Shown here in pieces: positions 1 through 64,000 of a DNA stretch of 64,000 nt (position 1 is its first letter; every line of letters begins with the position of its first letter). The position numbers were made by a program, and so were the translations under genes. The notes beneath the pieces were generated by a model. It was not told the DNA's origin and did not search any database. It saw only the letters and a list, made by a program, of their open reading frames with translations. Origin of the DNA: Bryobacteraceae bacterium (GTDB lineage Bacteria > Acidobacteriota > Terriglobia > Bryobacterales > Bryobacteraceae); NCBI GenBank assembly GCA_023384675.1, contig JAHDVK010000011.1, forward strand, positions 1 to 64,000. The letters run 5' to 3'.

Positions 1-451
1 CGTACGCCGGGTGGCGTGACAGGGAAAGCGGGCGACCGCCCACCTATGTCTATTGGTGAACCAGATTGGGAATCTGTCCCGCTTCGGCACGCTACACGCC
101 CGCTTTTTCACCGTTTTTCTCCAAAGAACCCGTTTGGCGCGGCGCGTGCATACACAAAGTGCGTATGGCTAAGACACAGGGCGGACTCAAGGAGCTGAGG
201 TTGATCACCTCGAATTGCCTCCTCCCCTACTCCCCTTTGGCCCTGTCCCCTGTTCACCCCCTCTCCCCTACCCAACCCGCTCCTTGAGTCCAACGTTTTA
301 GCCAAACGTCCAGCCGGGCAAAAGCATAACGTCCGTATCCTTCCTGAGGCATCCTCCCTCCAACCCCTTGAGAAACTGCGCCCTAGTGCCTTTCGATTAG
401 TGATCTTGACCCTTTGATCAGCGTTATACTGAGTAAGAGAAAGGGACGTGC
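1..451. other. Gene-free leader region upstream of the ccm operon
   Basis: No convincing gene was found. The short reading frames here overlap each other on both strands and show no recognisable domain. The stretch holds a long inverted repeat (166-304, listed separately) around a strongly pyrimidine-rich tract at about 213-275. A TATACT hexamer at 425-430 lies close upstream of the first ccm gene and could be a -10 box. The nearest TTGACC (406-411) is only 13 bp away, too close for a standard sigma-70 promoter. Confidence 0.6.
166..304. repeat. Long imperfect inverted repeat around a pyrimidine-rich spacer
   Basis: The left arm 183-195 (GGACTCAAGGAGC) is the exact reverse complement of 279-291 (GCTCCTTGAGTCC). 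Outside it, 166-175 (TGGCTAAGAC) pairs with 295-304 (GTTTTAGCCA) with one mismatch. The arms are therefore roughly 26-30 bp with a small bulge, and the enclosed loop is about 83 nt of mostly C and T. It could be a MITE-like element, a structured leader or a terminator of an upstream gene. No target-site duplication was recognised. Confidence 0.55.
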
Positions 452-895
452 ATGAAGACTTACGCCAAGTTCGCCGTACTCGTCGTTGGCATCCTCGGAA
501 CCCTCGCCTGGCTCGCGGCCAGCGGCATTAACGAATCCAAAACCTATTACAAGACCGTGGCTGAGCTCCAGGCGCTCGAGGGCGACGACGCGCACAAGCG
601 CGTGCGGGTCACCGGCGACGTGGTCCCCGGTTCGATCAAGCGCGACGGCGCGCTGGTGCATTTCCAGATCTGCGACAAGGAAACGAACAGCTTCCTGAAC
701 GTCACCTACATGGGCAAAGACCCGCTGCCGGACACCTTCCGCGATGAAGCGCAAGCCATGGCGGACGGCAAGCTGAGTGAGGATGGCACCTTCCACGCCT
801 CGGCCATCGCGGCGAAATGCCCCTCCAAGTACGAGGCCGACACCTCCAAAGGCAAGGCCGAGCAACCTTTGAACACCAAACCTTCGTCGATTTGA
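452..895 (+). CDS. ccmE: Cytochrome c maturation haem chaperone CcmE, Cys-type
   Basis: A 147-residue periplasmic haem chaperone that carries haem from the CcmABCD exporter to the CcmF lyase. It has an N-terminal membrane anchor (about residues 6-24) and then the small OB-fold domain. The usual haem-attachment motif HxxxY is here C123-P-S-K-Y127, inside the otherwise typical context GTFHASAIAAKCPSKY. A Cys at this position is known from archaeal and some deltaproteobacterial CcmE proteins. An AAGGGA ribosome-binding site precedes the ATG. It is the first gene of the ccm operon, with ccmF 61 bp downstream. Family assignment is secure; haem attachment through Cys123 is inferred. Confidence 0.93.
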   Translation: MKTYAKFAVLVVGILGTLAWLAASGINESKTYYKTVAELQALEGDDAHKRVRVTGDVVPGSIKRDGALVHFQICDKETNSFLNVTYMGKDPLPDTFRDEAQAMADGKLSEDGTFHASAIAAKCPSKYEADTSKGKAEQPLNTKPSSI

Positions 896-956
896 CCTTG
901 ATCTTCGCGCGGGGAGGATTCCTTCCCCCATCTCATAAAGGGGCCTGATACACAAG

Positions 957-2969
957 ATGGAAACACTGGGCGCTCTCTCCATCCTCCTGGCATTCTGTTT
1001 GGCGGTTTACGCGGTCTTCGGTTCCGTCATCGGGGCCGTCGGGCATCGGCCTTATCTCGTCAAAAGCGCCGAACGCGCGGTGTATGGCGTATTCATCCTG
1101 CTGACGGTCGCTTCCGCGATTCTCGTGTACGCTCTCCTCATCAGCGATTTCCGGCTTGCTTACGTGGCTGCGCGAAGCAACCGGGCCATGCCCGCCGTCT
1201 ACAAGTTCGCCGCTTGGTGGGGCGGGCAGGAAGGCTCGCTGCTGCTCTGGAGCTGGATGCTGAGCTGCTACTCCGCCATCGTCGTCTTCACCAACCGCCG
1301 CAAACTGCGCGACATGATGCCTTGGGTCCTGATGGTGCTGATGTCCACCCAGGTCTTTTTCCTCACGCTGAATGCCTGGGTCGAGCCCCCCTTCCAGGTG
1401 CTCGCGGTCGGCAAGGGCGTCACTGCCGTGGCCGACGGCCAAGGGCTGAACCCGCTGCTTCAATACTGGACGATGGCCATCCATCCGCCCACCTTGTACC
1501 TCGGCTACGTCGGCTTCATCGTCCCGTTCGCCTTCGCCGTCGGCTCGTTGATTACCAGGCAGCCGGGCGACGCCTGGATTCACACGACCCGGCGTTGGTC
1601 GCTGATCACCTGGGGCTTCCAATCCATCGGCATCCTGTTGGGCGCGGGCTGGGCTTACGCCGTCCTAGGTTGGGGCGGCTACTGGGGTTGGGATCCTGTT
1701 GAAAACGCCTCACTGCTGCCCTGGATTACCGCCACCGCGTTCCTGCACTCCGTGATGATGCAGGAGAAGAAGGGCATGATGAAGATCTGGAACATGGTGC
1801 TCATCTCCGCCACGTTCTTCCTCTGCATCTTCGGCACGTTCCTCACCCGCTCGGGCATTGTCAGCTCCGTCCATGCCTTTGCACAAAGCTCGCTCGGCAA
1901 CTGGTTTGTCGGTTTCCTCGCTATCGGCATTGCCCTGACCACCGGCCTGATCATCCGGCGGCTCGATTACCTCAAGAGCGAGGCTCACCTCGAAAGCGTG
2001 CTCTCGCGTGAATCCAGCTTCCTATTCAACAACCTGATTCTGCTCGCATCCTGCTTCGCCGTGCTCTGGGGCACCATGTTCCCCGTGATCACCGAGGCCG
2101 TAATGGGCGAAAAAGTCACCGTGGGCGCGCCTTTCTTTAACAAGGTGAACATCCCCATCGGACTGTTCCTGCTGTTCCTCACCGGCGTCGGCCCGCTCAT
2201 CGCCTGGCGCCGCTCTTCCTGGGACAGCCTCAAGCGGGCGTTCTTCTGGCCCACCCTCAGCTTTGCGGTCACCATCGCCGTTCTCCTTGCGTTCGGCATC
2301 CGCCACTTCTATGCGCTCGTCAGCCTTGGCCTGTGCGCCTTCGTCACCTGCACGATCCTGATGGAATTCTGGAAAGGCGCACGCGCCATCGCCCTCAAGA
2401 ACAAGCTCAACATGCTGATGGCCACGGTCGAACTCACCCACCGCAACACCCGCCGTTACGGTGGCTACCTCGTCCACATGGGCATCGTGCTCATGTTCAT
2501 CGGCTTCACCGGGGCCGCCTTCAACCGCGACACCACCCGTGAGGTGAGGCTGGGCGACGATTTCCAGCTCGGCGCCTATCAGTTCCACGTCAAGGAAGTC
2601 GCCGACGGCGACAATCCCAATTACATTTGGCAGCACGCCGTGATCGGTGTATCGAAGAACGGCAAGTTCCTCGGCGACCTCATGCCCGAAAAGAGGGTGT
2701 ACAAAGCCTCGGAGCAGCCCACCTCGGAAGTGGCCATCCGCCGGCGCTTGAATGAGGATGTCTATCTGAATTTCGCGGGCATGTCCCAAACCGATGCCGG
2801 CCGCGCCATCATTCAGGTGTACCTGTTCCCGCTGGTCACCTGGATCTGGATCGGCTTCCTGGTGATGATGTTCGGCACTCTGGTCTGCCTGATCCCGAGC
2901 AAGGTGAGATACTCGTATCCGAAGACGGAGGTGGTTGGCGCCTATGCCAAGGAAACCGTGGCGCGCTAA
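957..2969 (+). CDS. ccmF: Cytochrome c haem lyase subunit CcmF
   Basis: A 670-residue polytopic membrane protein that catalyses haem ligation to apocytochrome c together with CcmH/CcmI. The tryptophan-rich WWD haem-handling motif is present (WGGYWGWDPVEN, about residues 239-250), as is the conserved HPPTLYLGY segment near residue 177. A periplasmic soluble loop lies before the last membrane helix. The length is typical for CcmF (about 640-670). It sits between ccmE and ccmH, and its 3' end overlaps the ccmH start by about 26 bp, which suggests translational coupling. Confidence 0.96.
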   Translation: METLGALSILLAFCLAVYAVFGSVIGAVGHRPYLVKSAERAVYGVFILLTVASAILVYALLISDFRLAYVAARSNRAMPAVYKFAAWWGGQEGSLLLWSWMLSCYSAIVVFTNRRKLRDMMPWVLMVLMSTQVFFLTLNAWVEPPFQVLAVGKGVTAVADGQGLNPLLQYWTMAIHPPTLYLGYVGFIVPFAFAVGSLITRQPGDAWIHTTRRWSLITWGFQSIGILLGAGWAYAVLGWGGYWGWDPVENASLLPWITATAFLHSVMMQEKKGMMKIWNMVLISATFFLCIFGTFLTRSGIVSSVHAFAQSSLGNWFVGFLAIGIALTTGLIIRRLDYLKSEAHLESVLSRESSFLFNNLILLASCFAVLWGTMFPVITEAVMGEKVTVGAPFFNKVNIPIGLFLLFLTGVGPLIAWRRSSWDSLKRAFFWPTLSFAVTIAVLLAFGIRHFYALVSLGLCAFVTCTILMEFWKGARAIALKNKLNMLMATVELTHRNTRRYGGYLVHMGIVLMFIGFTGAAFNRDTTREVRLGDDFQLGAYQFHVKEVADGDNPNYIWQHAVIGVSKNGKFLGDLMPEKRVYKASEQPTSEVAIRRRLNEDVYLNFAGMSQTDAGRAIIQVYLFPLVTWIWIGFLVMMFGTLVCLIPSKVRYSYPKTEVVGAYAKETVAR

Positions 2970-3432
2970 AGTCCTGCTCGTCGGCCTGCTCGCGTTCGCG
3001 CTGGCGCACGGCGCCACGCCTCTCACCAACCAGCGCGTCCGGCAGTTGGGCGAAATGCTGCATTGCATGTGCGGCTGCAACTCCAGCGTCACCAGCTGCA
3101 ACATGATCAACTGCCATTTCGCCGACCCCGTCCGGCAGCGCCTGCTCACCCTCGTCGAGCAGGGCGCTTCCGACAAGGACATCTTCGCCGAAATGGAATC
3201 CACCTACGGCAAGGCCGTTTTGCGGCAGCCGCCCACGGAAGGTTTCTACCTGATGAGCTGGGTGATGCCCTTTGCGGGCCTCGCGGCCGGCCTGGGTGTG
3301 ATTGTGCTGCTCATCCGGTTCTACTTCGGGCGGCGGCCCGCCGCCGTGGCCGCGGGCAGTGCCGCCGAGCCCCCTGAACTGGCACGATATAAGGAGCGGA
3401 TCGAAAAGGATCTGGCCGATCTCGATTCATGA
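2944..3432 (+). CDS. ccmH: CcmH/CycL-type thioredox component of cytochrome c maturation
   Basis: About 162 residues, with an N-terminal signal-like helix (residues 8-24), a small periplasmic helical domain and a C-terminal membrane helix (about residues 101-120). CcmH reduces the apocytochrome CXXCH cysteines and helps present them to CcmF. The canonical LRCxxC motif is modified to L-H-C41-M-C43-G-C45, with further cysteines at 52 and 57. Such a Cys-rich variant could form different disulfides. The ATG at 2944 is used here; a TTG at 2935 in the same frame would add three residues and has a GGAGG only 3 nt upstream. It overlaps the end of ccmF and the start of the next gene. Confidence 0.88.
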   Translation: MPRKPWRAKVLLVGLLAFALAHGATPLTNQRVRQLGEMLHCMCGCNSSVTSCNMINCHFADPVRQRLLTLVEQGASDKDIFAEMESTYGKAVLRQPPTEGFYLMSWVMPFAGLAAGLGVIVLLIRFYFGRRPAAVAAGSAAEPPELARYKERIEKDLADLDS

Positions 3433-3842
3433 TTGAGGTAGTTTCTATCCTGTTGCTGGCCGGGGTGCTGGCCTTCGTGTTACTCGTGCGTCCTCGGGAT
3501 CTGCCCGCACCACCCCAGGCTTCCCCCACTCAACACCTGGACGAGCGCAAAGCCGCCATCTACGAAAACCTCCGCGACCTCAATTTCGAATACCAGTTGG
3601 GCAAACTCTCCGACGAGGATTATCAGAAGACCAAAACCGGCCTGCAGCAGGAACTCGCAAAAGTCCTCGCCGCCATTGACGAAGTCTTGAAAGGCGCCGC
3701 CGCGAAACCCCCCGCGAAAGCGCCCGCCCCGAAAATCACCACCAAGACTCCGCTGCACGTCTGCCCCCACTGCGGTGCATCCTTCGAAAACGCCATGAAA
3801 TTCTGCGGCGAATGCGGCAAACCGATGGAGGCCGGCGCATGA
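3429..3842 (+). CDS. CcmI-like N-terminal domain with C-terminal zinc ribbon
   Basis: A 137-residue protein starting inside the end of ccmH (ATGA overlap). Residues 3-20 form a membrane helix. Residues 40-85, with a LRDLNFEYQLGKLSDEDY core, resemble the N-terminal segment of CcmI (CycH). After an Ala/Pro/Lys-rich linker comes a C112-x2-C115 / C126-x2-C129 zinc ribbon. The TPR domain through which proteobacterial CcmI binds apocytochrome is absent. Position and core similarity suggest a reduced CcmI; a role for the ribbon is unknown. Confidence 0.7.
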   Translation: MIEVVSILLLAGVLAFVLLVRPRDLPAPPQASPTQHLDERKAAIYENLRDLNFEYQLGKLSDEDYQKTKTGLQQELAKVLAAIDEVLKGAAAKPPAKAPAPKITTKTPLHVCPHCGASFENAMKFCGECGKPMEAGA

Positions 3843-4822
3843 AGACCCTCGCCTTTCTGTTTCTGCTGTCCGCGGCCCTCTCCGCCGCCGTGGAAGGCGT
3901 CGTCATCAATCGCACCACGGGAAAGCCGCAACCCGGTGTCGAGGTTGTGCTCACCACGATGGGCGCAGGCGGTACGCAACCCGCCGCCCGGGCCACCACA
4001 GGGCCGGATGGCAGCTTCCGCATCGATTCCTCCACCGGCTCCGCGCACCTGCTCCAGGCGGTCTGGCAGGGCGTCAGCTACAACCGCAGCGTCCCCCAAG
4101 GCGCGCCCCGCGTCGAAATCGAGATCTACGACGCCCTCTCGCGCGTCAGCGCCGTTGAGATCGACCAGCACATGATCCTCGTCGAGACCGACGGCGAGGA
4201 AATCATCGTGAACGAAACCCTCGTCTATCTGAACGACTCGCTCACCACTTGGCACGACCAGCGTGGCGGCGTCGTCAAGGTTTTCGTCCCCGAAGCTGCC
4301 GGCGACCAGGTGCGTGCGCGCGTTCTGGCCCCGGGCGGCGTCCCCGTGGAACGGCAGCCTCGCCCCACCGGCGAGCGCGGCGTCTGGACCGTCGATGCTC
4401 CCGTCAAGCCCGGCGAAACCCGCTTCGATTTCTCCTATAAACTCCCTGCCGGCGAAATGGCCCGGTTTTCCTCCAAAGTCCTCCACGACGGCAAAAAAGC
4501 CCGGCTCATCGTACCGGACTCCATCAACGCCATCGGCGACGGTCTCACCCTGCTCGGCGTCGAGCCTTCGATTAACGCCTCCATCTTCGAGATCGAAAAG
4601 CGTGATTTCATGGTCACCCTCACCGGTACGGGAACCTTGCGCGCCGCGGCCCCCGCCGCCGGCGCCGAGGACGGCTCTCCGCGCCTCCAAACCATCATGC
4701 CGCCCGGTTACGAGCGCAGTTGGATCTACGTCCTCGTCTTCGGCGGATTGATTTTGCTGCTGGGCTTCGTCGCCCAGTACATCAAGGCCGCGCCGGAAGC
4801 GGGAGGCAAACCCCGCGCATGA
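3839..4822 (+). CDS. Exported CpReg-like membrane-anchored protein within the ccm operon
   Basis: 327 residues beginning at an ATGA overlap with the preceding gene. It has a signal peptide (about 1-18), then a carboxypeptidase-regulatory-like beta domain (roughly 18-95: EGVVINRTTGKPQPGVEVVL), a second beta-rich region and a C-terminal membrane helix (about 298-317) with a short cytoplasmic tail. The next gene, ccmA, starts inside its stop. It is not a standard Ccm component. Its tight placement between the ccmI-like gene and ccmA suggests a role in cytochrome c biogenesis or in the cell-surface acceptor. No catalytic motif was seen. Confidence 0.7.
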   Translation: MKTLAFLFLLSAALSAAVEGVVINRTTGKPQPGVEVVLTTMGAGGTQPAARATTGPDGSFRIDSSTGSAHLLQAVWQGVSYNRSVPQGAPRVEIEIYDALSRVSAVEIDQHMILVETDGEEIIVNETLVYLNDSLTTWHDQRGGVVKVFVPEAAGDQVRARVLAPGGVPVERQPRPTGERGVWTVDAPVKPGETRFDFSYKLPAGEMARFSSKVLHDGKKARLIVPDSINAIGDGLTLLGVEPSINASIFEIEKRDFMVTLTGTGTLRAAAPAAGAEDGSPRLQTIMPPGYERSWIYVLVFGGLILLLGFVAQYIKAAPEAGGKPRA

Positions 4823-5517
4823 GCGCGCTTGCGGTGGAAGCCGTCTGGAAATTCTACGGCGACTATCCCGCCCTGCGCGACATCCGTTTCTCAGTCGAAC
4901 GCGGCCAATGCATCGCTCTCCTCGGCCGCAATGGGGCAGGGAAGACCACCCTGATCCGTATCCTCGCGGGCCTCTCGCGCCCCACCAAGGGTTTTGTGCG
5001 CCTCTTCGGGCGCGATGCCGGTGAACGCGCCACCCGCGCTCAAGTCGGCATCATCGGCCACGGCATCGGCATCTACGACGAACTCTCCGCACTCGAAAAC
5101 CTCAAGCTCTTCGCGGGCCTGTACGCCTTGCCCTCGCCCGCCCGCGTCGCCGCCGAGTGGCTCGAGCGCACCGGCCTCGACCGCGTGAAAGACGGCCTCG
5201 TCCGCGAATTCTCCCGCGGCATGCGCCAGCGGCTCGCGGTTGCCCGCGCCTTCCTCCACAATCCGCAACTGCTCCTGCTCGATGAACCGTTCACCGCGCT
5301 CGACGACCGCGCCATCGCCCTCCTCCAGGGCCTGCTCCGCGATGCGCTCCACGAGGGCCGCACCGTCCTCATGTCCACTCATCAGCTCCGCGAAGCCATG
5401 GAACTGGCCACCCACGTCGCCCTCATCAACCGCGGCCGCCTCGCCTACACCGGCGAACGCTCTCCCGAAATGCTGGCCGACCCCGGCTACCTCTATCGCG
5501 TGCACGGCGAGGCCTGA
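4819..5517 (+). CDS. ccmA: Haem exporter ATP-binding protein CcmA
   Basis: A 232-residue ABC ATPase of the CcmABCD complex, which releases holo-CcmE from CcmC. Walker A is GRNGAGKT (36-43), the signature motif FSRGMRQ (131-137), Walker B LLLLDEP (151-157), and the H-loop lies in STHQLRE. The ATG is inside the stop of the previous gene; a longer upstream frame is not needed because the domain begins right at this Met. The signature has Arg in place of the more usual Gly-Gln-Gln, as in other CcmA proteins. ccmB follows without a gap. Confidence 0.93.
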   Translation: MSALAVEAVWKFYGDYPALRDIRFSVERGQCIALLGRNGAGKTTLIRILAGLSRPTKGFVRLFGRDAGERATRAQVGIIGHGIGIYDELSALENLKLFAGLYALPSPARVAAEWLERTGLDRVKDGLVREFSRGMRQRLAVARAFLHNPQLLLLDEPFTALDDRAIALLQGLLRDALHEGRTVLMSTHQLREAMELATHVALINRGRLAYTGERSPEMLADPGYLYRVHGEA

Positions 5518-6198
5518 ATGACGTTCATCCGCCAGATCCTCACTGTCGCCGCCAAAGACCTGCGCAGCGAAATTCGCACCAAGGAAGCCATCAACGCTTC
5601 GCTCTCCTTCGCCCTCGTCATCCTGCTGCTGTTCAGCTTCGCCTTCGATCCCACGTCGGAAACCACACGCGAAATCGCCGGCGGTCTGCTCTGGCTCGCG
5701 TTCGCTTTTGCGGGCGTGCTGATTCTGAACCGCTCCTTCGCGCGCGAATTGCAGAACGATTGTCTGGACATGCTCAATGCCTCGCCGGTGCCAGCTCCGG
5801 CGTTGTTTCTGGGCAAGGCGCTGGCGAACTACGTACTGCTGGTCGGGATCGAGGCCGTCTGCCTGCCCGTCTTCGGCGTTTTCTATAACGTCACCTGGTA
5901 CACCCACCTCGGGCAACTCGTGCTCGTGCTGCTGCTGGCCACCTGGGGCATCACGGTTGTGGGCACCGTCTTCTCCGCGCTGACCGTGAACCTGCGGCTG
6001 CGCGAAATCATGCTGCCCATGCTCATGTATCCGGTGCTGATCCCCTGTCTGATGGCCGCCATGCGGCTCAGCACCGTCCTCATCGACGGCCAGCCCATCA
6101 CCGGCGATGACCTGGCCTGGCTGCGTTTGCTGATCGGCTTCGATATCATTTTCACTTCGCTCGCGGTGGTGCTCATCGACACCGTGCTCATCGGTTAA
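5518..6198 (+). CDS. ccmB: Haem exporter membrane protein CcmB
   Basis: 226 residues with about six membrane helices, the permease partner of CcmA. The N-terminus carries the family-typical DLRSEIRTKEAIN region just before the first helix. The ATG directly follows the ccmA stop codon. The length matches the usual 215-230. Function follows from family and operon position. Confidence 0.92.
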   Translation: MTFIRQILTVAAKDLRSEIRTKEAINASLSFALVILLLFSFAFDPTSETTREIAGGLLWLAFAFAGVLILNRSFARELQNDCLDMLNASPVPAPALFLGKALANYVLLVGIEAVCLPVFGVFYNVTWYTHLGQLVLVLLLATWGITVVGTVFSALTVNLRLREIMLPMLMYPVLIPCLMAAMRLSTVLIDGQPITGDDLAWLRLLIGFDIIFTSLAVVLIDTVLIG

Positions 6199-6210
6199 CT
6201 GGAGAGATTT

Positions 6211-6894
6211 ATGGGATTGCGCGACAAAATCATGATCGGCCTCGGCGCCCTCGCCGCCGTGCTACTCACCCGCAACATCTGGGTGATGCTCACCGGACTC
6301 CCCGATGAAGCCTTTCAGGGAGCCATCTTCCGCATCATCTTCTTCCACGTGCCGGCTGCGTTCACCTGCTTTCTCTGCTTCTTTCTCGCGCTCGTCGCGG
6401 GCGTTGTGTACCTGGTCAGGAAGAACCTGCAATGGGACGCCTTCGCCGTCTCTGTCACCGAGGTCGGACTCGCCTTCGGCGCCATCAACCTCATCAGCGG
6501 CATGATCTGGGCGCGCATCATCTGGGGCATCTGGTGGACCTGGGACTGGCGCCTCACCTCCATGCTCGTCTGCTGGCTGCTCTACGCCGGCTATCTGGTG
6601 CTGCGCCGCGCCATTGAGGAAACCACTGAGCGCGCCCGCCTCGGCGCCGTCATGCTGATCCTGAATTTCTCCGTCGTGCCGTTCGTCTTCTTCTCGATCA
6701 AATGGTTCCGCACGCAGCATCCGCAGCCGGTGCTCTTTGGCGATGGCAAGATGGACGAAATCTACCGCACGATGCTTTACGGAAACTGGGTCCCCTTGCT
6801 ATTGATCGCCGCCGTCCTGGTCATGCTCCGCATGCGCCAGGAAAACCAGCAGCGCGAAATCGACGCCCTGCGCCGCGCCGCTCACTCGTTTTGA
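6211..6894 (+). CDS. ccmC: Haem-handling membrane protein CcmC
   Basis: A 227-residue, six-helix protein that loads haem onto CcmE. The WWD motif is WGIWWTWDWRLT (residues 105-116), flanked by candidate axial haem ligands His46 (FFHVP) and His170 (RTQHP). A GGAGA ribosome-binding site lies 6-7 nt before the ATG. It is preceded by ccmB (12 bp) and followed by a long palindrome and then a ccmD-like gene. Confidence 0.95.
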   Translation: MGLRDKIMIGLGALAAVLLTRNIWVMLTGLPDEAFQGAIFRIIFFHVPAAFTCFLCFFLALVAGVVYLVRKNLQWDAFAVSVTEVGLAFGAINLISGMIWARIIWGIWWTWDWRLTSMLVCWLLYAGYLVLRRAIEETTERARLGAVMLILNFSVVPFVFFSIKWFRTQHPQPVLFGDGKMDEIYRTMLYGNWVPLLLIAAVLVMLRMRQENQQREIDALRRAAHSF

Positions 6895-6902
6895 TTTAGA
6901 TT

Positions 6903-6970
6903 TCCCCCTCCCTGACGGTCGGGGCTTGAGATCCTCCCCGGATGCAAGCCCCGACCGTCAGGGAGGGGGA
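6903..6970. repeat. Perfect 26-bp-arm palindrome between ccmC and ccmD
   Basis: Arms 6903-6928 and 6945-6970 are exact reverse complements with a 16-nt loop. The left-arm core CCCTGACGGTCGGGGCTT (6910-6927) is related to the repeats at 36883-36955 and 43593-43720. No oligo-T follows on the + strand, so it is not a classic intrinsic terminator. In mRNA it would form a very stable hairpin that could separate the ccmC and ccmD levels or protect the upstream transcript. Confidence 0.85.
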
Positions 6971-6986
6971 CGAAGAGAGAACAACC

Positions 6987-7151
6987 ATGAGCGATTCTGA
7001 AGCCCGCAACTTTACCTACCTCGCCTACGGCCTCATCGCCTGCTGGGTGATCCTGGTCGCCTACGTCCTCACCCTAACCGCCCGCGGACGCCGCCTCACC
7101 CGCCAGCTCGACAACGTAAAACGCATGCTCGAAGACCGGGAGAGCAAGTAG
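6987..7151 (+). CDS. ccmD: CcmD-like small membrane protein
   Basis: 54 residues with one membrane helix (about residues 8-29) followed by a basic, helical cytoplasmic tail (RGRRLTRQLDNVKRM). This is the layout of CcmD, which is needed to release holo-CcmE from the exporter. The position right after ccmC supports the call, although CcmD proteins share little sequence. The ATG at 6987 is preceded by GAGAGAAC. The longer frame starting at 6942 would read through the palindrome and is unlikely. Confidence 0.75.
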   Translation: MSDSEARNFTYLAYGLIACWVILVAYVLTLTARGRRLTRQLDNVKRMLEDRESK

Positions 7152-7170
7152 GGGGCGTAGCCGGGCGCAC

Positions 7171-7190
7171 ATGCATGCAAATGCATGCAT
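7171..7190. promoter_or_regulatory. Candidate operator of the toxin-antitoxin pair
   Basis: ATGCATGCA occurs twice (7171-7179 and 7181-7189), and each copy contains the self-complementary ATGCAT/TGCA core. The pair ends 13 bp before the antitoxin start. Ribbon-helix-helix antitoxins usually repress their own operon at short repeated palindromes, so this is a natural operator candidate. Confidence 0.5.
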
Positions 7191-7203
7191 GTAAAATGAG
7201 AGC

Positions 7204-7443
7204 ATGCGGACCACAATCGAGCTAAGCGACGAGCACCGCGCCAAGCTGCTGGAACTCTCCGTGCGGCGCAGTAAGAAGGGCTTTTCGGCGTTGATCGCGG
7301 AGGCTCTCGACAGTTATCTGGAGAACGCGGACCTTGAGCGGGCAAAGATCCGGCGGGCATTGGCGGCGGGCGGCACACTGCCGGACGATGAAGCCGGGCA
7401 GATGCGCAGATACACCCGGAAACTCCGGCAGAGTTGGCGATGA
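7204..7443 (+). CDS. Ribbon-helix-helix antitoxin (VapB-type)
   Basis: 79 residues. Residues 1-42 look like a MetJ/Arc-type ribbon-helix-helix: a short beta strand (RTTIELS) followed by two helices (DEHRAKLLELSVRRSK and FSALIAEALDSYLE). The C-terminal half would bind and block the toxin. Its stop overlaps the toxin start (ATGA), as is normal for toxin-antitoxin operons. It lies 52 bp after ccmD on the same strand but has its own candidate operator. Confidence 0.8.
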   Translation: MRTTIELSDEHRAKLLELSVRRSKKGFSALIAEALDSYLENADLERAKIRRALAAGGTLPDDEAGQMRRYTRKLRQSWR

Positions 7444-7814
7444 TCGTCATTGACACCGATGTAATCATCGACTTCCTGAATGGGAAAGCGGCCAACCAGG
7501 ACGTAGTGAGAGCAGCGATTGCCGAGGGCCGGGCCGCCGTGACCGCGATCACCCGCTACGAACTGATGTCCGGGGCCAAGTCCCTGAGAGCGCGGGAGGC
7601 GTTGAACGCGCTTTTTCAATCGCTGCGTACGCTTCAACTCGACGCAGCGGCGGCCGACGAAGCCGCTCACGTCCGGCGCTCTCTCGAGGCGCAAGGCGTG
7701 ACCATCGGCAACAGCGACAGTCTTGTCGCGGGAATCGTCCGGCTCCACGGCTATCCGTTACTAACGCGGAACAAGAAGCACTTCGAGCGGGTGGAAGGGC
7801 TGGCGCTTCTGTGA
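7440..7814 (+). CDS. vapC: PIN-domain ribonuclease toxin (VapC-type)
   Basis: 124 residues, a complete PIN domain. Acidic metal-binding residues are Asp5 (with Asp7 nearby), Glu41 in RYELMSGA and Asp93 in NSDSLVAGI. The C-terminal LLTRNKKHFERV motif is typical of VapC toxins, which cleave RNA (often tRNA or rRNA) when free of antitoxin. The ATG at 7440 overlaps the antitoxin stop and is preferred to a TTG at 7434. All catalytic acids appear intact. Confidence 0.87.
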   Translation: MIVIDTDVIIDFLNGKAANQDVVRAAIAEGRAAVTAITRYELMSGAKSLRAREALNALFQSLRTLQLDAAAADEAAHVRRSLEAQGVTIGNSDSLVAGIVRLHGYPLLTRNKKHFERVEGLALL

Positions 7815-7909
7815 AACGGCTTTGGCGGGCCAGCGGATGTCCAACCGGATACGTCCCGCGCAGGATGGAGGACCGGGAAGCGAAGTAGCGCTTGGCGGGA
7901 GTCCTGTCC

Positions 7910-8803
7910 TTAAGGCTGAAACCCCTGCGCTGGCAGCTTCGCCCCGCCCAGCGAAGCCGTCCCCAGCATGCCCCCCAACCCCATCGTCTCCACCGCCGTG
8001 GATGGAACGATGATCATCGACCCCTTCTCCTTGATCGCCTCATACAGCATGTTCATCGCCCGCAGATGCAGCGCCACGGGATTATCGTGATAAATCATCG
8101 CCGCGGCAGCGAACTTGTCCGCGATCTCCTGCTCCGCCTGACCGAGGATGGTGCGCGCCCGCCGCTCGCGTTCGGCCTGCGCCTCGCGCGACATCGCATC
8201 CTGCAACTGCGATGGGATCTGCACATCGCGAATCTCAACGCTCTGCACCGTGATACCCCACGGGTTGGTCTTCTCGTCGAGAATCCGCTGGAGCTCCTGC
8301 CCCAATAGCTCACGCTCCGCCACCATCTGGTGCAGTTCGTGCCGTCCGATTGACTCGCGCAACGCCGTCTGCGCGCTCAGCGAGATCGCCTCCTCGAAAT
8401 CCTGCACCTCCAGAATCGCCTTCTCGGCGTTCCAAACAAGCCAGAAGACGATCGCATCCACGTTCACGGGAACCGTGTCGCGCGTCAGCGTGGATTCGGC
8501 CGACACATTCGCCACCCGCACCCGCTGGTCCACCGCCAGGCTCACCGTGTCGATCACCGGAATCATGTGGAACAGCCCCGGGCCCCGCAGGCCCAAGTAG
8601 CGGCCAAACCGCAACACCGCAATCTTCTCCCACTGGTCCGCCACCCGGATGGCAAACAACGCATAAAAGCCGAGTACCAGGCCCACCGCCAGCGGCCAGG
8701 GACTCGAGAACACCACCGCCGCCACGCCCCCGGCGCCGGCCAGCGCCACCAGCAACGCCAGCCCCACGCCGCTCATTCCAGCCTGCCCGATCGAAAGCTT
8801 CAT
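7910..8803 (-). CDS. SPFH/Band-7 protein of the slipin type
   Basis: 297 residues. The N-terminus has hydrophobic segments (about 10-32 and 37-54) followed by a Band-7/SPFH domain (roughly 58-215) and a helical C-terminal tail. The sequence QWEKIAVLRFGRYLGLRGPGLFHMIP is characteristic of stomatin/slipin proteins, which organise membrane microdomains and membrane protease partners. No NfeD-type protease gene is next to it. Its start overlaps the stop of the GntR regulator (ATGA), so the pair is translationally coupled. Confidence 0.88.
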   Translation of the reverse strand: MKLSIGQAGMSGVGLALLVALAGAGGVAAVVFSSPWPLAVGLVLGFYALFAIRVADQWEKIAVLRFGRYLGLRGPGLFHMIPVIDTVSLAVDQRVRVANVSAESTLTRDTVPVNVDAIVFWLVWNAEKAILEVQDFEEAISLSAQTALRESIGRHELHQMVAERELLGQELQRILDEKTNPWGITVQSVEIRDVQIPSQLQDAMSREAQAERERRARTILGQAEQEIADKFAAAAMIYHDNPVALHLRAMNMLYEAIKEKGSMIIVPSTAVETMGLGGMLGTASLGGAKLPAQGFQP

Positions 8804-9231
8804 GACCCTGACCTGCCTTTCCTGCCTTTGTCCGAATCCAACTCGCGCAATCGCGACAACAAATCCCGCACGCTGAACCCTTCCGCGCCCGCCCGGGCCG
8901 CGAACTCGCCTACTATTTGATCCAGCCGCCGCTCACGCTCCACTTCGTCCACCGCCACCGGCTGGCGGCTGATAAACGTGCCCGTCCCTTGCTGCGTATC
9001 CAGAATCCCCCTGATCTCCAGTTCGCGGTAGGCCCGCATCACCGTGTTCGGGTTCACCGCGAGATCCACGGCCATCTGGCGTACGGTCGGCAACTGCGCG
9101 CCCGCCCGCAGCCGGCCCGCCGCGATCCCCCCCGTCACCTGATCGATGATCTGGCGGTACACCGGGACGCCGCTGCCCAGATCAAGCCGGAAGTCGGAGG
9201 AGAGCGCGCCTGATTGTCGCGTTTCTGTCAT
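8800..9231 (-). CDS. GntR-family regulator, YtrA-like
   Basis: 143 residues. An N-terminal winged helix (about 17-85, with LPTVRQMAVDLAVNPNTVMRAY) ends in the wing motif GTGTFIS. It has only a short helical tail in place of a ligand-binding domain, which is the YtrA subfamily layout. Such regulators usually control the membrane-protein gene co-transcribed with them, here the slipin. Inverted repeats lie immediately upstream of its start codon. Confidence 0.87.
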   Translation of the reverse strand: MTETRQSGALSSDFRLDLGSGVPVYRQIIDQVTGGIAAGRLRAGAQLPTVRQMAVDLAVNPNTVMRAYRELEIRGILDTQQGTGTFISRQPVAVDEVERERRLDQIVGEFAARAGAEGFSVRDLLSRLRELDSDKGRKGRSGS

Positions 9232-9260
9232 CTAGTGATATAGTGTATTAAGACACTAGT
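9232..9260. promoter_or_regulatory. Inverted-repeat operator upstream of the GntR gene
   Basis: Two nested inverted repeats share this site: TAGTGT (9241-9246) with ACACTA (9253-9258), and CTAGTG (9232-9237) with CACTAG (9254-9259). They begin at the base next to the GntR start codon and lie in the 74-bp divergent gap shared with the ManD-like gene. AT-rich TAGTGT/ACACTA boxes fit YtrA-type operators. Autoregulation is the likely function. Confidence 0.6.
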
Positions 9261-9305
9261 ACAAGTCAAGAGAAAAATGCAAAGGGCGATAGAATAGCAG
9301 GCGCC

Positions 9306-10640
9306 ATGAAGCGCCGATCCCTCCTCGCCCTCGCCGCGGCCGCACCGCTCACCCCGCGCGCCCTCGACGCGCAGCAACAAGCCGCCCGCGCCACCCGTGC
9401 GCTCCCCTCGCCCAAGATCCGCGATGTCCAGGTGATCGCCACCGCCCCCGCGGGCCTGCGTCTCGCCGTGGTCAAGGTGATCACCGACCAGGACGGGCTC
9501 TACGGCTACGGCTGCGCCACCTACACCCAGCGCGCCGACCTGGTCGTGCCCGCGGTCGAACGCTACCTCAAACCCTTTCTACTCGGCAAGCCCGCCGACC
9601 GCATCGACGACCTCTGGCAGGCCATGTACAACTCCTCCTACTGGCGCAACGGCCCCGTTCTCAATAACGGCATCAGCGGCGTGGACCAGGCCCTCTGGGA
9701 TATCAAGGGCCGCATGGCGAACATGCCCGTCTATCAACTCCTCGGCGGCAAGTGCCGCGAGGCCGCCGACTGCTACGCCCACGCCTCCGGCGCGGAAATC
9801 CCCCAGGTCATCGAAAGCGCGAAGAAATACATGGCCCAGGGCTATCGCCACATCCGCGTCCAGGTTGGCGTGCCCGGCATGGCGGGCTACGGCTCCGGCG
9901 CGGGCGCCGCCGCCGTCAAGGCTCTCCACTCCGGACGCGTCTTCGAACCCGAAGCCTACATCCGCCGCGCATTCCAGCTTTTCGAAGCCGCCCGCAAGGA
10001 ATTGGGAGACGAAATCGAACTGCTGCACGACGTTCACGAACGCATTTCTCCGATTCAGGCCGTGAAATTCTGTAAGGATGCCGAGAAATTCCGTCTCTTT
10101 TTCGTCGAAGATCCGGTCTCGCCCGAAGACATCGCCTGGTTCCGCCATATCCGGCAGCAATGCGCTACTCCGCTCGCCATGGGCGAGCTTTTCAACAGCC
10201 CCCACGAATGGAACCCGCTCATCGCTGAGCGCCTCATCGACTACATCCGCATCCACGTCTCCCAGGCCGGCGGACTCACGCCCTGCCGCAAAATCGCCGC
10301 GTTTGGCGAGCTTTTCGGCGTCAAAACCGCCTGGCACGGCCCCGGCGACGTCTCCCCCGTCGGCCACGCCGCCAACGTCGCCCTCGATCTCGCCTGCTAC
10401 AACTTCGGCGTGCAGGAAGGCCGGCAATTCAACGAGCGCGAGCGTGAAGTCTTCCCCGGCCTGCCCCGTCTCGAAAATGGTTATTTCTGGGCCACCGAGG
10501 CGCCCGGCTGGGGAATCGAAGTGGACGAAAAGGCCGCCGCGAAATACCCGTTCGGCTTCGGCGAACAGGGCGAACGTAAGGACCTGAACGGCGGCTGGGG
10601 TGAAATCCGGCGGCTCGACGGCACAATTATCAAACAATAA
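9306..10640 (+). CDS. Enolase-superfamily sugar-acid dehydratase, ManD-like
   Basis: 444 residues, with a short Tat-like N-terminal leader (KRRSLLALAAAAPL) that cytoplasmic ManD proteins lack. Metal ligands are visible as Asp242 (in LLHDVHER), Glu268 (in VEDP) and Glu294 (in GELF), with His244 and His344 (WHGPGD) as catalytic candidates. Their spacing matches D-mannonate/D-gluconate dehydratases. The expected product is 2-keto-3-deoxygluconate. The leader suggests periplasmic action, or the true start may be further in. It is followed 2 bp later by a phosphotriesterase-fold gene. Confidence 0.85.
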   Translation: MKRRSLLALAAAAPLTPRALDAQQQAARATRALPSPKIRDVQVIATAPAGLRLAVVKVITDQDGLYGYGCATYTQRADLVVPAVERYLKPFLLGKPADRIDDLWQAMYNSSYWRNGPVLNNGISGVDQALWDIKGRMANMPVYQLLGGKCREAADCYAHASGAEIPQVIESAKKYMAQGYRHIRVQVGVPGMAGYGSGAGAAAVKALHSGRVFEPEAYIRRAFQLFEAARKELGDEIELLHDVHERISPIQAVKFCKDAEKFRLFFVEDPVSPEDIAWFRHIRQQCATPLAMGELFNSPHEWNPLIAERLIDYIRIHVSQAGGLTPCRKIAAFGELFGVKTAWHGPGDVSPVGHAANVALDLACYNFGVQEGRQFNEREREVFPGLPRLENGYFWATEAPGWGIEVDEKAAAKYPFGFGEQGERKDLNGGWGEIRRLDGTIIKQ

Positions 10641-10642
10641 CC

Positions 10643-11521
10643 ATGGAACCGGTCATCGTCCGCAATTCAATTTTGACGCACGAACATGTGCTGGTAGACT
10701 TCATCGGCGCGGATCAAGCGTCGCCTTCTCGCTATAACGCGGATGAAGTCTTCGCCGCGGCACGGCCCAAGCTCGAAGCTGCGAGAAAATACGGCTGCCG
10801 CCGTCTCCTCGAATGTACCCCCGCCTTCCTCGGCCGCGATCCGCGCCTGCTGGTGCGCCTCCAGGAAGCCACCGGCGTCGAGCTATGGACCAACACCGGT
10901 CTCTACGCCGCCGCCAACCATAAGTTCCTCCCGGCCTTCGCCAAGACCGAATCGCCGCTCGCTCTCGCCAAACGCTGGATCGCCGAATGGCGCAACGGCG
11001 TCGATGGCGTCAAGCCCCGCTTCATCAAGATCGGCGTCAACAACGCCCCGCTCCATGAACTCGACCGCAAAGTAGTCGAGGCCGGCGCCATCGCTTCGCT
11101 CGAAACCGGCCTCACCATCGCCTGCCACACCAGCGGTGGCGGACCCGCGGCCGAAGCCACCATGGAGATCCTCGCCGCCCGCAAAGTGCCCCTCCACAAG
11201 TACGTCTGGGTGCACGCCCAGAACGAGAAAAGCAACCAGTACTTCGAAACCGCCGCGCGTGCCGGCGCCTGGGTCAGTTTCGACGGGCTCAGCGAAAAGT
11301 CGGACGAGCGCCACTGGCAGGCCTATTTCTGGATGCTCAACGCGGGCCTGCTTCAGCGCATGCTGCTTTCGCACGATTCCGGCTGGTATCGCGTGGGCGA
11401 GCCCGGCGGCGGCCGCTTCAACGGCTACACCTACGTCTACGAGAAATTTCTGCCGCGCGTGCCCGCGGAATTCCGCGAACTTCTGATGGTCACCAACCCG
11501 GTGAAAGCCTTCGGAGATTAA
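10643..11521 (+). CDS. Phosphotriesterase-family amidohydrolase
   Basis: 292 residues with the complete metal-site set of the PTE family: His13-x-His15, bridging Lys129 (RFIKIGVN), His162 (CHTS), His191 (VHAQ) and Asp245 (SHDSGW). Family members are lactonases, phosphotriesterases and related hydrolases. Coupled to a sugar-acid dehydratase, a lactonase or sugar-derivative hydrolase role is the best guess. It starts 2 bp after the ManD-like gene. Its stop overlaps the stop of the convergent aldolase by 4 bp. Confidence 0.83.
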   Translation: MEPVIVRNSILTHEHVLVDFIGADQASPSRYNADEVFAAARPKLEAARKYGCRRLLECTPAFLGRDPRLLVRLQEATGVELWTNTGLYAAANHKFLPAFAKTESPLALAKRWIAEWRNGVDGVKPRFIKIGVNNAPLHELDRKVVEAGAIASLETGLTIACHTSGGGPAAEATMEILAARKVPLHKYVWVHAQNEKSNQYFETAARAGAWVSFDGLSEKSDERHWQAYFWMLNAGLLQRMLLSHDSGWYRVGEPGGGRFNGYTYVYEKFLPRVPAEFRELLMVTNPVKAFGD

Positions 11522-12405
11522 CCCTTCAAGTCCGCGAACGCAGCTTCAATCTCCGCCTTCGCTTCCGGCCCCACCGGCGTCAGCGGCGCACGCACCGGGC
11601 CGCCGTAGTAGCCGTTCAAGTCCATCGCGTACTTCAGCCCTGGGATGCCGTATTTCGTGGTCACCAGCACCGCCGCGAGCGCGATGCGCCGCTGCCAGTC
11701 CATCGCGGCATCGAACTCGCGCTGCCGGTGCGCCTCCCAAATGGCGATGGTCGAATACGGCGCCGCGTTGGCATACGCCAGCACCGCACCCACCGCGCCC
11801 ACCGCGAACGAAGGCGCCAGCGTCGGCGCCGACCCCACCAGCACCTGAAACCCGGGCTTCGTCTCCCGGATCATCTGCATCACTTTCTCGATATTCCCCG
11901 AGCTCTCCTTGATCGCGATGATATTCGGATGCTCGCTCAGCGCGGCTACCGCATCTGCGGGAATATCCACCCCGGTCGCCTGCGGCCAGTTGTAGATCAT
12001 CAGCGGGATCTTCGCGGCATCCGCCACCGCGCGGTAATAGAGCGCCTGCGCGGCGCCGTTATTGACCAGGTTCTTGTAGTAATGCGGCGTGCGGACCATC
12101 GCCGCCTTGTAGCCCATCTCCGCCGCGCGGTTCGTCAGGTCCACCGTCTCGCGGACGCTCTCCACGCCCGTCCCGCACAACAGCAGCTTCTCCGGAGCGG
12201 CGTACTTCGCGACCAGCTCAAAGAGCCGCAGCTTCTCCTCGAACGTCAGAAAAACGCTCTCGCCCGTCGACCCGCATACGACATAACCGGCCAATCCTGT
12301 TTTGTTCCACTTCGTGATGTTGTGCTCGACCTTGGCCTCGTAGATCTCGCCGTCGCGGTCAAACGGTGTGGCGATGGGGGGGAAGATTCCGTGCAGCTTC
12401 AGCAT
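11518..12405 (-). CDS. DapA-family pyruvate-dependent aldolase
   Basis: 295 residues, a TIM barrel of the dihydrodipicolinate synthase superfamily. The pyruvate-binding motif is GSTGES (45-50), the catalytic Tyr is 138 (IYNWP) and the Schiff-base Lys is 166 (IAIKESS). Nothing shows it is the lysine-pathway enzyme. The family also contains 2-keto-3-deoxygluconate and 4-hydroxy-2-oxoglutarate aldolases, and the neighbouring ManD-like gene favours a 2-keto-3-deoxy sugar-acid substrate. It lies convergent to that operon and downstream of atpE on its own strand. Confidence 0.82.
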   Translation of the reverse strand: MLKLHGIFPPIATPFDRDGEIYEAKVEHNITKWNKTGLAGYVVCGSTGESVFLTFEEKLRLFELVAKYAAPEKLLLCGTGVESVRETVDLTNRAAEMGYKAAMVRTPHYYKNLVNNGAAQALYYRAVADAAKIPLMIYNWPQATGVDIPADAVAALSEHPNIIAIKESSGNIEKVMQMIRETKPGFQVLVGSAPTLAPSFAVGAVGAVLAYANAAPYSTIAIWEAHRQREFDAAMDWQRRIALAAVLVTTKYGIPGLKYAMDLNGYYGGPVRAPLTPVGPEAKAEIEAAFADLKG

Positions 12406-12428
12406 GCCTTGATACCTCGAATGCAGAC

Positions 12429-12460
12429 ACGACAGGCCAGCGCGAACGCTGGCCTGTCGT
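12429..12460 (-). terminator. Hairpin after the F0 gene cluster
   Basis: A perfect 14-bp stem (12429-12442 with 12447-12460) closes a 4-nt loop that reads TTCG on the minus strand, 24 bp after the atpE stop. There is no clear oligo-U run, so it may act as a processing or stability hairpin rather than a strong intrinsic terminator. It separates atpE from the aldolase gene. Confidence 0.65.
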
Positions 12461-12484
12461 CATTATTCATAGTGGCGTCCGCGC

Positions 12485-12766
12485 CTAGGTCTTGATCAGC
12501 GTAAACAAGGCCAGCGATTCGATAAACGCCAGACCGAGAATCAGCGTGATGCGGATTGGGCCCGCAGCGCCCGGATTCCGTGCCATGCCCTCCACCGCCG
12601 CGGCGATGGCCTTGCCTTGCGCCAGGCCGCAAAGGCTCGATGCGATCGCCATGGCGAACGGCACCGCCAGCAGAGTGCCTGCCGCAGCCGCGCCCGATTC
12701 CTGCGCAAACACCGGAACGGCGATGAACATCAGCGCCGCCACGATGGCCAAAGTCTTCAATGTCAT
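12485..12766 (-). CDS. atpE: F0F1 ATP synthase subunit c
   Basis: 93 residues. The ring subunit carries the ion-binding carboxylate Glu83 in the second helix (FIESLALF) and the loop motif ARNP between the helices. Gln50 and Ser84 sit at exactly the spacing of the Na+ ligands of Ilyobacter subunit c (Gln to Glu 33 residues, Glu-Ser adjacent), but the supporting Tyr is Phe88. The N-terminus has an extra signal-peptide-like segment ending VPVFAQ. Only ten residues follow Glu83, against about 18-24 in most subunits. It is the last gene of the F0 operon. Confidence 0.92.
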   Translation of the reverse strand: MTLKTLAIVAALMFIAVPVFAQESGAAAAGTLLAVPFAMAIASSLCGLAQGKAIAAAVEGMARNPGAAGPIRITLILGLAFIESLALFTLIKT

Positions 12767-12874
12767 TGTCTCTTTCTCCTTATCAAGTGCCGGACAGGAG
12801 GTGGTTGCCGTCGTGCGCCGGGGGGCGCCGGAGCCTCACACTGGCCGGCTTATCAAGCCGTTATGAACTCAGAA

Positions 12875-13618
12875 TTAATGCTCCTCGTGCGCCACTGCCA
12901 TCCCCACGTAGACAATGCTCAGCAGCGTGAAGATGAACGCTTGCAGGAAACTCACAAAGGCGTGCAGTCCCAGAAAGACCACCGGAACCACCCACGGAAC
13001 CAGGGCCAGAAAGCCCAGCGTCACCTCTTCGCCCGCGAACATGTTGGCGTAAAGACGAATTGTCAGTGACACCGGCCGGATGACGTGGCTGATGATCTCG
13101 AGCGGAAACATAAACCACGCCAGCCACCAGATCGGCCCCGCGTAGTGCTTCAGATGTCCAACCAGCCCCTGCGCTCTAACGCCCATCACGTTGTAGTAAC
13201 AGAACGAGATCAGCGCGACCCCCGCCGGCACAACGTAATACATCGTCGGCGACTCGAAGCTGGGTATAATTCCCATCAAATTCCCGATCAGGATGAAGAA
13301 AAAGAATGTGGCGAACATCGGCACGTATTTCTGGTAACCGTGCCCAATCACATCGCTGGCCTGCTGCCGCAGAAAACCATAGATGGCCTCAAACGCCAGC
13401 TGCGTCTTGCCCGGCTTATCCACCGACAGCCGCGGCCGCAACAGCGCCGCCAGCACCATCATCACCACGATGGTGAAAATCAGCATCGTCATCCAATTGC
13501 GCCAGGGATTCGCGGGATCGGCGGCGGGCATGCCGGCAGCGTTGAGGAATGCATTGGCGGGACCGGCCAGGTACTGGTTGAACAGGGCCGTCAGCCACAA
13601 CTCATGATGTTGAATCAT
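12875..13618 (-). CDS. atpB: F0F1 ATP synthase subunit a
   Basis: 247 residues with five to six membrane helices. The essential stator arginine is Arg188 in SLTIRLYANMFAG, followed by the conserved helix with Gln226 (FLQAFIFTLL). The protein forms the ion channel facing the c-ring. It overlaps the end of the atpI-like gene by 17 bp, and atpE follows after a 108-bp gap in which I see no gene. Confidence 0.95.
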   Translation of the reverse strand: MIQHHELWLTALFNQYLAGPANAFLNAAGMPAADPANPWRNWMTMLIFTIVVMMVLAALLRPRLSVDKPGKTQLAFEAIYGFLRQQASDVIGHGYQKYVPMFATFFFFILIGNLMGIIPSFESPTMYYVVPAGVALISFCYYNVMGVRAQGLVGHLKHYAGPIWWLAWFMFPLEIISHVIRPVSLTIRLYANMFAGEEVTLGFLALVPWVVPVVFLGLHAFVSFLQAFIFTLLSIVYVGMAVAHEEH

Positions 13619-13985
13619 TTTTCCACTCGTAGAGGGCTTCGAGCGTGATCGCCGCGACAGCCACCAGCAACCCCGTGACCAGTGCCGGCAGAATCACCTC
13701 ATAAACTCTTAAGATAACATACAGAACGCCCCCCAATAACAGGATTCTCAGGCTGTGAATCACCACCGACGCGCTCTTCGCCCGCCCTCCTTTCGCCGCC
13801 TCTTCCATCGCTCGTACCATCCGCTCCAGCCACCAGAAACTGAAGCCCGAAACCGCCGCCCCCGCCAGGAAACTCGCCGCCCCCCGCACGCCCTTAGCAA
13901 TCAGCCAGCCTGCCACGCCCAACCCTGCCAGCACGAGCATCAGTCGCGGAATCCGCTTGAGCGAATCGCCACCCGCGCCGCTCAT
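13602..13985 (-). CDS. atpI: AtpI-like small membrane protein (ATP synthase protein I)
   Basis: 127 residues with three to four predicted helices (about 13-28, 35-52, 77-93, 96-115). It lies directly before atpB, as ATP synthase protein I does in many operons. It may help c-ring assembly. Sequence similarity is weak, so the call rests on size, topology and position. The start ATG at 13985 overlaps the stop of the atpZ-like gene (ATGA), and its end overlaps atpB by 17 bp. Confidence 0.7.
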   Translation of the reverse strand: MSGAGGDSLKRIPRLMLVLAGLGVAGWLIAKGVRGAASFLAGAAVSGFSFWWLERMVRAMEEAAKGGRAKSASVVIHSLRILLLGGVLYVILRVYEVILPALVTGLLVAVAAITLEALYEWKNDSTS

Positions 13986-14236
13986 CGCTTCCGGTCCAGC
14001 CCTTCGATGCGCATGGCTTGCCGCCAAGTCTCGTACATCCCCGCCGCGCATCCCAGCAGCAATCCTGCCGTATCCAGCCACGCCACGCCCAACCGCGGCG
14101 CAAGCCACACACCCGCCAGATAGCCCACGTACCCCGCAATCGGCGTGATGAAGGCCAGCCCCATATACGCTCCCGCCTTCGCGTATCCCGTCATGCCGCG
14201 GCGTCCGTCCGGTTTCTGTTCGTCCACTGCCCGCAT
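13982..14236 (-). CDS. atpZ: AtpZ/AtpI-family F0 gene-cluster protein
   Basis: 84 residues with two membrane hairpin helices (AGAYMGLAFITPIAGYVGYLAGVWL and LDTAGLLLGCAAGMYETWR), the typical AtpZ layout. AtpZ and AtpI have been proposed to form an ion channel and to assist ATP synthase assembly. The ATG at 14236 is used; an in-frame ATG at 14194 would give 70 residues. The first choice leaves only 13 bp to the divergent peptidase gene. Confidence 0.75.
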   Translation of the reverse strand: MRAVDEQKPDGRRGMTGYAKAGAYMGLAFITPIAGYVGYLAGVWLAPRLGVAWLDTAGLLLGCAAGMYETWRQAMRIEGLDRKR

Positions 14237-14249
14237 TATACTTGCCGGT

Positions 14250-16310
14250 ATGCTCCGGGCACTGCTCTCTCTCGTACTTCTCCTTTCCCCCGCGACCCTG
14301 GCGGCGCAAAAACGGCTCATCACTCACGAAGACGTCTTCCTGATGCACCGCGTCGGCGCGCCCGTTCTCAGCCCCGACGGCCGCGTTGCCGTCGTCAGCG
14401 TCTCCGAACCCTCCTACGACGCCGGCCAGGAAACCAGCGATCTCTGGCTCATTCCCACCGATGGAAAAACGCCGCCCCGCCGTCTCACCCACACCCGCGG
14501 CGCCGAATCCAGCCCCGTCTTCTCGCCCGACGGCCGCACGCTCGCCTTCACCGCCCGCCGCGATGGCGACGAAGCTCCGCAAGTGTACCTGCTCCCCATG
14601 GATGGCGGCGAAGCCCGCCGCCTCACCAACCGCCCCACCGGCGCCTCTTCACCCGTCTTCCGGCCCGACGGCAAGGCGATCCTCTACCAGTCCATGACCT
14701 ACCCCGGCGCGCGCACCGATGAAGACAACCGCAAAGCCGCCGCCGCCCGGCGCGCCCGCAAAGACACCGCCAAAATCTTCGACACCTTCCCCGTCCGCTA
14801 TTGGAACTCCTGGCTCGACGATCGCGAACCCGTCCTCTTCGTCCAAAACCTCGAAGGCCCCGATGAACCCACCCTCCTCGCGCCGGGCGGCGGCCTTCAA
14901 GGCAATTTCAATCCCACCGGCAGCGGACAATCGCTCAGCCCGGTGTGGGCCCCCGATGGCTCCTTCATCGTCTTCGTCGCCACGGCGGACCGCCACACCA
15001 CCATGCACGCCGAAGTCGAAATGCACCTCTATCGCATCTCCGCCACCGGCGGCGCGCCCCAGCGCCTCACGCCCGCCGGCGCCAGTTACACCAAGCCCCA
15101 GTTCAGCCCCGGCGGGCAAACCCTCTATGCCTTCGAGAGCCGCACCTCCACGCCCTCGCAGATCTACTTCAACTCCCGCCTCGCCGCTTTTGCCGCGCCC
15201 GCGTTCAGTCAACCACGCATCCTCACCGCCGCATGGGACCGCTCCGCCGGCGCGCTCACCATCGATCCCAACGGCCGCACCCTCTACCTCGAAGCCGAGG
15301 ACGATGGCCACGACCGCATCTTCCGCCTGCCCGCCACCGGCGGACCGGTCGAAACCCTCTACACCCCGGAAACAGGCGCTCTCACGGACCTCAACATCGC
15401 CGGCGGCGTTTTCATAGCCAAATACTCCGCTTCCACCGACCCCGGCCAGGTCGTCCGCTTCGACCCCGCCCAAAAGAGCTTCATCAGGCTCACCAGCTTC
15501 AACGCCGATCGCCTCGCCCAGCTCGACCTGCCGCCCATGCAGCACTTCTGGTTCAACGCGCGCAACGGCAAGCGCATCCACAACGTCATCGTCCCGCCGC
15601 CCGCTCATGACCCCGCGAAGAAGTACCCCATCGTCGTCTTCCCCCACGGCGGCCCCAACTCCATGTCGAAGGACGCCTTCTCCACGCGCTGGAACTTCCA
15701 CCTGCTCACCTCGCCCGGCTACTTCCTGTTGATGACCAACTACACCGGCTCCACCGGCTTCGGCGAGAAGTTCACCGACGACATCGAGCGCGACGTCCTC
15801 CGTGGCCCCGCCCAGGAAGCCCTGCAAGCCATCGAAGAGGCCGCCAAGCGCTACCCCTCCATCGACCTCTCCCGCCAGGCCGCGATCGGCGCCTCCTATG
15901 GCGGCTACTTCATGAACTGGTTCAACGGCCACACGGACCAGTTCAAGTGCCTCGTCAATCACGCTGGCGCGGTGAACAACGAATCCCAGTACGGCGTCAA
16001 CGATGGCGGCCTTAGCCGTGAACTCCGCATGGGCGCGCCCGTCTGGGAGTTCGGCCAAGGCCAGTGGAACGACCAAAGTCCCATTCGCTATTCCTCGAAG
16101 TGGAAAACCCCCACCCTCGTCACCCAGGGCGAACTCGACTACCGCGTCCCCTTCGGCGAATCCATGACCACCTACAAGCTCCTCCAGCGCCGCCAGATCC
16201 CCGCGCGCTTCGTGCTCTTCCCCGACGAAGGCCATTGGATTCTCAAAGGCGAGAACAGTCGGGTCCATATGCGCGAAGTATTGGACTGGCTTGCAAAATA
16301 CCTCAAATAA
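14250..16310 (+). CDS. Secreted S9-family prolyl oligopeptidase/acylaminoacyl peptidase
   Basis: 686 residues. A signal peptide (about 1-20, ending LAAQ) is followed by TolB/WD40-like beta-propeller repeats (roughly 30-400) and an alpha/beta-hydrolase domain (about 430-686). The catalytic triad is visible: Ser549 in GASYGG, Asp630 in GELDYRVP and His662 in DEGHW. Family members cleave short peptides, often from the N-terminus. The start at 14250 gives a clean signal peptide; the longer upstream frame would cross the divergent atpZ gene. Confidence 0.9.
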   Translation: MLRALLSLVLLLSPATLAAQKRLITHEDVFLMHRVGAPVLSPDGRVAVVSVSEPSYDAGQETSDLWLIPTDGKTPPRRLTHTRGAESSPVFSPDGRTLAFTARRDGDEAPQVYLLPMDGGEARRLTNRPTGASSPVFRPDGKAILYQSMTYPGARTDEDNRKAAAARRARKDTAKIFDTFPVRYWNSWLDDREPVLFVQNLEGPDEPTLLAPGGGLQGNFNPTGSGQSLSPVWAPDGSFIVFVATADRHTTMHAEVEMHLYRISATGGAPQRLTPAGASYTKPQFSPGGQTLYAFESRTSTPSQIYFNSRLAAFAAPAFSQPRILTAAWDRSAGALTIDPNGRTLYLEAEDDGHDRIFRLPATGGPVETLYTPETGALTDLNIAGGVFIAKYSASTDPGQVVRFDPAQKSFIRLTSFNADRLAQLDLPPMQHFWFNARNGKRIHNVIVPPPAHDPAKKYPIVVFPHGGPNSMSKDAFSTRWNFHLLTSPGYFLLMTNYTGSTGFGEKFTDDIERDVLRGPAQEALQAIEEAAKRYPSIDLSRQAAIGASYGGYFMNWFNGHTDQFKCLVNHAGAVNNESQYGVNDGGLSRELRMGAPVWEFGQGQWNDQSPIRYSSKWKTPTLVTQGELDYRVPFGESMTTYKLLQRRQIPARFVLFPDEGHWILKGENSRVHMREVLDWLAKYLK

Positions 16311-16350
16311 AAAAAAGCGGGCCGCGGCGCCTTCGCATCGCCACGGCCCG
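16311..16350 (-). terminator. Intrinsic terminator of the fasciclin gene
   Basis: The arms CGGGCCG (16318-16324) and CGGCCCG (16344-16350), extended inside by GGC/GCC with one mismatch, form a GC-rich stem. On the minus strand it is followed directly by a run of eight T residues (complement of 16309-16316). This is a textbook rho-independent terminator for the gene at 16373-16834, located in the convergent gap with the S9 peptidase gene. Confidence 0.82.
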
Positions 16351-16372
16351 ATGAAAAAACCGGGTTGATTTT

Positions 16373-16834
16373 TTACTTAGGCAGAATCACGCTGTCGATC
16401 ACGTGAATCACGCCATTGTCGGTCACGATGTCGGTCTTCACGACATTCGCGTTGTCGATCATCACCTTGCCGCCCATCACCTTCACGGTGGCGGACGAGC
16501 CCTGCACCGTCTTGGCGGAAGTGAGCTTCACCACGTCCGACGCCATCACTTTGCCTGCAACCACATGATAAAGAAGGATCTGCTTCAGCTTTGCCGTGTC
16601 CTTCAACAGGCCTTCCACCGTGCCGGCGGGCAGCTTCGCGAACGCCTCATCGGTCGGCGCGAACACCGTGAACGGGCCCTCGCCCTTCAGCGTGTCCACC
16701 AGGCCAGCGGCCTTCACCGCCGCAACCAGAGTGTTAAATTGACCCGCGCCTACCGCGGTGTCCACAATATCGGCGGCCGGCGCGCTGAAAGCGGCCATAG
16801 CCAGAACGGCAACAATTGAGAGAAAGCGTTTCAT
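16373..16834 (-). CDS. Secreted fasciclin-domain (FAS1) protein
   Basis: 153 residues: signal peptide (about 1-21, SAPAAD), then a single FAS1 domain. Both conserved FAS1 boxes are seen, [15 protein letters not shown] and a C-terminal [12 protein letters not shown], with the central [11 protein letters not shown]1 domains mediate adhesion in the envelope or matrix. AAGGAG lies about 7 nt before the ATG at 16834, which is why this start was chosen over a longer frame. Confidence 0.92.
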
Positions 16835-17148
16835 TTGCACTCCTTGGAGATAGTAGCCCGAGTGAATGATTTCCCGGGTCACGCTCTGTCTGATGTGCGC
16901 TGATTATCCACAGTTTTACTTTTTTCGTCTCTGCCCGCCAGAGTCCACATCCGCACAGCAGCTTGTCGCGCGAGCCCTATGGACAACCCAAAGCGGGCAT
17001 CCCCGGAGACCTGGCTGCGTTCAATCAGCGGAATATGTCCCTTTGATCGCCTGCCGAATCGACCAGCGTGAGCCGTTCCGGCTTGCGTTTTCGCGTTTGC
17101 TCAACGGAAGCGATTGTTTCCATCGCGAAATCGAAGTAGAGGCTCACC
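16835..17148. other. Divergent gap between the fasciclin and cytochrome genes
   Basis: 314 bp without a credible gene. It must hold the promoters for the fasciclin gene (-) and the dihaem cytochrome gene (+). The part at about 16900-16925 is AT-rich (TTATCCACAG followed by T runs). I could not assign convincing -35/-10 pairs. The open frames here show no domain. Confidence 0.5.
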
Positions 17149-18129
17149 ATGAAGAAGTTGTTGTTGTTTCTGTTGACGCCTGCCCTACTGGGTGGCGCCG
17201 CCTTCGCCTGGCTTGCGCACAAACGGCCTGAGGCGGTTCCTCCTTCAAACATCCAGATCGAGCGAACGCCCGAACGCGTCGCGCGCGGACGCTATCTGTT
17301 CACGCAGCTTGCCGACTGCGATGGCTGCCACTCGCCACGTGACTGGCAGCGGTTTGCCGGCCCGGTGATCGAGGCCGAACGCGGCGCTGGCGTTGAATTC
17401 CCCCCGGAATTGGGGCTTCCCGGCCGGATCTTCACAGCGAATCTCACCTCGGATCCCGAAACCGGTCTTGGACAATGGACCGATGGCGAGATCCTGCGCG
17501 CCATCCGCGAGGGTGTCTCGCGCGACGGTACCGCCCTGTTCAACTTCATGCCCTACGACCACTTCGCCGGGATGAGCGACGAGGACGCCCACGCGCTCGT
17601 CGCGTATATCCGCACATTGCCCCCCGTGCGTCGCAAACAGCCTCGGCCGGACCTCGATTTTCCTCTGAATTACCTGATCAACGATTTCCCCAAGCCACTC
17701 GCTGGCCCGGTGCCCCCGCCCGCCAAGGACGACAAAGTGAAATACGGCGAGTACCTCGTCAATCTTGCGCTCTGCAAGCACTGCCACACCGTGTTTGATA
17801 AAGGCGCGCCGGTGGCTGGCCGCGAATTCGGCGGCGGGCAGGAGTTTCGCATCGATAGCCGTCTGGTCCGCAGCGCCAACATCACCCCCGATGAGGATAC
17901 CGGCATCGGCCGCTGGACCGAGGAGCGCTTCATTGCAAAATTCAAAGGATTCGCGGAAATGCATGCCGGCAACGCCCCGAAAATGACGCAGGCGAATTTC
18001 ACGCTGATGCCCTGGCTGGCCCTCTCGCGGCTGCCCGAGGACGAACTGAGCGCCATCTACGCCTACCTCCGCTCCGTCAAGCCCATCCGCAACGAAGTGA
18101 ACGTGCATCCTCAACCGGGTACCTACTGA
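17149..18129 (+). CDS. Secreted dihaem cytochrome c
   Basis: 326 residues with a signal/anchor helix (about 3-22) and two cytochrome c domains. Haem sites are C57-D-G-C60-H61 and C209-K-H-C212-H213. Candidate Met ligands are Met134 (NFMPYDHF) in domain 1 and the Met of TLMPW in domain 2. Such proteins are electron carriers or subunits of membrane dehydrogenases. It would be a client of the ccm system at 0.4-7 kb. It stands alone, with a convergent neighbour 14 bp away. Confidence 0.92.
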   Translation: MKKLLLFLLTPALLGGAAFAWLAHKRPEAVPPSNIQIERTPERVARGRYLFTQLADCDGCHSPRDWQRFAGPVIEAERGAGVEFPPELGLPGRIFTANLTSDPETGLGQWTDGEILRAIREGVSRDGTALFNFMPYDHFAGMSDEDAHALVAYIRTLPPVRRKQPRPDLDFPLNYLINDFPKPLAGPVPPPAKDDKVKYGEYLVNLALCKHCHTVFDKGAPVAGREFGGGQEFRIDSRLVRSANITPDEDTGIGRWTEERFIAKFKGFAEMHAGNAPKMTQANFTLMPWLALSRLPEDELSAIYAYLRSVKPIRNEVNVHPQPGTY

Positions 18130-18143
18130 TGGCAGGCGGAGGT

Positions 18144-19826
18144 TTACCGGCCGCCGGGCTGCCGCGGGATCAGCTTGAGGTTGAGCTCGTGGCGGCCTCC
18201 ACGCTGCACTTCGATTTTCGTTGCGCGGCTGGAATAGGGCTTGAGGTATTCGGGATCACGGTGCGCGCCGGGGGGGATGTCGTCCCAGGCGTAAATATAG
18301 TAGGCGCCCGGCGCGAGGTGCTGGAGCGCGAAGCGGCCATCGGGGCCCGCGGCGGTGGAGGGGTACAGGTCGCTGCGCGTGGGGGCCGCGCGAGCGGGGA
18401 CCAGCGTGACCACCGCGCCGGGCACCGGTTCTCCGTCGCCGTCCACCACCAGGCCGCTGATTTCGCCGGGATGGAGCGCGAACAACAGCGTGAGGCGCGA
18501 TGATCCGCCTGGCTGAACCGGCAGGCCCTCCTCGCCCACTTCCCGGCCGTCGAGCAGAATCGACTTCAGCCATACATCGGGTTGGGGCCTGCCCGAAACA
18601 TCAGGCCAATAGCGCCCCGGCCGGATGTTCTCGATAGCGAACGTGCGCCGCGAATCGGTGTGCCCTATGCCCTGGTAATGCCACGGCGGCCAATCCAGCG
18701 GCCGCAGCATGAGCGAGAGCGCCCCGCGAATCGGCTCCGTCAGATCTTCACCTTCCAACTCCAGTTCGCAAGTCAGCGCGGCGGCCGGAATCTGCGATTC
18801 CGCGACAACCACGCCCTCCACATCCCGCTTGCCGATCTCCACCGTCGTGGCCCAGCGCCCGGCGCGCAGGCCCTCCCTCGGCAGCGGCAGCAGGTCGTAC
18901 GTTCCTGGCGGAATGCCGGCGAACTCGAAGGTGCCACCCGTGCCCACCTGGGCCTGCCGGCCAGTAAGGCTGGCATAGGCGTCCGCGCCTTGCCGCATGA
19001 GCATCAAGCTGAGCGGTGCGCCGGGCTGGTCATGGCCCGCGACCCGCCCGCGCACGCGAAACGCCGGCGTCCGCCGTTGACGGAAATCGATGCCCTCGGC
19101 CTCCAAACCAGCTTCGACATCGATGGGCAAAGCCCCTTCAAGATCGGGCGAATCGGGGTAGAACACTGGTGCGTAATCGAATTCGATTTCTGCTTTGGGA
19201 TCGCGCGCGCGGGCAACGCCTGCGTCCATCAACTCGCCGGGATGCCGCGCCCACAGATAATAGCGGCCCGGCGACAGAGCGGGAAAGCGGAATTCGCCCG
19301 TGTCGGAGGTGTACATGTTGCCCGCCGTCTGCAGTTCCCGCCTGCCGAGAGACCCGTATTCCAGCCGGTGGATGGCCACGGCGGCGCGCTGCACGGGTTC
19401 GCCCTCCTCATCGAGAATGCGCCCGCCGATCATTGCCTGCGGCAGCATCCGCATTTCAATCCGGGTGACCTTCTGACCCGCCGCCACTTCGACAGGCGCC
19501 GGCCGCGGCGTGCCCGGTCGCGGGTTGTAGAAATGTGCACTGAAGCCGGCTTTGCTCGCGCGCAGGTAATAGCGGCCCGGAGCCAGGCCCTCGAAACGAA
19601 AATGGCCATCGGCGCCAGACGCGGCTTCGCGAGGCGCAGGGCGCTCGTGCAGTCGAGTTCCCGGAGGCGTCATCATCGTCAACACCAGCCTGGCGCGCGC
19701 CACCGGTTCGCCCGTGAGGGCGTGGACCGCGCGGCCTTCCAGGACGCCTTTGCGGTCGACCGGTTCCTGCGCGGCGGCGATCGCGGCGATCAAGGCGATG
19801 GCGGGCATGAGCGACAGAGACCGCAT
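18144..19826 (-). CDS. Secreted protein with repeated carboxypeptidase-regulatory-like domains
   Basis: 560 residues. After a signal peptide (about 1-19) come several CpReg/transthyretin-like beta modules. They are recognisable by the repeated pattern G-R/V-x-x-GEPV...A-x-V and D/A-G-x-FRF-x-x-L-x-PGRYYL (for example about 29-105, 130-200 and 465-545). No enzyme domain is present. Proteins of this kind are abundant in Acidobacteria, either alone or as N-terminal parts of TonB-dependent receptors, and may bind sugars or proteins at the surface. Function unknown. Confidence 0.82.
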   Translation of the reverse strand: MRSLSLMPAIALIAAIAAAQEPVDRKGVLEGRAVHALTGEPVARARLVLTMMTPPGTRLHERPAPREAASGADGHFRFEGLAPGRYYLRASKAGFSAHFYNPRPGTPRPAPVEVAAGQKVTRIEMRMLPQAMIGGRILDEEGEPVQRAAVAIHRLEYGSLGRRELQTAGNMYTSDTGEFRFPALSPGRYYLWARHPGELMDAGVARARDPKAEIEFDYAPVFYPDSPDLEGALPIDVEAGLEAEGIDFRQRRTPAFRVRGRVAGHDQPGAPLSLMLMRQGADAYASLTGRQAQVGTGGTFEFAGIPPGTYDLLPLPREGLRAGRWATTVEIGKRDVEGVVVAESQIPAAALTCELELEGEDLTEPIRGALSLMLRPLDWPPWHYQGIGHTDSRRTFAIENIRPGRYWPDVSGRPQPDVWLKSILLDGREVGEEGLPVQPGGSSRLTLLFALHPGEISGLVVDGDGEPVPGAVVTLVPARAAPTRSDLYPSTAAGPDGRFALQHLAPGAYYIYAWDDIPPGAHRDPEYLKPYSSRATKIEVQRGGRHELNLKLIPRQPGGR

Positions 19827-19861
19827 TCAGCTTCATCGTAGCCGAGGCCCGCCAATAGAGA

Positions 19862-19896
19862 AAGGCCCGGCGCCCCTCGTGGGGGAACCGGGCCTT
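19862..19896 (-). terminator. Hairpin after the OmpA-family gene
   Basis: AAGGCCCGG (19862-19870) pairs with CCGGGCCTT (19888-19896), with CCCC/GGGG extending the stem inside (19873-19876 with 19881-19884). On the minus strand it is followed by a modest T-rich stretch (TTCTCTATT). It ends 33 bp after the stop of the OmpA-family gene. Confidence 0.7.
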
Positions 19897-19928
19897 GTGA
19901 CTTGGCCGTCAGGCTGTGGCCGCCGCGT

Positions 19929-21797
19929 TTACCGCGGGCAGCCCAGCTTCTTCAGTTCAGCCGCGGGCGCTTCCTTGGCCGAGCCGAACGAATCCGGCAT
20001 CTTGATGCCCTTCGGCACCAGGTACACCTCGACGCGGCGGTTCTGGTCGGCGGTGGAAACCCGCGAACCGGCCCGCTCGTCGGTGGCGGCGCGGGCGGAC
20101 GTGCCGCAGACGCCGGGCTGGAAGTTGGCCTTCTGCTCGGTGCCGACCCAATCCGCCTTGATGCGGCTCGAATCAACCCGGGCGCAGGTGCCGGTACCGG
20201 CCGTCAGCACCGCGATGGCATTCATCACGCGCTGCCGGTCGAGCGTGGACGGACGGCGCGCCGTGCCGGCCTCATCCTGATCGAAGTGGCCCACCAGCAC
20301 GATCTCGTAGTCGGGATCGGCGGCTTTGGCGGCCAGTTCCTCCAGCAGGATACGCTTCGCGCAGTTGTTCACGCGGGCGCTGCCCTTGCTGAAGATCAGG
20401 TCGGAGAAGCGGATCACCTCGGGGGTGTAGTCCACCTTGATGGTCGTGTTGCAGGTGGCGGTGGCGCCCCGATCGTCCGTCACCGTGCCGGTGATCGTGA
20501 CGCTCTTGGACTGAATCTTGCCGCCCTGCTCGAAGCGGACCGACTTCGAATCGAAGCCCGCGTTCGCCATCGTGTCGTTCGTGATCGTGCCTTCGGTCGT
20601 GGTCCACTTGAAGCGGATCTCACTGCAAGGCGAACCGGTGGCCTGGGCGCTCAGCTTAGCCTGTTGGCCGTAAGCGAGAGCGGCTGGGATGGCCTGGCAG
20701 CCGGCGATAGTGGGAGCCTTGTACTCCTGTACGTTCAACGACAGCGTGGGGGCCGTAGCGGTGCGGATCGGCAGACCGGCTTCGTTCGGGGCTTCCACGT
20801 CCAGCGAGATCATGAACTGGCCCGGCTTGTCGGGCGTAAACTGCAGTTCGGGGCTGTTGCCGCCCATCGGCTGGCCGTTCACCTTCCACTTGTAGGTCAT
20901 CTGGCGGCCCGCCGGATCGGAGGCGCCGACCGAACGGATCGTGATCGCGCGGCCCTGGCACAGCGTGCCCGTGCCCGCGTCGAGACGCCCCGCGTTCAAA
21001 GCACCAAGGTCCCTCGGCGCCGGCGGCGGAGGAGGAGGCGCCGGTGCCGCCTGCCGGCCAATGTAGAAGTTAATTCCGGCCGTGGTCTGGAAGCCCGTGA
21101 ACAGGTTCCGCGCCGGGATGTAAACGCCGCCCCCACCCAGGCCCGGGTGGTCCGGCAAACCATAGGTCGGGTTGCGCGACGTGATCGCGCGAGCGTCGAA
21201 GCGCAGACCGATGTGGTCGGTCAAGTGCATCTTCACGCCGCCGCCATAGTTCACGCCAGCCTGAAGGTTACTCCGGACGGTCGTCGCGCCGAAGCGAACG
21301 TTCTCAGGCAGGCGCGAAATCGCCCTTGCCCGGTCGGTCGGCCGCCAATCCAGCGCCGAAATGCCAACCGTTACGTACGGCCGGACATTCGACCCCTTCG
21401 GCGTAAAATGGAAGACGGGGTTGAGATTGTACTGGAACAACCTGCTGCCGAAACCAAAATTCGGGGCGCCGGCTTCCGACGGACGCTGGAACATCAGGTT
21501 GTTCACACTGTAAGTGAATCCTTGTTCCAGGCCGACATATCTCCAAAAATTTTCGGTCACCCGGATTCCGAAGGCGCCACCTGTGTGGTGCTTCGTACCG
21601 AGGCCATCGGAGACACCGCGGAAGAAGCTTCCGCCTCCGAATAAGTTAATCTCGACCATGTCCGGCCTCTCATCGCCGCCCGACTGCGCCGGCGCAGCGG
21701 TGAAGCCGCCGATCGCAAGAATTAGCGCGGCGACGGTGAGAGCCCGTGTCCAATGGCAAACGCGAGGACGAAGTGAGGATTGAGTGTTGAATCTCAT
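19929..21797 (-). CDS. OmpA-family outer-membrane protein with Ig-like middle region
   Basis: 622 residues. Order: signal peptide (helix about 18-38), outer-membrane beta-barrel (about 45-250), Pro-rich linker, two Ig/PKD-like beta domains containing cysteine pairs (about 270-465) and a C-terminal OmpA-like peptidoglycan-binding domain (about 470-600). The OmpA domain carries a Cys-containing insertion. It ends LKKLGCPR. Its start overlaps the stop of the BNR-repeat gene (ATGA). It probably ties the outer membrane to the cell wall. Confidence 0.85.
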   Translation of the reverse strand: MRFNTQSSLRPRVCHWTRALTVAALILAIGGFTAAPAQSGGDERPDMVEINLFGGGSFFRGVSDGLGTKHHTGGAFGIRVTENFWRYVGLEQGFTYSVNNLMFQRPSEAGAPNFGFGSRLFQYNLNPVFHFTPKGSNVRPYVTVGISALDWRPTDRARAISRLPENVRFGATTVRSNLQAGVNYGGGVKMHLTDHIGLRFDARAITSRNPTYGLPDHPGLGGGGVYIPARNLFTGFQTTAGINFYIGRQAAPAPPPPPPAPRDLGALNAGRLDAGTGTLCQGRAITIRSVGASDPAGRQMTYKWKVNGQPMGGNSPELQFTPDKPGQFMISLDVEAPNEAGLPIRTATAPTLSLNVQEYKAPTIAGCQAIPAALAYGQQAKLSAQATGSPCSEIRFKWTTTEGTITNDTMANAGFDSKSVRFEQGGKIQSKSVTITGTVTDDRGATATCNTTIKVDYTPEVIRFSDLIFSKGSARVNNCAKRILLEELAAKAADPDYEIVLVGHFDQDEAGTARRPSTLDRQRVMNAIAVLTAGTGTCARVDSSRIKADWVGTEQKANFQPGVCGTSARAATDERAGSRVSTADQNRRVEVYLVPKGIKMPDSFGSAKEAPAAELKKLGCPR

Positions 21798-23740
21798 AGT
21801 TCTGGGCTTACCTGCCTTTCCATATTATGCACCCGTAAGCTCTGCAAATCAAAGTAGAACACGCCCAAATCGGGAGTCAGGGCGAAAATTCTACCAGGCT
21901 GGCCGCCGCCAGCCCACAAAGATCGAATCGTGGAATCGGGAATCTCTCCCCCCTCCACCATATGCCAAATCCGGCCTTCGTCGCCCGAAGCGTAGAGCCG
22001 GGAAAACTGCACGGCCCAGACGCGGCCCTCGTCCGATGCGTCGTAACGGACCGAACTGACGGTACCCTCGACGAGGCCCTCATCCTTCTGCAACCAGGTC
22101 CGGCCATCGTCATCGGATCGCCACAAACCCTTCGCCGTGGCCAGTAAAATCGCCCGCCCGGCCCGCGCCGGCAAGGCAATGTCGTAAATCTGGGAAGTGG
22201 GGAAGAGCAGGTTCAGGGGCCGCCATGTGGTTCCGAGGTCTTCCGAGAGATAGAGAGCATGCTCTGTTCGCACCAGCATCCGGCTGCCCGCCGTGAGTAG
22301 TCCCGTGACGGGCATCGGGATGTTGGCCTTCGACAGAGGCGCGGGCTGCCACGTGGCGCCCAGATCCTTCGACCGGAACAATCCTAGCGATGTGCCCAGA
22401 AACACGAGGGTTTCCTTCGCCTCCAGAACCCGCAGCGCGCCCACGCGCGAGGCTCCCGCGCGGCCCGGCAAGGTCAGCGCCCGCCAGTTCTTGCCGCCGT
22501 CCATGGTTCGCAAAACACGCCGCTCATTCGTCGCGAAGACGATTTCGGGCTTAGACGGATGACCCGCAACCAGTTGGATATGATTGTCGCCAATGCGCGC
22601 CCCGTTCGCGGCCAACTCCCAGGTCCTGCCGCCGTCGTCGCTCGCATACACCCCGCCCGCCTCGCCATCCTGGATCGTATTCGCGTAAAGGCGCTCGCCC
22701 GCCGCGGTCATCGATAGCACCTTGCGGTTGACGAACCCCTGATTCCAGGGCTGCGCGGTCTCGCCGCCGTCGTCGCTGCGCCATAAGCCCGCGCGCTCGG
22801 TGGCGAAGTAGATCCTCTCAGGATCGCGCGGGTCGAAAGCCATCGACAGAATATGCAGCTTGTTGACCTGGCGGAAAATGGCCCCGCCATTGACGGATTT
22901 CAACAATCCCAGTGTCGTGCCCGCGTAAATTACATTCGGCTTCTTGGGGTGCAGCCGAATCACGTGCGTGCGGCGGTGCGACGCCGGAATGCCCTGGAAC
23001 TTGGCCCATTTTTCGCCCGCGTTCTCGCTCCGGTAGATCCCGCTGCACGCGCTGGCCAATACCAGTTGGGGCCGCAGTGGATCGACAAAGATGCTGAACA
23101 CATCGGAATCGTCCAGCATTCCTGAATGAATGCTCTTCCAGTTCTCGCCGCCGTCGGTGGTTTTCCAGGGCAGGTGCGTGGTGCCCGCGTAGATGATATC
23201 GGCGTTTCCGGGATCGATCGCCACCGCCGTAATGATGCGCATCTCGTGGTTCCAGGGCGCCGAGATCCGCTCCCATTTCGCGCCGCCGTCCCGGGTGCGC
23301 CACACCCCGGCGCGCGTGCCCGCCACCACGGTCTTCGGGTCCTTCGCCCAGATCGCGATGGCCTCGGCAGACTTACCCTGCATATCCTCGCTCAGACTCC
23401 AGCTTTCGCCGCCGTCCTCGCTCATCCAGATGCCGCCGTAATAGCTGTGCTCGGCCGAAACGGCCACGTAGTAACGATCGGAATTCGAGGGATCCACCGC
23501 GACGGCGCTCACCGTGCCGAGAAAATGGCGGGGAAACGGCAGCCGCCGCCAGCTCTCGCCGCCGTCGTCGCTCCGGTACAGCAGCGAATTGCGCGCGCCC
23601 AGCAGCAGCGTGGACGGTCTGGATGGATCGATCGCGATCGCCGTGGCGCTGCCGCCATAGGGTCCGGCCTGCGTCCAGCCCGAGGCCCCGAGCAGAGCCG
23701 GAATCAGCAGGGCGCAGAAAGCGCGAAGCGGATTGTGCAT
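21794..23740 (-). CDS. Secreted BNR/Asp-box repeat beta-propeller protein
   Basis: 648 residues: signal peptide followed by about thirteen Asp-box repeats of the form S-x-D-x-G-x-x-W (YRSDDGGESW, WKTTDGGENW, YASDDGGRTW, WRSDDDGRTW and others), each on a strand turn of a beta propeller. The arrangement resembles sortilin/VPS10- or sialidase-like propellers, but no sialidase catalytic Arg/Tyr set could be assigned. The ATG at 23740 is preferred to a TTG at 23749. Coupling to the OmpA-family gene suggests a shared envelope role. Confidence 0.82.
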   Translation of the reverse strand: MHNPLRAFCALLIPALLGASGWTQAGPYGGSATAIAIDPSRPSTLLLGARNSLLYRSDDGGESWRRLPFPRHFLGTVSAVAVDPSNSDRYYVAVSAEHSYYGGIWMSEDGGESWSLSEDMQGKSAEAIAIWAKDPKTVVAGTRAGVWRTRDGGAKWERISAPWNHEMRIITAVAIDPGNADIIYAGTTHLPWKTTDGGENWKSIHSGMLDDSDVFSIFVDPLRPQLVLASACSGIYRSENAGEKWAKFQGIPASHRRTHVIRLHPKKPNVIYAGTTLGLLKSVNGGAIFRQVNKLHILSMAFDPRDPERIYFATERAGLWRSDDGGETAQPWNQGFVNRKVLSMTAAGERLYANTIQDGEAGGVYASDDGGRTWELAANGARIGDNHIQLVAGHPSKPEIVFATNERRVLRTMDGGKNWRALTLPGRAGASRVGALRVLEAKETLVFLGTSLGLFRSKDLGATWQPAPLSKANIPMPVTGLLTAGSRMLVRTEHALYLSEDLGTTWRPLNLLFPTSQIYDIALPARAGRAILLATAKGLWRSDDDGRTWLQKDEGLVEGTVSSVRYDASDEGRVWAVQFSRLYASGDEGRIWHMVEGGEIPDSTIRSLWAGGGQPGRIFALTPDLGVFYFDLQSLRVHNMERQVSPEL

Positions 23741-23760
23741 GGTGCCCAAATGTTAGTCTA

Positions 23761-25320
23761 TCAAGGTAGATAGCCGCGCGCGAGTGTTTCAAACATAGCG
23801 ATCTGATTCTGTTCCCATTCCGCGCCGCGGCCCAACTCCTTCGCCAGCATCGCGGCCACGCGCGGCGCCATCCGCCGCGCCGCCCTCGCATTCAGGATCA
23901 GCGCCCGCGTCCGCCGCGACAGTACGTCTTCCACGGTGCGCGCCATCTCCCAGCGCGCCGCCCATGCCACTTCGGCTTCCACGTACGGCAGTTCGCCGTC
24001 GAGCCGCGCGCCAAGCTCCGGCTGCGCCCGGATCAGATCCTCGATGGCGATCGCGTCGCTGCCGTACACTCCTCGCGCGCCGTACTTCGCCGCGTGGTGG
24101 TGATAGCCGTGAATCCTGAGCCGCCGGGTGACGCATTCGCGCTCCTCCAGTCCGGCCAGCAGCGCCGCCTGCTCCACGCAATCCTGGGCCATCTTGCGGG
24201 CCGTGGTCCACTTGCCCCCGGCGATCGTCAGCAGCCCGCTGCGGTCCACATGGATGCTGTGGTCGCGCGACAGCGCCGCCGTGGATGCCGCGCCGGGCGC
24301 CTTCACCAGCGGCCGGATGCCCGCCCACACGCTGAGCACGTCGTCGCGCGTGGGCGGATGGTGAAGGTACTGACCAGCGGTTTCGAGAATGAACGCCACC
24401 TCGTGCTCGAAGGCCGAAGGCTCTTCCGCCACGCTGTCCAGCGCCGTGTCCGTCGTCCCCACCAGCGTGTGCCCGTGCCAGGGGATCGCGAACATCACGC
24501 GGCCGTCGCTCGTGTGCGGCACCATGATCGCGCTCTCGCCGGGCAGAAACGAGGCGTCGAACACCAGATGGATGCCCTGGCTCGGCGCCACCATCGGCGG
24601 CGCGTCCGCATCGGCCATCCGCCGCACCTGATCGCTGAACGCGCCCGTGGCGTTGATGACGCCGCGCGCCGCCAGTTCATATTCGTCCCCGGACTCCTCG
24701 TCCCGCACCCGCACGCCATCTACGAGCCCCGCCGCGCCCGTCCGCAGCGCCACCGCCGGGCAGTAGTTCACCAGCACCGCGCCCTGCTCGGCCGCCGTCA
24801 TCGCCATGTGGGTCAACAGGCGCGCATCGTCGAACTGGCCGTCGTAATACACCACCCCGCCGCGCAGGCCCTCGGTCCTGATCGTCGGCAGCCGTTCCAG
24901 CGTCTCCTCGCGCGACAGGTTGCGCGAGGCGCCAAATCCGTACTTGCCCGCCAGCAGATCGTACAATCGCAGCCCGATGCCGTAAAACGGCGCTTCCCAC
25001 CATTCGTAGTTCGGCACCACAAAGGCGAGTTCGCTCACCAGATGCGGCGCGTTCTCTTTGAGCAGCCCGCGCTCCTTCAGCGCCTCCATCACCAGCGGCA
25101 CGTTGCCCTGCTCGAGATACCGCACGCCACCATGCACCAGCTTTGTGCTGCGGCTCGACGTCCCCTTGCCGAAATCGTGCTTTTCGACCAGCGCCACCTG
25201 GTAGCCGCGCGACGCCGCATCGAGCGCAATGGCCACGCCGGTGGCGCCGCCGCCGATGACGACGAAATCCCACGGTTCGCGGCGCTCACGCAGCCGCTCG
25301 ATCATCTCTCCGCGGTTCAC
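23761..25320 (-). CDS. glpD: Aerobic glycerol-3-phosphate dehydrogenase
   Basis: About 519 residues. An N-terminal FAD-binding dinucleotide fold ([20 protein letters not shown]) is followed by the GlpD motif [16 protein letters not shown] and a C-terminal helical domain. It oxidises glycerol 3-phosphate to dihydroxyacetone phosphate and feeds electrons to quinone. A GTG at 25320 overlaps the glpK stop (GTGA) and has GGGAG about 8 nt upstream; the ATG at 25305 is the alternative. It forms an operon with glpK. Confidence 0.95.
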
Positions 25321-26810
25321 GGCTCCCGCTCCCACTCGCGCGAGCGTTCCACCGCCCGCGACCACTGGGCGCGCCGCGCCGAGGCCTCATCTTTGCTCAT
25401 TTTCGGCTCAAAACGCGCTCCCACACCCCATTTTTGAGCGATTTCAGCCTCGTTTTTGAACACCCCGACGGCCAATCCGGCCAGGTACGCCGCCCCCAGC
25501 GCCGTCGTTTCCGCCTGCGCGGCCCGCACGACGGGCGTTTGCAGCAGATCGGCCTGCGTCTGCAACAACAGGTTGTTGACGGACGCGCCGCCGTCCACGC
25601 GCAACTCCTCGATGGCAATGCCCGAGTCGGCGCGCATCGCTTCCAGCAGATCGGCTACCTGGTAGGCAATCGAATCGAGCGCCGCGCGCGCCACGTGCGC
25701 GGCCGTGACGCCGCGCGTCAGGCCCACCAGCGCGCCGCGCGCGTAGGGGTCCCAATGCGGAGCGCCCAGCCCGGCAAAGGCGGGCACCAGAAACGCGCCG
25801 CCGGAGTCTTCCACGCTTGCCGCCAGGGCTTCCACTTCGCCCGAGGAGCGGATCAACCCCAGCCCGTCGCGCAGCCACTGCACCACCGCGCCGCCAATGA
25901 AGACGCTGCCCTCGAGCGCGTATTGCAGTTTCTGGCCGTCGTGCCAGGCGACCGTCGTCAGCAGCCGGTTTTTCGACTCGCGCGCCTCGCTGCCGGTCTG
26001 CTGAAGCAGGAAACAGCCGGTGCCGTAGGTGTTCTTCGCCAGCCCCGGCTCAAAGCAGGCCTGCCCGAACAGCGCCGCCTGCTGGTCGCCCGCCACACCC
26101 GCCACGGGCACTTCCACGTTGAGCATGGGATGCGACACCTCGGCGAATACGCCGCTGGACGGACGCACTTCGGGCAGCAGCGCGCGCGGTACGCCCAGCA
26201 GCGCCAGAAGCTCGTCGTCCCAAGCGCCGGTGTGGATGTTGTAGAGCAGCGTGCGCGAGGCGTTCGAGGCGTCGGTGGCATGCACACGCCCGCCCGTCAA
26301 GTTCCAGATCAGCCACGAATCCACGGTGCCGAAGGCCAGTTCACCGCGTTCTGCGCGGGCGCGCGCGCCCTCCACGTTGTCGAGCATCCAGCGGATCTTG
26401 GTGCCGCTGAAGTAAGGGTCGATGACGAGGCCGGTCTTCTTGCGGACCAGCGGTTCGGCGCCTTCGCGCTTCAGTTGTTCGCAGAAGCCCGCTGTGCGGC
26501 GGTCCTGCCAGACGATAGCGTTCATGACGGGCTCGCCGGTGGCGCGGTCCCACAGCACCGCCGTTTCTCGTTGATTGGTGATCCCGATGGCGGCGATCTG
26601 TCCGTGCGCGCGGCGCGCTTCAGCCAGCGCCTCCGAGGCCACAGCCACTTGCGACGACCAGATCTCGTGCGGATCATGCTCCACCCATCCGGCTCGCGGA
26701 TAGATCTGCCGGAATTCCTTCTGCGCCACCGACACGGCCGCGCCGCTTTCGTCAAAGACAATCGCCCGCGAACTCGTAGTGCCCTGGTCCAACGCAAGTA
26801 AGTAAGCCAT
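25317..26810 (-). CDS. glpK: Glycerol kinase
   Basis: 497 residues, the usual length. FGGY-kinase features include the N-terminal phosphate-binding [16 protein letters not shown], the central [14 protein letters not shown] and the C-terminal [20 protein letters not shown]. It converts glycerol to glycerol 3-phosphate for GlpD. It starts 3 bp after an alpha/beta hydrolase gene. No glpF permease gene was seen in the window. Confidence 0.97.
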
Positions 26811-26813
26811 GAA

Positions 26814-27770
26814 TTACAGTTTCTCCTTCAACCAGTTCAGCGCCTCGCGCCGCATCGAGGGGGTTTCGGTGTGCGCCACATCCTCGCGCACGAGTTTCCA
26901 GTTTTCCGGCGCGCCGGCTTTGGCGTACACGGCTCGCAGTTCGCGGTCGATGCGGTCCAGCCCCTTTGGCGGCGTGAGCGCATCGAGGTTGCCCGCCAGC
27001 CCGAGATGCGGGCGCGGCGCAATCAAGGCATTGATTTGCGACGCGGTGATGTGCTTCAACAGGCCCGGCACGTAGTAATAAATGCCGTGCCCTTTCAGGT
27101 TGTCCTGCGCGATCAATTCGTCGAAATCGGTCAGGCAGCAAATATCCACGCAGACCTTCACGCGGTCATCGAGCGCGGCGAGCCACCAGCTCATCGTGCT
27201 GCCCATCGACATGCCCAGCGTGGCGAGCCGCGCGCCGTCCACCTCGGGACGCGATAGGACATAATCCACCGCGCGGATCGAATCGTAGACCATCATTCCC
27301 CACAACACGCGCCCGCGCCAGAGCATTTCCTTGAATACATCCAATTCGGTGCGTGTGGCCCGTTGGCCGAACACCCAGGTATCGGCGCAGAACACGTAAT
27401 AGCCCGCGCGCGCCAGATCGTCGGCCCACGCAGGCAGACTCGCGTCCGGTTTGTCCTTCAGCACTTCGTCCTTGCCGAGCTTGTACTGCCCTCCGTGATA
27501 GTGCTGATAGAGGACGCAGGGCGCGCGGCCGCTCAAGCCGTGCGGCTTGAGGAAATAGGCGGGCACGGTCTCGAGGCCATTCAGGTCGAGTTCGAGTTTT
27601 TCGAGGACATACAGCGGCCGTTCGCTCACCGCTACAACCTGCGCTTTGATGGGGCGATTGCGCGGCGGCAAGTCCCCGAGCAGCCGGTAGAGTTCGGCGC
27701 GGCGACCGGAAAGCTCAGGCGCGGGCGCGGCGGCCAGCGCGGCGGTTTGCAGGAAGTTTCGGCGCATCAT
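26814..27770 (-). CDS. Alpha/beta hydrolase with Tat-like leader
   Basis: 318 residues. The N-terminus [17 protein letters not shown] looks like a Tat leader. The nucleophile elbow is G186-M-S188-M-G190, and the fold resembles dienelactone/acetyl-xylan-esterase type hydrolases, with a conserved Tyr-His-rich oxyanion region (YQHYHGG). A late His (DVAHTET) can complete the triad. Position 3 bp upstream of glpK suggests it may release glycerol or another ester product, but this is inference. Confidence 0.78.
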
Positions 27771-27797
27771 GGCGAGTCCGTGGCAGTATATCCAACA

Positions 27798-28364
27798 ATG
27801 ACAAATTCCGAACTCTGGCTGGTGCGCCACGGCGAGACCGCCTGGTCCCTCACCGGACAGCACACCGGCCGGACCGATCTCGCTTTGACCGAAAAGGGCC
27901 GCCACGAGGCCCGCGCGGTGGCCGGGCGCCTCGCGGGAATCCATTTCGACGAAGTCATCGTCAGCCCCTTGCGCCGCGCCCGCGAGACGTGTGAAATCGC
28001 AGGCTTTTCCGCACAGGCCCGGATTGAACCCAACGCGATGGAGTGGGACTATGGCGATCTGAATGGTCTCACCCGCGCCCAAATCAAGGAGATTTACGGG
28101 CCGGACTGGACCATCTGGCAAGGCCCCGTGCCGGGCGGCGAAACGCTCGAGGAAGTCGCGATCCGCGCACGCCGCGTGCTGGAGTCCGCGCCAAAGGGCC
28201 GCACCGTCATCTTCGCGCACGGGCATTTTCTGCGGATTCTCACGGCCGTTCATCTGGGCCTCCCGCCCGCCGCCGCCCGGCATTTCGCGCTTGCCACGGC
28301 CAAGCTCAGCATTCTGGGCGAGGACTACGGCCACCCGGCCATTGTGCGCTGGAATTGCGCCTGA
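27798..28364 (+). CDS. Histidine phosphatase (phosphoglycerate-mutase-like)
   Basis: 188 residues. Catalytic motif R10-H11-G12-E13, with the second His141 in FAHGHF and acidic Glu82 in MEWDYGD. Conserved Arg residues (SPLRRARET) complete the phosphate pocket. The size and the WDYG context suit a small-molecule phosphatase rather than the glycolytic mutase. The gene is divergent from the alpha/beta hydrolase with 27 bp between them. Confidence 0.87.
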
Positions 28365-28373
28365 ACACACGTT

Positions 28374-28410
28374 GCCCCGGGCGCCGTGCGACAGGGCGGC
28401 GGCCCGGGGC
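28374..28410. terminator. GC-rich hairpin between convergent genes
   Basis: GCCCCGGGC (28374-28382) pairs with GCCCGGGGC (28402-28410) across a 19-nt loop. No T run follows on either strand. It lies in the 61-bp gap between the convergent phosphatase and DksA-type genes and may serve both. Confidence 0.45.
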
Positions 28411-28425
28411 GGGTGGGGACACAGC

Positions 28426-28803
28426 TTACGCGGCCGCGTCGAGATTCCAGGCTTCTCCCATTTCCTCACGTAGCCGTTCCAGGCGCTCCTGGCAGCTGAC
28501 GCAGTAAATCGCCCAGGGAATTGCCTGCAACCGTTTGGGCGAGATCTTCTCCTCGCATTCGAGGCAAATGCTGTAATTGCCTTCCTCTATCCGGCCCAAC
28601 GCCCGGTTGATCGCCCGGTAGCGCTCAGCGGAGCGCTGCAGGTAGGCGAGCCGATATTCGCGGTCGATTTGCGAGAGGATCTGGTCCATGGGATCGGCGG
28701 CCTGCTCGACGTGAACTCCCGACCGCTGGCGGAGTTCACGCGCGAGTTCGGCTTTCATGGATTCCAGTTTGTTCCTTGCTCTGATGTTCTTGTGTACAGC
28801 CAT
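28426..28803 (-). CDS. TraR/DksA-family zinc-finger protein
   Basis: 125 residues. A helical coiled-coil N-terminus (about 10-70) is followed by a C4 zinc finger, C80-x2-C83 and C101-x2-C104, with the family motif [27 protein letters not shown]. DksA-type proteins bind the RNA polymerase secondary channel and tune the response to ppGpp. The acidic tip residues (D-P-M-D near 37-40) are plausible. The gene stands alone, with 200 bp upstream. Confidence 0.88.
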
Positions 28804-28965
28804 GACCGACCTCCTTTCTTAAGATCAATGCGCCGGTTCCAAAAGTTAAACCCCGGCTGGAACTACCAGCTTAGTGGAGCCTGCAGGAAATGGGTATCCC
28901 GAAAACCAATGCAGACCCTAAAGTAAATGCACCACTGGCGTGTACTGGATTCAGGGTACCCAGCA

Positions 28966-28981
28966 GGTGGTGGAAACCACC
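28966..28981 (+). other. Small hairpin upstream of the ribokinase gene
   Basis: GGTGGT (28966-28971) pairs with ACCACC (28976-28981) across a GGAA tetraloop, a stable GNRA-type fold. It ends 30 nt before the proposed GTG start of the ribokinase gene, within its likely 5' leader. Regulatory meaning is unknown. Confidence 0.35.
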
Positions 28982-29011
28982 AGAGAGCCGTGCCGCGGTA
29001 CTATTTCTGAT

Positions 29012-29971
29012 GTGGGCGTTACTTCGGGTTCGATCGTCGTTACCGGTTCGCTGAACATGGATTTCGTGGTGACGGTGCCCCGGCTTCCGTCGCCTGGCGA
29101 GACCACGCTAGGTTCCGATTTCCTCCGTGTCCCCGGGGGGAAGGGCGCGAATCAGGCCTGCGCGGCGGGGCGGATCGCCGGAACGCCCTGCGTGCGAATG
29201 GTGGGCCGTGTGGGCTACGATCCGTTCGCCGATGAACTCAAGGCCAGCCTGATCGAGGCTGATGTGGACGTGGCTCTGGTCCGGTCCACTCGCTCCGCAC
29301 CCACCGGTGTAGCCCTGATCTGGGTGGAAAAGGGCTCCGGCCGCAATTCCATCGTGGTCGCGCCGGGGGCCAACCACGCGCTCACGGCCGAGGATATCGA
29401 CGCCGCCGGCGCCGTTTTCGAGGACGCCCGCTGCGCGCTGTTCCAACTGGAAACGCCCCTGCCCGCGGTGGAACGCGCATTGTTCGCCGCCCGGCGGCGC
29501 GGCGCGATGACGATCCTCGATCCCGCCCCGGCCCAGAGACTCCCGGCGGCGATGCTCGCGGAAGTGGACATCCTGACGCCCAACGAATCCGAAGCCTGCC
29601 ATCTGCTGGGCCAGTTGCCCGCGCCCGTGACGCGCGCCGAAGCGCCGGTCATGGCGGCCGCGCTACGCAAACTCGGCCCGCGCGCTGTCATTCTCAAGCT
29701 CGGCGAGCAGGGCTGCTTCTTTTCGAGCGAAGACCACGAGATCTTCAGCCCCGGTTTCAAAGTGCAGCCGGTGGACACCACCGCGGCGGGAGATGTTTTC
29801 AACGGCGCGCTGGCGGTGGCATTGGCCGAGGGCATGGCAATGCAACAGGCGCTCGCGTTCGCCAATGCGGCCGCCGCCGTCTCGGTGACCCGCGCCGGCG
29901 CGCAGCCGGCCATCCCTTCCCGCGAGGAAGTGGACGCCATGCTGCTTCAGGGCAGGCGAATCACGGCGTAG
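29012..29971 (+). CDS. rbsK: Ribokinase-family (PfkB) sugar kinase
   Basis: About 319 residues. PfkB signatures are present: GSLNMDFVVTVPRLPSPGET near the N-terminus, the GGKGANQACAAG motif and the C-terminal DTTAAGDVFNGAL with catalytic Asp261. These favour ribokinase, which makes ribose 5-phosphate. A GTG at 29012 gives the expected start; no strong ribosome-binding site is visible, and a further in-frame GTG lies at 28940. The 3' end overlaps the convergent membrane-protein gene by 25 bp. Confidence 0.85.
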   Translation: MGVTSGSIVVTGSLNMDFVVTVPRLPSPGETTLGSDFLRVPGGKGANQACAAGRIAGTPCVRMVGRVGYDPFADELKASLIEADVDVALVRSTRSAPTGVALIWVEKGSGRNSIVVAPGANHALTAEDIDAAGAVFEDARCALFQLETPLPAVERALFAARRRGAMTILDPAPAQRLPAAMLAEVDILTPNESEACHLLGQLPAPVTRAEAPVMAAALRKLGPRAVILKLGEQGCFFSSEDHEIFSPGFKVQPVDTTAAGDVFNGALAVALAEGMAMQQALAFANAAAAVSVTRAGAQPAIPSREEVDAMLLQGRRITA

Positions 29972-31599
29972 CCCAGATTGTCGTACACGGGCTTGATCCC
30001 GGAGGGCAGGTTCGCGGGGCGCACCACCAGGTAGTCGATCCCCAGCGCGCGGTAGTCCGCCAGCGGCAGCAATGGCGGCTTCGCTTCGCGCACCGCCCGC
30101 CAGCGGCGGCCCCACTCGCGGCCCAACTCGGGCAGGATGTTCACCTGACCGCCGGTCTTCCAATCTACATAGAGCGCGCGCCGCGCGTCCGCGCGGAAGA
30201 TGCCCGGCGCCAGATCACGATGGACGTCAGCGAAAAGGAACACATCATCCGGCTCCGTCCAATTGCGCGCCCAGCTCGCCAACTCCCTGATCTCCGGCGT
30301 GTGCAGATCGGGATAGTTCTTCACTTGGCCTACAGCGGGAATCAGCACAAACGGCAGAAACGCGGCTGCGAGCGCGGCGTAGGGCAATCCTCGCGACCAG
30401 CTCATCAGTGGGACGCAAACCGCGCACATCACCAGCAGCAGCCCCAGCCGGCGCACCGCCAGCGGGTCCGGCAAATCAGTGAACAGCCTCAGCACCAGCC
30501 CGTTCAACGGCAGCGCGAACGCCACGGCGAGCCACGCGCCCGCCTCGAGCCAGCGGCGGCCCTGCGCGGCGTGCCACGCCGCCGCCGCGCCCAGAATCAT
30601 CGCAAACGCCGTAATGAACAGCACCGCGCGCGCGGGCTGGAACTGCGGCATGAAGATCCACTTCTGCTGATCGAGCAGAAACCACGTCACCGGGATCATG
30701 GCCAGGCCGTACACCGGCAGCGCCAGCGTGAAGAACTTCGTCACCGGATTCAACTCCCCGCGCAGCCTGCGCCACGCGGCCAGCACGAAGACAAACAGCA
30801 GCGGATACTGCCACAGCCATTCGCGCGGCCAAAGCCCGATCCAGTTATACGCGCCGCGCAGCCGCTGCAGGGCTTCCAACTCGGCATCGATCCTTCCGAA
30901 AAATGGCTGCGGTTCCACCGGGCCGATCTGAAGCTTGGCGATCACGGCCAGCAGTGCCGCCGCCGAGCCAACCGCGATCAACAGCGCCCGGCTCTCTACA
31001 CTGACGGTTCGCCGCAACAACCAGATCGCCACGCAACCCCAGAATGGCGCGGTGGTCGTGGGATGGTAGAGCGTAGCCAGCACGGCAAACACCCCGGCCG
31101 CCGCCCACCAATTGCGCGCCATCGTCCCCAGAGCCGCGAACAGCAGCATCACGGCGAATCCGCGCGGCACCGGTTCGTATTCGAACGTCAGCACCGAAGG
31201 TCCGTTCACCACCGCGCCCAACGCGAATACGGCCGCCGCGATGAACGCGCCCGCGGGCGGCAGCCCCATCGCGCCCGCCAACAGGTACACGCCCCCGATG
31301 CCGCACAGCCGCGTGACGAACTGCTGCAACTGCAGCACGCCCGCGTAGGGCAAATCCATCCACTCCGCCAGCGCCAGCGTCACCTCGTCGTAGATTGTGA
31401 AGGTGACGTGCGGCCGGGTGGCGGCCAGGTCGTTGCGCAGCAAATCGGGGCTCGCCAGGTGATCGAAAATCGGCACGTAAATCTGCGTGTCCGATTGCAG
31501 CCACGTCTGGCCGGGAAACCAGAGGGAGTTAGCCAGGGTCAGCAGCAGGAGCAGGGCGGCGAAGTTGGGTGGGCCCCACCGGTAAACCTTGAATCTCAC
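29947..31599 (-). CDS. Polytopic membrane protein, possibly GT-C-like
   Basis: About 550 residues with 11-13 predicted helices, a periplasmic-type loop early on (SDTQIYVPIFDHLASPDLLRND, with an acidic Asp after helix 1) and a soluble C-terminal domain (about 440-550). The layout resembles GT-C-fold glycosyltransferases and related YfhO/PMT-like proteins, but no definite family motif was recognised. The GTG start at 31599 overlaps the TPR gene stop (GTGA). Last gene of a four-gene minus-strand run. Confidence 0.65.
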   Translation of the reverse strand: MRFKVYRWGPPNFAALLLLLTLANSLWFPGQTWLQSDTQIYVPIFDHLASPDLLRNDLAATRPHVTFTIYDEVTLALAEWMDLPYAGVLQLQQFVTRLCGIGGVYLLAGAMGLPPAGAFIAAAVFALGAVVNGPSVLTFEYEPVPRGFAVMLLFAALGTMARNWWAAAGVFAVLATLYHPTTTAPFWGCVAIWLLRRTVSVESRALLIAVGSAAALLAVIAKLQIGPVEPQPFFGRIDAELEALQRLRGAYNWIGLWPREWLWQYPLLFVFVLAAWRRLRGELNPVTKFFTLALPVYGLAMIPVTWFLLDQQKWIFMPQFQPARAVLFITAFAMILGAAAAWHAAQGRRWLEAGAWLAVAFALPLNGLVLRLFTDLPDPLAVRRLGLLLVMCAVCVPLMSWSRGLPYAALAAAFLPFVLIPAVGQVKNYPDLHTPEIRELASWARNWTEPDDVFLFADVHRDLAPGIFRADARRALYVDWKTGGQVNILPELGREWGRRWRAVREAKPPLLPLADYRALGIDYLVVRPANLPSGIKPVYDNLGYAVIRLP

Positions 31600-32294
31600 G
31601 GCGCGGGGGTCTTCTCGAGCTGCTCCTTGGCCCAAAGCCGGGCCGGGTTCAGCTTCAGCGATTTTTCAAAAGCGGCGCGAGCTTCGCCGTTCCGGTTCAG
31701 TTTGCGCAGCGTGATGCCCAGCCACAGGTGGATGTCGGCATTCGATGGATCCAGGCTGGCGGCTTTCTGAAAATCATCAAGCGCCTTCTCCGGACCGCCG
31801 CCAAACGAAGCCGGCAGGTAGTAGTTGCCCACGCCGCGGCTCATCCATGCGAGCGCCGACTTGGGCTCGAGCTCCAGAGCCTTGTTCACCTCGTCCAGCG
31901 CGCAACGCCCGTAGCGCAATCCGAGCATGATATTCGCCGGAATCACCTGCCCGCACAGTGTGCCCAGCAGCCGGTGGTATTCGCCCGACCCGGGTTTGAG
32001 CGCTACGGCGCGCTCGGCCAGCTTGATGCCCGCCTGCGCGGCGGCGCCGGCTGCCGCCTTGTCCCGCTGCTCCATCGCCACCTCGCTGCGCAAGCTCTCG
32101 GCCAGCGCCGCGCGATACTGCAACGCGGCGTCCTCGGCCTTCGCGGCGGCCTGTTGCGCGGCGGTTTGGGCGATGCGCTCCAGCGCGGCCCGGTCCTGGG
32201 CGTCACGGGTCTTGCGCCATTCCGCGGGCAACGAGCCCTGCGCGGCGGCGAGCACGGGAATCAGCAAAAGCGGCAATAGTCGCATCTTTTCCAT
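31596..32294 (-). CDS. Secreted TPR-repeat protein
   Basis: 232 residues: short signal peptide (about 4-19), a helical, Ala-rich region, then TPR-like repeats (about 88-225; for example ALDEVNKALELEPKSALAWMSRG and ALDDFQKAASLDPSNADIHLWLG). It probably acts as a periplasmic protein-protein scaffold. It lies between an MFS exporter (1-bp gap) and a membrane protein (GTGA overlap), so the three are likely co-translated. Confidence 0.78.
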   Translation of the reverse strand: MEKMRLLPLLLIPVLAAAQGSLPAEWRKTRDAQDRAALERIAQTAAQQAAAKAEDAALQYRAALAESLRSEVAMEQRDKAAAGAAAQAGIKLAERAVALKPGSGEYHRLLGTLCGQVIPANIMLGLRYGRCALDEVNKALELEPKSALAWMSRGVGNYYLPASFGGGPEKALDDFQKAASLDPSNADIHLWLGITLRKLNRNGEARAAFEKSLKLNPARLWAKEQLEKTPAP

Positions 32295-32295
32295 T

Positions 32296-33501
32296 TTAGA
32301 GGTCCGCCACCTCCCTGCGAACCATTAGCAGGAACAGGGCGATCGCCAGCAGAAGCGCTCCGTTGAAAGCCACCACGGGCGGAGCCGAATACTGGGTGAC
32401 AAACTGGCCCACCACCAGGCTGCCGATCGGCATCCCGCCGCGGAAGGCGATGTTGTAAATGCTCATCACCCGCCCGCGCATCTCGTCCGTCGCAATCAAC
32501 TGCACCAGCGAACTCAGCAGCGCGAAACAGCCGATCAGCGTCATGCCGGCGAAAAACAGAAAGATCAACGCGAATTCCAGGCGCGGCGTGAGCGCGAAGG
32601 CGGCCATGAACACCCCCAGTCCGGCGAGGCTCACGATGGCGTCGCGCCCGATGCGCGCCCGCTTGCCGCGCGCCGCCACCAGCAGCGCCCCCGCGATCGC
32701 GCCCGCCGCCTCCACCGTCAGCAGCAGCGTGTACGTGCCCTCCGCACCGCCGAACACATCCTTCGCGAACACCGGCAGGAACACCACGATTGGAATGCCG
32801 AGAAACGTGCAGCAGAACGAGACCGCGATCAGCGCGACCAGGCCTTTCTGCGCGCGGATGAAGCGCAGGCCCTGCTTCATGCTCTCCATCACCGTCTCCT
32901 TCGTCGCCACCGGTTGATGGCGGACGCTGATTAACGCCAGCGTGGCGATCACCGCGCCGTAGCTCAGCCCGTTCAGCCCGAAACACCAGGCCGCGCCGAG
33001 CGTGCTGAGCGTGAGCCCTCCCACCGCCGGCCCCACCAGGCGCGCCACGTTGAACTGGATCGAATTCATCGCGATGGCGTTCGAAAGATGCTCCCGCGGC
33101 ACCAGGGATGGAAGCAGGCTTTGGTAGGCCGGCGCGCCGAACGATTGCGCCGTCCCCACCACAAAAGAAAGCGCCAGAATGTGCCACACCTCCGCGCGCC
33201 CCATGGCGAACAGCACTGCGAGCGTGAACGCGCACATCATCTGCATCAGTTGCGACGCCACCAGCAGCCGCCGGCGGTCCATCCGGTCAGCGACCACGCC
33301 GGCATACAGCGCGAACAGAAAGATCGGGATCTCGCCCAGAAAACTGTCGAGCCCCAGCATGAACGCGGAGCCGGACAGCTGGAATACCAGCCAGCTTTGG
33401 GCGAGCTTCTGCATCCAGGTGCCGATGCTCGAGGTGCAAGCCCCCGCCCACATCAGCCGGAAGTCGCGATAGTCAAATGCGGTGAAGATCCGGCTTCGCA
33501 A
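32296..33501 (-). CDS. MFS transporter, EntS/MFS_3-type exporter
   Basis: 401 residues with about twelve helices. The MFS motif A region reads GVVADRMDRRRLL, and the N-terminus FRLMWAGACTSSIGTWMQ is typical of the MFS_3 family (siderophore or drug exporters). The only start seen at the proper place is a TTG at 33501. It follows the VOC-protein gene by 16 bp. Substrate unknown. Confidence 0.82.
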   Translation of the reverse strand: MRSRIFTAFDYRDFRLMWAGACTSSIGTWMQKLAQSWLVFQLSGSAFMLGLDSFLGEIPIFLFALYAGVVADRMDRRRLLVASQLMQMMCAFTLAVLFAMGRAEVWHILALSFVVGTAQSFGAPAYQSLLPSLVPREHLSNAIAMNSIQFNVARLVGPAVGGLTLSTLGAAWCFGLNGLSYGAVIATLALISVRHQPVATKETVMESMKQGLRFIRAQKGLVALIAVSFCCTFLGIPIVVFLPVFAKDVFGGAEGTYTLLLTVEAAGAIAGALLVAARGKRARIGRDAIVSLAGLGVFMAAFALTPRLEFALIFLFFAGMTLIGCFALLSSLVQLIATDEMRGRVMSIYNIAFRGGMPIGSLVVGQFVTQYSAPPVVAFNGALLLAIALFLLMVRREVADL

Positions 33502-33517
33502 AACCTGTGCCTATGCC

Positions 33518-33895
33518 CTAGGGAAGCGGTTGGGGCCGTTGAATCAGATGCAGTATGTTGCCTTCGAGATCGTGGAAGAACACCAGCCGGTTGCCCTGGT
33601 TTTCGAAAGGATCGCCGAGGAAATGGACGCCTTTGCCCTTCAGTTCCGCGTGGGCCGCGTCGAAATCGGACACCATCACAGCCAGATGGCGTAACCCGGG
33701 CGTACGCATCGCGGTCTCAGGCGCCGCCCCCTCGGCCGGAATGATCTCCAGCATCGCGCCGTTGGGCGCTTTCACGAAGTAGTTACCGTCGTATTCGAAA
33801 TTGATGATGAAACCGAGCGTATCGACGTACCAATGCGCAAGCGCCTTCGGATCGCGCGAGGCGATGGCGGTGTGCTCCAATCCGGTGAATAGCAT
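33518..33895 (-). CDS. VOC/glyoxalase-family protein
   Basis: 125 residues with the two beta-alpha-beta-beta-beta modules of the VOC fold. Candidate metal ligands are His8 (LEHTAI), Glu in MLEIIPAEG, His in LRHLAVMVSD and Glu in DLEGNILHLI. Members include glyoxalase I, dioxygenases and fosfomycin/bleomycin resistance proteins. The ATG at 33895 is used; the longer frame would run through the promoter of the divergent sulfatase gene. First gene of the operon with the MFS exporter. Confidence 0.82.
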   Translation of the reverse strand: MLFTGLEHTAIASRDPKALAHWYVDTLGFIINFEYDGNYFVKAPNGAMLEIIPAEGAAPETAMRTPGLRHLAVMVSDFDAAHAELKGKGVHFLGDPFENQGNRLVFFHDLEGNILHLIQRPQPLP

Positions 33896-33938
33896 AAACA
33901 AAAGTCTAGCAAGCCCCCGCTTGGGGTAGAGTGGACGC

Positions 33939-35501
33939 ATGGAAATGACCCGCCGCCACTTCGCCAGCTTGCTCGCCGCCGCCCCCGCCGCCTTCGCCCA
34001 ACGCCGCGAGCGCCCGAATTTCCTTGTCATTATGGCCGACGACATGGGCTTTTCCGACATCGGCTGCTATGGCGGCGAAGCCTCCACGCCCAACCTTGAC
34101 CGCCTCGCCCGCCGCGGCGTGCGCTTCACCCAGTTCTACAACGCCGCCCGCTGCTGTCCCACCCGCGCGGCCCTGCTCACCGGCCTCTATCCCCACCAGG
34201 CGGGCGTCGGCCACATGGTGCAGGACCGCGGCGTCCCCGCCTATCAGGGCTATCTCAACGACCGCTGCCTCACCATGGCCGAAGCCCTCAAGCCTGCCGG
34301 CTATAGCGTGATGATGTCCGGCAAATGGCACGTCGGCGAAAACCGCCCCCACTGGCCGGTGGACCGCGGCTTCGACCAGTATTTCGGCCTCATCAGCGGT
34401 GCCTCGAACTTCTTCCGGCTCGACGAAGGCCGCAAAATGGCCCTCAACAACGAACCCTACACGCCGCCCAAAGAGGGCTTCTATATGACCGACGCCTTCA
34501 GCGAACACGCCGCGCGCATGGTCCGCGAAGCGCCCAAGGAAAAGCCCCTCGCCCTCTATCTGCCCTACACCGCCCCTCACTGGCCGCTCCACGCCCACCC
34601 GCATGACATCGACAAGTACCGCGGCAAGTTCATGATGGGCTGGGATGTGCTGCGCGAGCAGCGCTACGAGCGACTCACCGCCGCCGGGCTCATCGATAAA
34701 CGCTGGCCGCTGTCCCCCCGCGACCCTGAAGTCCCCGCCTGGAACTCCATCCCCCAAAAAGATCGCGAGGACTGGGACCTGCGCATGGCCGTCTATATGG
34801 CCATGATCGATTCAATGGATCAGGGCATCGGCCGCGTTCTCAAGTCGCTCGAGCAGACCGGCCGCCTCGAAAATACCCTGGTGCTGTTCCTGGCCGACAA
34901 TGGCGGCTGCCACGAAGTCATCACCAACCACGAAAAGAAGGCAAAATCGCAAGTCCCCGGCGGGCCCGATTCCTTCACCAGTTACCGGCGCGGCTGGGCG
35001 AACGCTTCCAATACGCCCTTCCGCATGTTCAAGAGCTGGGTCCATGAAGGCGGCATTTCCTCGCCGCTGATCGCCGCTTGGGGTGACCGCGTCGCCAACC
35101 CCGGCGGGCTTTTCCACGACCCGGCCCACGTCATCGACATCGTACCCACCATGATGGACTTGGCCGGCGCCAGTTACCCCGCCACGCGCAACGGCAAACC
35201 GCTCACGCCGCTCGCCGGGCGCAGCTTTGCCCCCGCCCTGCGCGGCCAGCGCCTCCAGGCCCGCGCCATCACCGGATGGGAGCACCAGGGCCAGCGCGCC
35301 TTGCGCCAGGGCGACTGGAAGCTCGTCGCCAAGCACAATCAGCCCTGGGAACTCTACGACCTCGCCGCCAGCCGCACCGAAGTGAACGATCTCTCAGCGA
35401 AAGAGCCGGACCGTTTACGGGGAATGGTGAAACTGTATGAAGCCTGGGCGCGGCAAACCGGCGTCGAGCCCTGGGACAAAATCAACCGGCCACAGGGCTA
35501 A
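33939..35501 (+). CDS. Tat-exported type I sulfatase (arylsulfatase-like)
   Basis: 520 residues. Tat-like leader TRRHFASLLAAAPAAFAQ, then the alkaline-phosphatase-like sulfatase fold. Calcium-site aspartates lie in MADDMGFSD (Asp34-Asp35). The formylglycine motif is C72-C-P-T-R76 followed by AALLTG, with Cys72 as the residue to be converted. Further site residues occur in GKWHVG and LADNGG. It would remove sulfate esters from polysaccharides or aryl sulfates. No formylglycine-generating enzyme gene is in the window. Confidence 0.9.
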   Translation: MEMTRRHFASLLAAAPAAFAQRRERPNFLVIMADDMGFSDIGCYGGEASTPNLDRLARRGVRFTQFYNAARCCPTRAALLTGLYPHQAGVGHMVQDRGVPAYQGYLNDRCLTMAEALKPAGYSVMMSGKWHVGENRPHWPVDRGFDQYFGLISGASNFFRLDEGRKMALNNEPYTPPKEGFYMTDAFSEHAARMVREAPKEKPLALYLPYTAPHWPLHAHPHDIDKYRGKFMMGWDVLREQRYERLTAAGLIDKRWPLSPRDPEVPAWNSIPQKDREDWDLRMAVYMAMIDSMDQGIGRVLKSLEQTGRLENTLVLFLADNGGCHEVITNHEKKAKSQVPGGPDSFTSYRRGWANASNTPFRMFKSWVHEGGISSPLIAAWGDRVANPGGLFHDPAHVIDIVPTMMDLAGASYPATRNGKPLTPLAGRSFAPALRGQRLQARAITGWEHQGQRALRQGDWKLVAKHNQPWELYDLAASRTEVNDLSAKEPDRLRGMVKLYEAWARQTGVEPWDKINRPQG

Positions 35502-35564
35502 TTTGCTGCATAAACAAGCCGTTTTATGCTAGGTTATTCCTGAATCGGAGGATCGCACGTCGAG

Positions 35565-36854
35565 ATGGCCTTCGCGGCCCAGCGCCCAGATCCCGGCTTG
35601 GAGCCGGAGGAGTTGTGCTCGTGGAAACAGATTGCCCACCATCTCCGCGTCTCCATCAAGACCGCCCAGAAGTGGGAGCGCGAACGCGGGTTACCCGTCC
35701 GGCGGGGTCCGGGCGAGCGCGGCCGGGTATACGCAAGTCCCCGTGAGCTTGACACCTGGCTCAAGCTGCAGGATTCCGGCACGCTGGACCGGGGCGAGGG
35801 ACCTGTTCGCCGCCGTTGGGGATGGGCCGTCGCCGCAGTGGCCGTTGTCGTTTTGTCCGCCGCCGGTTGGCTGCTGAACCGCCCGGCGCAGCCGGCCGAG
35901 TGGCGGATCGAGGGCCGCACGCTCGTTGTAACCGACCCGCGCGGGCGTGAAGCCTGGAGCTATGAGCTGCCGCCAGGACGCCTGTTCTTCGATGACAGAT
36001 GGAAGGTCAAGGGTATCGGAATCGGGCCGGAACTCGCGGATCTGGATGGCGATGGGCGGCCAGAACTGCTGGCCCCGGTCGCTGATGCCGATGGCCATGC
36101 CATCCAGTTGATGTGCCTGTCACCGTCCGGCAAGCTCCTCTGGATCCACGAACCCGAGGAAGAGGCCCGCGTGCCCGGCTCCAGCTACTCCGGCCCTTGG
36201 ATGGTCCGCAGTTTCGCGGTCGTGCCTCGACAGGACGGCCCCGGCCTGCATGTGTTCACCGCCTGGTCGCATCTCACCCATTACCCCGCCTTGGCCCGGC
36301 TGCTGGATGGCCGCGCTGGCGCAAGAATTCGCGACTACTGGCACTCCGGCCATCTTGTCAACGGCCGCGTGATCGATTTTGGCGACGGCCAAGGTCCGCT
36401 GATCTACGTCGCGGGTATTTCGAATTCTTACCGGCAGGCGACTCTGCTGGTCCTCCACCCGGACCGTTTTGGCGGCGCATCCAAAGAAGAGAACCCCTCC
36501 TATCAGATTCTCGGACAGCCGGAGCCTGTCGAGGTGACGAGAATTCTGTTTCCCCGGTCGCGGCTGAATCAGCGTTTTGAGCGCTACAACCGGGCGCTGT
36601 CCATGCAAAAAATGGATGGGCGGCTACAGGTCGAGGTTGTCGAGCACGTCGACGCGAAGGAAATCGTCAGCGGTGCCGCGATCTACTACGAGTTTGGTCC
36701 TCGGGGGCAGCTGTTGAAGATCGACACAGGCAACGGGATCCCCCATTTCTACAATCTGTTGAAGGATCAACTCCAACTGCCGCCTGACGCCTGGCAGGCA
36801 GAGCTGGCGGACTGGCCCCCGCTACGGTTCCTCACACCCTGGCGCGACGATTGA
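35565..36854 (+). CDS. HTH-TM-FG-GAP one-component membrane protein
   Basis: 429 residues. The N-terminal cytoplasmic part (about 15-70, SWKQIAHHLRVSIKTAQKWE) is a MerR/excisionase-like helix-turn-helix found in many Solibacter-type proteins. A single membrane helix follows (about 86-104), and then a periplasmic beta-rich domain with an FG-GAP/VCBS calcium-type loop (ADLDGDGRPELLAP, about 149-162). This is the ToxR/CadC layout: outside sensor, inside DNA-binding domain. Signal and target genes are unknown. Confidence 0.72.
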   Translation: MAFAAQRPDPGLEPEELCSWKQIAHHLRVSIKTAQKWERERGLPVRRGPGERGRVYASPRELDTWLKLQDSGTLDRGEGPVRRRWGWAVAAVAVVVLSAAGWLLNRPAQPAEWRIEGRTLVVTDPRGREAWSYELPPGRLFFDDRWKVKGIGIGPELADLDGDGRPELLAPVADADGHAIQLMCLSPSGKLLWIHEPEEEARVPGSSYSGPWMVRSFAVVPRQDGPGLHVFTAWSHLTHYPALARLLDGRAGARIRDYWHSGHLVNGRVIDFGDGQGPLIYVAGISNSYRQATLLVLHPDRFGGASKEENPSYQILGQPEPVEVTRILFPRSRLNQRFERYNRALSMQKMDGRLQVEVVEHVDAKEIVSGAAIYYEFGPRGQLLKIDTGNGIPHFYNLLKDQLQLPPDAWQAELADWPPLRFLTPWRDD

Positions 36855-36882
36855 GCGCCCCCCCAAGCCGCCCGCCGCTGCG

Positions 36883-36955
36883 ACCTCCACCTGACGGTGG
36901 AGGCTCCTAACCGTTGGATAATAAAGCGCTTCTGAGCCCCCACCGTCAGGTGGGG
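36883..36955. repeat. Palindromic repeat related to the ccmC-ccmD palindrome
   Basis: The arms 36883-36905 and 36933-36955 are 23 bp each with two mismatches, around a 27-nt loop. Each arm is itself a hairpin: in the left arm CCTCCACC and GGTGGAGG flank TGAC. The core CCTGACGGT is shared with 6903-6970. It lies in the 176-bp convergent gap after the HTH-FG-GAP gene. No T run follows. Confidence 0.75.
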
Positions 36956-37030
36956 GTAGACGCCAGATAGCGCATCGGGGATTCTCTCGCACTCTCGTCA
37001 GGTGGCAGGCAGGCAACAGACCCCTGTCCA

Positions 37031-38449
37031 TCACACGGATATCCCCAGCGCCCCTGTCAACTGCGCCCATAGCCCAAGGCCCAACTGCATCATCGCCCGG
37101 TAGCGCGAACGCTGCAGCTCTTCGCCCTTCTTGTTCTCCTGCGCCTGCCCGGTCAAAAAGCCGTCGGGCGTGAGCCACCGGTCCAGCTCCCGCCTGGCCA
37201 GCCGCGCGGCCTCGAGTTCGGCCCCGCCCAGCCAGCCTTCCCGCGCACCGATCGCCAGCGCGGCGGCGATGCCCGCCGAGCCGGATGTGTCCGTGCCGGT
37301 GTGCGGGTCGTCGGCAAATACGGGCCACAGGCCGTTGGACAACCGCAAACCCATGGAAAAACGGGCCGCCCGGCGGAATTCGGCCAGCAGATCGCGCTCC
37401 GGGCCAAGATAGCGCATCGAATGCGCCAGCCCGAGCAGATACCACGCATGCCCGCGCGCCCAGTTCGGGAAATGCAGAGCGCCGGGACGGCCGCGCTGCC
37501 AGATCACATCGTCTTGCACCAGGATTTCGCGGCGGCGTCGGAGCACGGCGAGCGCCGCCGCCCGCAATTGGGCGTCCTTCCGCTGCCTGGCGATCACCGC
37601 GAGCGGGTAAGCGACGGTGTAGCAGCCTTCTGTCGAAACGTCGCCTTTGTCCTCGTGCCTGCGGCCGAATTCCACCGCAAGCTCGACTCCGGGATGGCCC
37701 GGAGCGATGCGAGCCAGCGCGCCGAAGCAGAGTACGCCCTCCACGCCGTAGATCCGTCCATCCACCGGGACGCTCCGGGGATCCTCGTACGTCAGCGTGC
37801 GGCCGTCGGGGAAGTGCATGTCAATCAGCCGCCGGGCGGCTTCGGTTTCGCCCATCTCCAGTTGCCCGTCGAGCACGCAGCCGAGCTTCCAACTCCACTG
37901 CTGCAGGACGGCGGGCGTGCGCAGACGGCGCCGCGCCTCCTCCGCCGGCGGCAGCGTGCCGGGCGTCATCAGGTGAGGGTGGAATTCGGGGGGCAGGCCG
38001 GGTGACGGGGAGAAGAATTGGAGCGGTTCGTGGCCTTCCAGCCGGATCAGGCGCACCCCGGAGCGTGCGGCTTCGGCCGCATCTTGTTCGCTCAGCGTGA
38101 GTTCGAAGATCTGCATCGCCCCGGCCCAACGGATGTCGAACCGGCCAAGGGTACGAGCCGAGTCCCGGCTCTCAACCAGGACCACCGATTCATCGCGCAG
38201 GTCCACCGCAACGGTCAGCCGCAGCCGGACCGGACCCGGCGGGGGCGTCGAGGCGGGCGGCAGCAGTTCCGCGGGAGCGCCGCGCTCGACCAGGAAGCCC
38301 TTCCATCCGAATGGGATACGCTTGCCGGCCGGGGCGGGCTGAGCGCCGGTGGCGGGAGCCAGGGTGGTGTACGACGCTACGGTAGATGGGGTGAAGGCGG
38401 TGGCCAGCAGCGCTCGCCGCGAGTATTTTCTTGATACTTTCAGACTCAT
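37031..38449 (-). CDS. Exported GH88/GH105-like unsaturated uronyl hydrolase
   Basis: 472 residues. Tat-like N-terminus (SRRALLATAF), a beta-rich domain of about 120 residues and then an (alpha/alpha)6-barrel region (about 170-470). The barrel shows DGRIYGVEGVLCFGALARI and NWARGHAWYLLGLAHSM, matching the GRGNGW-type active-site helix of GH105 unsaturated rhamnogalacturonyl hydrolases. Expected substrates are unsaturated oligosaccharides from pectin or other uronic-acid polymers. The gene is divergent from clpB with 56 bp between. Confidence 0.72.
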   Translation of the reverse strand: MSLKVSRKYSRRALLATAFTPSTVASYTTLAPATGAQPAPAGKRIPFGWKGFLVERGAPAELLPPASTPPPGPVRLRLTVAVDLRDESVVLVESRDSARTLGRFDIRWAGAMQIFELTLSEQDAAEAARSGVRLIRLEGHEPLQFFSPSPGLPPEFHPHLMTPGTLPPAEEARRRLRTPAVLQQWSWKLGCVLDGQLEMGETEAARRLIDMHFPDGRTLTYEDPRSVPVDGRIYGVEGVLCFGALARIAPGHPGVELAVEFGRRHEDKGDVSTEGCYTVAYPLAVIARQRKDAQLRAAALAVLRRRREILVQDDVIWQRGRPGALHFPNWARGHAWYLLGLAHSMRYLGPERDLLAEFRRAARFSMGLRLSNGLWPVFADDPHTGTDTSGSAGIAAALAIGAREGWLGGAELEAARLARRELDRWLTPDGFLTGQAQENKKGEELQRSRYRAMMQLGLGLWAQLTGALGISV

Positions 38450-38505
38450 ATTTTCATCACTAAAATTGCGCGTTGTTATGATATACTCTTCTTGAGGAAA
38501 CCGGC

Positions 38506-41139
<2,634 letters not shown>

Positions 41140-41188
41140 ATACAGGACGCCCGCGCGCGCATCTGATAAACCATGGACAGGAGCTTTC

Positions 41189-43540
41189 ATGCCCGAATCT
41201 GAAGTCCCGCAAATGCTGCCCGTTCTCGCCCTGAAGAACGTGGTGCTCTACCCGAAGCTCGTTCTGCCGCTGTCGGTGGGACGCGAGCCATCGCGCGCCG
41301 CCGTGGACGCGGCGATTGAGAAGCACGAGGGAGAGATCCTGCTGGTGGCACAGCGCGACCCGGGCGTGGAAACGCCGGGCGCGGACGATCTTTACCAGAC
41401 CGGCACGCGCGCGAAGATCCGCAAGATCCTGCGCACGTCCCAGCAATCGATGGAGATCATCGTCTCGGGTATGGAGCGGATCGCGGTTCTCCGGCTCGAT
41501 GCCGCGATGCCGTTTCTCGCGGCCGAATGGGAATCGCACCCGCTGCCCGAGGAAAAGACCACCGAGGAAGAGGCCTTGCGCACGGCGCTTTACGAACTCG
41601 CGGGCAAGGCGATCGAGAAGATCAATCCGCAGGCCGCCGAGCAGATCGCGGGGCTGCTGGCCAGCGCCGACGATCCCGCGCAGGTGATCGCGCTGCTGGC
41701 GACGGCCTTCAGCCTCGATGTGGACAAGCAGCAGGAACTGCTCGAAGCGCCCGATCTGGCCGAGGCGCTGCGTCAGGCCGTGAAGCATATCTCGCATGAG
41801 ATTCAGGTGCTCGAGATGCGCCAGAAGATCGTCAACGAAGCGCAAAGCGAGATCAGCAAGGAACAGCGCGAATACGTGCTGCGGCGGCAGTTGAAGGCGA
41901 TTCAGAACGAACTCGGCGAGGACGATCCCGAGCGGGCCGAAGTGGATGAGTTGCGTGAACGGCTGGAAAAGGCGGACCTGCCGGAGGATGTCCGGAAGGA
42001 AGCCACGCGCGAGTTGGGCCGGTTCGAGCGGATTCCGTCGCAGAGTCCGGAGCGGCACATACTGCGGACCTGGCTGGATCTGGTGCTGGAACTGCCGTGG
42101 CGCGTGTACACCGAGGATGCGCTCGAGATCGCGCGCGCCCGCGAGATTCTCAATGAGGATCACTATGGGCTCGACGACGTAAAGGAGCGGATCCTGGAGC
42201 ATCTCGGCGTGCTGCGGCGGAACCCGGATGCGAAGGCGCCGATCCTGTGCTTCGTGGGGCCGCCGGGCGTGGGCAAGACCAGTCTGGGGCAGTCCATTGC
42301 GCGGGCCTTGGGGCGGAAGTTCGAAAGGATGAGCGTGGGCGGCCTGCACGACGAGGCCGAACTGCGCGGCCACCGGCGCACGTATATCGGCGCGATGGCG
42401 GGCCGGCTGATTCAGGCGATGCGGCGCGCGGGCGCGGCGAACCCGGCGCTGATGCTGGATGAGATCGACAAGCTGGGCCGCGATTTCCGGGGCGATCCGG
42501 CGGCGGCGCTGCTTGAGGTGTTGGACCCGGCGCAGAACTCGACGTTCCGCGATAATTACCTCGACATGCCCTTCGATTTGTCGAAGGTTCTGTTCATCAC
42601 CACGGCGAATACGCTCGATACATTGCCGCAGCCGCTGCTCGATCGTCTTGAAGTGATCCGGTTGGCGGGCTACAGCGAGGAGGAGAAGGTGGTGATCGCG
42701 AACCGCTATCTGATTCCGCGGCAGTTGAAAGAGGCCGGTTTGACGGACGAGAACGTGACGTTTCCCGATGCCGGGTTGCGGAAGCTGATCAGTTCTTACA
42801 CGCGCGAAGCGGGGCTGCGCAATCTCGAACGCGCCATCGGGCGGTTGGCGCGCAAGGCCGCCCTGAAGTTCGCCGAAGGGCAGGAGGACCTGATCGAAAT
42901 GGACCCCGAGCGGATCACCGATCTGCTCGGTCCGGAGACATTTCTGCCCGAATCGGCGCAGAAGAACCTGCCGGCGGGCGTGGCGACGGGGCTGGCGTGG
43001 ACGCCTTCGGGCGGCGACGTGCTCTATGTCGAGGCGATCCTGCTGCCGAGCGGCAAGGGCCTGACGCTGACCGGGCAGTTGGGCGAGGTGATGCAGGAGT
43101 CGGCAAAAGCGGCGCAGAGCTATCTGTGGGCGCACGCCGAGGAGTATGGCATCGACGCGAAGTCGTTCAGCGAGATGGGCGTGCATATCCATGTGCCGGC
43201 GGGGGCGATTCCGAAGGACGGCCCGTCGGCGGGCATTACGGCGGCCGTGGCGCTGGCGTCGCTCTATTCGAAAAAGCCCGCGCGGAATGATACTGCGATG
43301 ACGGGCGAGATCACGCTCACCGGCAGGGTGCTGCCCATCGGCGGCGTGAAGGAAAAGGTGCTGGCCGCGCGGCGCGCAGGGCTGACGCGCGTGGTGATGC
43401 CGAAGGCGAACGCCAAGGATCTGCGCGACCTGCCCGAGCACGTGCGGAATGAGATGGAATTCATTTTCGCCGAACGAATCGATGAGGTGTTCGCAGCGAC
43501 GATTCCGGAATTGTTGCCGGAGCCGGCGGTGGCCGGCTGA
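41189..43540 (+). CDS. lon: ATP-dependent Lon protease
   Basis: 783 residues: N-terminal LON substrate domain (about 7-200), AAA module with Walker A GPPGVGKT (357-364) and a C-terminal Ser/Lys protease domain with Ser680 in PKDGPSAGIT and Lys723 in GGVKEKVLAA. It degrades misfolded and regulatory proteins. AGGAG precedes the ATG at 41189; the longer frame overlapping clpB is not supported. The pairing with clpB points to a shared stress operon. Confidence 0.97.
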   Translation: MPESEVPQMLPVLALKNVVLYPKLVLPLSVGREPSRAAVDAAIEKHEGEILLVAQRDPGVETPGADDLYQTGTRAKIRKILRTSQQSMEIIVSGMERIAVLRLDAAMPFLAAEWESHPLPEEKTTEEEALRTALYELAGKAIEKINPQAAEQIAGLLASADDPAQVIALLATAFSLDVDKQQELLEAPDLAEALRQAVKHISHEIQVLEMRQKIVNEAQSEISKEQREYVLRRQLKAIQNELGEDDPERAEVDELRERLEKADLPEDVRKEATRELGRFERIPSQSPERHILRTWLDLVLELPWRVYTEDALEIARAREILNEDHYGLDDVKERILEHLGVLRRNPDAKAPILCFVGPPGVGKTSLGQSIARALGRKFERMSVGGLHDEAELRGHRRTYIGAMAGRLIQAMRRAGAANPALMLDEIDKLGRDFRGDPAAALLEVLDPAQNSTFRDNYLDMPFDLSKVLFITTANTLDTLPQPLLDRLEVIRLAGYSEEEKVVIANRYLIPRQLKEAGLTDENVTFPDAGLRKLISSYTREAGLRNLERAIGRLARKAALKFAEGQEDLIEMDPERITDLLGPETFLPESAQKNLPAGVATGLAWTPSGGDVLYVEAILLPSGKGLTLTGQLGEVMQESAKAAQSYLWAHAEEYGIDAKSFSEMGVHIHVPAGAIPKDGPSAGITAAVALASLYSKKPARNDTAMTGEITLTGRVLPIGGVKEKVLAARRAGLTRVVMPKANAKDLRDLPEHVRNEMEFIFAERIDEVFAATIPELLPEPAVAG

Positions 43541-44164
43541 GGGGGGCGTGTTTGGACGCAGCACGGCATCGCGTGGCGGAGGGATGCGCTGTCCACCTCC
43601 CTTACGGTCGGTGCTGGGTGGCGGTAAGCCCCGCGTGTGATCAAGGGGCTGCGCTTCGCCGTTCCATGCGATCCACCTCCCTTACGGTCGGTGCTTCGAA
43701 GCCCCGAGCGTCAGCAAGGGGCAAAATCAATAGCCAACGGAGGGCGGGAGAGGCTTCCAGTGTCCTTTTCAACTCCCACCCTATAAGGACCCGGGGGCCG
43801 CAATGTATGCCGGGCGCCCGCCGCCACGTGCTCCCGAGGGAGCTGGAAGGGCGACTATTATGGTCACGCAGAACATCAATACGCGTCATCGGGTCCGACT
43901 CGGGGCCAAGGCCAGATAGCCACTGTGAATCGGCGCCGTTCTGTCACATCGCTGGCTCGACGGCTACGCTTGGGCGAATTTGGTTCGTCAGCGTTTGAGA
44001 GGTCTTTGCCGGCCGGCTGGGAACCTGCTCCGGTTCCACATTAGCATTGCGATGGAATTGTCAATGGGGTGGTGGAGGGCGGAAATCGTGGTAATTCGTT
44101 GAAATGGGGCGGGATAAAAATATTTCTTATTCGTGAACACCGGGGCGGGATATGCGCCAACCAA
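43541..44164. other. 624-bp gene-free gap after lon
   Basis: No open frame here shows a domain or credible start. The first part (43593-43720) contains two copies of the palindromic repeat family, listed separately. The remainder (about 43750-44160) is unremarkable GC-rich sequence turning AT-rich near 44090-44150 (AAAATATTTCTTATTC), upstream of the convergent end of the DUF5615 gene. It may be a remnant of a lost gene. Confidence 0.55.
43593..43720. repeat. Two tandemly spaced palindromic repeat units
   Basis: The 23-bp sequence at 43593-43615 (starting CCACCTCCCTTACGGTCGG) recurs exactly at 43673-43695, 80 bp later. Each copy is followed by an imperfect inverted partner: AAGCCCCGCG...AAGGGG after the first and AAGCCCCGAGCG...CAAGGGG after the second. 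The core CCTnACGGTCGG and the AAGCCCC partner tie them to the palindrome at 6903-6970. Confidence 0.8.
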
Positions 44165-44533
44165 TCAAGACCGCATCGGAAGTGCCCGGACCCGGTGTTG
44201 ACGCTCATCGATCGAAATGAGGGCCCCCTGCTCGATCCGGAGCTCCGTGGCTTCCAAGGCCCTAATCAGCCCCTGACCGTTCACTCCCGGAACCGGATCC
44301 AGGTATCGAAGCTGGATCACGCTTGGAAATTGGGAACTTCTGTGCGCCAGTATGGACCCAAAATCCAGATCGTAGGTCAGGATCGTGTAACCGTGCGTGG
44401 CAGCGAATTCGACGATTTCCTCGTCTTTGGCAGAGGGCAGGCCGGTCGCGGACCAGTGTTTCACCTCGTAGCCGTGAGCATGCAAGAAATCGGTCCAGGC
44501 AGGCGTCAGGCAGACATCAACCAGGATCTTCAT
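44165..44533 (-). CDS. DUF5615 PIN-like protein (putative toxin)
   Basis: 122 residues. The family pattern is clear: an N-terminal ILVDVCLTPAWTDFL, a middle GYEVKHWSATGLPSAKDEEIVEFA and TILTYDLDFG. DUF5615 proteins have a PIN-like fold and usually form toxin-antitoxin pairs with DUF433 proteins. The first-motif Asp is followed by Val-Cys where Asp-Glu is common, so nuclease activity may be reduced. The ATG at 44533 overlaps the upstream gene's stop (ATGA). Confidence 0.8.
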   Translation of the reverse strand: MKILVDVCLTPAWTDFLHAHGYEVKHWSATGLPSAKDEEIVEFAATHGYTILTYDLDFGSILAHRSSQFPSVIQLRYLDPVPGVNGQGLIRALEATELRIEQGALISIDERQHRVRALPMRS

Positions 44534-44760
44534 GCGGCCGGAAGGGGTGTTTCCATCTCGCTGACCCGCCATGCCGCGTAGGCCAGTGCCTGCCGAATGT
44601 CTTCTTCCTCGAGGTACGGATAGAGGTCCAGGATTTCAGCCCAGGAATGGCCCGCGGCCACAAGCGTCACGACCAGACCGACAGTGACACGCATCCCCCG
44701 GATGCAGGGCTTGCCGCTCATCACGGCAGGATCCCGCGTGATTCTGGCGAAGTCGGGCAT
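44530..44760 (-). CDS. DUF433 protein (putative antitoxin)
   Basis: 76 residues. The signature ITRDPAVMSGKPCIRGMRVTVGLV, followed by an HTH-like region (GHSWAEILDLYPYLEEEDIRQALAYA), is diagnostic for DUF433, a winged-helix-like small protein proposed as the antitoxin for DUF5615. The ATG at 44760 is preferred to the TTG at 44763. The pair sits beside the repeat-rich gap, a common place for such modules. Confidence 0.83.
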   Translation of the reverse strand: MPDFARITRDPAVMSGKPCIRGMRVTVGLVVTLVAAGHSWAEILDLYPYLEEEDIRQALAYAAWRVSEMETPLPAA

Positions 44761-44777
44761 CAACTTCAGTATACGGC

Positions 44778-45788
44778 CTAGGATCGCCAGCGCCGGCCCA
44801 AATCCAGCACTTTCTTACCGTAGCCGATGCTGCGTTCGAGGTGTTCTTTTTGCTGCGCCTGGACGAGCGGGACGATCCCGGCGGGTTTACCGGGGGCGTC
44901 TTCGATGAGCATGTAGTTCCCATACGGGCCGCCGGACTTGGCGAGTTGCAGGAACTTCGCGTACTCGCTCGCGCGGGCTTGCGGATAGGAGTCCCAGTAG
45001 GCGGGATCGTTCACCGGCAGGATGGCCGGCAAGCGCCCGGTGATGGGCTTAATGATGACGCTGACCTCGCGCGGGCAGAGTTCGCGAAAGCGCTTCAGCA
45101 GGGCGGGGAAGTCCACGTTGCCCTCGCCGAGCGGCACCCACTGGACGGCGATGCCCTTGGGATGTTCGTACACGACCGAGTCACGCAGGTGGAAGGTGAC
45201 GGCGTACCCAGCGAGCGTTTCGATGGTGGTCATCGGGTGCTCGTGGACGAAGACCGGGTTGCCGGTGTCGAGGTAGATGCCAGCGTAATCGCGCCCCGCC
45301 GCCTCGATCATCTGCTTGAACTCCCAGGCCTGGAAATCCTTGTGGACTTCGATGGCGGGACGCACGCCGAGGTCTTCGACCTGCGATTTCACGGCCTTCA
45401 GCAGCTTCACCATCGTTTCCAGGTGCCGCATGGCCGGACCGGGCGGCATGGAGGAGCGCTGACCGAAGCAGACCATGCGGATAATCTTTGAGCCCATGGC
45501 GGCGGCGCGGCGGGCATTGTAGAGGATGTTGTCGACCGAGGCTTGGAACAATTCCGGCGATTTTGGAAAAACGCCGCCGCCGCCGGTTTCCAGTTTCAGC
45601 CCCAGTTCTTCGGACCAGCGCTTGACCTCGGCCCAGTGGGCGGGGTCTTTGGTGCGCGGATCGAGCGAATCCTGCAGAAAGATGGTGTCCATCTTCTGCG
45701 ACGCGGCGTAATCGAGCAGTTGGCGGTCGTTCCAGCGGAGGGAGCGGAGGCAGTAGGTGTTCAGGCCGATGGGGAGGGGGGAAGCCAT
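44778..45788 (-). CDS. Sugar phosphate isomerase/epimerase-like TIM barrel
   Basis: 336 residues of the AP-endonuclease-2-like xylose-isomerase fold. The family context is visible in IGLNTYCLR, the RPAIEVHKDF segment, YLDTGNPVFVHEHP, FHLRDSV and VPLGEGNVDF, which supply the usual Glu/Asp/His metal ligands. Members are isomerases or epimerases of sugars and inositols. The ATG at 45788 is chosen because homology begins there. It stands 22 bp downstream of the DUF1648 gene on the same strand. Confidence 0.82.
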   Translation of the reverse strand: MASPLPIGLNTYCLRSLRWNDRQLLDYAASQKMDTIFLQDSLDPRTKDPAHWAEVKRWSEELGLKLETGGGGVFPKSPELFQASVDNILYNARRAAAMGSKIIRMVCFGQRSSMPPGPAMRHLETMVKLLKAVKSQVEDLGVRPAIEVHKDFQAWEFKQMIEAAGRDYAGIYLDTGNPVFVHEHPMTTIETLAGYAVTFHLRDSVVYEHPKGIAVQWVPLGEGNVDFPALLKRFRELCPREVSVIIKPITGRLPAILPVNDPAYWDSYPQARASEYAKFLQLAKSGGPYGNYMLIEDAPGKPAGIVPLVQAQQKEHLERSIGYGKKVLDLGRRWRS

Positions 45789-45810
45789 TGGCTCTAACGT
45801 AGCAGAGCGA

Positions 45811-46272
45811 TCAGAGGGTGTCACTCTGCTGGGCGCGTTTGGCGCGGCGGCTGTCGCGGATGCCGATAGCGCAGACGGCGGCGGCGGGGACGAGGATGAC
45901 CGGAACAAGCCACGGCGCGCCGGTGGGCGGCACAATCACCGGCAGCAGCGAATGAAGCGAGAAGAGAAGGCCCAGGAACCAGGACAGAGCGATGAACTGA
46001 GTGGGTGAAGGCGGGTGTTTGCCCGCGGCGTCGTGCGTCTGTTTAAGGAAAACTGCGAACACAAGGACAAAGGTCAACACGCCGATCAGTGGAACGACGA
46101 AAACCGCGCCTTCGGATTTGGGCCCGAACGCGTATGCAACCCCGCGCCAGTTCCAGCGGCGCGGGTACGGGTCCGGCAGCGTATCGTAATTCAGCAACAA
46201 ATAAAGCGCCGCACCCGCCAGCGGCAGTACCGCCGCGCCGGCGGCGATCCAGACGTTTCGTGAGTAGGCCAC
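45811..46272 (-). CDS. DUF1648-type membrane protein
   Basis: About 153 residues with four predicted helices. The DUF1648 hallmark is NYDTLPDPYPRRWNWRG after the first helix. Such proteins (SdpI-like) are of unknown function; some are immunity or regulatory proteins. The GTG at 46272 places the start after the divergent promoter; an upstream frame to 46326 would overlap the GHL6-like gene. Confidence 0.65.
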   Translation of the reverse strand: MAYSRNVWIAAGAAVLPLAGAALYLLLNYDTLPDPYPRRWNWRGVAYAFGPKSEGAVFVVPLIGVLTFVLVFAVFLKQTHDAAGKHPPSPTQFIALSWFLGLLFSLHSLLPVIVPPTGAPWLVPVILVPAAAVCAIGIRDSRRAKRAQQSDTL

Positions 46273-46315
46273 GCCAAGCCGATTGTATCTCCGCCGCAAT
46301 AGAATAAGGAACGAT

Positions 46316-48403
46316 ATGCCTACCACGCGCCGGACCTTTCTTGCGGGCAGCGCCGCTGCCGCTTCTCTTCTGCAGGCTCAAAGCGGGGCGCCCGCTGCCG
46401 CGAGCGTGCCGCCGCTCAACCAGATGCTGCCGCTGCGCTTCCGGCAGGTGCATCTGGACTTCCACACGAGCGAACAGATTGAAGGCATCGGCGCGGCGTT
46501 CGATCCGGAGCAGTTCGCCGCCGCCGTCGAGAAGGCGCGGGTGAATTCGATCACCTGCTTCGCGCGCTGCCACCACGGGATGATCTATTACGACACGAAG
46601 ACGAATCCCGAGCGCCGCCATCCGCACATGAAGCGGAATCTGCTGAAGGAGCAGATCGAGGCGTGCCACAAGCGCAACATCCGCGTGCCGATTTATACGA
46701 CGGTGCAGTGGGACTACTACTCGTCGGTCCACAACCCCGAATGGTGGGTGCTGGATGAGAAGGGCCAGCCAACGGGGACGCCGATCAATGAGCCGGGCTT
46801 CTACCGGAATCTGTGCGTGTTCACCGGCTACGGCGAATTTCTGAAGGCGCACGTGAAGGATCTGTTCGATGCGGTGCCAGTGGACGGAGTGTTTTTCGAT
46901 ATTGTGCAGCCGCGCGACTGCCACTGCGCCGTGTGCCGTGTGGCCATGCGCAAAGCCGGCGTGGATCCGCGGAACGAAGAGCGCCGCCGGGCCTTCTCCG
47001 TAGAGCGGATCAATCAATGGAAGCGCGACACGACGGCGTTCGTCCACGGGATCAACAAGAACGTGTCGGTGTTTTACAACGCCGGTCACATTGGGCCGAG
47101 GCACCGGCCGGTGCAGTCCGCTTATACGCACTTTGAGCTGGAGTCGCTGCCGAGCGGCGGCTGGGGTTATCTGGATTTCCCGCTGAAGCAGCGGTATGTG
47201 CGCACGCTGGGCATTGAGGCGCTGGGCATGACGGGCAAGTTTCACACGTCGTGGGGCGATTTTCATTCGCTGAAGAACCAGGCGGCGCTCGATTTCGAAT
47301 GCAGCCTGATGCTGGCGCTGGGGGCGAAGTGTTCGATTGGGGATCAGTTACACCCGTCGGGGCGGCTGGATGCGGCGACGTATGAACTGATCGGGCACAC
47401 GTTCGCGCAGGTCGAAAAGAAGGAACCGTGGTGTGTGGACGCGAAGCCGGTGAGCGACGTGGGCGTGATGACGCCTGAGGAGTTCATTGGCGGGGCGGCG
47501 CGGACGCTGCCAGCGGCGTGCTGGGGCGCGGTGCGGATGCTGACCGAGTTGCGCGTGCAGTTTGACGTGCTGGATTCGAAGTCGGATTTCGCGGGCTATC
47601 GAGTGTTGGTGCTGCCGGACCGGATTCCGGTGGACGCGGCGCTAGCGGCGAAGCTCGAGGCGTTTGTCCAAAAAGGCGGCGCGCTGCTGGCGAGTTACGA
47701 ATCGGGGCTGGATCCGAAGGGCGAGCGTTTCGTGCTGCCGTCGCTGGGTGTGGACCTGGTGGGCGATGCGCCATTCAGCCCGGATTTTCTGGTGCCGCGC
47801 GGGGCCTTCAGCGTGGATCTGCCGGAGACCGAACTGGTGATGTACCTGAAGGGCAAGCAGGTGAAGACGCGGCCTGGCGCGATCGTGGAGGTGGACGTGC
47901 GCGCGCCGTATTTCAACCGGACGGCGGATCATTTCTGCTCACACCGGCACACGCCTTCGTCGGGCAAGCCGGCGGGGTATCCGGGCATTGTGGGCAACGG
48001 GAGGAACATCTACTTCATGCACCCGGTGTTCGAGCAGTATCAGGTGAATGCGCCGCGGTGGGTGAAGGCGATGGTGGGGGCTGCGTTGCGGCGGCAGTTG
48101 CCGGACCCGGCACTGCGCGTGGAGGGGCCGTCGACATTGATGGCCGCGGTGAACGAGCAGCCTTCGCGATACGTGGTCCATCTGCTGCACTACATTCCCG
48201 AGCGGCGCGGGCAGACGCTGGACGTGATCGAGGACGTGATTCCGCTGCACGAAGTGAAGTTGTCGGCGAAGCTGCCGCGCGCGGTGAAGCGTGTGATGAC
48301 GGCGCCGGAGGGCGCGGTGCTGCCGCACACGGTGCGCGACGGGCGCGTGCATTTCACGCTGCCGAGGCTCGAAGGGCATCAGATGATCGCGCTGGAGGTG
48401 TAA
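46316..48403 (+). CDS. Tat-exported putative glycoside hydrolase (GHL6-like)
   Basis: 695 residues. Tat leader TTRRTFLAGSAAAA. Residues about 45-400 form a TIM-barrel-like region (RFRQVHLDFHTSEQIEG, PVDGVFFDIVQPRDCHCAVCR) of the kind called hypothetical glycosyl hydrolase 6, often compared with alpha-L-fucosidases. A beta-galactosidase-trimerisation/glutamine-amidotransferase-like domain follows (about 400-600). Asp residues in FFDIVQPRDC are catalytic candidates. AAGGA lies before the ATG. Substrate unknown. Confidence 0.75.
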   Translation: MPTTRRTFLAGSAAAASLLQAQSGAPAAASVPPLNQMLPLRFRQVHLDFHTSEQIEGIGAAFDPEQFAAAVEKARVNSITCFARCHHGMIYYDTKTNPERRHPHMKRNLLKEQIEACHKRNIRVPIYTTVQWDYYSSVHNPEWWVLDEKGQPTGTPINEPGFYRNLCVFTGYGEFLKAHVKDLFDAVPVDGVFFDIVQPRDCHCAVCRVAMRKAGVDPRNEERRRAFSVERINQWKRDTTAFVHGINKNVSVFYNAGHIGPRHRPVQSAYTHFELESLPSGGWGYLDFPLKQRYVRTLGIEALGMTGKFHTSWGDFHSLKNQAALDFECSLMLALGAKCSIGDQLHPSGRLDAATYELIGHTFAQVEKKEPWCVDAKPVSDVGVMTPEEFIGGAARTLPAACWGAVRMLTELRVQFDVLDSKSDFAGYRVLVLPDRIPVDAALAAKLEAFVQKGGALLASYESGLDPKGERFVLPSLGVDLVGDAPFSPDFLVPRGAFSVDLPETELVMYLKGKQVKTRPGAIVEVDVRAPYFNRTADHFCSHRHTPSSGKPAGYPGIVGNGRNIYFMHPVFEQYQVNAPRWVKAMVGAALRRQLPDPALRVEGPSTLMAAVNEQPSRYVVHLLHYIPERRGQTLDVIEDVIPLHEVKLSAKLPRAVKRVMTAPEGAVLPHTVRDGRVHFTLPRLEGHQMIALEV

Positions 48404-48828
48404 ACGCGCACGCGCGAGAAGCCTTCGTCCACCGAGGGTGGAACGAGGCGCGCGGCCATGGCCCGCATGGCGGCTTCGGGTACCACGCGTTCGCGCGCGG
48501 CATTGCGGCGGAGGCATTCCTCGAGAGGCACGTCGAAGAACACGCATTCGATGTCGCAGCCGTGGAGTTCGGCCCAGCGAATCCAGCAACGGCGCTCCCA
48601 CCATGCAAGGGCGGTAGAGTCAATCCAGGTTTCGGCGGCGCCGGCCTCGAGGCGCGCGGCGCAGAGGCGGCGCATGGTCCGGAAGACCAGGCGGTTGATG
48701 TTCTGGTTCGTCTCATCGCCCGTGAGCAGGGCGCGGGCGGCGTCGGAGGAAAGCGCGGGGAGGCCCTGTTCGCGCAGCCAGGTGGACTTGCCGGAGGCGG
48801 GGAGTCCGACAGTGAGGCCGAGGCGCAT
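48379..48828 (-). CDS. P-loop AAA/Zeta-like kinase
   Basis: 149 residues. Walker A GLPASGKST (8-16), a DNA/RNA-kinase-like region with LSSDAAR and an Asp-containing WIDSTALAWWERR, plus LEECLRRNAARERVVPE. These resemble the small polynucleotide or gluconate-type kinases. It ends a long minus-strand fad operon 5 bp after fadE, and its 3' end overlaps the convergent GHL6-like gene by 25 bp. Substrate unknown. Confidence 0.75.
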   Translation of the reverse strand: MRLGLTVGLPASGKSTWLREQGLPALSSDAARALLTGDETNQNINRLVFRTMRRLCAARLEAGAAETWIDSTALAWWERRCWIRWAELHGCDIECVFFDVPLEECLRRNAARERVVPEAAMRAMAARLVPPSVDEGFSRVRVYTSSAII

Positions 48829-48833
48829 GTCGC

Positions 48834-50570
48834 TTAGAAGACCCAGCCGCCCGCTTCGAGGACGCGCGCGGCGATGCGGCGGCGGGCGGCGACGAGGTCC
48901 ACGGGTTCGGCTTTCGCGAGGCGCTTGAGAGCGGCAAGGGAGATGCGGAGTTCGTCGCCTTCGCGGGTGGCGCAGAGGACGAGGCGGGCCGAGTCCTCGA
49001 CGGCGCGCAGGGTGGTGTCGTTGAAGACGGCCGCGGCATCGGCGGCGAGCGCGGCTTTCGGTGAATTGGCGAGGCGGGCTGCGCGGAGCGAGACGCACTC
49101 CATGGTGAGCGCGCCCATGGCGGCGTCGGTGAGGGCGGCGAGCACTTCCTGCTGCTGTTCGAGCTGATCGCGGAAGCGGGCGTAGGCGGCGCCGAGGGCG
49201 AGCAGCGCGATCTGCTTCGCGGCGTGAGCGGGCGCGGGGCGGACGCCGGGCGAGGGGGGCTCGAGCAGCGCGGCCTGGACGCGTTTGACGGCGCTGATGA
49301 GGTCGAGTTGACCGCGGACGGCGCGCTTCAGCAGCATGCCGGTGGCGAGCAGGCGGTTGATTTCGTTGGTGCCTTCGAAGATGCGGTTGATGCGGGAATC
49401 GCGGTAGGCGCGTTCGACGAGGTAATCCTGGTGGTAGCCGTAGCCGCCGTGGATTTGGACGCCCTCGTCGACGACAAAATCGAGCATTTCGCTGGCGAAG
49501 ACCTTCACCATGCTGCATTCGGCGGCGAATTCCTCGATGGCTTTGAGTTTGGCGCGGGCTGCATCGGGGGCGGACCAGGTGAAGTCCCCGAGGCGCGATT
49601 CGATAAAGCCACACGCGGCGTAGCTGAGGGTTTCGGCGGCGAAGATACGGACGGCCATCTCCGCGAGTTTGGCCTGGATCAGGCCGAAGCGGGCGATGGG
49701 TCCGCCGAAGGCGTGGCGTTCCTGAGCGTATGCGGCGCTGACCTTGAGCACCTGTTTTGCGCCTCCGACGGCGAAGGGGCCGAGTTTGAGGCGGCCCAGG
49801 TTGAGGATGTTGAAGGCGATGATGTGGCCGCGGCCGATCTCGCCGAGCAGGTTCTCGACGGGAACGCGGACGTTGTCGAGATAGACAGCGCAGGTAGAGG
49901 AGCCTTGAATGCCCATCTTGGCTTCTTCGTGGCCGATGGAGACGCCCTCGGAGCCGCGCTCCACCAGAAAGGCGGTGAACTTGTCGGCAGCGCCGCCGAT
50001 TTTGGCGAAAATTGTGAATAAATCGGCCTTTCCGGCGTTCGTAATCCACATTTTCGAGCCGTTCAGCACATAGTGAGTGCCTTCGGCGTTGAGATCGGCT
50101 CGGGTTTTGACGGCGAGGGCGTCGGAGCCGGCGTGGGGTTCGGTGAGGGCGTAAGCGCCGATGAGTTCGCCGGAGACCAGGCGGGGAAGGTAGCGCTGTT
50201 TCTGTTCTTCCGTGCCAAACAAGAGGACGGGGAGGGTCCCGATGCCGGCGTGCGCGCCATGCCAGCCGGCGTAGCTGCCGTCGCGGGCGAGGCCTTCGGC
50301 GACGATCATCGCCGAGGTGAGGTCCATCTCCATGCCGCCGTAGGCCTCGGGGACGACGACGCCGGTGAGGCCGAGTTCGCAGGACTTGCGGAGCAGGGCG
50401 ACGGCGGCGTCATGGTCCTTGTGCGCGATGCGGTCGAGCACGGGTTCGGCTTCGTTGCGCCAGAATTCGTCCACGGTCTTGCGGACGGCGCGGTGTTCTT
50501 CGGTGAAGTCTTCGGGGGTGAAGACGTCCTCAGCATTCAGCGCGCGGGTGAGAAATTCGCCGCCGATCAT
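48834..50570 (-). CDS. fadE: Acyl-CoA dehydrogenase
   Basis: 578 residues, longer than short-chain dehydrogenases, with an extra C-terminal helical region. Flavin-site features ALTEPHAGSDA and WITNAGKADLF, and near the C-terminus RDSRINRIFEGTNEIN, which supplies the catalytic Glu in the usual region. It makes the trans-2-enoyl-CoA in beta-oxidation. The ATG overlaps the thiolase stop (ATGA). Part of fadN-fadA-fadE. Confidence 0.95.
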   Translation of the reverse strand: MIGGEFLTRALNAEDVFTPEDFTEEHRAVRKTVDEFWRNEAEPVLDRIAHKDHDAAVALLRKSCELGLTGVVVPEAYGGMEMDLTSAMIVAEGLARDGSYAGWHGAHAGIGTLPVLLFGTEEQKQRYLPRLVSGELIGAYALTEPHAGSDALAVKTRADLNAEGTHYVLNGSKMWITNAGKADLFTIFAKIGGAADKFTAFLVERGSEGVSIGHEEAKMGIQGSSTCAVYLDNVRVPVENLLGEIGRGHIIAFNILNLGRLKLGPFAVGGAKQVLKVSAAYAQERHAFGGPIARFGLIQAKLAEMAVRIFAAETLSYAACGFIESRLGDFTWSAPDAARAKLKAIEEFAAECSMVKVFASEMLDFVVDEGVQIHGGYGYHQDYLVERAYRDSRINRIFEGTNEINRLLATGMLLKRAVRGQLDLISAVKRVQAALLEPPSPGVRPAPAHAAKQIALLALGAAYARFRDQLEQQQEVLAALTDAAMGALTMECVSLRAARLANSPKAALAADAAAVFNDTTLRAVEDSARLVLCATREGDELRISLAALKRLAKAEPVDLVAARRRIAARVLEAGGWVF

Positions 50571-51694
50571 AGGGCCTCCAGAATTCCGGCGGCGCCCTGG
50601 CCGCCGCCGATGCACATCGTGACCATGCCGTAGCGATGACCTTGGCGGCGCATTTCGCGCAGGATGGTGGCGGTGAGCTTCGCGCCGGTGCAGCCCAGCG
50701 GATGGCCGAGAGCGATGGCGCCGCCGTTGACGTTGACCTTTGCCGGATCGAGGCCCGCCTCGCGGATGACGGCCAGGGCTTGCACGGCGAAGGCTTCGTT
50801 GAGTTCGATGATGCCGATGTCCGCGAGCTTGAGGTTGGCCAGGGCGAGGGCTTTCGGGATGGCGTAGACCGGGCCGAGGCCCATGAGTTCAGGGGCGATG
50901 CCCGCCACGGCGTAGCTCACGAGCCGGGCCATCGGCGCGAGGCCCCATTCGCGGGCCTTTTCTTCGGAGACGATGAGGGCGGCGGCTGCGCCGTCGGACA
51001 TCTGCGAGGCGTTGCCCGCCGTGACCGTGCCTTTGGCGTGGAAGGCGGCGCGGAGCTTGGCGAGCGCATCGAGCGAAGTGCCGGCGCGGGGGCCCTCATC
51101 CTTCGTCAACTCCGGCAGGGGGACGATCTCTTCGTCGAAGTGGCCGGCGGCCTGGGCCATGAGGGCGCGTTCGTGGGAGCGGAGCGCGAAGGCGTCCTGC
51201 TCCTCGCGGGAGATGCCCAACTGCCGCTGGACGCGTTCGGCGGTGAGGCCCATCGAAATATAAATCTCGGGCCATTCGTCCACCAATTTCGGATTGGGAG
51301 CGAATTTGTAGCCCGCCATGGGGACCATGGACATGCTTTCCGTGCCGCCCGCGATGATGGCGTGGGCGCCGCCCGCGCGGATGCGGTCCACGGCCATCGC
51401 GATGGCCTGGAGGCCGGAGGAGCAGAAGCGGTTGATGGTGACGGCCGGGGTTTCGACGGGCAGGCCCGCGGCGAGGGCGGCGACGCGGGCGACGTTCATG
51501 CCCTGCTCGCCTTCGGGCATCGCGCAGCCGAGGATGACGTCATCGACGGCCGCGGGCCGAAGTTGGGGGTGGCGCTGGAGCAGGCCGCGGATGGCGGTGG
51601 CGGCGAGGTCGTCGGGGCGGGTGTGGCGAAGCGAACCTTTGGGCGCTTTGCCGACGGGGGTGCGGACGCAGTCGATGATGAGGGCTTCTTTCAT
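50567..51694 (-). CDS. fadA: Acetyl-CoA acyltransferase (3-ketoacyl-CoA thiolase)
   Basis: 375 residues. Active-site Cys91 in NRFCSSG, His in GGAIALGHPLGCTGA and the C-terminal MCIGGGQGAA. It catalyses the last beta-oxidation step. A start at 51694 gives the standard N-terminus KEALIIDCVRTPVGK. It follows fadN by 5 bp and overlaps fadE. Confidence 0.96.
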   Translation of the reverse strand: MKEALIIDCVRTPVGKAPKGSLRHTRPDDLAATAIRGLLQRHPQLRPAAVDDVILGCAMPEGEQGMNVARVAALAAGLPVETPAVTINRFCSSGLQAIAMAVDRIRAGGAHAIIAGGTESMSMVPMAGYKFAPNPKLVDEWPEIYISMGLTAERVQRQLGISREEQDAFALRSHERALMAQAAGHFDEEIVPLPELTKDEGPRAGTSLDALAKLRAAFHAKGTVTAGNASQMSDGAAAALIVSEEKAREWGLAPMARLVSYAVAGIAPELMGLGPVYAIPKALALANLKLADIGIIELNEAFAVQALAVIREAGLDPAKVNVNGGAIALGHPLGCTGAKLTATILREMRRQGHRYGMVTMCIGGGQGAAGILEAL

Positions 51695-51699
51695 CGCGG

Positions 51700-53820
51700 T
51701 TAGTTCCTCAAGGGCTTTCCGGTCTTCAGGGTGTGGCTGATGCGCTCCTGGGTGGCGCGGGTTCCGCAGAGCGAGAGGAAGGCTTCGCGTTCGAGGTCGA
51801 GCAGGTGCTGCTCGCTGACTTCGCGCTCGCCCGGGTGCGCGCCGCCGGTGAGGATGCGGGCGAGTTTTTGCGCGATGAGGAAGTCGTGATCGCTGATGTA
51901 GCCGGATTCGCGCATCAGCCACGCGCCCTGTTTCAGGGCGGCATAGCCGGGGTCACCGCCGACTTTGATGTCCGTGCGCGGCACGCCGGGCTGGTAGGAG
52001 CGTGTCATGGCCAGGGCGAGAGCTTTGGCGTCGTTGAGCAGGCGGTGCGGGTTCATGGTGACCCCGGCGGCTTTGTCGAGCAGGCCGAGCTCCCTGGCAT
52101 GAGGGGCGGAAGTGGAGACCTTGGCCAGCCCAATGAGTTCGAAGCAGCGGCGGGGGTCCTTCAGGCGGGCGATCATCTCCTTGCAGCCGCCCGCCGCCGG
52201 GATGACGCCGACGCCCACCTCAACGAGGCCCATGTAGAGTTCGGCCTGCGCCTGCACGCCGCGCGCGTGCAGGATGAGTTCGCAGCCGCCGCCGAGGGCG
52301 CGGCCGTGGGGGGCGGCGATGACGGGTTTTGGGGCGTATTTCAGCCGCATGTACATCTGCTGGAAGTGATGGACCATCGCGCCGAGTTCGTCCCATTCCT
52401 CTTCCTGGGCGGCCAGCAGCACGGTCATCAGATTCGCGCCCGCCGAGAACAGATCGCCGCGGGCGCTGACGACCATGGCGTCGAAGTTCTGTTCGAGTTC
52501 GGCGAGGCCCGCGTCCACCATCTGGACGAAGTCCTCGCTGAGCACGTTCATCTTCGAGTGGATTTCGAGCTGCAGGACGCCATCGCCGAGGTCCACCAGA
52601 GAAGCGCCGGGGTTCTTATTGACGAGCGCGCCGCGCGCGACGATAGCGGGGGGCTTGCCGGCGAGCGCGTCGCGAATCTCGAAGGGGCCGAAGGTGTGGC
52701 CGTAGCCCCAGCGCATCGCATTGTCGACATCTTCGGGCGCGTGGGCGATGGCGGGGGCCATGGCTTCGGCGTAGGCGATGAGGTCATCAAGCAGGGGTTT
52801 GAGGAAAGCGCCGGCCTTGCCGGTGTCCCGGACCAGGAAGCGCAGGCGCTCGCCGAGGTCCTCGATGAGCAGGGCTTCGTCCACGGCGGCGAGTTTGACC
52901 TTCTTCGCGGGGGCGTAATCGAAGGTGGCGAGATCGAGCGCGTGAATCTCCTTCTTGGGACCGACGCGTTTATAGAAGCCCTGGGCGGCTTTTTCGCCGA
53001 TCCAGCCGCGATCGAGCAACTGCTGAAGGAAGGCGGGAACGCGGAAGCGTTCGCGCCAGGGGTCGTCCGCGGCCATCTCGTACAGGTTGCGGGAGACGAA
53101 GGTCCAGACATCCACGCCGACCACGTCGAGCAGGCGGAGCGAGGCGGACTTGGGCAGGCCGATCAGGGGGCCGGTGAGCAGGTCCACCTCCTCGACGCTC
53201 AGGTTCTGCTCCACCATGAGCTTTGCCACCGTGGCGCCGAAAAAGCTGCCGATGCGGTTGGCGATAAAGTTAGGCGTGTCTTTGCAGCGGACCACGCCTT
53301 TGCCGAGGCGCACTTCGGCGAACCGGGCGACTTGATCGAGCAGATCCGGGCGGGTACCGGGTCCGGGGATTAGTTCGAGCAGGTGGAGGTAGCGGGGCGG
53401 GTTAAAGAAGTGGGTCCCGAGGAAGCGCTGCTGGAGGCCGGGTGCGAAACCTGCGGCGATGGCGCTGAGAGGGATGCCTGAGGTGTTAGTGGAAAGTACG
53501 GCCGCCGGGTGGGCGGATTCGGCGACGCGCGCCCAGAGCGAGCGTTTGATCTCGAGATTTTCGGTGACGGCTTCGATCACCCAGTCGTACTTGGCGAGGC
53601 GCGGCAGGCCTTCGTCGAAGGAGGATGTCTCCACCAGCGCGACGCCTTTCTCGACGAAAAAGGCCGCGGGCGAGGCCTTGCGGGCGGCTTCGAGGCCCTG
53701 GCGGGCGCGCACCGGGTCGAGATCCATGAGCAGGGAGGGGATCCCCGCGTTGGCGAAATGCGCGGCGATCTTTGCGCCCATCGTACCCGCGCCCAAAACC
53801 GCAACCTGGCGGACCTGCAT
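51700..53820 (-). CDS. fadN: Bifunctional 3-hydroxyacyl-CoA dehydrogenase/enoyl-CoA hydratase
   Basis: 706 residues in FadN order: N-terminal NAD-binding 3-hydroxyacyl-CoA dehydrogenase (VAVLGAGTMGAKIAAHFA, 6-23) and dimerisation domains, then a C-terminal crotonase domain (SARGDLFSAGANL, PHGRALGGGCELILHA). In FadB the order is reversed. It performs the hydration and second oxidation of beta-oxidation. The ATG at 53820 places the dinucleotide fold at the N-terminus. First of the three fad genes, 54 bp after rsmI. Confidence 0.94.
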   Translation of the reverse strand: MQVRQVAVLGAGTMGAKIAAHFANAGIPSLLMDLDPVRARQGLEAARKASPAAFFVEKGVALVETSSFDEGLPRLAKYDWVIEAVTENLEIKRSLWARVAESAHPAAVLSTNTSGIPLSAIAAGFAPGLQQRFLGTHFFNPPRYLHLLELIPGPGTRPDLLDQVARFAEVRLGKGVVRCKDTPNFIANRIGSFFGATVAKLMVEQNLSVEEVDLLTGPLIGLPKSASLRLLDVVGVDVWTFVSRNLYEMAADDPWRERFRVPAFLQQLLDRGWIGEKAAQGFYKRVGPKKEIHALDLATFDYAPAKKVKLAAVDEALLIEDLGERLRFLVRDTGKAGAFLKPLLDDLIAYAEAMAPAIAHAPEDVDNAMRWGYGHTFGPFEIRDALAGKPPAIVARGALVNKNPGASLVDLGDGVLQLEIHSKMNVLSEDFVQMVDAGLAELEQNFDAMVVSARGDLFSAGANLMTVLLAAQEEEWDELGAMVHHFQQMYMRLKYAPKPVIAAPHGRALGGGCELILHARGVQAQAELYMGLVEVGVGVIPAAGGCKEMIARLKDPRRCFELIGLAKVSTSAPHARELGLLDKAAGVTMNPHRLLNDAKALALAMTRSYQPGVPRTDIKVGGDPGYAALKQGAWLMRESGYISDHDFLIAQKLARILTGGAHPGEREVSEQHLLDLEREAFLSLCGTRATQERISHTLKTGKPLRN

Positions 53821-53874
53821 GGTGTTCAGCCTGCCTCTCTTTCCATTTGACAAAGTGTAGCGGAATCGGCCGAA

Positions 53875-54705
53875 TCAGCGGCGCGCTTCGACGGCGGCGT
53901 AGACTTCGCGCTTGGGGAGTCCGCGCTCGCGGGCAACCTGTTTGATCGCCTCCATGCGCGGCATGCCCTGGGCTTCGAGGGCGAGCACGGCGGAAGCCAC
54001 GTCGCTGTCATCCGCTTCGACAGGCGCGGGTCCGGCGACGAGGGTGAATTCGCCGCGAATCTGATCGCGGGCGGCGAGCGTGGCGCGGACCTCCGAAGCT
54101 CTTCCGCGAAGGAACTCCTCGTGGAGCTTGGTGAGTTCGCGCGCGACGGCGACTTCGGGGTCGCGGCGGATTTCGGCGATATCGGCGAGCGATTCGAGGA
54201 TCCGGTGAGGGGCTTCGTAGAAGACCAGAGTCGCGGTCTCGCTGTTCAGCGACTCGAGCAGGCGGCGGCGTTCGCCGGATTTACGGGGCAGGAATCCGCA
54301 GAAACGGAAGGCGTCCGTGGGCAGGCCGGCCGCGGCCAACGCGGCGAGCAGGGCGGAGGCGCCGGGCACAGGGGTGACGCGGATGCCGCGCGCGGCGGCT
54401 TCGCGGACCAGCCGGTAGCCGGGGTCGGAGATGAGCGGGGTGCCGGCGTCGGAGACGAGCGCGACGGCATCGCCGGCCTCGAGCCGGGCGAGGAGTTCGG
54501 CGGTGCGGGCGGCTTCGTTGTGCTCGTGCAGGCTGAGGGTGGGTGACGAGATTCCGAAATGGGTCAATAACTTACGGGTGTGGCGGGTGTCCTCGCAGGC
54601 GATGACGGCGGCGGCGCGGAGCGTTGCCACGGCCCGGTAGGTGATGTCGTCGAGATTGCCGATCGGGGTGGCGACGATCGACAGCACGCCTGGATTCTCA
54701 GCCAT
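53875..54705 (-). CDS. rsmI: 16S rRNA (cytidine-1402-2'-O)-methyltransferase
   Basis: 276 residues of the tetrapyrrole-methylase fold. Motifs: VATPIGNLDDITYRAV at the N-terminus, SDAGTPLISDPGYRLV, PGASALLAALAAAGLP and YEAPHRI. It methylates C1402 of 16S rRNA at the 2'-O position. The C-terminal region ends in a short helical tail. It may be co-transcribed with fadN, or fadN may have its own promoter. Confidence 0.95.
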   Translation of the reverse strand: MAENPGVLSIVATPIGNLDDITYRAVATLRAAAVIACEDTRHTRKLLTHFGISSPTLSLHEHNEAARTAELLARLEAGDAVALVSDAGTPLISDPGYRLVREAAARGIRVTPVPGASALLAALAAAGLPTDAFRFCGFLPRKSGERRRLLESLNSETATLVFYEAPHRILESLADIAEIRRDPEVAVARELTKLHEEFLRGRASEVRATLAARDQIRGEFTLVAGPAPVEADDSDVASAVLALEAQGMPRMEAIKQVARERGLPKREVYAAVEARR

Positions 54706-54781
54706 TCTGCTGAATAGTATCGCGTCATTGCCCTGAAGAATTGCTACGGACTTGCCGATACCAGAGTGATGAGGTGCGAAC

Positions 54782-56044
54782 TTGAGCCTGACCTTGGGAC
54801 CGGCTTACGATGAATCGAAGGCAGAGGTGAGCAGAGTATCCGCCATTCCGCATGACGATGGTACGCCGGGCATGCCCGCCGGCGGTTCCGCGTCCGGGAG
54901 TGCGTTCCGGTATGAGCCGCCGGGGAGTGCGATCACGTTCTACCTCTCTTACGACGTAATTGACCGTTTGGGCGCGGAAGTGATGCGCGGGTTCGGACTG
55001 GTGCCGCGGCGGGGGGCCGAGGTGGGGGGGATTTTGCTGGGCGCGGCGGAGGAAGGCGATCGTCCGGTGGTCCGGATCGACGACTTTGTCCCGGTGCCGT
55101 GCGAACATCTGCGCGGGCCTTCGTACCTGCTTTCGGAGTCGGATCTGGCGCAGATGGATGAGCAACTGGCCAAGTACGCTCCTTCGCCGGAGAAGCGGCT
55201 GCATGTGGTGGGCTATTATCGCGGCAATACGCGCGACCAGGTGCAGTTGGGGGCCGAGGATCTGGAGTTGCTCGACTCGCGGTTCACGAGTCCGACGGCG
55301 GTGTGCCTGCTGGTGCGGCCCTATGCCACGCGCGTGAGCGAGGCGGCTCTGCTGTTTCGCGGCGAGGACGGGAAGTTTCTCACGGACGAAATAGAGAACC
55401 TGTTTCCCTTCCGCCGGCGGGAGTTGGGCGGGGGGCGTCCGCCGCGAAGGCGGGAGGCGGCCGACGGGGTGGACGCGATCGAGGCGGGAGCCGGCGCGGA
55501 GGCGGAAGTTTCTGACCCGGAGACCGTGTCCGCAGTCGCCGCGCAGTTGGGCGGACCCGCCGCGCCCACCTTTGGCGGACTTGCGCCGGCGCCCGCCGCG
55601 GCGGAAGCCCAAGAGCCGGAGAAGGAGACGCAGGCGGGGCGCGGGTGGGTCTGGATCCCTCTTTCGTTCATTTTCCTGCTGCTCGGCGTCGTGCTCGGTT
55701 TTCAGATCTCCATCAGTTTTCGTGAGCCGGCGCCGGCTGGGGTGGCTCGGGAGGATCCCTTTGTTCTCGGTCTTTCTGTGGAACCGACGGGCGAGAGTCT
55801 TACATTGCGCTGGAATGTGGATGCGCCCGCCATCCGCCAGGCGGAGATGGCCATTCTAACCATCAGCGAAGCGAGCAATGAGAAGACCGTGGAGCTTGGT
55901 CCTGAGGACTTGCGGCGGGGCGGCGTACTGTACCGGAACGTGACCCCGGACGTGCGTTTCCACCTCGAGGCGATTTTGAACGACCGGTCGAGCGTGACCG
56001 AGACGGCCCGTACGCGTGTGGTGGAGCCGGACCGGGGGCCCTAG
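54782..56044 (+). CDS. Degenerate JAB1/MPN-domain single-pass membrane protein
   Basis: 420 residues. Residues about 48-200 resemble a JAB1/MPN metalloprotease domain: E80-VGGILLG, then HVVGYYRG and AED160. The JAMM motif H-x-H-x7-S-x2-D is replaced at exact spacing by R147-x-N149-x7-G157-x2-D160, so zinc binding and proteolysis are not expected. An Arg/Ala-rich linker, one membrane helix (289-310) and a fibronectin-III-like domain (about 330-415) follow. It starts 76 bp from the divergent rsmI gene. lepB follows 14 bp later. Function unknown. Confidence 0.65.
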   Translation: MSLTLGPAYDESKAEVSRVSAIPHDDGTPGMPAGGSASGSAFRYEPPGSAITFYLSYDVIDRLGAEVMRGFGLVPRRGAEVGGILLGAAEEGDRPVVRIDDFVPVPCEHLRGPSYLLSESDLAQMDEQLAKYAPSPEKRLHVVGYYRGNTRDQVQLGAEDLELLDSRFTSPTAVCLLVRPYATRVSEAALLFRGEDGKFLTDEIENLFPFRRRELGGGRPPRRREAADGVDAIEAGAGAEAEVSDPETVSAVAAQLGGPAAPTFGGLAPAPAAAEAQEPEKETQAGRGWVWIPLSFIFLLLGVVLGFQISISFREPAPAGVAREDPFVLGLSVEPTGESLTLRWNVDAPAIRQAEMAILTISEASNEKTVELGPEDLRRGGVLYRNVTPDVRFHLEAILNDRSSVTETARTRVVEPDRGP

Positions 56045-56058
56045 CCGCATCCGCTACA

Positions 56059-56862
56059 ATGATGAAAGTGTCTGAACAGAAACTTAGCGTCCCTCCGGCG
56101 GCCGTTCAACCGGCGCCCGTGCCAGTTCCCGATCCGCCCCGGGGAACCATCGCCGAATGGACCGTCACCATCCTGCTGCTGCTGTTCGGCACTACCACGC
56201 TGGTTCAGGCGTTCGTCATCCCCACGGGATCGATGGAGGACTCGCTGCTGATTGGGGACCACCTGCTGGTGGACAAGCTGGCGTATGCCCCGCCGGGCCC
56301 CTTCAGCAAGTATTTCCTGCCGTATACGCCACTCAAGCGCGGGGACATCATCGTCTTCAAGTACCCGGTGGATGTGCGCCAGACATTCGTGAAACGGGTG
56401 ATCGGCGTTCCGGGCGATCGCATCCAGCTCATCAACAAGGATGTCTATCTGAACGGAAAATTGCTCCAGGAGCCCTACAAGTTCCACAAGACGCCGTACG
56501 TGGATTCGTATCGCGACAATTTCCCGTCCGATCCCAACACACGGGTGGACGACCGCGCTCTGGAAATGCTCGATAAGAACGTGGCGGATGGCGAAGTGGT
56601 GGTGCCGCCGGATTGCTACTTCGCGATGGGTGACAACCGCGATTCGTCGCTCGATTCGCGGTATTGGGGCTTCGTGCCGCGCGCCAACATCATCGGGAAG
56701 CCGCTGATCATCTATTGGTCCTACGACGCGCCCACAGAGCGGCTGGTGAGTTCCGGCATCGATTTCGACCATCTGTTCGACCTGGCGCGGAACTTTTTCA
56801 GCAAGACGCGCTGGAAGCGGTCGTTCATGCTGATTCGGGGCCAGGAGCCAGCGCTGCAGTAA
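56059..56862 (+). CDS. lepB: Signal peptidase I
   Basis: 267 residues. One N-terminal membrane helix (about 36-54), then the catalytic Ser58 in PTGSMEDSLL and Lys112 in VKRVIGVPGD. The late box GDNRDSSLDSRYWG is conserved. It removes signal peptides from exported proteins. A proline-rich N-terminal extension precedes the helix. The two genes upstream and here are likely co-transcribed. Confidence 0.96.
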   Translation: MMKVSEQKLSVPPAAVQPAPVPVPDPPRGTIAEWTVTILLLLFGTTTLVQAFVIPTGSMEDSLLIGDHLLVDKLAYAPPGPFSKYFLPYTPLKRGDIIVFKYPVDVRQTFVKRVIGVPGDRIQLINKDVYLNGKLLQEPYKFHKTPYVDSYRDNFPSDPNTRVDDRALEMLDKNVADGEVVVPPDCYFAMGDNRDSSLDSRYWGFVPRANIIGKPLIIYWSYDAPTERLVSSGIDFDHLFDLARNFFSKTRWKRSFMLIRGQEPALQ

Positions 56863-56877
56863 GCCGGACCGCCTCCT

Positions 56878-58092
56878 TTACACCCGCCGGAAGATTCTGT
56901 TCAGCCCCGCGATGGCCTTGTTCACTTCCTTCTCAGTGAGGATGTAGGGTGGCAGCATGCGGATCACGCGGTCATGCGTGACATTGAAAAGCAGGCCCTC
57001 TTTCATTCCTTCGGCTACCAGGTGCTTGCAGGGGAAATCGGTTTCCACTCCGATCATCAAGCCGAAGCCGCGCACGTCCCGGATGAAACTATAGCGGCGC
57101 TGAAGTTGCTTGAGGCGCTCGAAGAAGTAAGCGCCGACACGCCGCATCTGCGGCATCAGCTCGTCGAGGATGTCATAGAATTCGAGCGCGACGCGGCACG
57201 CGAGAGCGCCGCCGCCGAAAGTGGTGCCGTGCATTCCGGGCGCGATCGACTGCGCGGCCTTGGTATTGGCGACGATCGCCCCGAGGGGCAAGCCGCAGGC
57301 GATGGGCTTGGCCAGGGTGACGATGTCGGGCAAAATCGGCGGTTCGTGGAGCTGGTAGGCGAAGTGGGCGCCGGGGCGGCCGATGCCGCATTGGATCTCG
57401 TCGAAAACCAGCAGCGCGTTGTGGCGGTCGGCCAGTTCCCGCGCACGGCGCAGCCATTGCGGACTGATGGGGTAGATGCCGCCCTCGCCTTGAATGGTTT
57501 CGACGATGATGCCCGCTGTCCGCTCGCCCACGGCCTGTTCGAAGGCGGGTTCGTCGCACAGGTTGACGAAGCGCACGCCGGGCATGAGGGGCTCAAAATC
57601 CTGGCGGTACTTGGGCTGGCCGGTGAGCGAAAGGGCGCCGATGGTGCGGCCGTGGAAGCTGTTTTCAAGGGCGACGATTTCGGTCTTTTCCGGCGAGATG
57701 CGGCGGCCGTGGGCGTGCATCATCTTGATGGCGCCTTCGACGGCTTCAGTGCCGGAATTGCAGAAAAAGGCGCGGTCAAGGCCGGAAGTTTCGCACAGGA
57801 TCTTGGCGAGAGGCCCCTGAAACTCGTGGTAGTAGAGGTTTGAGCTGTGGATCAGCCGCGCCGCCTGCTCACGGATCACGCGCGTGATGCGCGGGTGGGC
57901 ATGGCCCAGGGAATTCACGCCGATGCCCGAGATCAGATCGAGGTAGCGGCGCCCATCGATGTCGTAGAGCCAGCAGCCTTTGCCGCGCTTCAGGACCAAC
58001 GGGTAACGGCTGTAGTTCTGCAGCAGGTAGGCGCTTTCGAGATCCATTACCGCCTGCGCGCTGGCGGCGGTATGCACGGGCAAAGAGGTCAT
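56878..58092 (-). CDS. argD: Acetylornithine/class III aminotransferase
   Basis: 404 residues. Class-III pyridoxal-phosphate transaminase with GTEAVEGAIKM, Asp231 in FDEIQCG and PLP-binding Lys262 in LAKPIACGLPLGA. ArgD is the likely function: N-acetylornithine synthesis in the arginine pathway. The ATG at 58092 starts the homologous region; an earlier frame would overlap the membrane-protein gene. It lies 25 bp after the polytopic membrane protein gene. Confidence 0.85.
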   Translation of the reverse strand: MTSLPVHTAASAQAVMDLESAYLLQNYSRYPLVLKRGKGCWLYDIDGRRYLDLISGIGVNSLGHAHPRITRVIREQAARLIHSSNLYYHEFQGPLAKILCETSGLDRAFFCNSGTEAVEGAIKMMHAHGRRISPEKTEIVALENSFHGRTIGALSLTGQPKYRQDFEPLMPGVRFVNLCDEPAFEQAVGERTAGIIVETIQGEGGIYPISPQWLRRARELADRHNALLVFDEIQCGIGRPGAHFAYQLHEPPILPDIVTLAKPIACGLPLGAIVANTKAAQSIAPGMHGTTFGGGALACRVALEFYDILDELMPQMRRVGAYFFERLKQLQRRYSFIRDVRGFGLMIGVETDFPCKHLVAEGMKEGLLFNVTHDRVIRMLPPYILTEKEVNKAIAGLNRIFRRV

Positions 58093-58117
58093 TTCTTCAT
58101 GGTACTGCGGGCGAGGG

Positions 58118-60544
58118 TTACTCCACGATGAAGCCGTCGAGATCCATGAAGCAGCTGGAAACCGATGAGGTGGTGGTGCGGGACTGAGGCAGCCGGATGA
58201 CGAGTGTGTGGTAGCCGGGTGCGGTTTCGAGTCGCGGGCCGCGCGCCTGCCATTGGGTTTGCCCGGCAAACTGGACGAGTTCCATGTCCTCGGATTCGTC
58301 CAGCGTCATCACGCCGGTGCAGCGGTTCGCCGCGGCGGTGAAGATGGGTGTGATGGCGCGGCCATGGAAGCGGATGAAGAGGCGGGCGCGGAGATCGTTC
58401 GAGTACGCCAGCGTGCCGCGGTAGGCTTCGGCAAAGCTCAAGTCCCTTCGCCACGGTCCTTCGAAGCGGACAAAGGAATTGACCTCGTCATGGCGGCCGG
58501 GTGGCGCATAGGGCAACTGGAGAGGGATGGCACGGGCCTCGGCCGGTTTGAGTTGGCGGAGTTCCTGGCCGCCGAATGCGAACTTGGGCTGGGTGTAGAG
58601 GTCCAGGAATTCGCGGGTGAACACGCTGGAGAGCGGCTGCGGGCTATCGGGCGCGGGCGCGATGAAGAACTGGATATCCAGTTCATTGGCGGTAAAGAGG
58701 AGGCCTTCGGAGGAGGTCAGCTCCGCGATTCGCTGTTGAAAGCCCCATTGGTGCCAGGAATTCGACAGCACAGGACCGGCGAAACCCGCCACCGCGTGGG
58801 ATTCGAGCCAGGCGACGCGCGCGTGCGGAGCCATGCGGTTCAGCTCCCGGACGAGGGGCCGTTGGGGAGCGTGCGCGGCCAGAAATTCGTCCACGGAAGC
58901 AGGCCGGAAGACCTGATTGAGGGCGAATCCGCGATGTTCGGGGGCGGCGGCGGGCAGCATGGCGATCTGGAGGACGAAGGCGGCGGCTAGCAGTATGGCG
59001 AGCGTGCGGGCCAGCAAGGTGTCCCGGTCAGGGAGCGAGGCTGCCATCGTGCCTGCGGACAAGGTGAGGACGGGAAGGCCGATGTACAAATGAACCGGGC
59101 TTCCGCCGGCAAGGCCGATCCAGAAGAAGCCCGCGACCCAGACGCCGAGCAGGGTCCAAGCGGCGGCGGGCCAGTCCCTGCGAATCGCGATGAGGCAGAG
59201 CGGCGCCAGAATCAGGAACACGAATCCGAGGCTTCCGTCGAAGCCTTCCAGAAAACGTGAGGTGTGGAAGGTCAGCTCGAACCAGTTGGTCAAACCCACT
59301 GCGCGCAAGCCGCCGTCGCTGGCGAGGGTTTGACCGGGCCCGGCCAGCGGCGATCCGAAGTACTGATTGAAGTAAGGGAAGAACGGATTGCCGGTGCGGA
59401 TGGCGGCTTCCAGGTAGGGCAGGGCGGCGGGTACGAGCGCGAGCGGCGCGCCCTTCAGCAGTGGCTTCCACTCCACGTTGAGGCAGGCCGCGATGCCCAA
59501 CGCCAGCACGAAACCGAGGGCGCCCATCGAAACCATCGCCGGGGCGCCCGTGAGAAATGCGGCGCAGTAGGCGTAGGCGGGCACGCCGGTTTTCAGGTAG
59601 GCCTGCAGGAACGCCAGCGCGCCAAGCAGGAACAGGGCCGCGGCGTTCTCCACGCGAAGCGCGCCGGTCAGGCTGTGGGCGAGGGGCAGGGAAGCGAAGA
59701 CGGCCGTGAGGAGGGCGGCGAGTGAATCCGGGAGGATTTCCTTCAGCCACGTGTAAAGCAGCGCACAGATCAGCGCGAAGAGGGCGAAGTTCAGCAGCCG
59801 CGCGGCGGCTTCACCGCCAAACAGGTAAGCAAGCGTGAAGGCCCACTCGCCGCCCATCGGCTTCACGGCCCAGGCGAACTCCTGCACATCAAAACGCCAG
59901 AGGTGATGCGCGGCCATGCGGGCCGGTAAGGCCAGGTGGATGCCGAGCGATTCTGCGTGGACTTCGGGCTTGAGGGCGGTGAGCCAATGTGCGAGCAGCG
60001 GGAAGACGGGGAGGGCCGTCCAGAGCGCCTGTTTCCGCTCGCGGGGCCATCCAAGCGGCAGGCAAAGTACCTGGCGGCTCCAGGCCCAGACGATGAGCGC
60101 TGCGAACAGCACCAGATAAAGCGGCCAATAGTGAATCGGAAAACGCGCGGTGACGGTGAGCCAGAAGACCCACACGGCCAATCCGAGGACGATGAGGGCG
60201 GAGGGCATATCGAGCCGCGCTCGCGGCTGATTGCGCAGCAGCAGGCCGCCGGTCGCGCAGGCAGCCAACAGCACGAGCAGGACGCCGGCCACGGCCAGGG
60301 GTCCGGCCGCGACGAGGGAATAGCCGATGACAACGGCGGCGACCGCCGGCAGAAACCGATGCGGCGCCCGCCAGATGAGCAGAGCGGAGAGGACTACGTA
60401 GGCGCCCGCGAAGGCTGCCATCAGGGCTGCGCCCTCAGGCAGCCAGATTTGCTGATTCAGCCAGCCTGCCGAGAAGATCCCATAGGCTGCCGTGGCGCAG
60501 CCGGCTATGAGGAGCGACCAGAGCAGAATCCGCTGGAAGAGCAT
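58118..60544 (-). CDS. Large polytopic membrane protein, GT-C-like
   Basis: 808 residues with about 13-15 helices in the first 570 residues and a soluble C-terminal part rich in beta structure. Features such as an acidic early loop and a hydrophobic helix bundle resemble GT-C glycosyltransferases using lipid-linked donors, but no specific family motif was fixed. It lies between gltD and argD, with 34 and 25 bp gaps, so it appears part of the same transcript. Confidence 0.6.
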   Translation of the reverse strand: MLFQRILLWSLLIAGCATAAYGIFSAGWLNQQIWLPEGAALMAAFAGAYVVLSALLIWRAPHRFLPAVAAVVIGYSLVAAGPLAVAGVLLVLLAACATGGLLLRNQPRARLDMPSALIVLGLAVWVFWLTVTARFPIHYWPLYLVLFAALIVWAWSRQVLCLPLGWPRERKQALWTALPVFPLLAHWLTALKPEVHAESLGIHLALPARMAAHHLWRFDVQEFAWAVKPMGGEWAFTLAYLFGGEAAARLLNFALFALICALLYTWLKEILPDSLAALLTAVFASLPLAHSLTGALRVENAAALFLLGALAFLQAYLKTGVPAYAYCAAFLTGAPAMVSMGALGFVLALGIAACLNVEWKPLLKGAPLALVPAALPYLEAAIRTGNPFFPYFNQYFGSPLAGPGQTLASDGGLRAVGLTNWFELTFHTSRFLEGFDGSLGFVFLILAPLCLIAIRRDWPAAAWTLLGVWVAGFFWIGLAGGSPVHLYIGLPVLTLSAGTMAASLPDRDTLLARTLAILLAAAFVLQIAMLPAAAPEHRGFALNQVFRPASVDEFLAAHAPQRPLVRELNRMAPHARVAWLESHAVAGFAGPVLSNSWHQWGFQQRIAELTSSEGLLFTANELDIQFFIAPAPDSPQPLSSVFTREFLDLYTQPKFAFGGQELRQLKPAEARAIPLQLPYAPPGRHDEVNSFVRFEGPWRRDLSFAEAYRGTLAYSNDLRARLFIRFHGRAITPIFTAAANRCTGVMTLDESEDMELVQFAGQTQWQARGPRLETAPGYHTLVIRLPQSRTTTSSVSSCFMDLDGFIVE

Positions 60545-60578
60545 GAGGTGCTTCCAGTGTAGTCAAGGGGAAACGGGG

Positions 60579-61995
60579 TTATTCCGGCAAGCGGGTTTCG
60601 CCCATCAGGAACTCGTCGATTCCGCGCGCGGCGCGCCGGCCTTCGGCGATGGCCCAGACGACCAGGGACTGGCCGCGCCGCATGTCTCCGGCCGCGAACA
60701 CGCCTTCCACGCTGGTTTCGAAGCCCGGTCCCGCGCCGACGTTGCCGCGGCCGTCGAGATGGACGCCGAGTTGTTCCAGGAGGCCATTGCGGACGGGGCC
60801 GGTGAAGCCCATGGCGAGCAAGATGAGGTCCGCGTCGAAGCGCTGCTCGGAGCCTTCCCGCTTTTCGAAGGTCGGAGGGGGGCCGACTTCGATGGTTTCA
60901 AGCCCGGCCACGTTCCCCTGACCGTCGTCGAAGAATCTAGTGGTCATGATGGACCAATGCCGTTCGCCGCCTTCTTCGTGCGAGCTTTCTTCCCTCAGCA
61001 TCAGCGGCCAGAGCGGCCAGGGCGTTGAGCCGGCGCGCTGGCTGGGCGGCATAGGCATGATTTCAAACTGCCGGACCGAGGCTGCATTGTGGCGGTGCGA
61101 GGTGCCCAGACAATCCGCGCCGGTGTCGCCGCCGCCGATGATGATCACATGCTTGCCCGCGGCGGAGATCCACTGGTGTTCCGGAATCGCGTCGCCGGCG
61201 TTGCGTTTGTTATTGGGCGGCAGGAAGTCCATCGCGAAGTGGATGCCGCGCAGTTCGCGGCCCGGGATCACCAGATCGCGCGGCTGTTCGGCGCCGCCGG
61301 CGAGCAGGATGGCATCGAAGTTTTTGCGCAGCTCTTTCGCGGTGACATCGACGCCCACATGGCAACTGGTCCGGAAGGTGACGCCTTCAGCCTCCATTTG
61401 GGCGGAGCGGCGGTCGATGTGGTGTTTTTCCATCTTGAAATCGGGAATGCCGTAGCGGAGCAATCCGCCGATGCGATCAGCCTTCTCGAAGACGGTGACA
61501 TCGTGGCCCGCGCGGGCGAGTTGCTGTGCGGCGGCCAGGCCCGCCGGTCCCGAACCCACCACCGCCACGCGCTTGCCGGTTTTTGCGGGCGGCGGCTCGG
61601 GAACGATCCAGCCATGGTCCCAGGCGTGATCGATGATGGCGCGTTCAATCGTTTTGATCGCGACCGGCGGCTCATTGATGCCGAGGACGCAGGCAGCCTC
61701 GCAGGGGGCGGGGCAGACGCGCCCGGTGAACTCCGGGAAGTTGTTGGTGGCGTGCAACTGCCGGATGGCTTCGCGCCAGCGGTGCTGATAGACCAGATCG
61801 TTCCAGTCGGGGATCAGATTGTTCAGCGGGCAGCCGGTGTGGCAAAACGGCAGGCCGCAATCCATGCAGCGCGCGCCCTGTGCTTTGACCTTTTCATCGG
61901 GGAAGGGCTGATAGATCTCGAACCAATCGTTGACGCGCTCCGTGACGGGGCGCCGGGAGGGCACCTCGCGCGCGATTTCCATGAAGCCCGTGATC

Positions 61996-62003
<8 letters not shown>
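60579..62003 (-). CDS. gltD: Glutamate synthase small subunit
   Basis: 474 residues. An N-terminal Fe-S region ([17 protein letters not shown] and [12 protein letters not shown]) and FAD- and NADPH-binding folds ([21 protein letters not shown] and [15 protein letters not shown]). It transfers electrons from NADPH to the large subunit. The GTG at 62003 overlaps the gltB stop by 8 bp, with GGAGG 7 nt upstream. Confidence 0.95.

Positions 62004-64000
<1,997 letters not shown>

Follow-up and report, generated by a model that had tools for sequence, protein, structure and literature searches.

In the window (the whole stretch of 64,000 nucleotides that was analysed, from a Bryobacteraceae bacterium), one ORF encodes a protein in which an MPN/JAMM-fold domain is followed by a linker, a membrane helix and an FN3-fold domain (Table 1). 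Its start codon is TTG and is uncertain, as similarity to the nearest relatives starts at about residue 8-37. The gene for signal peptidase I (lepB) lies directly downstream, as an earlier note on this sequence had reported, after a gap of 14 bases, and rsmI is the divergent neighbour on the other side. No gene for a ubiquitin-like protein was seen beside the ORF in the window. The protein gave no match in NCBIfam at E ≤ 10 and matched 0 PADLOC families at E ≤ 0.1, and a Pfam search found no TonB_C domain in it.

Table 1 Features of the MPN-FN3 gene and its neighbours in the window
Feature	Coordinates	Strand	Evidence
Whole gene: MPN, linker, membrane helix, FN3; 420 aa	54782-56044	+	ORF and AF2 model
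MPN/JAMM-fold domain, residues 35-220	54884-55441	+	AF2, structure matches, profile match to Rpn11
E80, JAMM glutamate; 126/126 in Arg clade	55019-55021	+	DNA reading, masked tree, alignment
C107-S118 loop (CEHLRGPSYLLS), near-invariant; aligns with Rpn11 Ins-1 region	55100-55135	+	Alignments; Ins-1 assignment putative
R147 at first zinc-histidine position; Arg in 126/126 clade rows	55220-55222	+	DNA reading, masked tree
N149 in place of the second zinc histidine, which most relatives keep	55226-55228	+	DNA reading, alignment
G157 at JAMM serine position; variable in family	55250-55252	+	DNA reading, alignment
D160, JAMM aspartate; 126/126 in Arg clade	55259-55261	+	DNA reading, masked tree, alignment
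Membrane helix, residues 291-312	55652-55717	+	AF2 model
FN3-fold domain, residues 331-412; putatively periplasmic	55772-56017	+	AF2, domain folded alone, structure matches
lepB, signal peptidase I; probably co-transcribed	56059-56862	+	Peptidase_S26 E 3.8e-48
rsmI, divergent neighbour conserved across family	53875-54705	-	Homologue counts in relatives

The earlier note had proposed that the first domain keeps the fold of a JAMM metalloprotease. An AlphaFold2 model, built with 70 relatives in the alignment (mean pLDDT 82), matched MPN structures with Z scores of up to 14.4 and thus gives an MPN fold. Within residues 31-220, pLDDT exceeded 90 in 17 of 19 ten-residue blocks and was 85 and 86 in the other two. 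JAMM/MPN structures accounted for the 68 chains that Foldseek matched to this domain at E ≤ 0.001; the best structural match was Caldiarchaeum Rpn11 with ubiquitin (Z 14.4), and Cap3 (Z 13.9) and EMC and COP9 entries (Z about 12) were also found. Single-sequence Pfam matches to UPF0172 (E 0.0014) and JAB (E 0.009; sub-region 54932-55460) stayed below the gathering scores, JAB (PF01398) reaching 13.8 bits with the whole protein and 16.3 bits with the sub-region against a cut-off of 22.5. A profile of 49 family rows hit Caldiarchaeum Rpn11 at E 2.4e-7, and the motif columns of the two were aligned. Of the 49 members, 41 matched the JAB model of Pfam at E ≤ 1, the best E-value being 5.9e-6. NCBIfam gave only weak matches in 49 relatives, to desampylase in eight (best 0.0019) and to 6A-MBL cap2_3 in four (best 5e-5), and a relative with an intact H-x-H (L190) matched the PADLOC JAB models weakly (best 9.2e-5).

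Within this fold, the residues of the zinc site are altered. The JAMM motif E...H-x-H-x7-S-x2-D is incomplete, with E80 and D160 present and R147, N149 and G157 in place of His, His and Ser. Reading of the DNA thus agreed with the proposal that the motif had become R-x-N-x7-G-x2-D at exact spacing. Judged from these residues, zinc chemistry and catalysis have presumably been lost in the window protein. In the alignment, the near-invariant loop C107-S118 falls on the segment of Rpn11 that holds Ins-1, which suggests that binding of a protein tail may be retained. Ins-1 of Rpn11 is described as the element that recognises the C-terminus of ubiquitin and positions it (PMC6043591).

The history of the site was followed in a tree of 152 rows, built with the columns of both histidines and of the serine masked; 165 distinct rows had been cut to this number by removing rows with fewer than 110 aligned columns and the second fragment of L165. 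The tree was made by a quick method with SH-aLRT support only, is midpoint-rooted and has long branches. One clade (SH-aLRT 96) carried Arg at the first zinc-histidine position in 126/126 rows. Five further Arg rows (L036, L065, L165, L183 and L192) fell outside it, which leaves room for more than one origin of Arg; the residue is derived, since the outgroup JAMMs have H-x-H. Glu80 and Asp160 were invariant in all 131 Arg rows. Eight of the 172 columns were invariant in these rows, E80, R147 and D160 being three of them, although the rank of R147 is circular because the rows were chosen for Arg, a circularity of which the 126/126 on the masked tree is free. At the second histidine position, 100 of the 131 Arg rows had His, 22 had Asn and nine had other residues; this position ranked 47th in conservation among the 172 columns and the serine column 131st. 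Of the two residues singled out in the earlier note, R147 was therefore conserved across the family, whereas N149 was not. Because Glu, Arg and Asp stay fixed while the second His and Ser vary, the site seems to have been remodelled into Glu-Arg-Asp and not simply to have decayed. In three gene pairs, dN/dS of the MPN domain was 0.16, 0.10 and 0.05, indicating purifying selection, and a fourth pair was saturated. H-x-H was kept in six of 139 FN3-bearing rows (L043, L051, L187, L189, L190 and L194), and Leu or Val at the first position with the second His was found in five of 139. Relatives with an intact H-x-H thus exist, as had been considered, but they are other members of the family and not intact versions of the window gene.

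The membrane helix that had been proposed was recovered at residues 291-312 of the AF2 model. The FN3-like domain was upheld by fold, with FN3 domains among the best matches (Z about 9). When folded alone, this domain reached pLDDT 93, and its best Foldseek E-value was 0.002; the C-terminal domain had no significant sequence match in Pfam or the PDB, so FN3 is an assignment by fold only. MPN preceded FN3 in 139 of 139 distinct FN3-bearing relatives, and a hydrophobic segment lay between the two domains in 137. In 18 of the 139, a TonB_C-like domain was located at the C-terminus behind the helix and FN3, and the four that were checked exceeded the Pfam cut-off. This C-terminal TonB_C places the FN3 side in the periplasm, and jointly with a kinase fusion (L204) and an ATPase fusion (L211) it supports a cytosolic MPN domain. 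We infer from these sequences an N-in/C-out topology.

Natural variants of the layout were also observed. In L204 (G495:C167; 3323-5578, minus strand), a GAF-PAS-histidine kinase replaces MPN, with a hydrophobic segment and then this FN3 domain behind it. In L211 (G164:C14; 2648-4312, plus strand), a degenerate MPN and an AAA_22 ATPase share one ORF. Two rsmI-adjacent loci, L038 (G160:C30) and L202 (G066:C112), keep the helix and FN3 with no recognisable MPN and are natural deletions.

A single-sequence search gave matches in 176 of 200 genomes of the order Bryobacterales. Among the matches listed, all were in the window's own taxonomic family, and 0 of 16 listed genomes of two other families matched, four non-matching genomes being absent from the list. 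Profile searches of 41 genomes of that taxonomic family found at least one MPN match in 40 and an FN3 match in 36, the higher MPN count reflecting several MPN proteins without a recognisable FN3. In these 41 genomes, 71 of 82 FN3 matches lay within 2.5 kb downstream of an MPN match, and 22 of 93 MPN matches had no FN3 match nearby. Both FN3 matches of the window's own genome are in MPN proteins, and in a sample of 119 genomes of the phylum none of the 118 others had an FN3 match; the FN3 domain is nearly private to MPN-FN3 proteins. In a sample of 297 genomes of the phylum, 24 matched, of which three were family members and most others were weak matches to ordinary JAMM proteins. Named records from a closer alignment were nearly all titled Bryobacterales or Acidobacteria; 80 loci were kept from 90 relatives, and as the loci were drawn from the best matches, close relatives are over-represented. 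Searches of an open-access library found no description of an MPN-membrane helix-FN3 family. Solibacter is listed for a ThiS-E1-JAB-cysteine synthase operon, which differs from the MPN-FN3 protein (PMC1779556).

The earlier note had also suggested that linkage to lepB be sought in relatives. As a family trait it failed, being found in 14 of 50 loci and in 9 of 77 named loci; the latter figure came from automatic gene calls, which missed some loci, and is therefore lower. In the nine linked named relatives, the gap was 6-58 bases in eight and 820 bases in the ninth. A family-wide lepB partnership was rejected, since lepB adjacency is confined to a minority of loci, and so was a strict link of N149 with lepB, since the lepB-linked L045, L050 and L115 have His. 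The own genome carries two lepB genes, the other being on contig C59. An rsmI homologue was found in 62 of 80 named loci, and within two genes in 58 of 77. Neighbours were listed for six loci with HxH members, and no ubiquitin-like operon partner was recognised among them. A canonical JAMM (HSHPDEHAYFSATD) with ThiS and ThiF genes, a cluster of the sulfur-carrier type, is located elsewhere in the own genome (L001, contig C53, about 245014-246469), so zinc-JAMM chemistry is available there. This genome has three proteins of the ThiS family. A second, more degenerate MPN-FN3 protein with the motif FTGRRG lies between ABC-transporter genes on contig C11 (L079; 934-1944, minus strand).

Comparison with known systems showed partial likeness in each case. 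With CsRpn11, an archaeal JAMM deubiquitinase (PDB 6fnn, 6fno, 6fjv), the window protein shares the fold (Z 14.4, rmsd 2.9, 139 aligned residues, 20% identity), the motif Glu and Asp, and a Pro-bearing loop aligned with Ins-1; in contrast, CsRpn11 is a soluble zinc enzyme with an intact HxH and without a membrane helix or FN3. MPN pseudoenzymes are best known from eukaryotic complexes, namely the proteasome lid, COP9, eIF3 and EMC. Like the MPN-minus proteins Rpn8, CSN6 and EMC8/EMC9, which have an MPN fold without the full zinc motif, the window protein combines an MPN fold with a degenerate metal motif conserved across its relatives. EMC and CSN6 entries match its MPN domain at Z of about 12, the chain H of the matched EMC entry being presumably EMC8/9; among the Pfam matches of the single sequence, the best is UPF0172, which we take to represent EMC8/9. 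Unlike the window protein, these are subunits of eukaryotic complexes without a fused membrane helix and FN3, and we know of no family-wide Glu-Arg-Asp in Rpn8, CSN6 or EMC8/EMC9. Bacterial JAMMs of ubiquitin-like systems, Cap3 and the bacterial Ubl-deubiquitinase, also share the fold (9ild_A, Z 13.9; 8tyx_B, Z 11.5), whereas the window protein has neither a PADLOC match nor an adjoining ubiquitin-like partner gene. The TonB-like end shared by 18 of 139 family members recalls TonB energy transducers, and TonB_C is lacking in the window protein.

In its host, a soil bacterium, the domain probably uses its fold to bind and not to cut. The reading that we favour, by little more than an even chance, is a single-pass inner-membrane adaptor in which a cytosolic MPN pseudoenzyme would bind a partner and the C-terminal FN3 would lie in the periplasm. 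There is good support for the fold, the layout and the loss of the zinc histidines; the role as an adaptor is a guess, albeit the one with most support. The roles raised in the earlier note, namely scaffold, binder of a ubiquitin-like protein or regulator of protein export, are conjectural. Arg147 would sit at the zinc position, pair with Glu80 and Asp160 and lock a metal-free pocket, leaving the groove, including the conserved GPS loop aligned with Ins-1, for a partner, of which a flexible protein tail is a plausible candidate. Through the membrane helix, this cytosolic binding would then be linked, by coupling or as a tether, to whatever FN3 contacts in the periplasm, and the TonB_C paralogues may extend the tether to the outer membrane. 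In the window's subclade, the protein is probably co-expressed with signal peptidase I, which it may recruit or regulate. A bolder form, in which Arg took the place of zinc for good and the resulting Glu-Arg-Asp lock turned a ubiquitin-type deconjugase fold into a cytosolic tail reader that signals across the membrane via FN3, and with TonB to the outer membrane, is speculative and rather unlikely. If the adaptor reading is true, reuse of the MPN fold for binding arose in bacteria too. The family is a large bacterial one with Glu and Asp invariant, the zinc His changed to Arg and the fold wired through the membrane to FN3 or TonB. Four motif states (HxH, L/V-x-H, R-x-H and R-x-N) share its layout, so the presumed loss of catalysis can be traced and probed step by step.

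Several observations count against the adaptor reading and bear on its rivals. No constant operon suggests a binding partner, and MPN is dispensable in L038 and L202, which keep helix and FN3 without it. The same two loci beside rsmI favour the view, an unlikely one, that MPN is a relic and stabilising cap while helix and FN3 are the working part, for example as a lepB partner; against this, the constraint on MPN is no weaker than that on FN3 (dN/dS of MPN vs FN3 0.16 vs 0.31, 0.10 vs 0.03 and 0.05 vs 0.04) and three functional-site residues are invariant. The 22 MPN matches without a nearby FN3 also speak against an adaptor. Since His at the second position and the Asp persist in most Arg relatives, their domain may still bind metal weakly or in another way. 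Deubiquitinase activity is reported for eIF3f despite its non-canonical motif (PMC2990700), which, with E80, R147 and D160 among the eight invariant columns, supports a protein that is still an enzyme and uses an E-R-(H/N)-D site for metal-free or differently metallated hydrolysis, at the membrane, of a protein tail. We regard this as decidedly improbable, since the first metal ligand is replaced throughout the 126-row clade, the second is unconserved and the serine column varies freely.

It is quite unlikely, too, that the protein forms a heterodimer in which it is the MPN-minus subunit and an active MPN-plus protein is the other. Rpn8-Rpn11 and CSN6-CSN5 are such pairs; Rpn8-Rpn11 and CSN entries are among the structure matches, and HxH proteins of the same layout occur in the family (6/139 rows). 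However, a profile search of the own genome gave only the window protein and its degenerate paralogue, with no HxH member of this layout, and the one Prok-JAB match there is the soluble-looking JAMM of the ThiS-ThiF cluster on another contig. This absence falls short of proof, since the assembly consists of 60 contigs at 97.4% completeness. That both histidines are gone in the window copy could mean that an active JAMM has decayed here into a pseudogene or defective allele; this was rejected as extremely improbable, given an intact ORF, the same substitutions conserved across the family and purifying selection.

Two further observations concern other loci. Of the 19 loci of TonB type (L040-L042, L044, L170, L172 and others), 13 have a TPR gene close by and 10 have a CxxC-headed gene that gave no Pfam match. 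The locus L138 (CALQCC020000010.1), titled Bordetella parapertussis, holds a Bryobacterales-type copy adjoining rsmI, and the name given to this MAG looks wrong.
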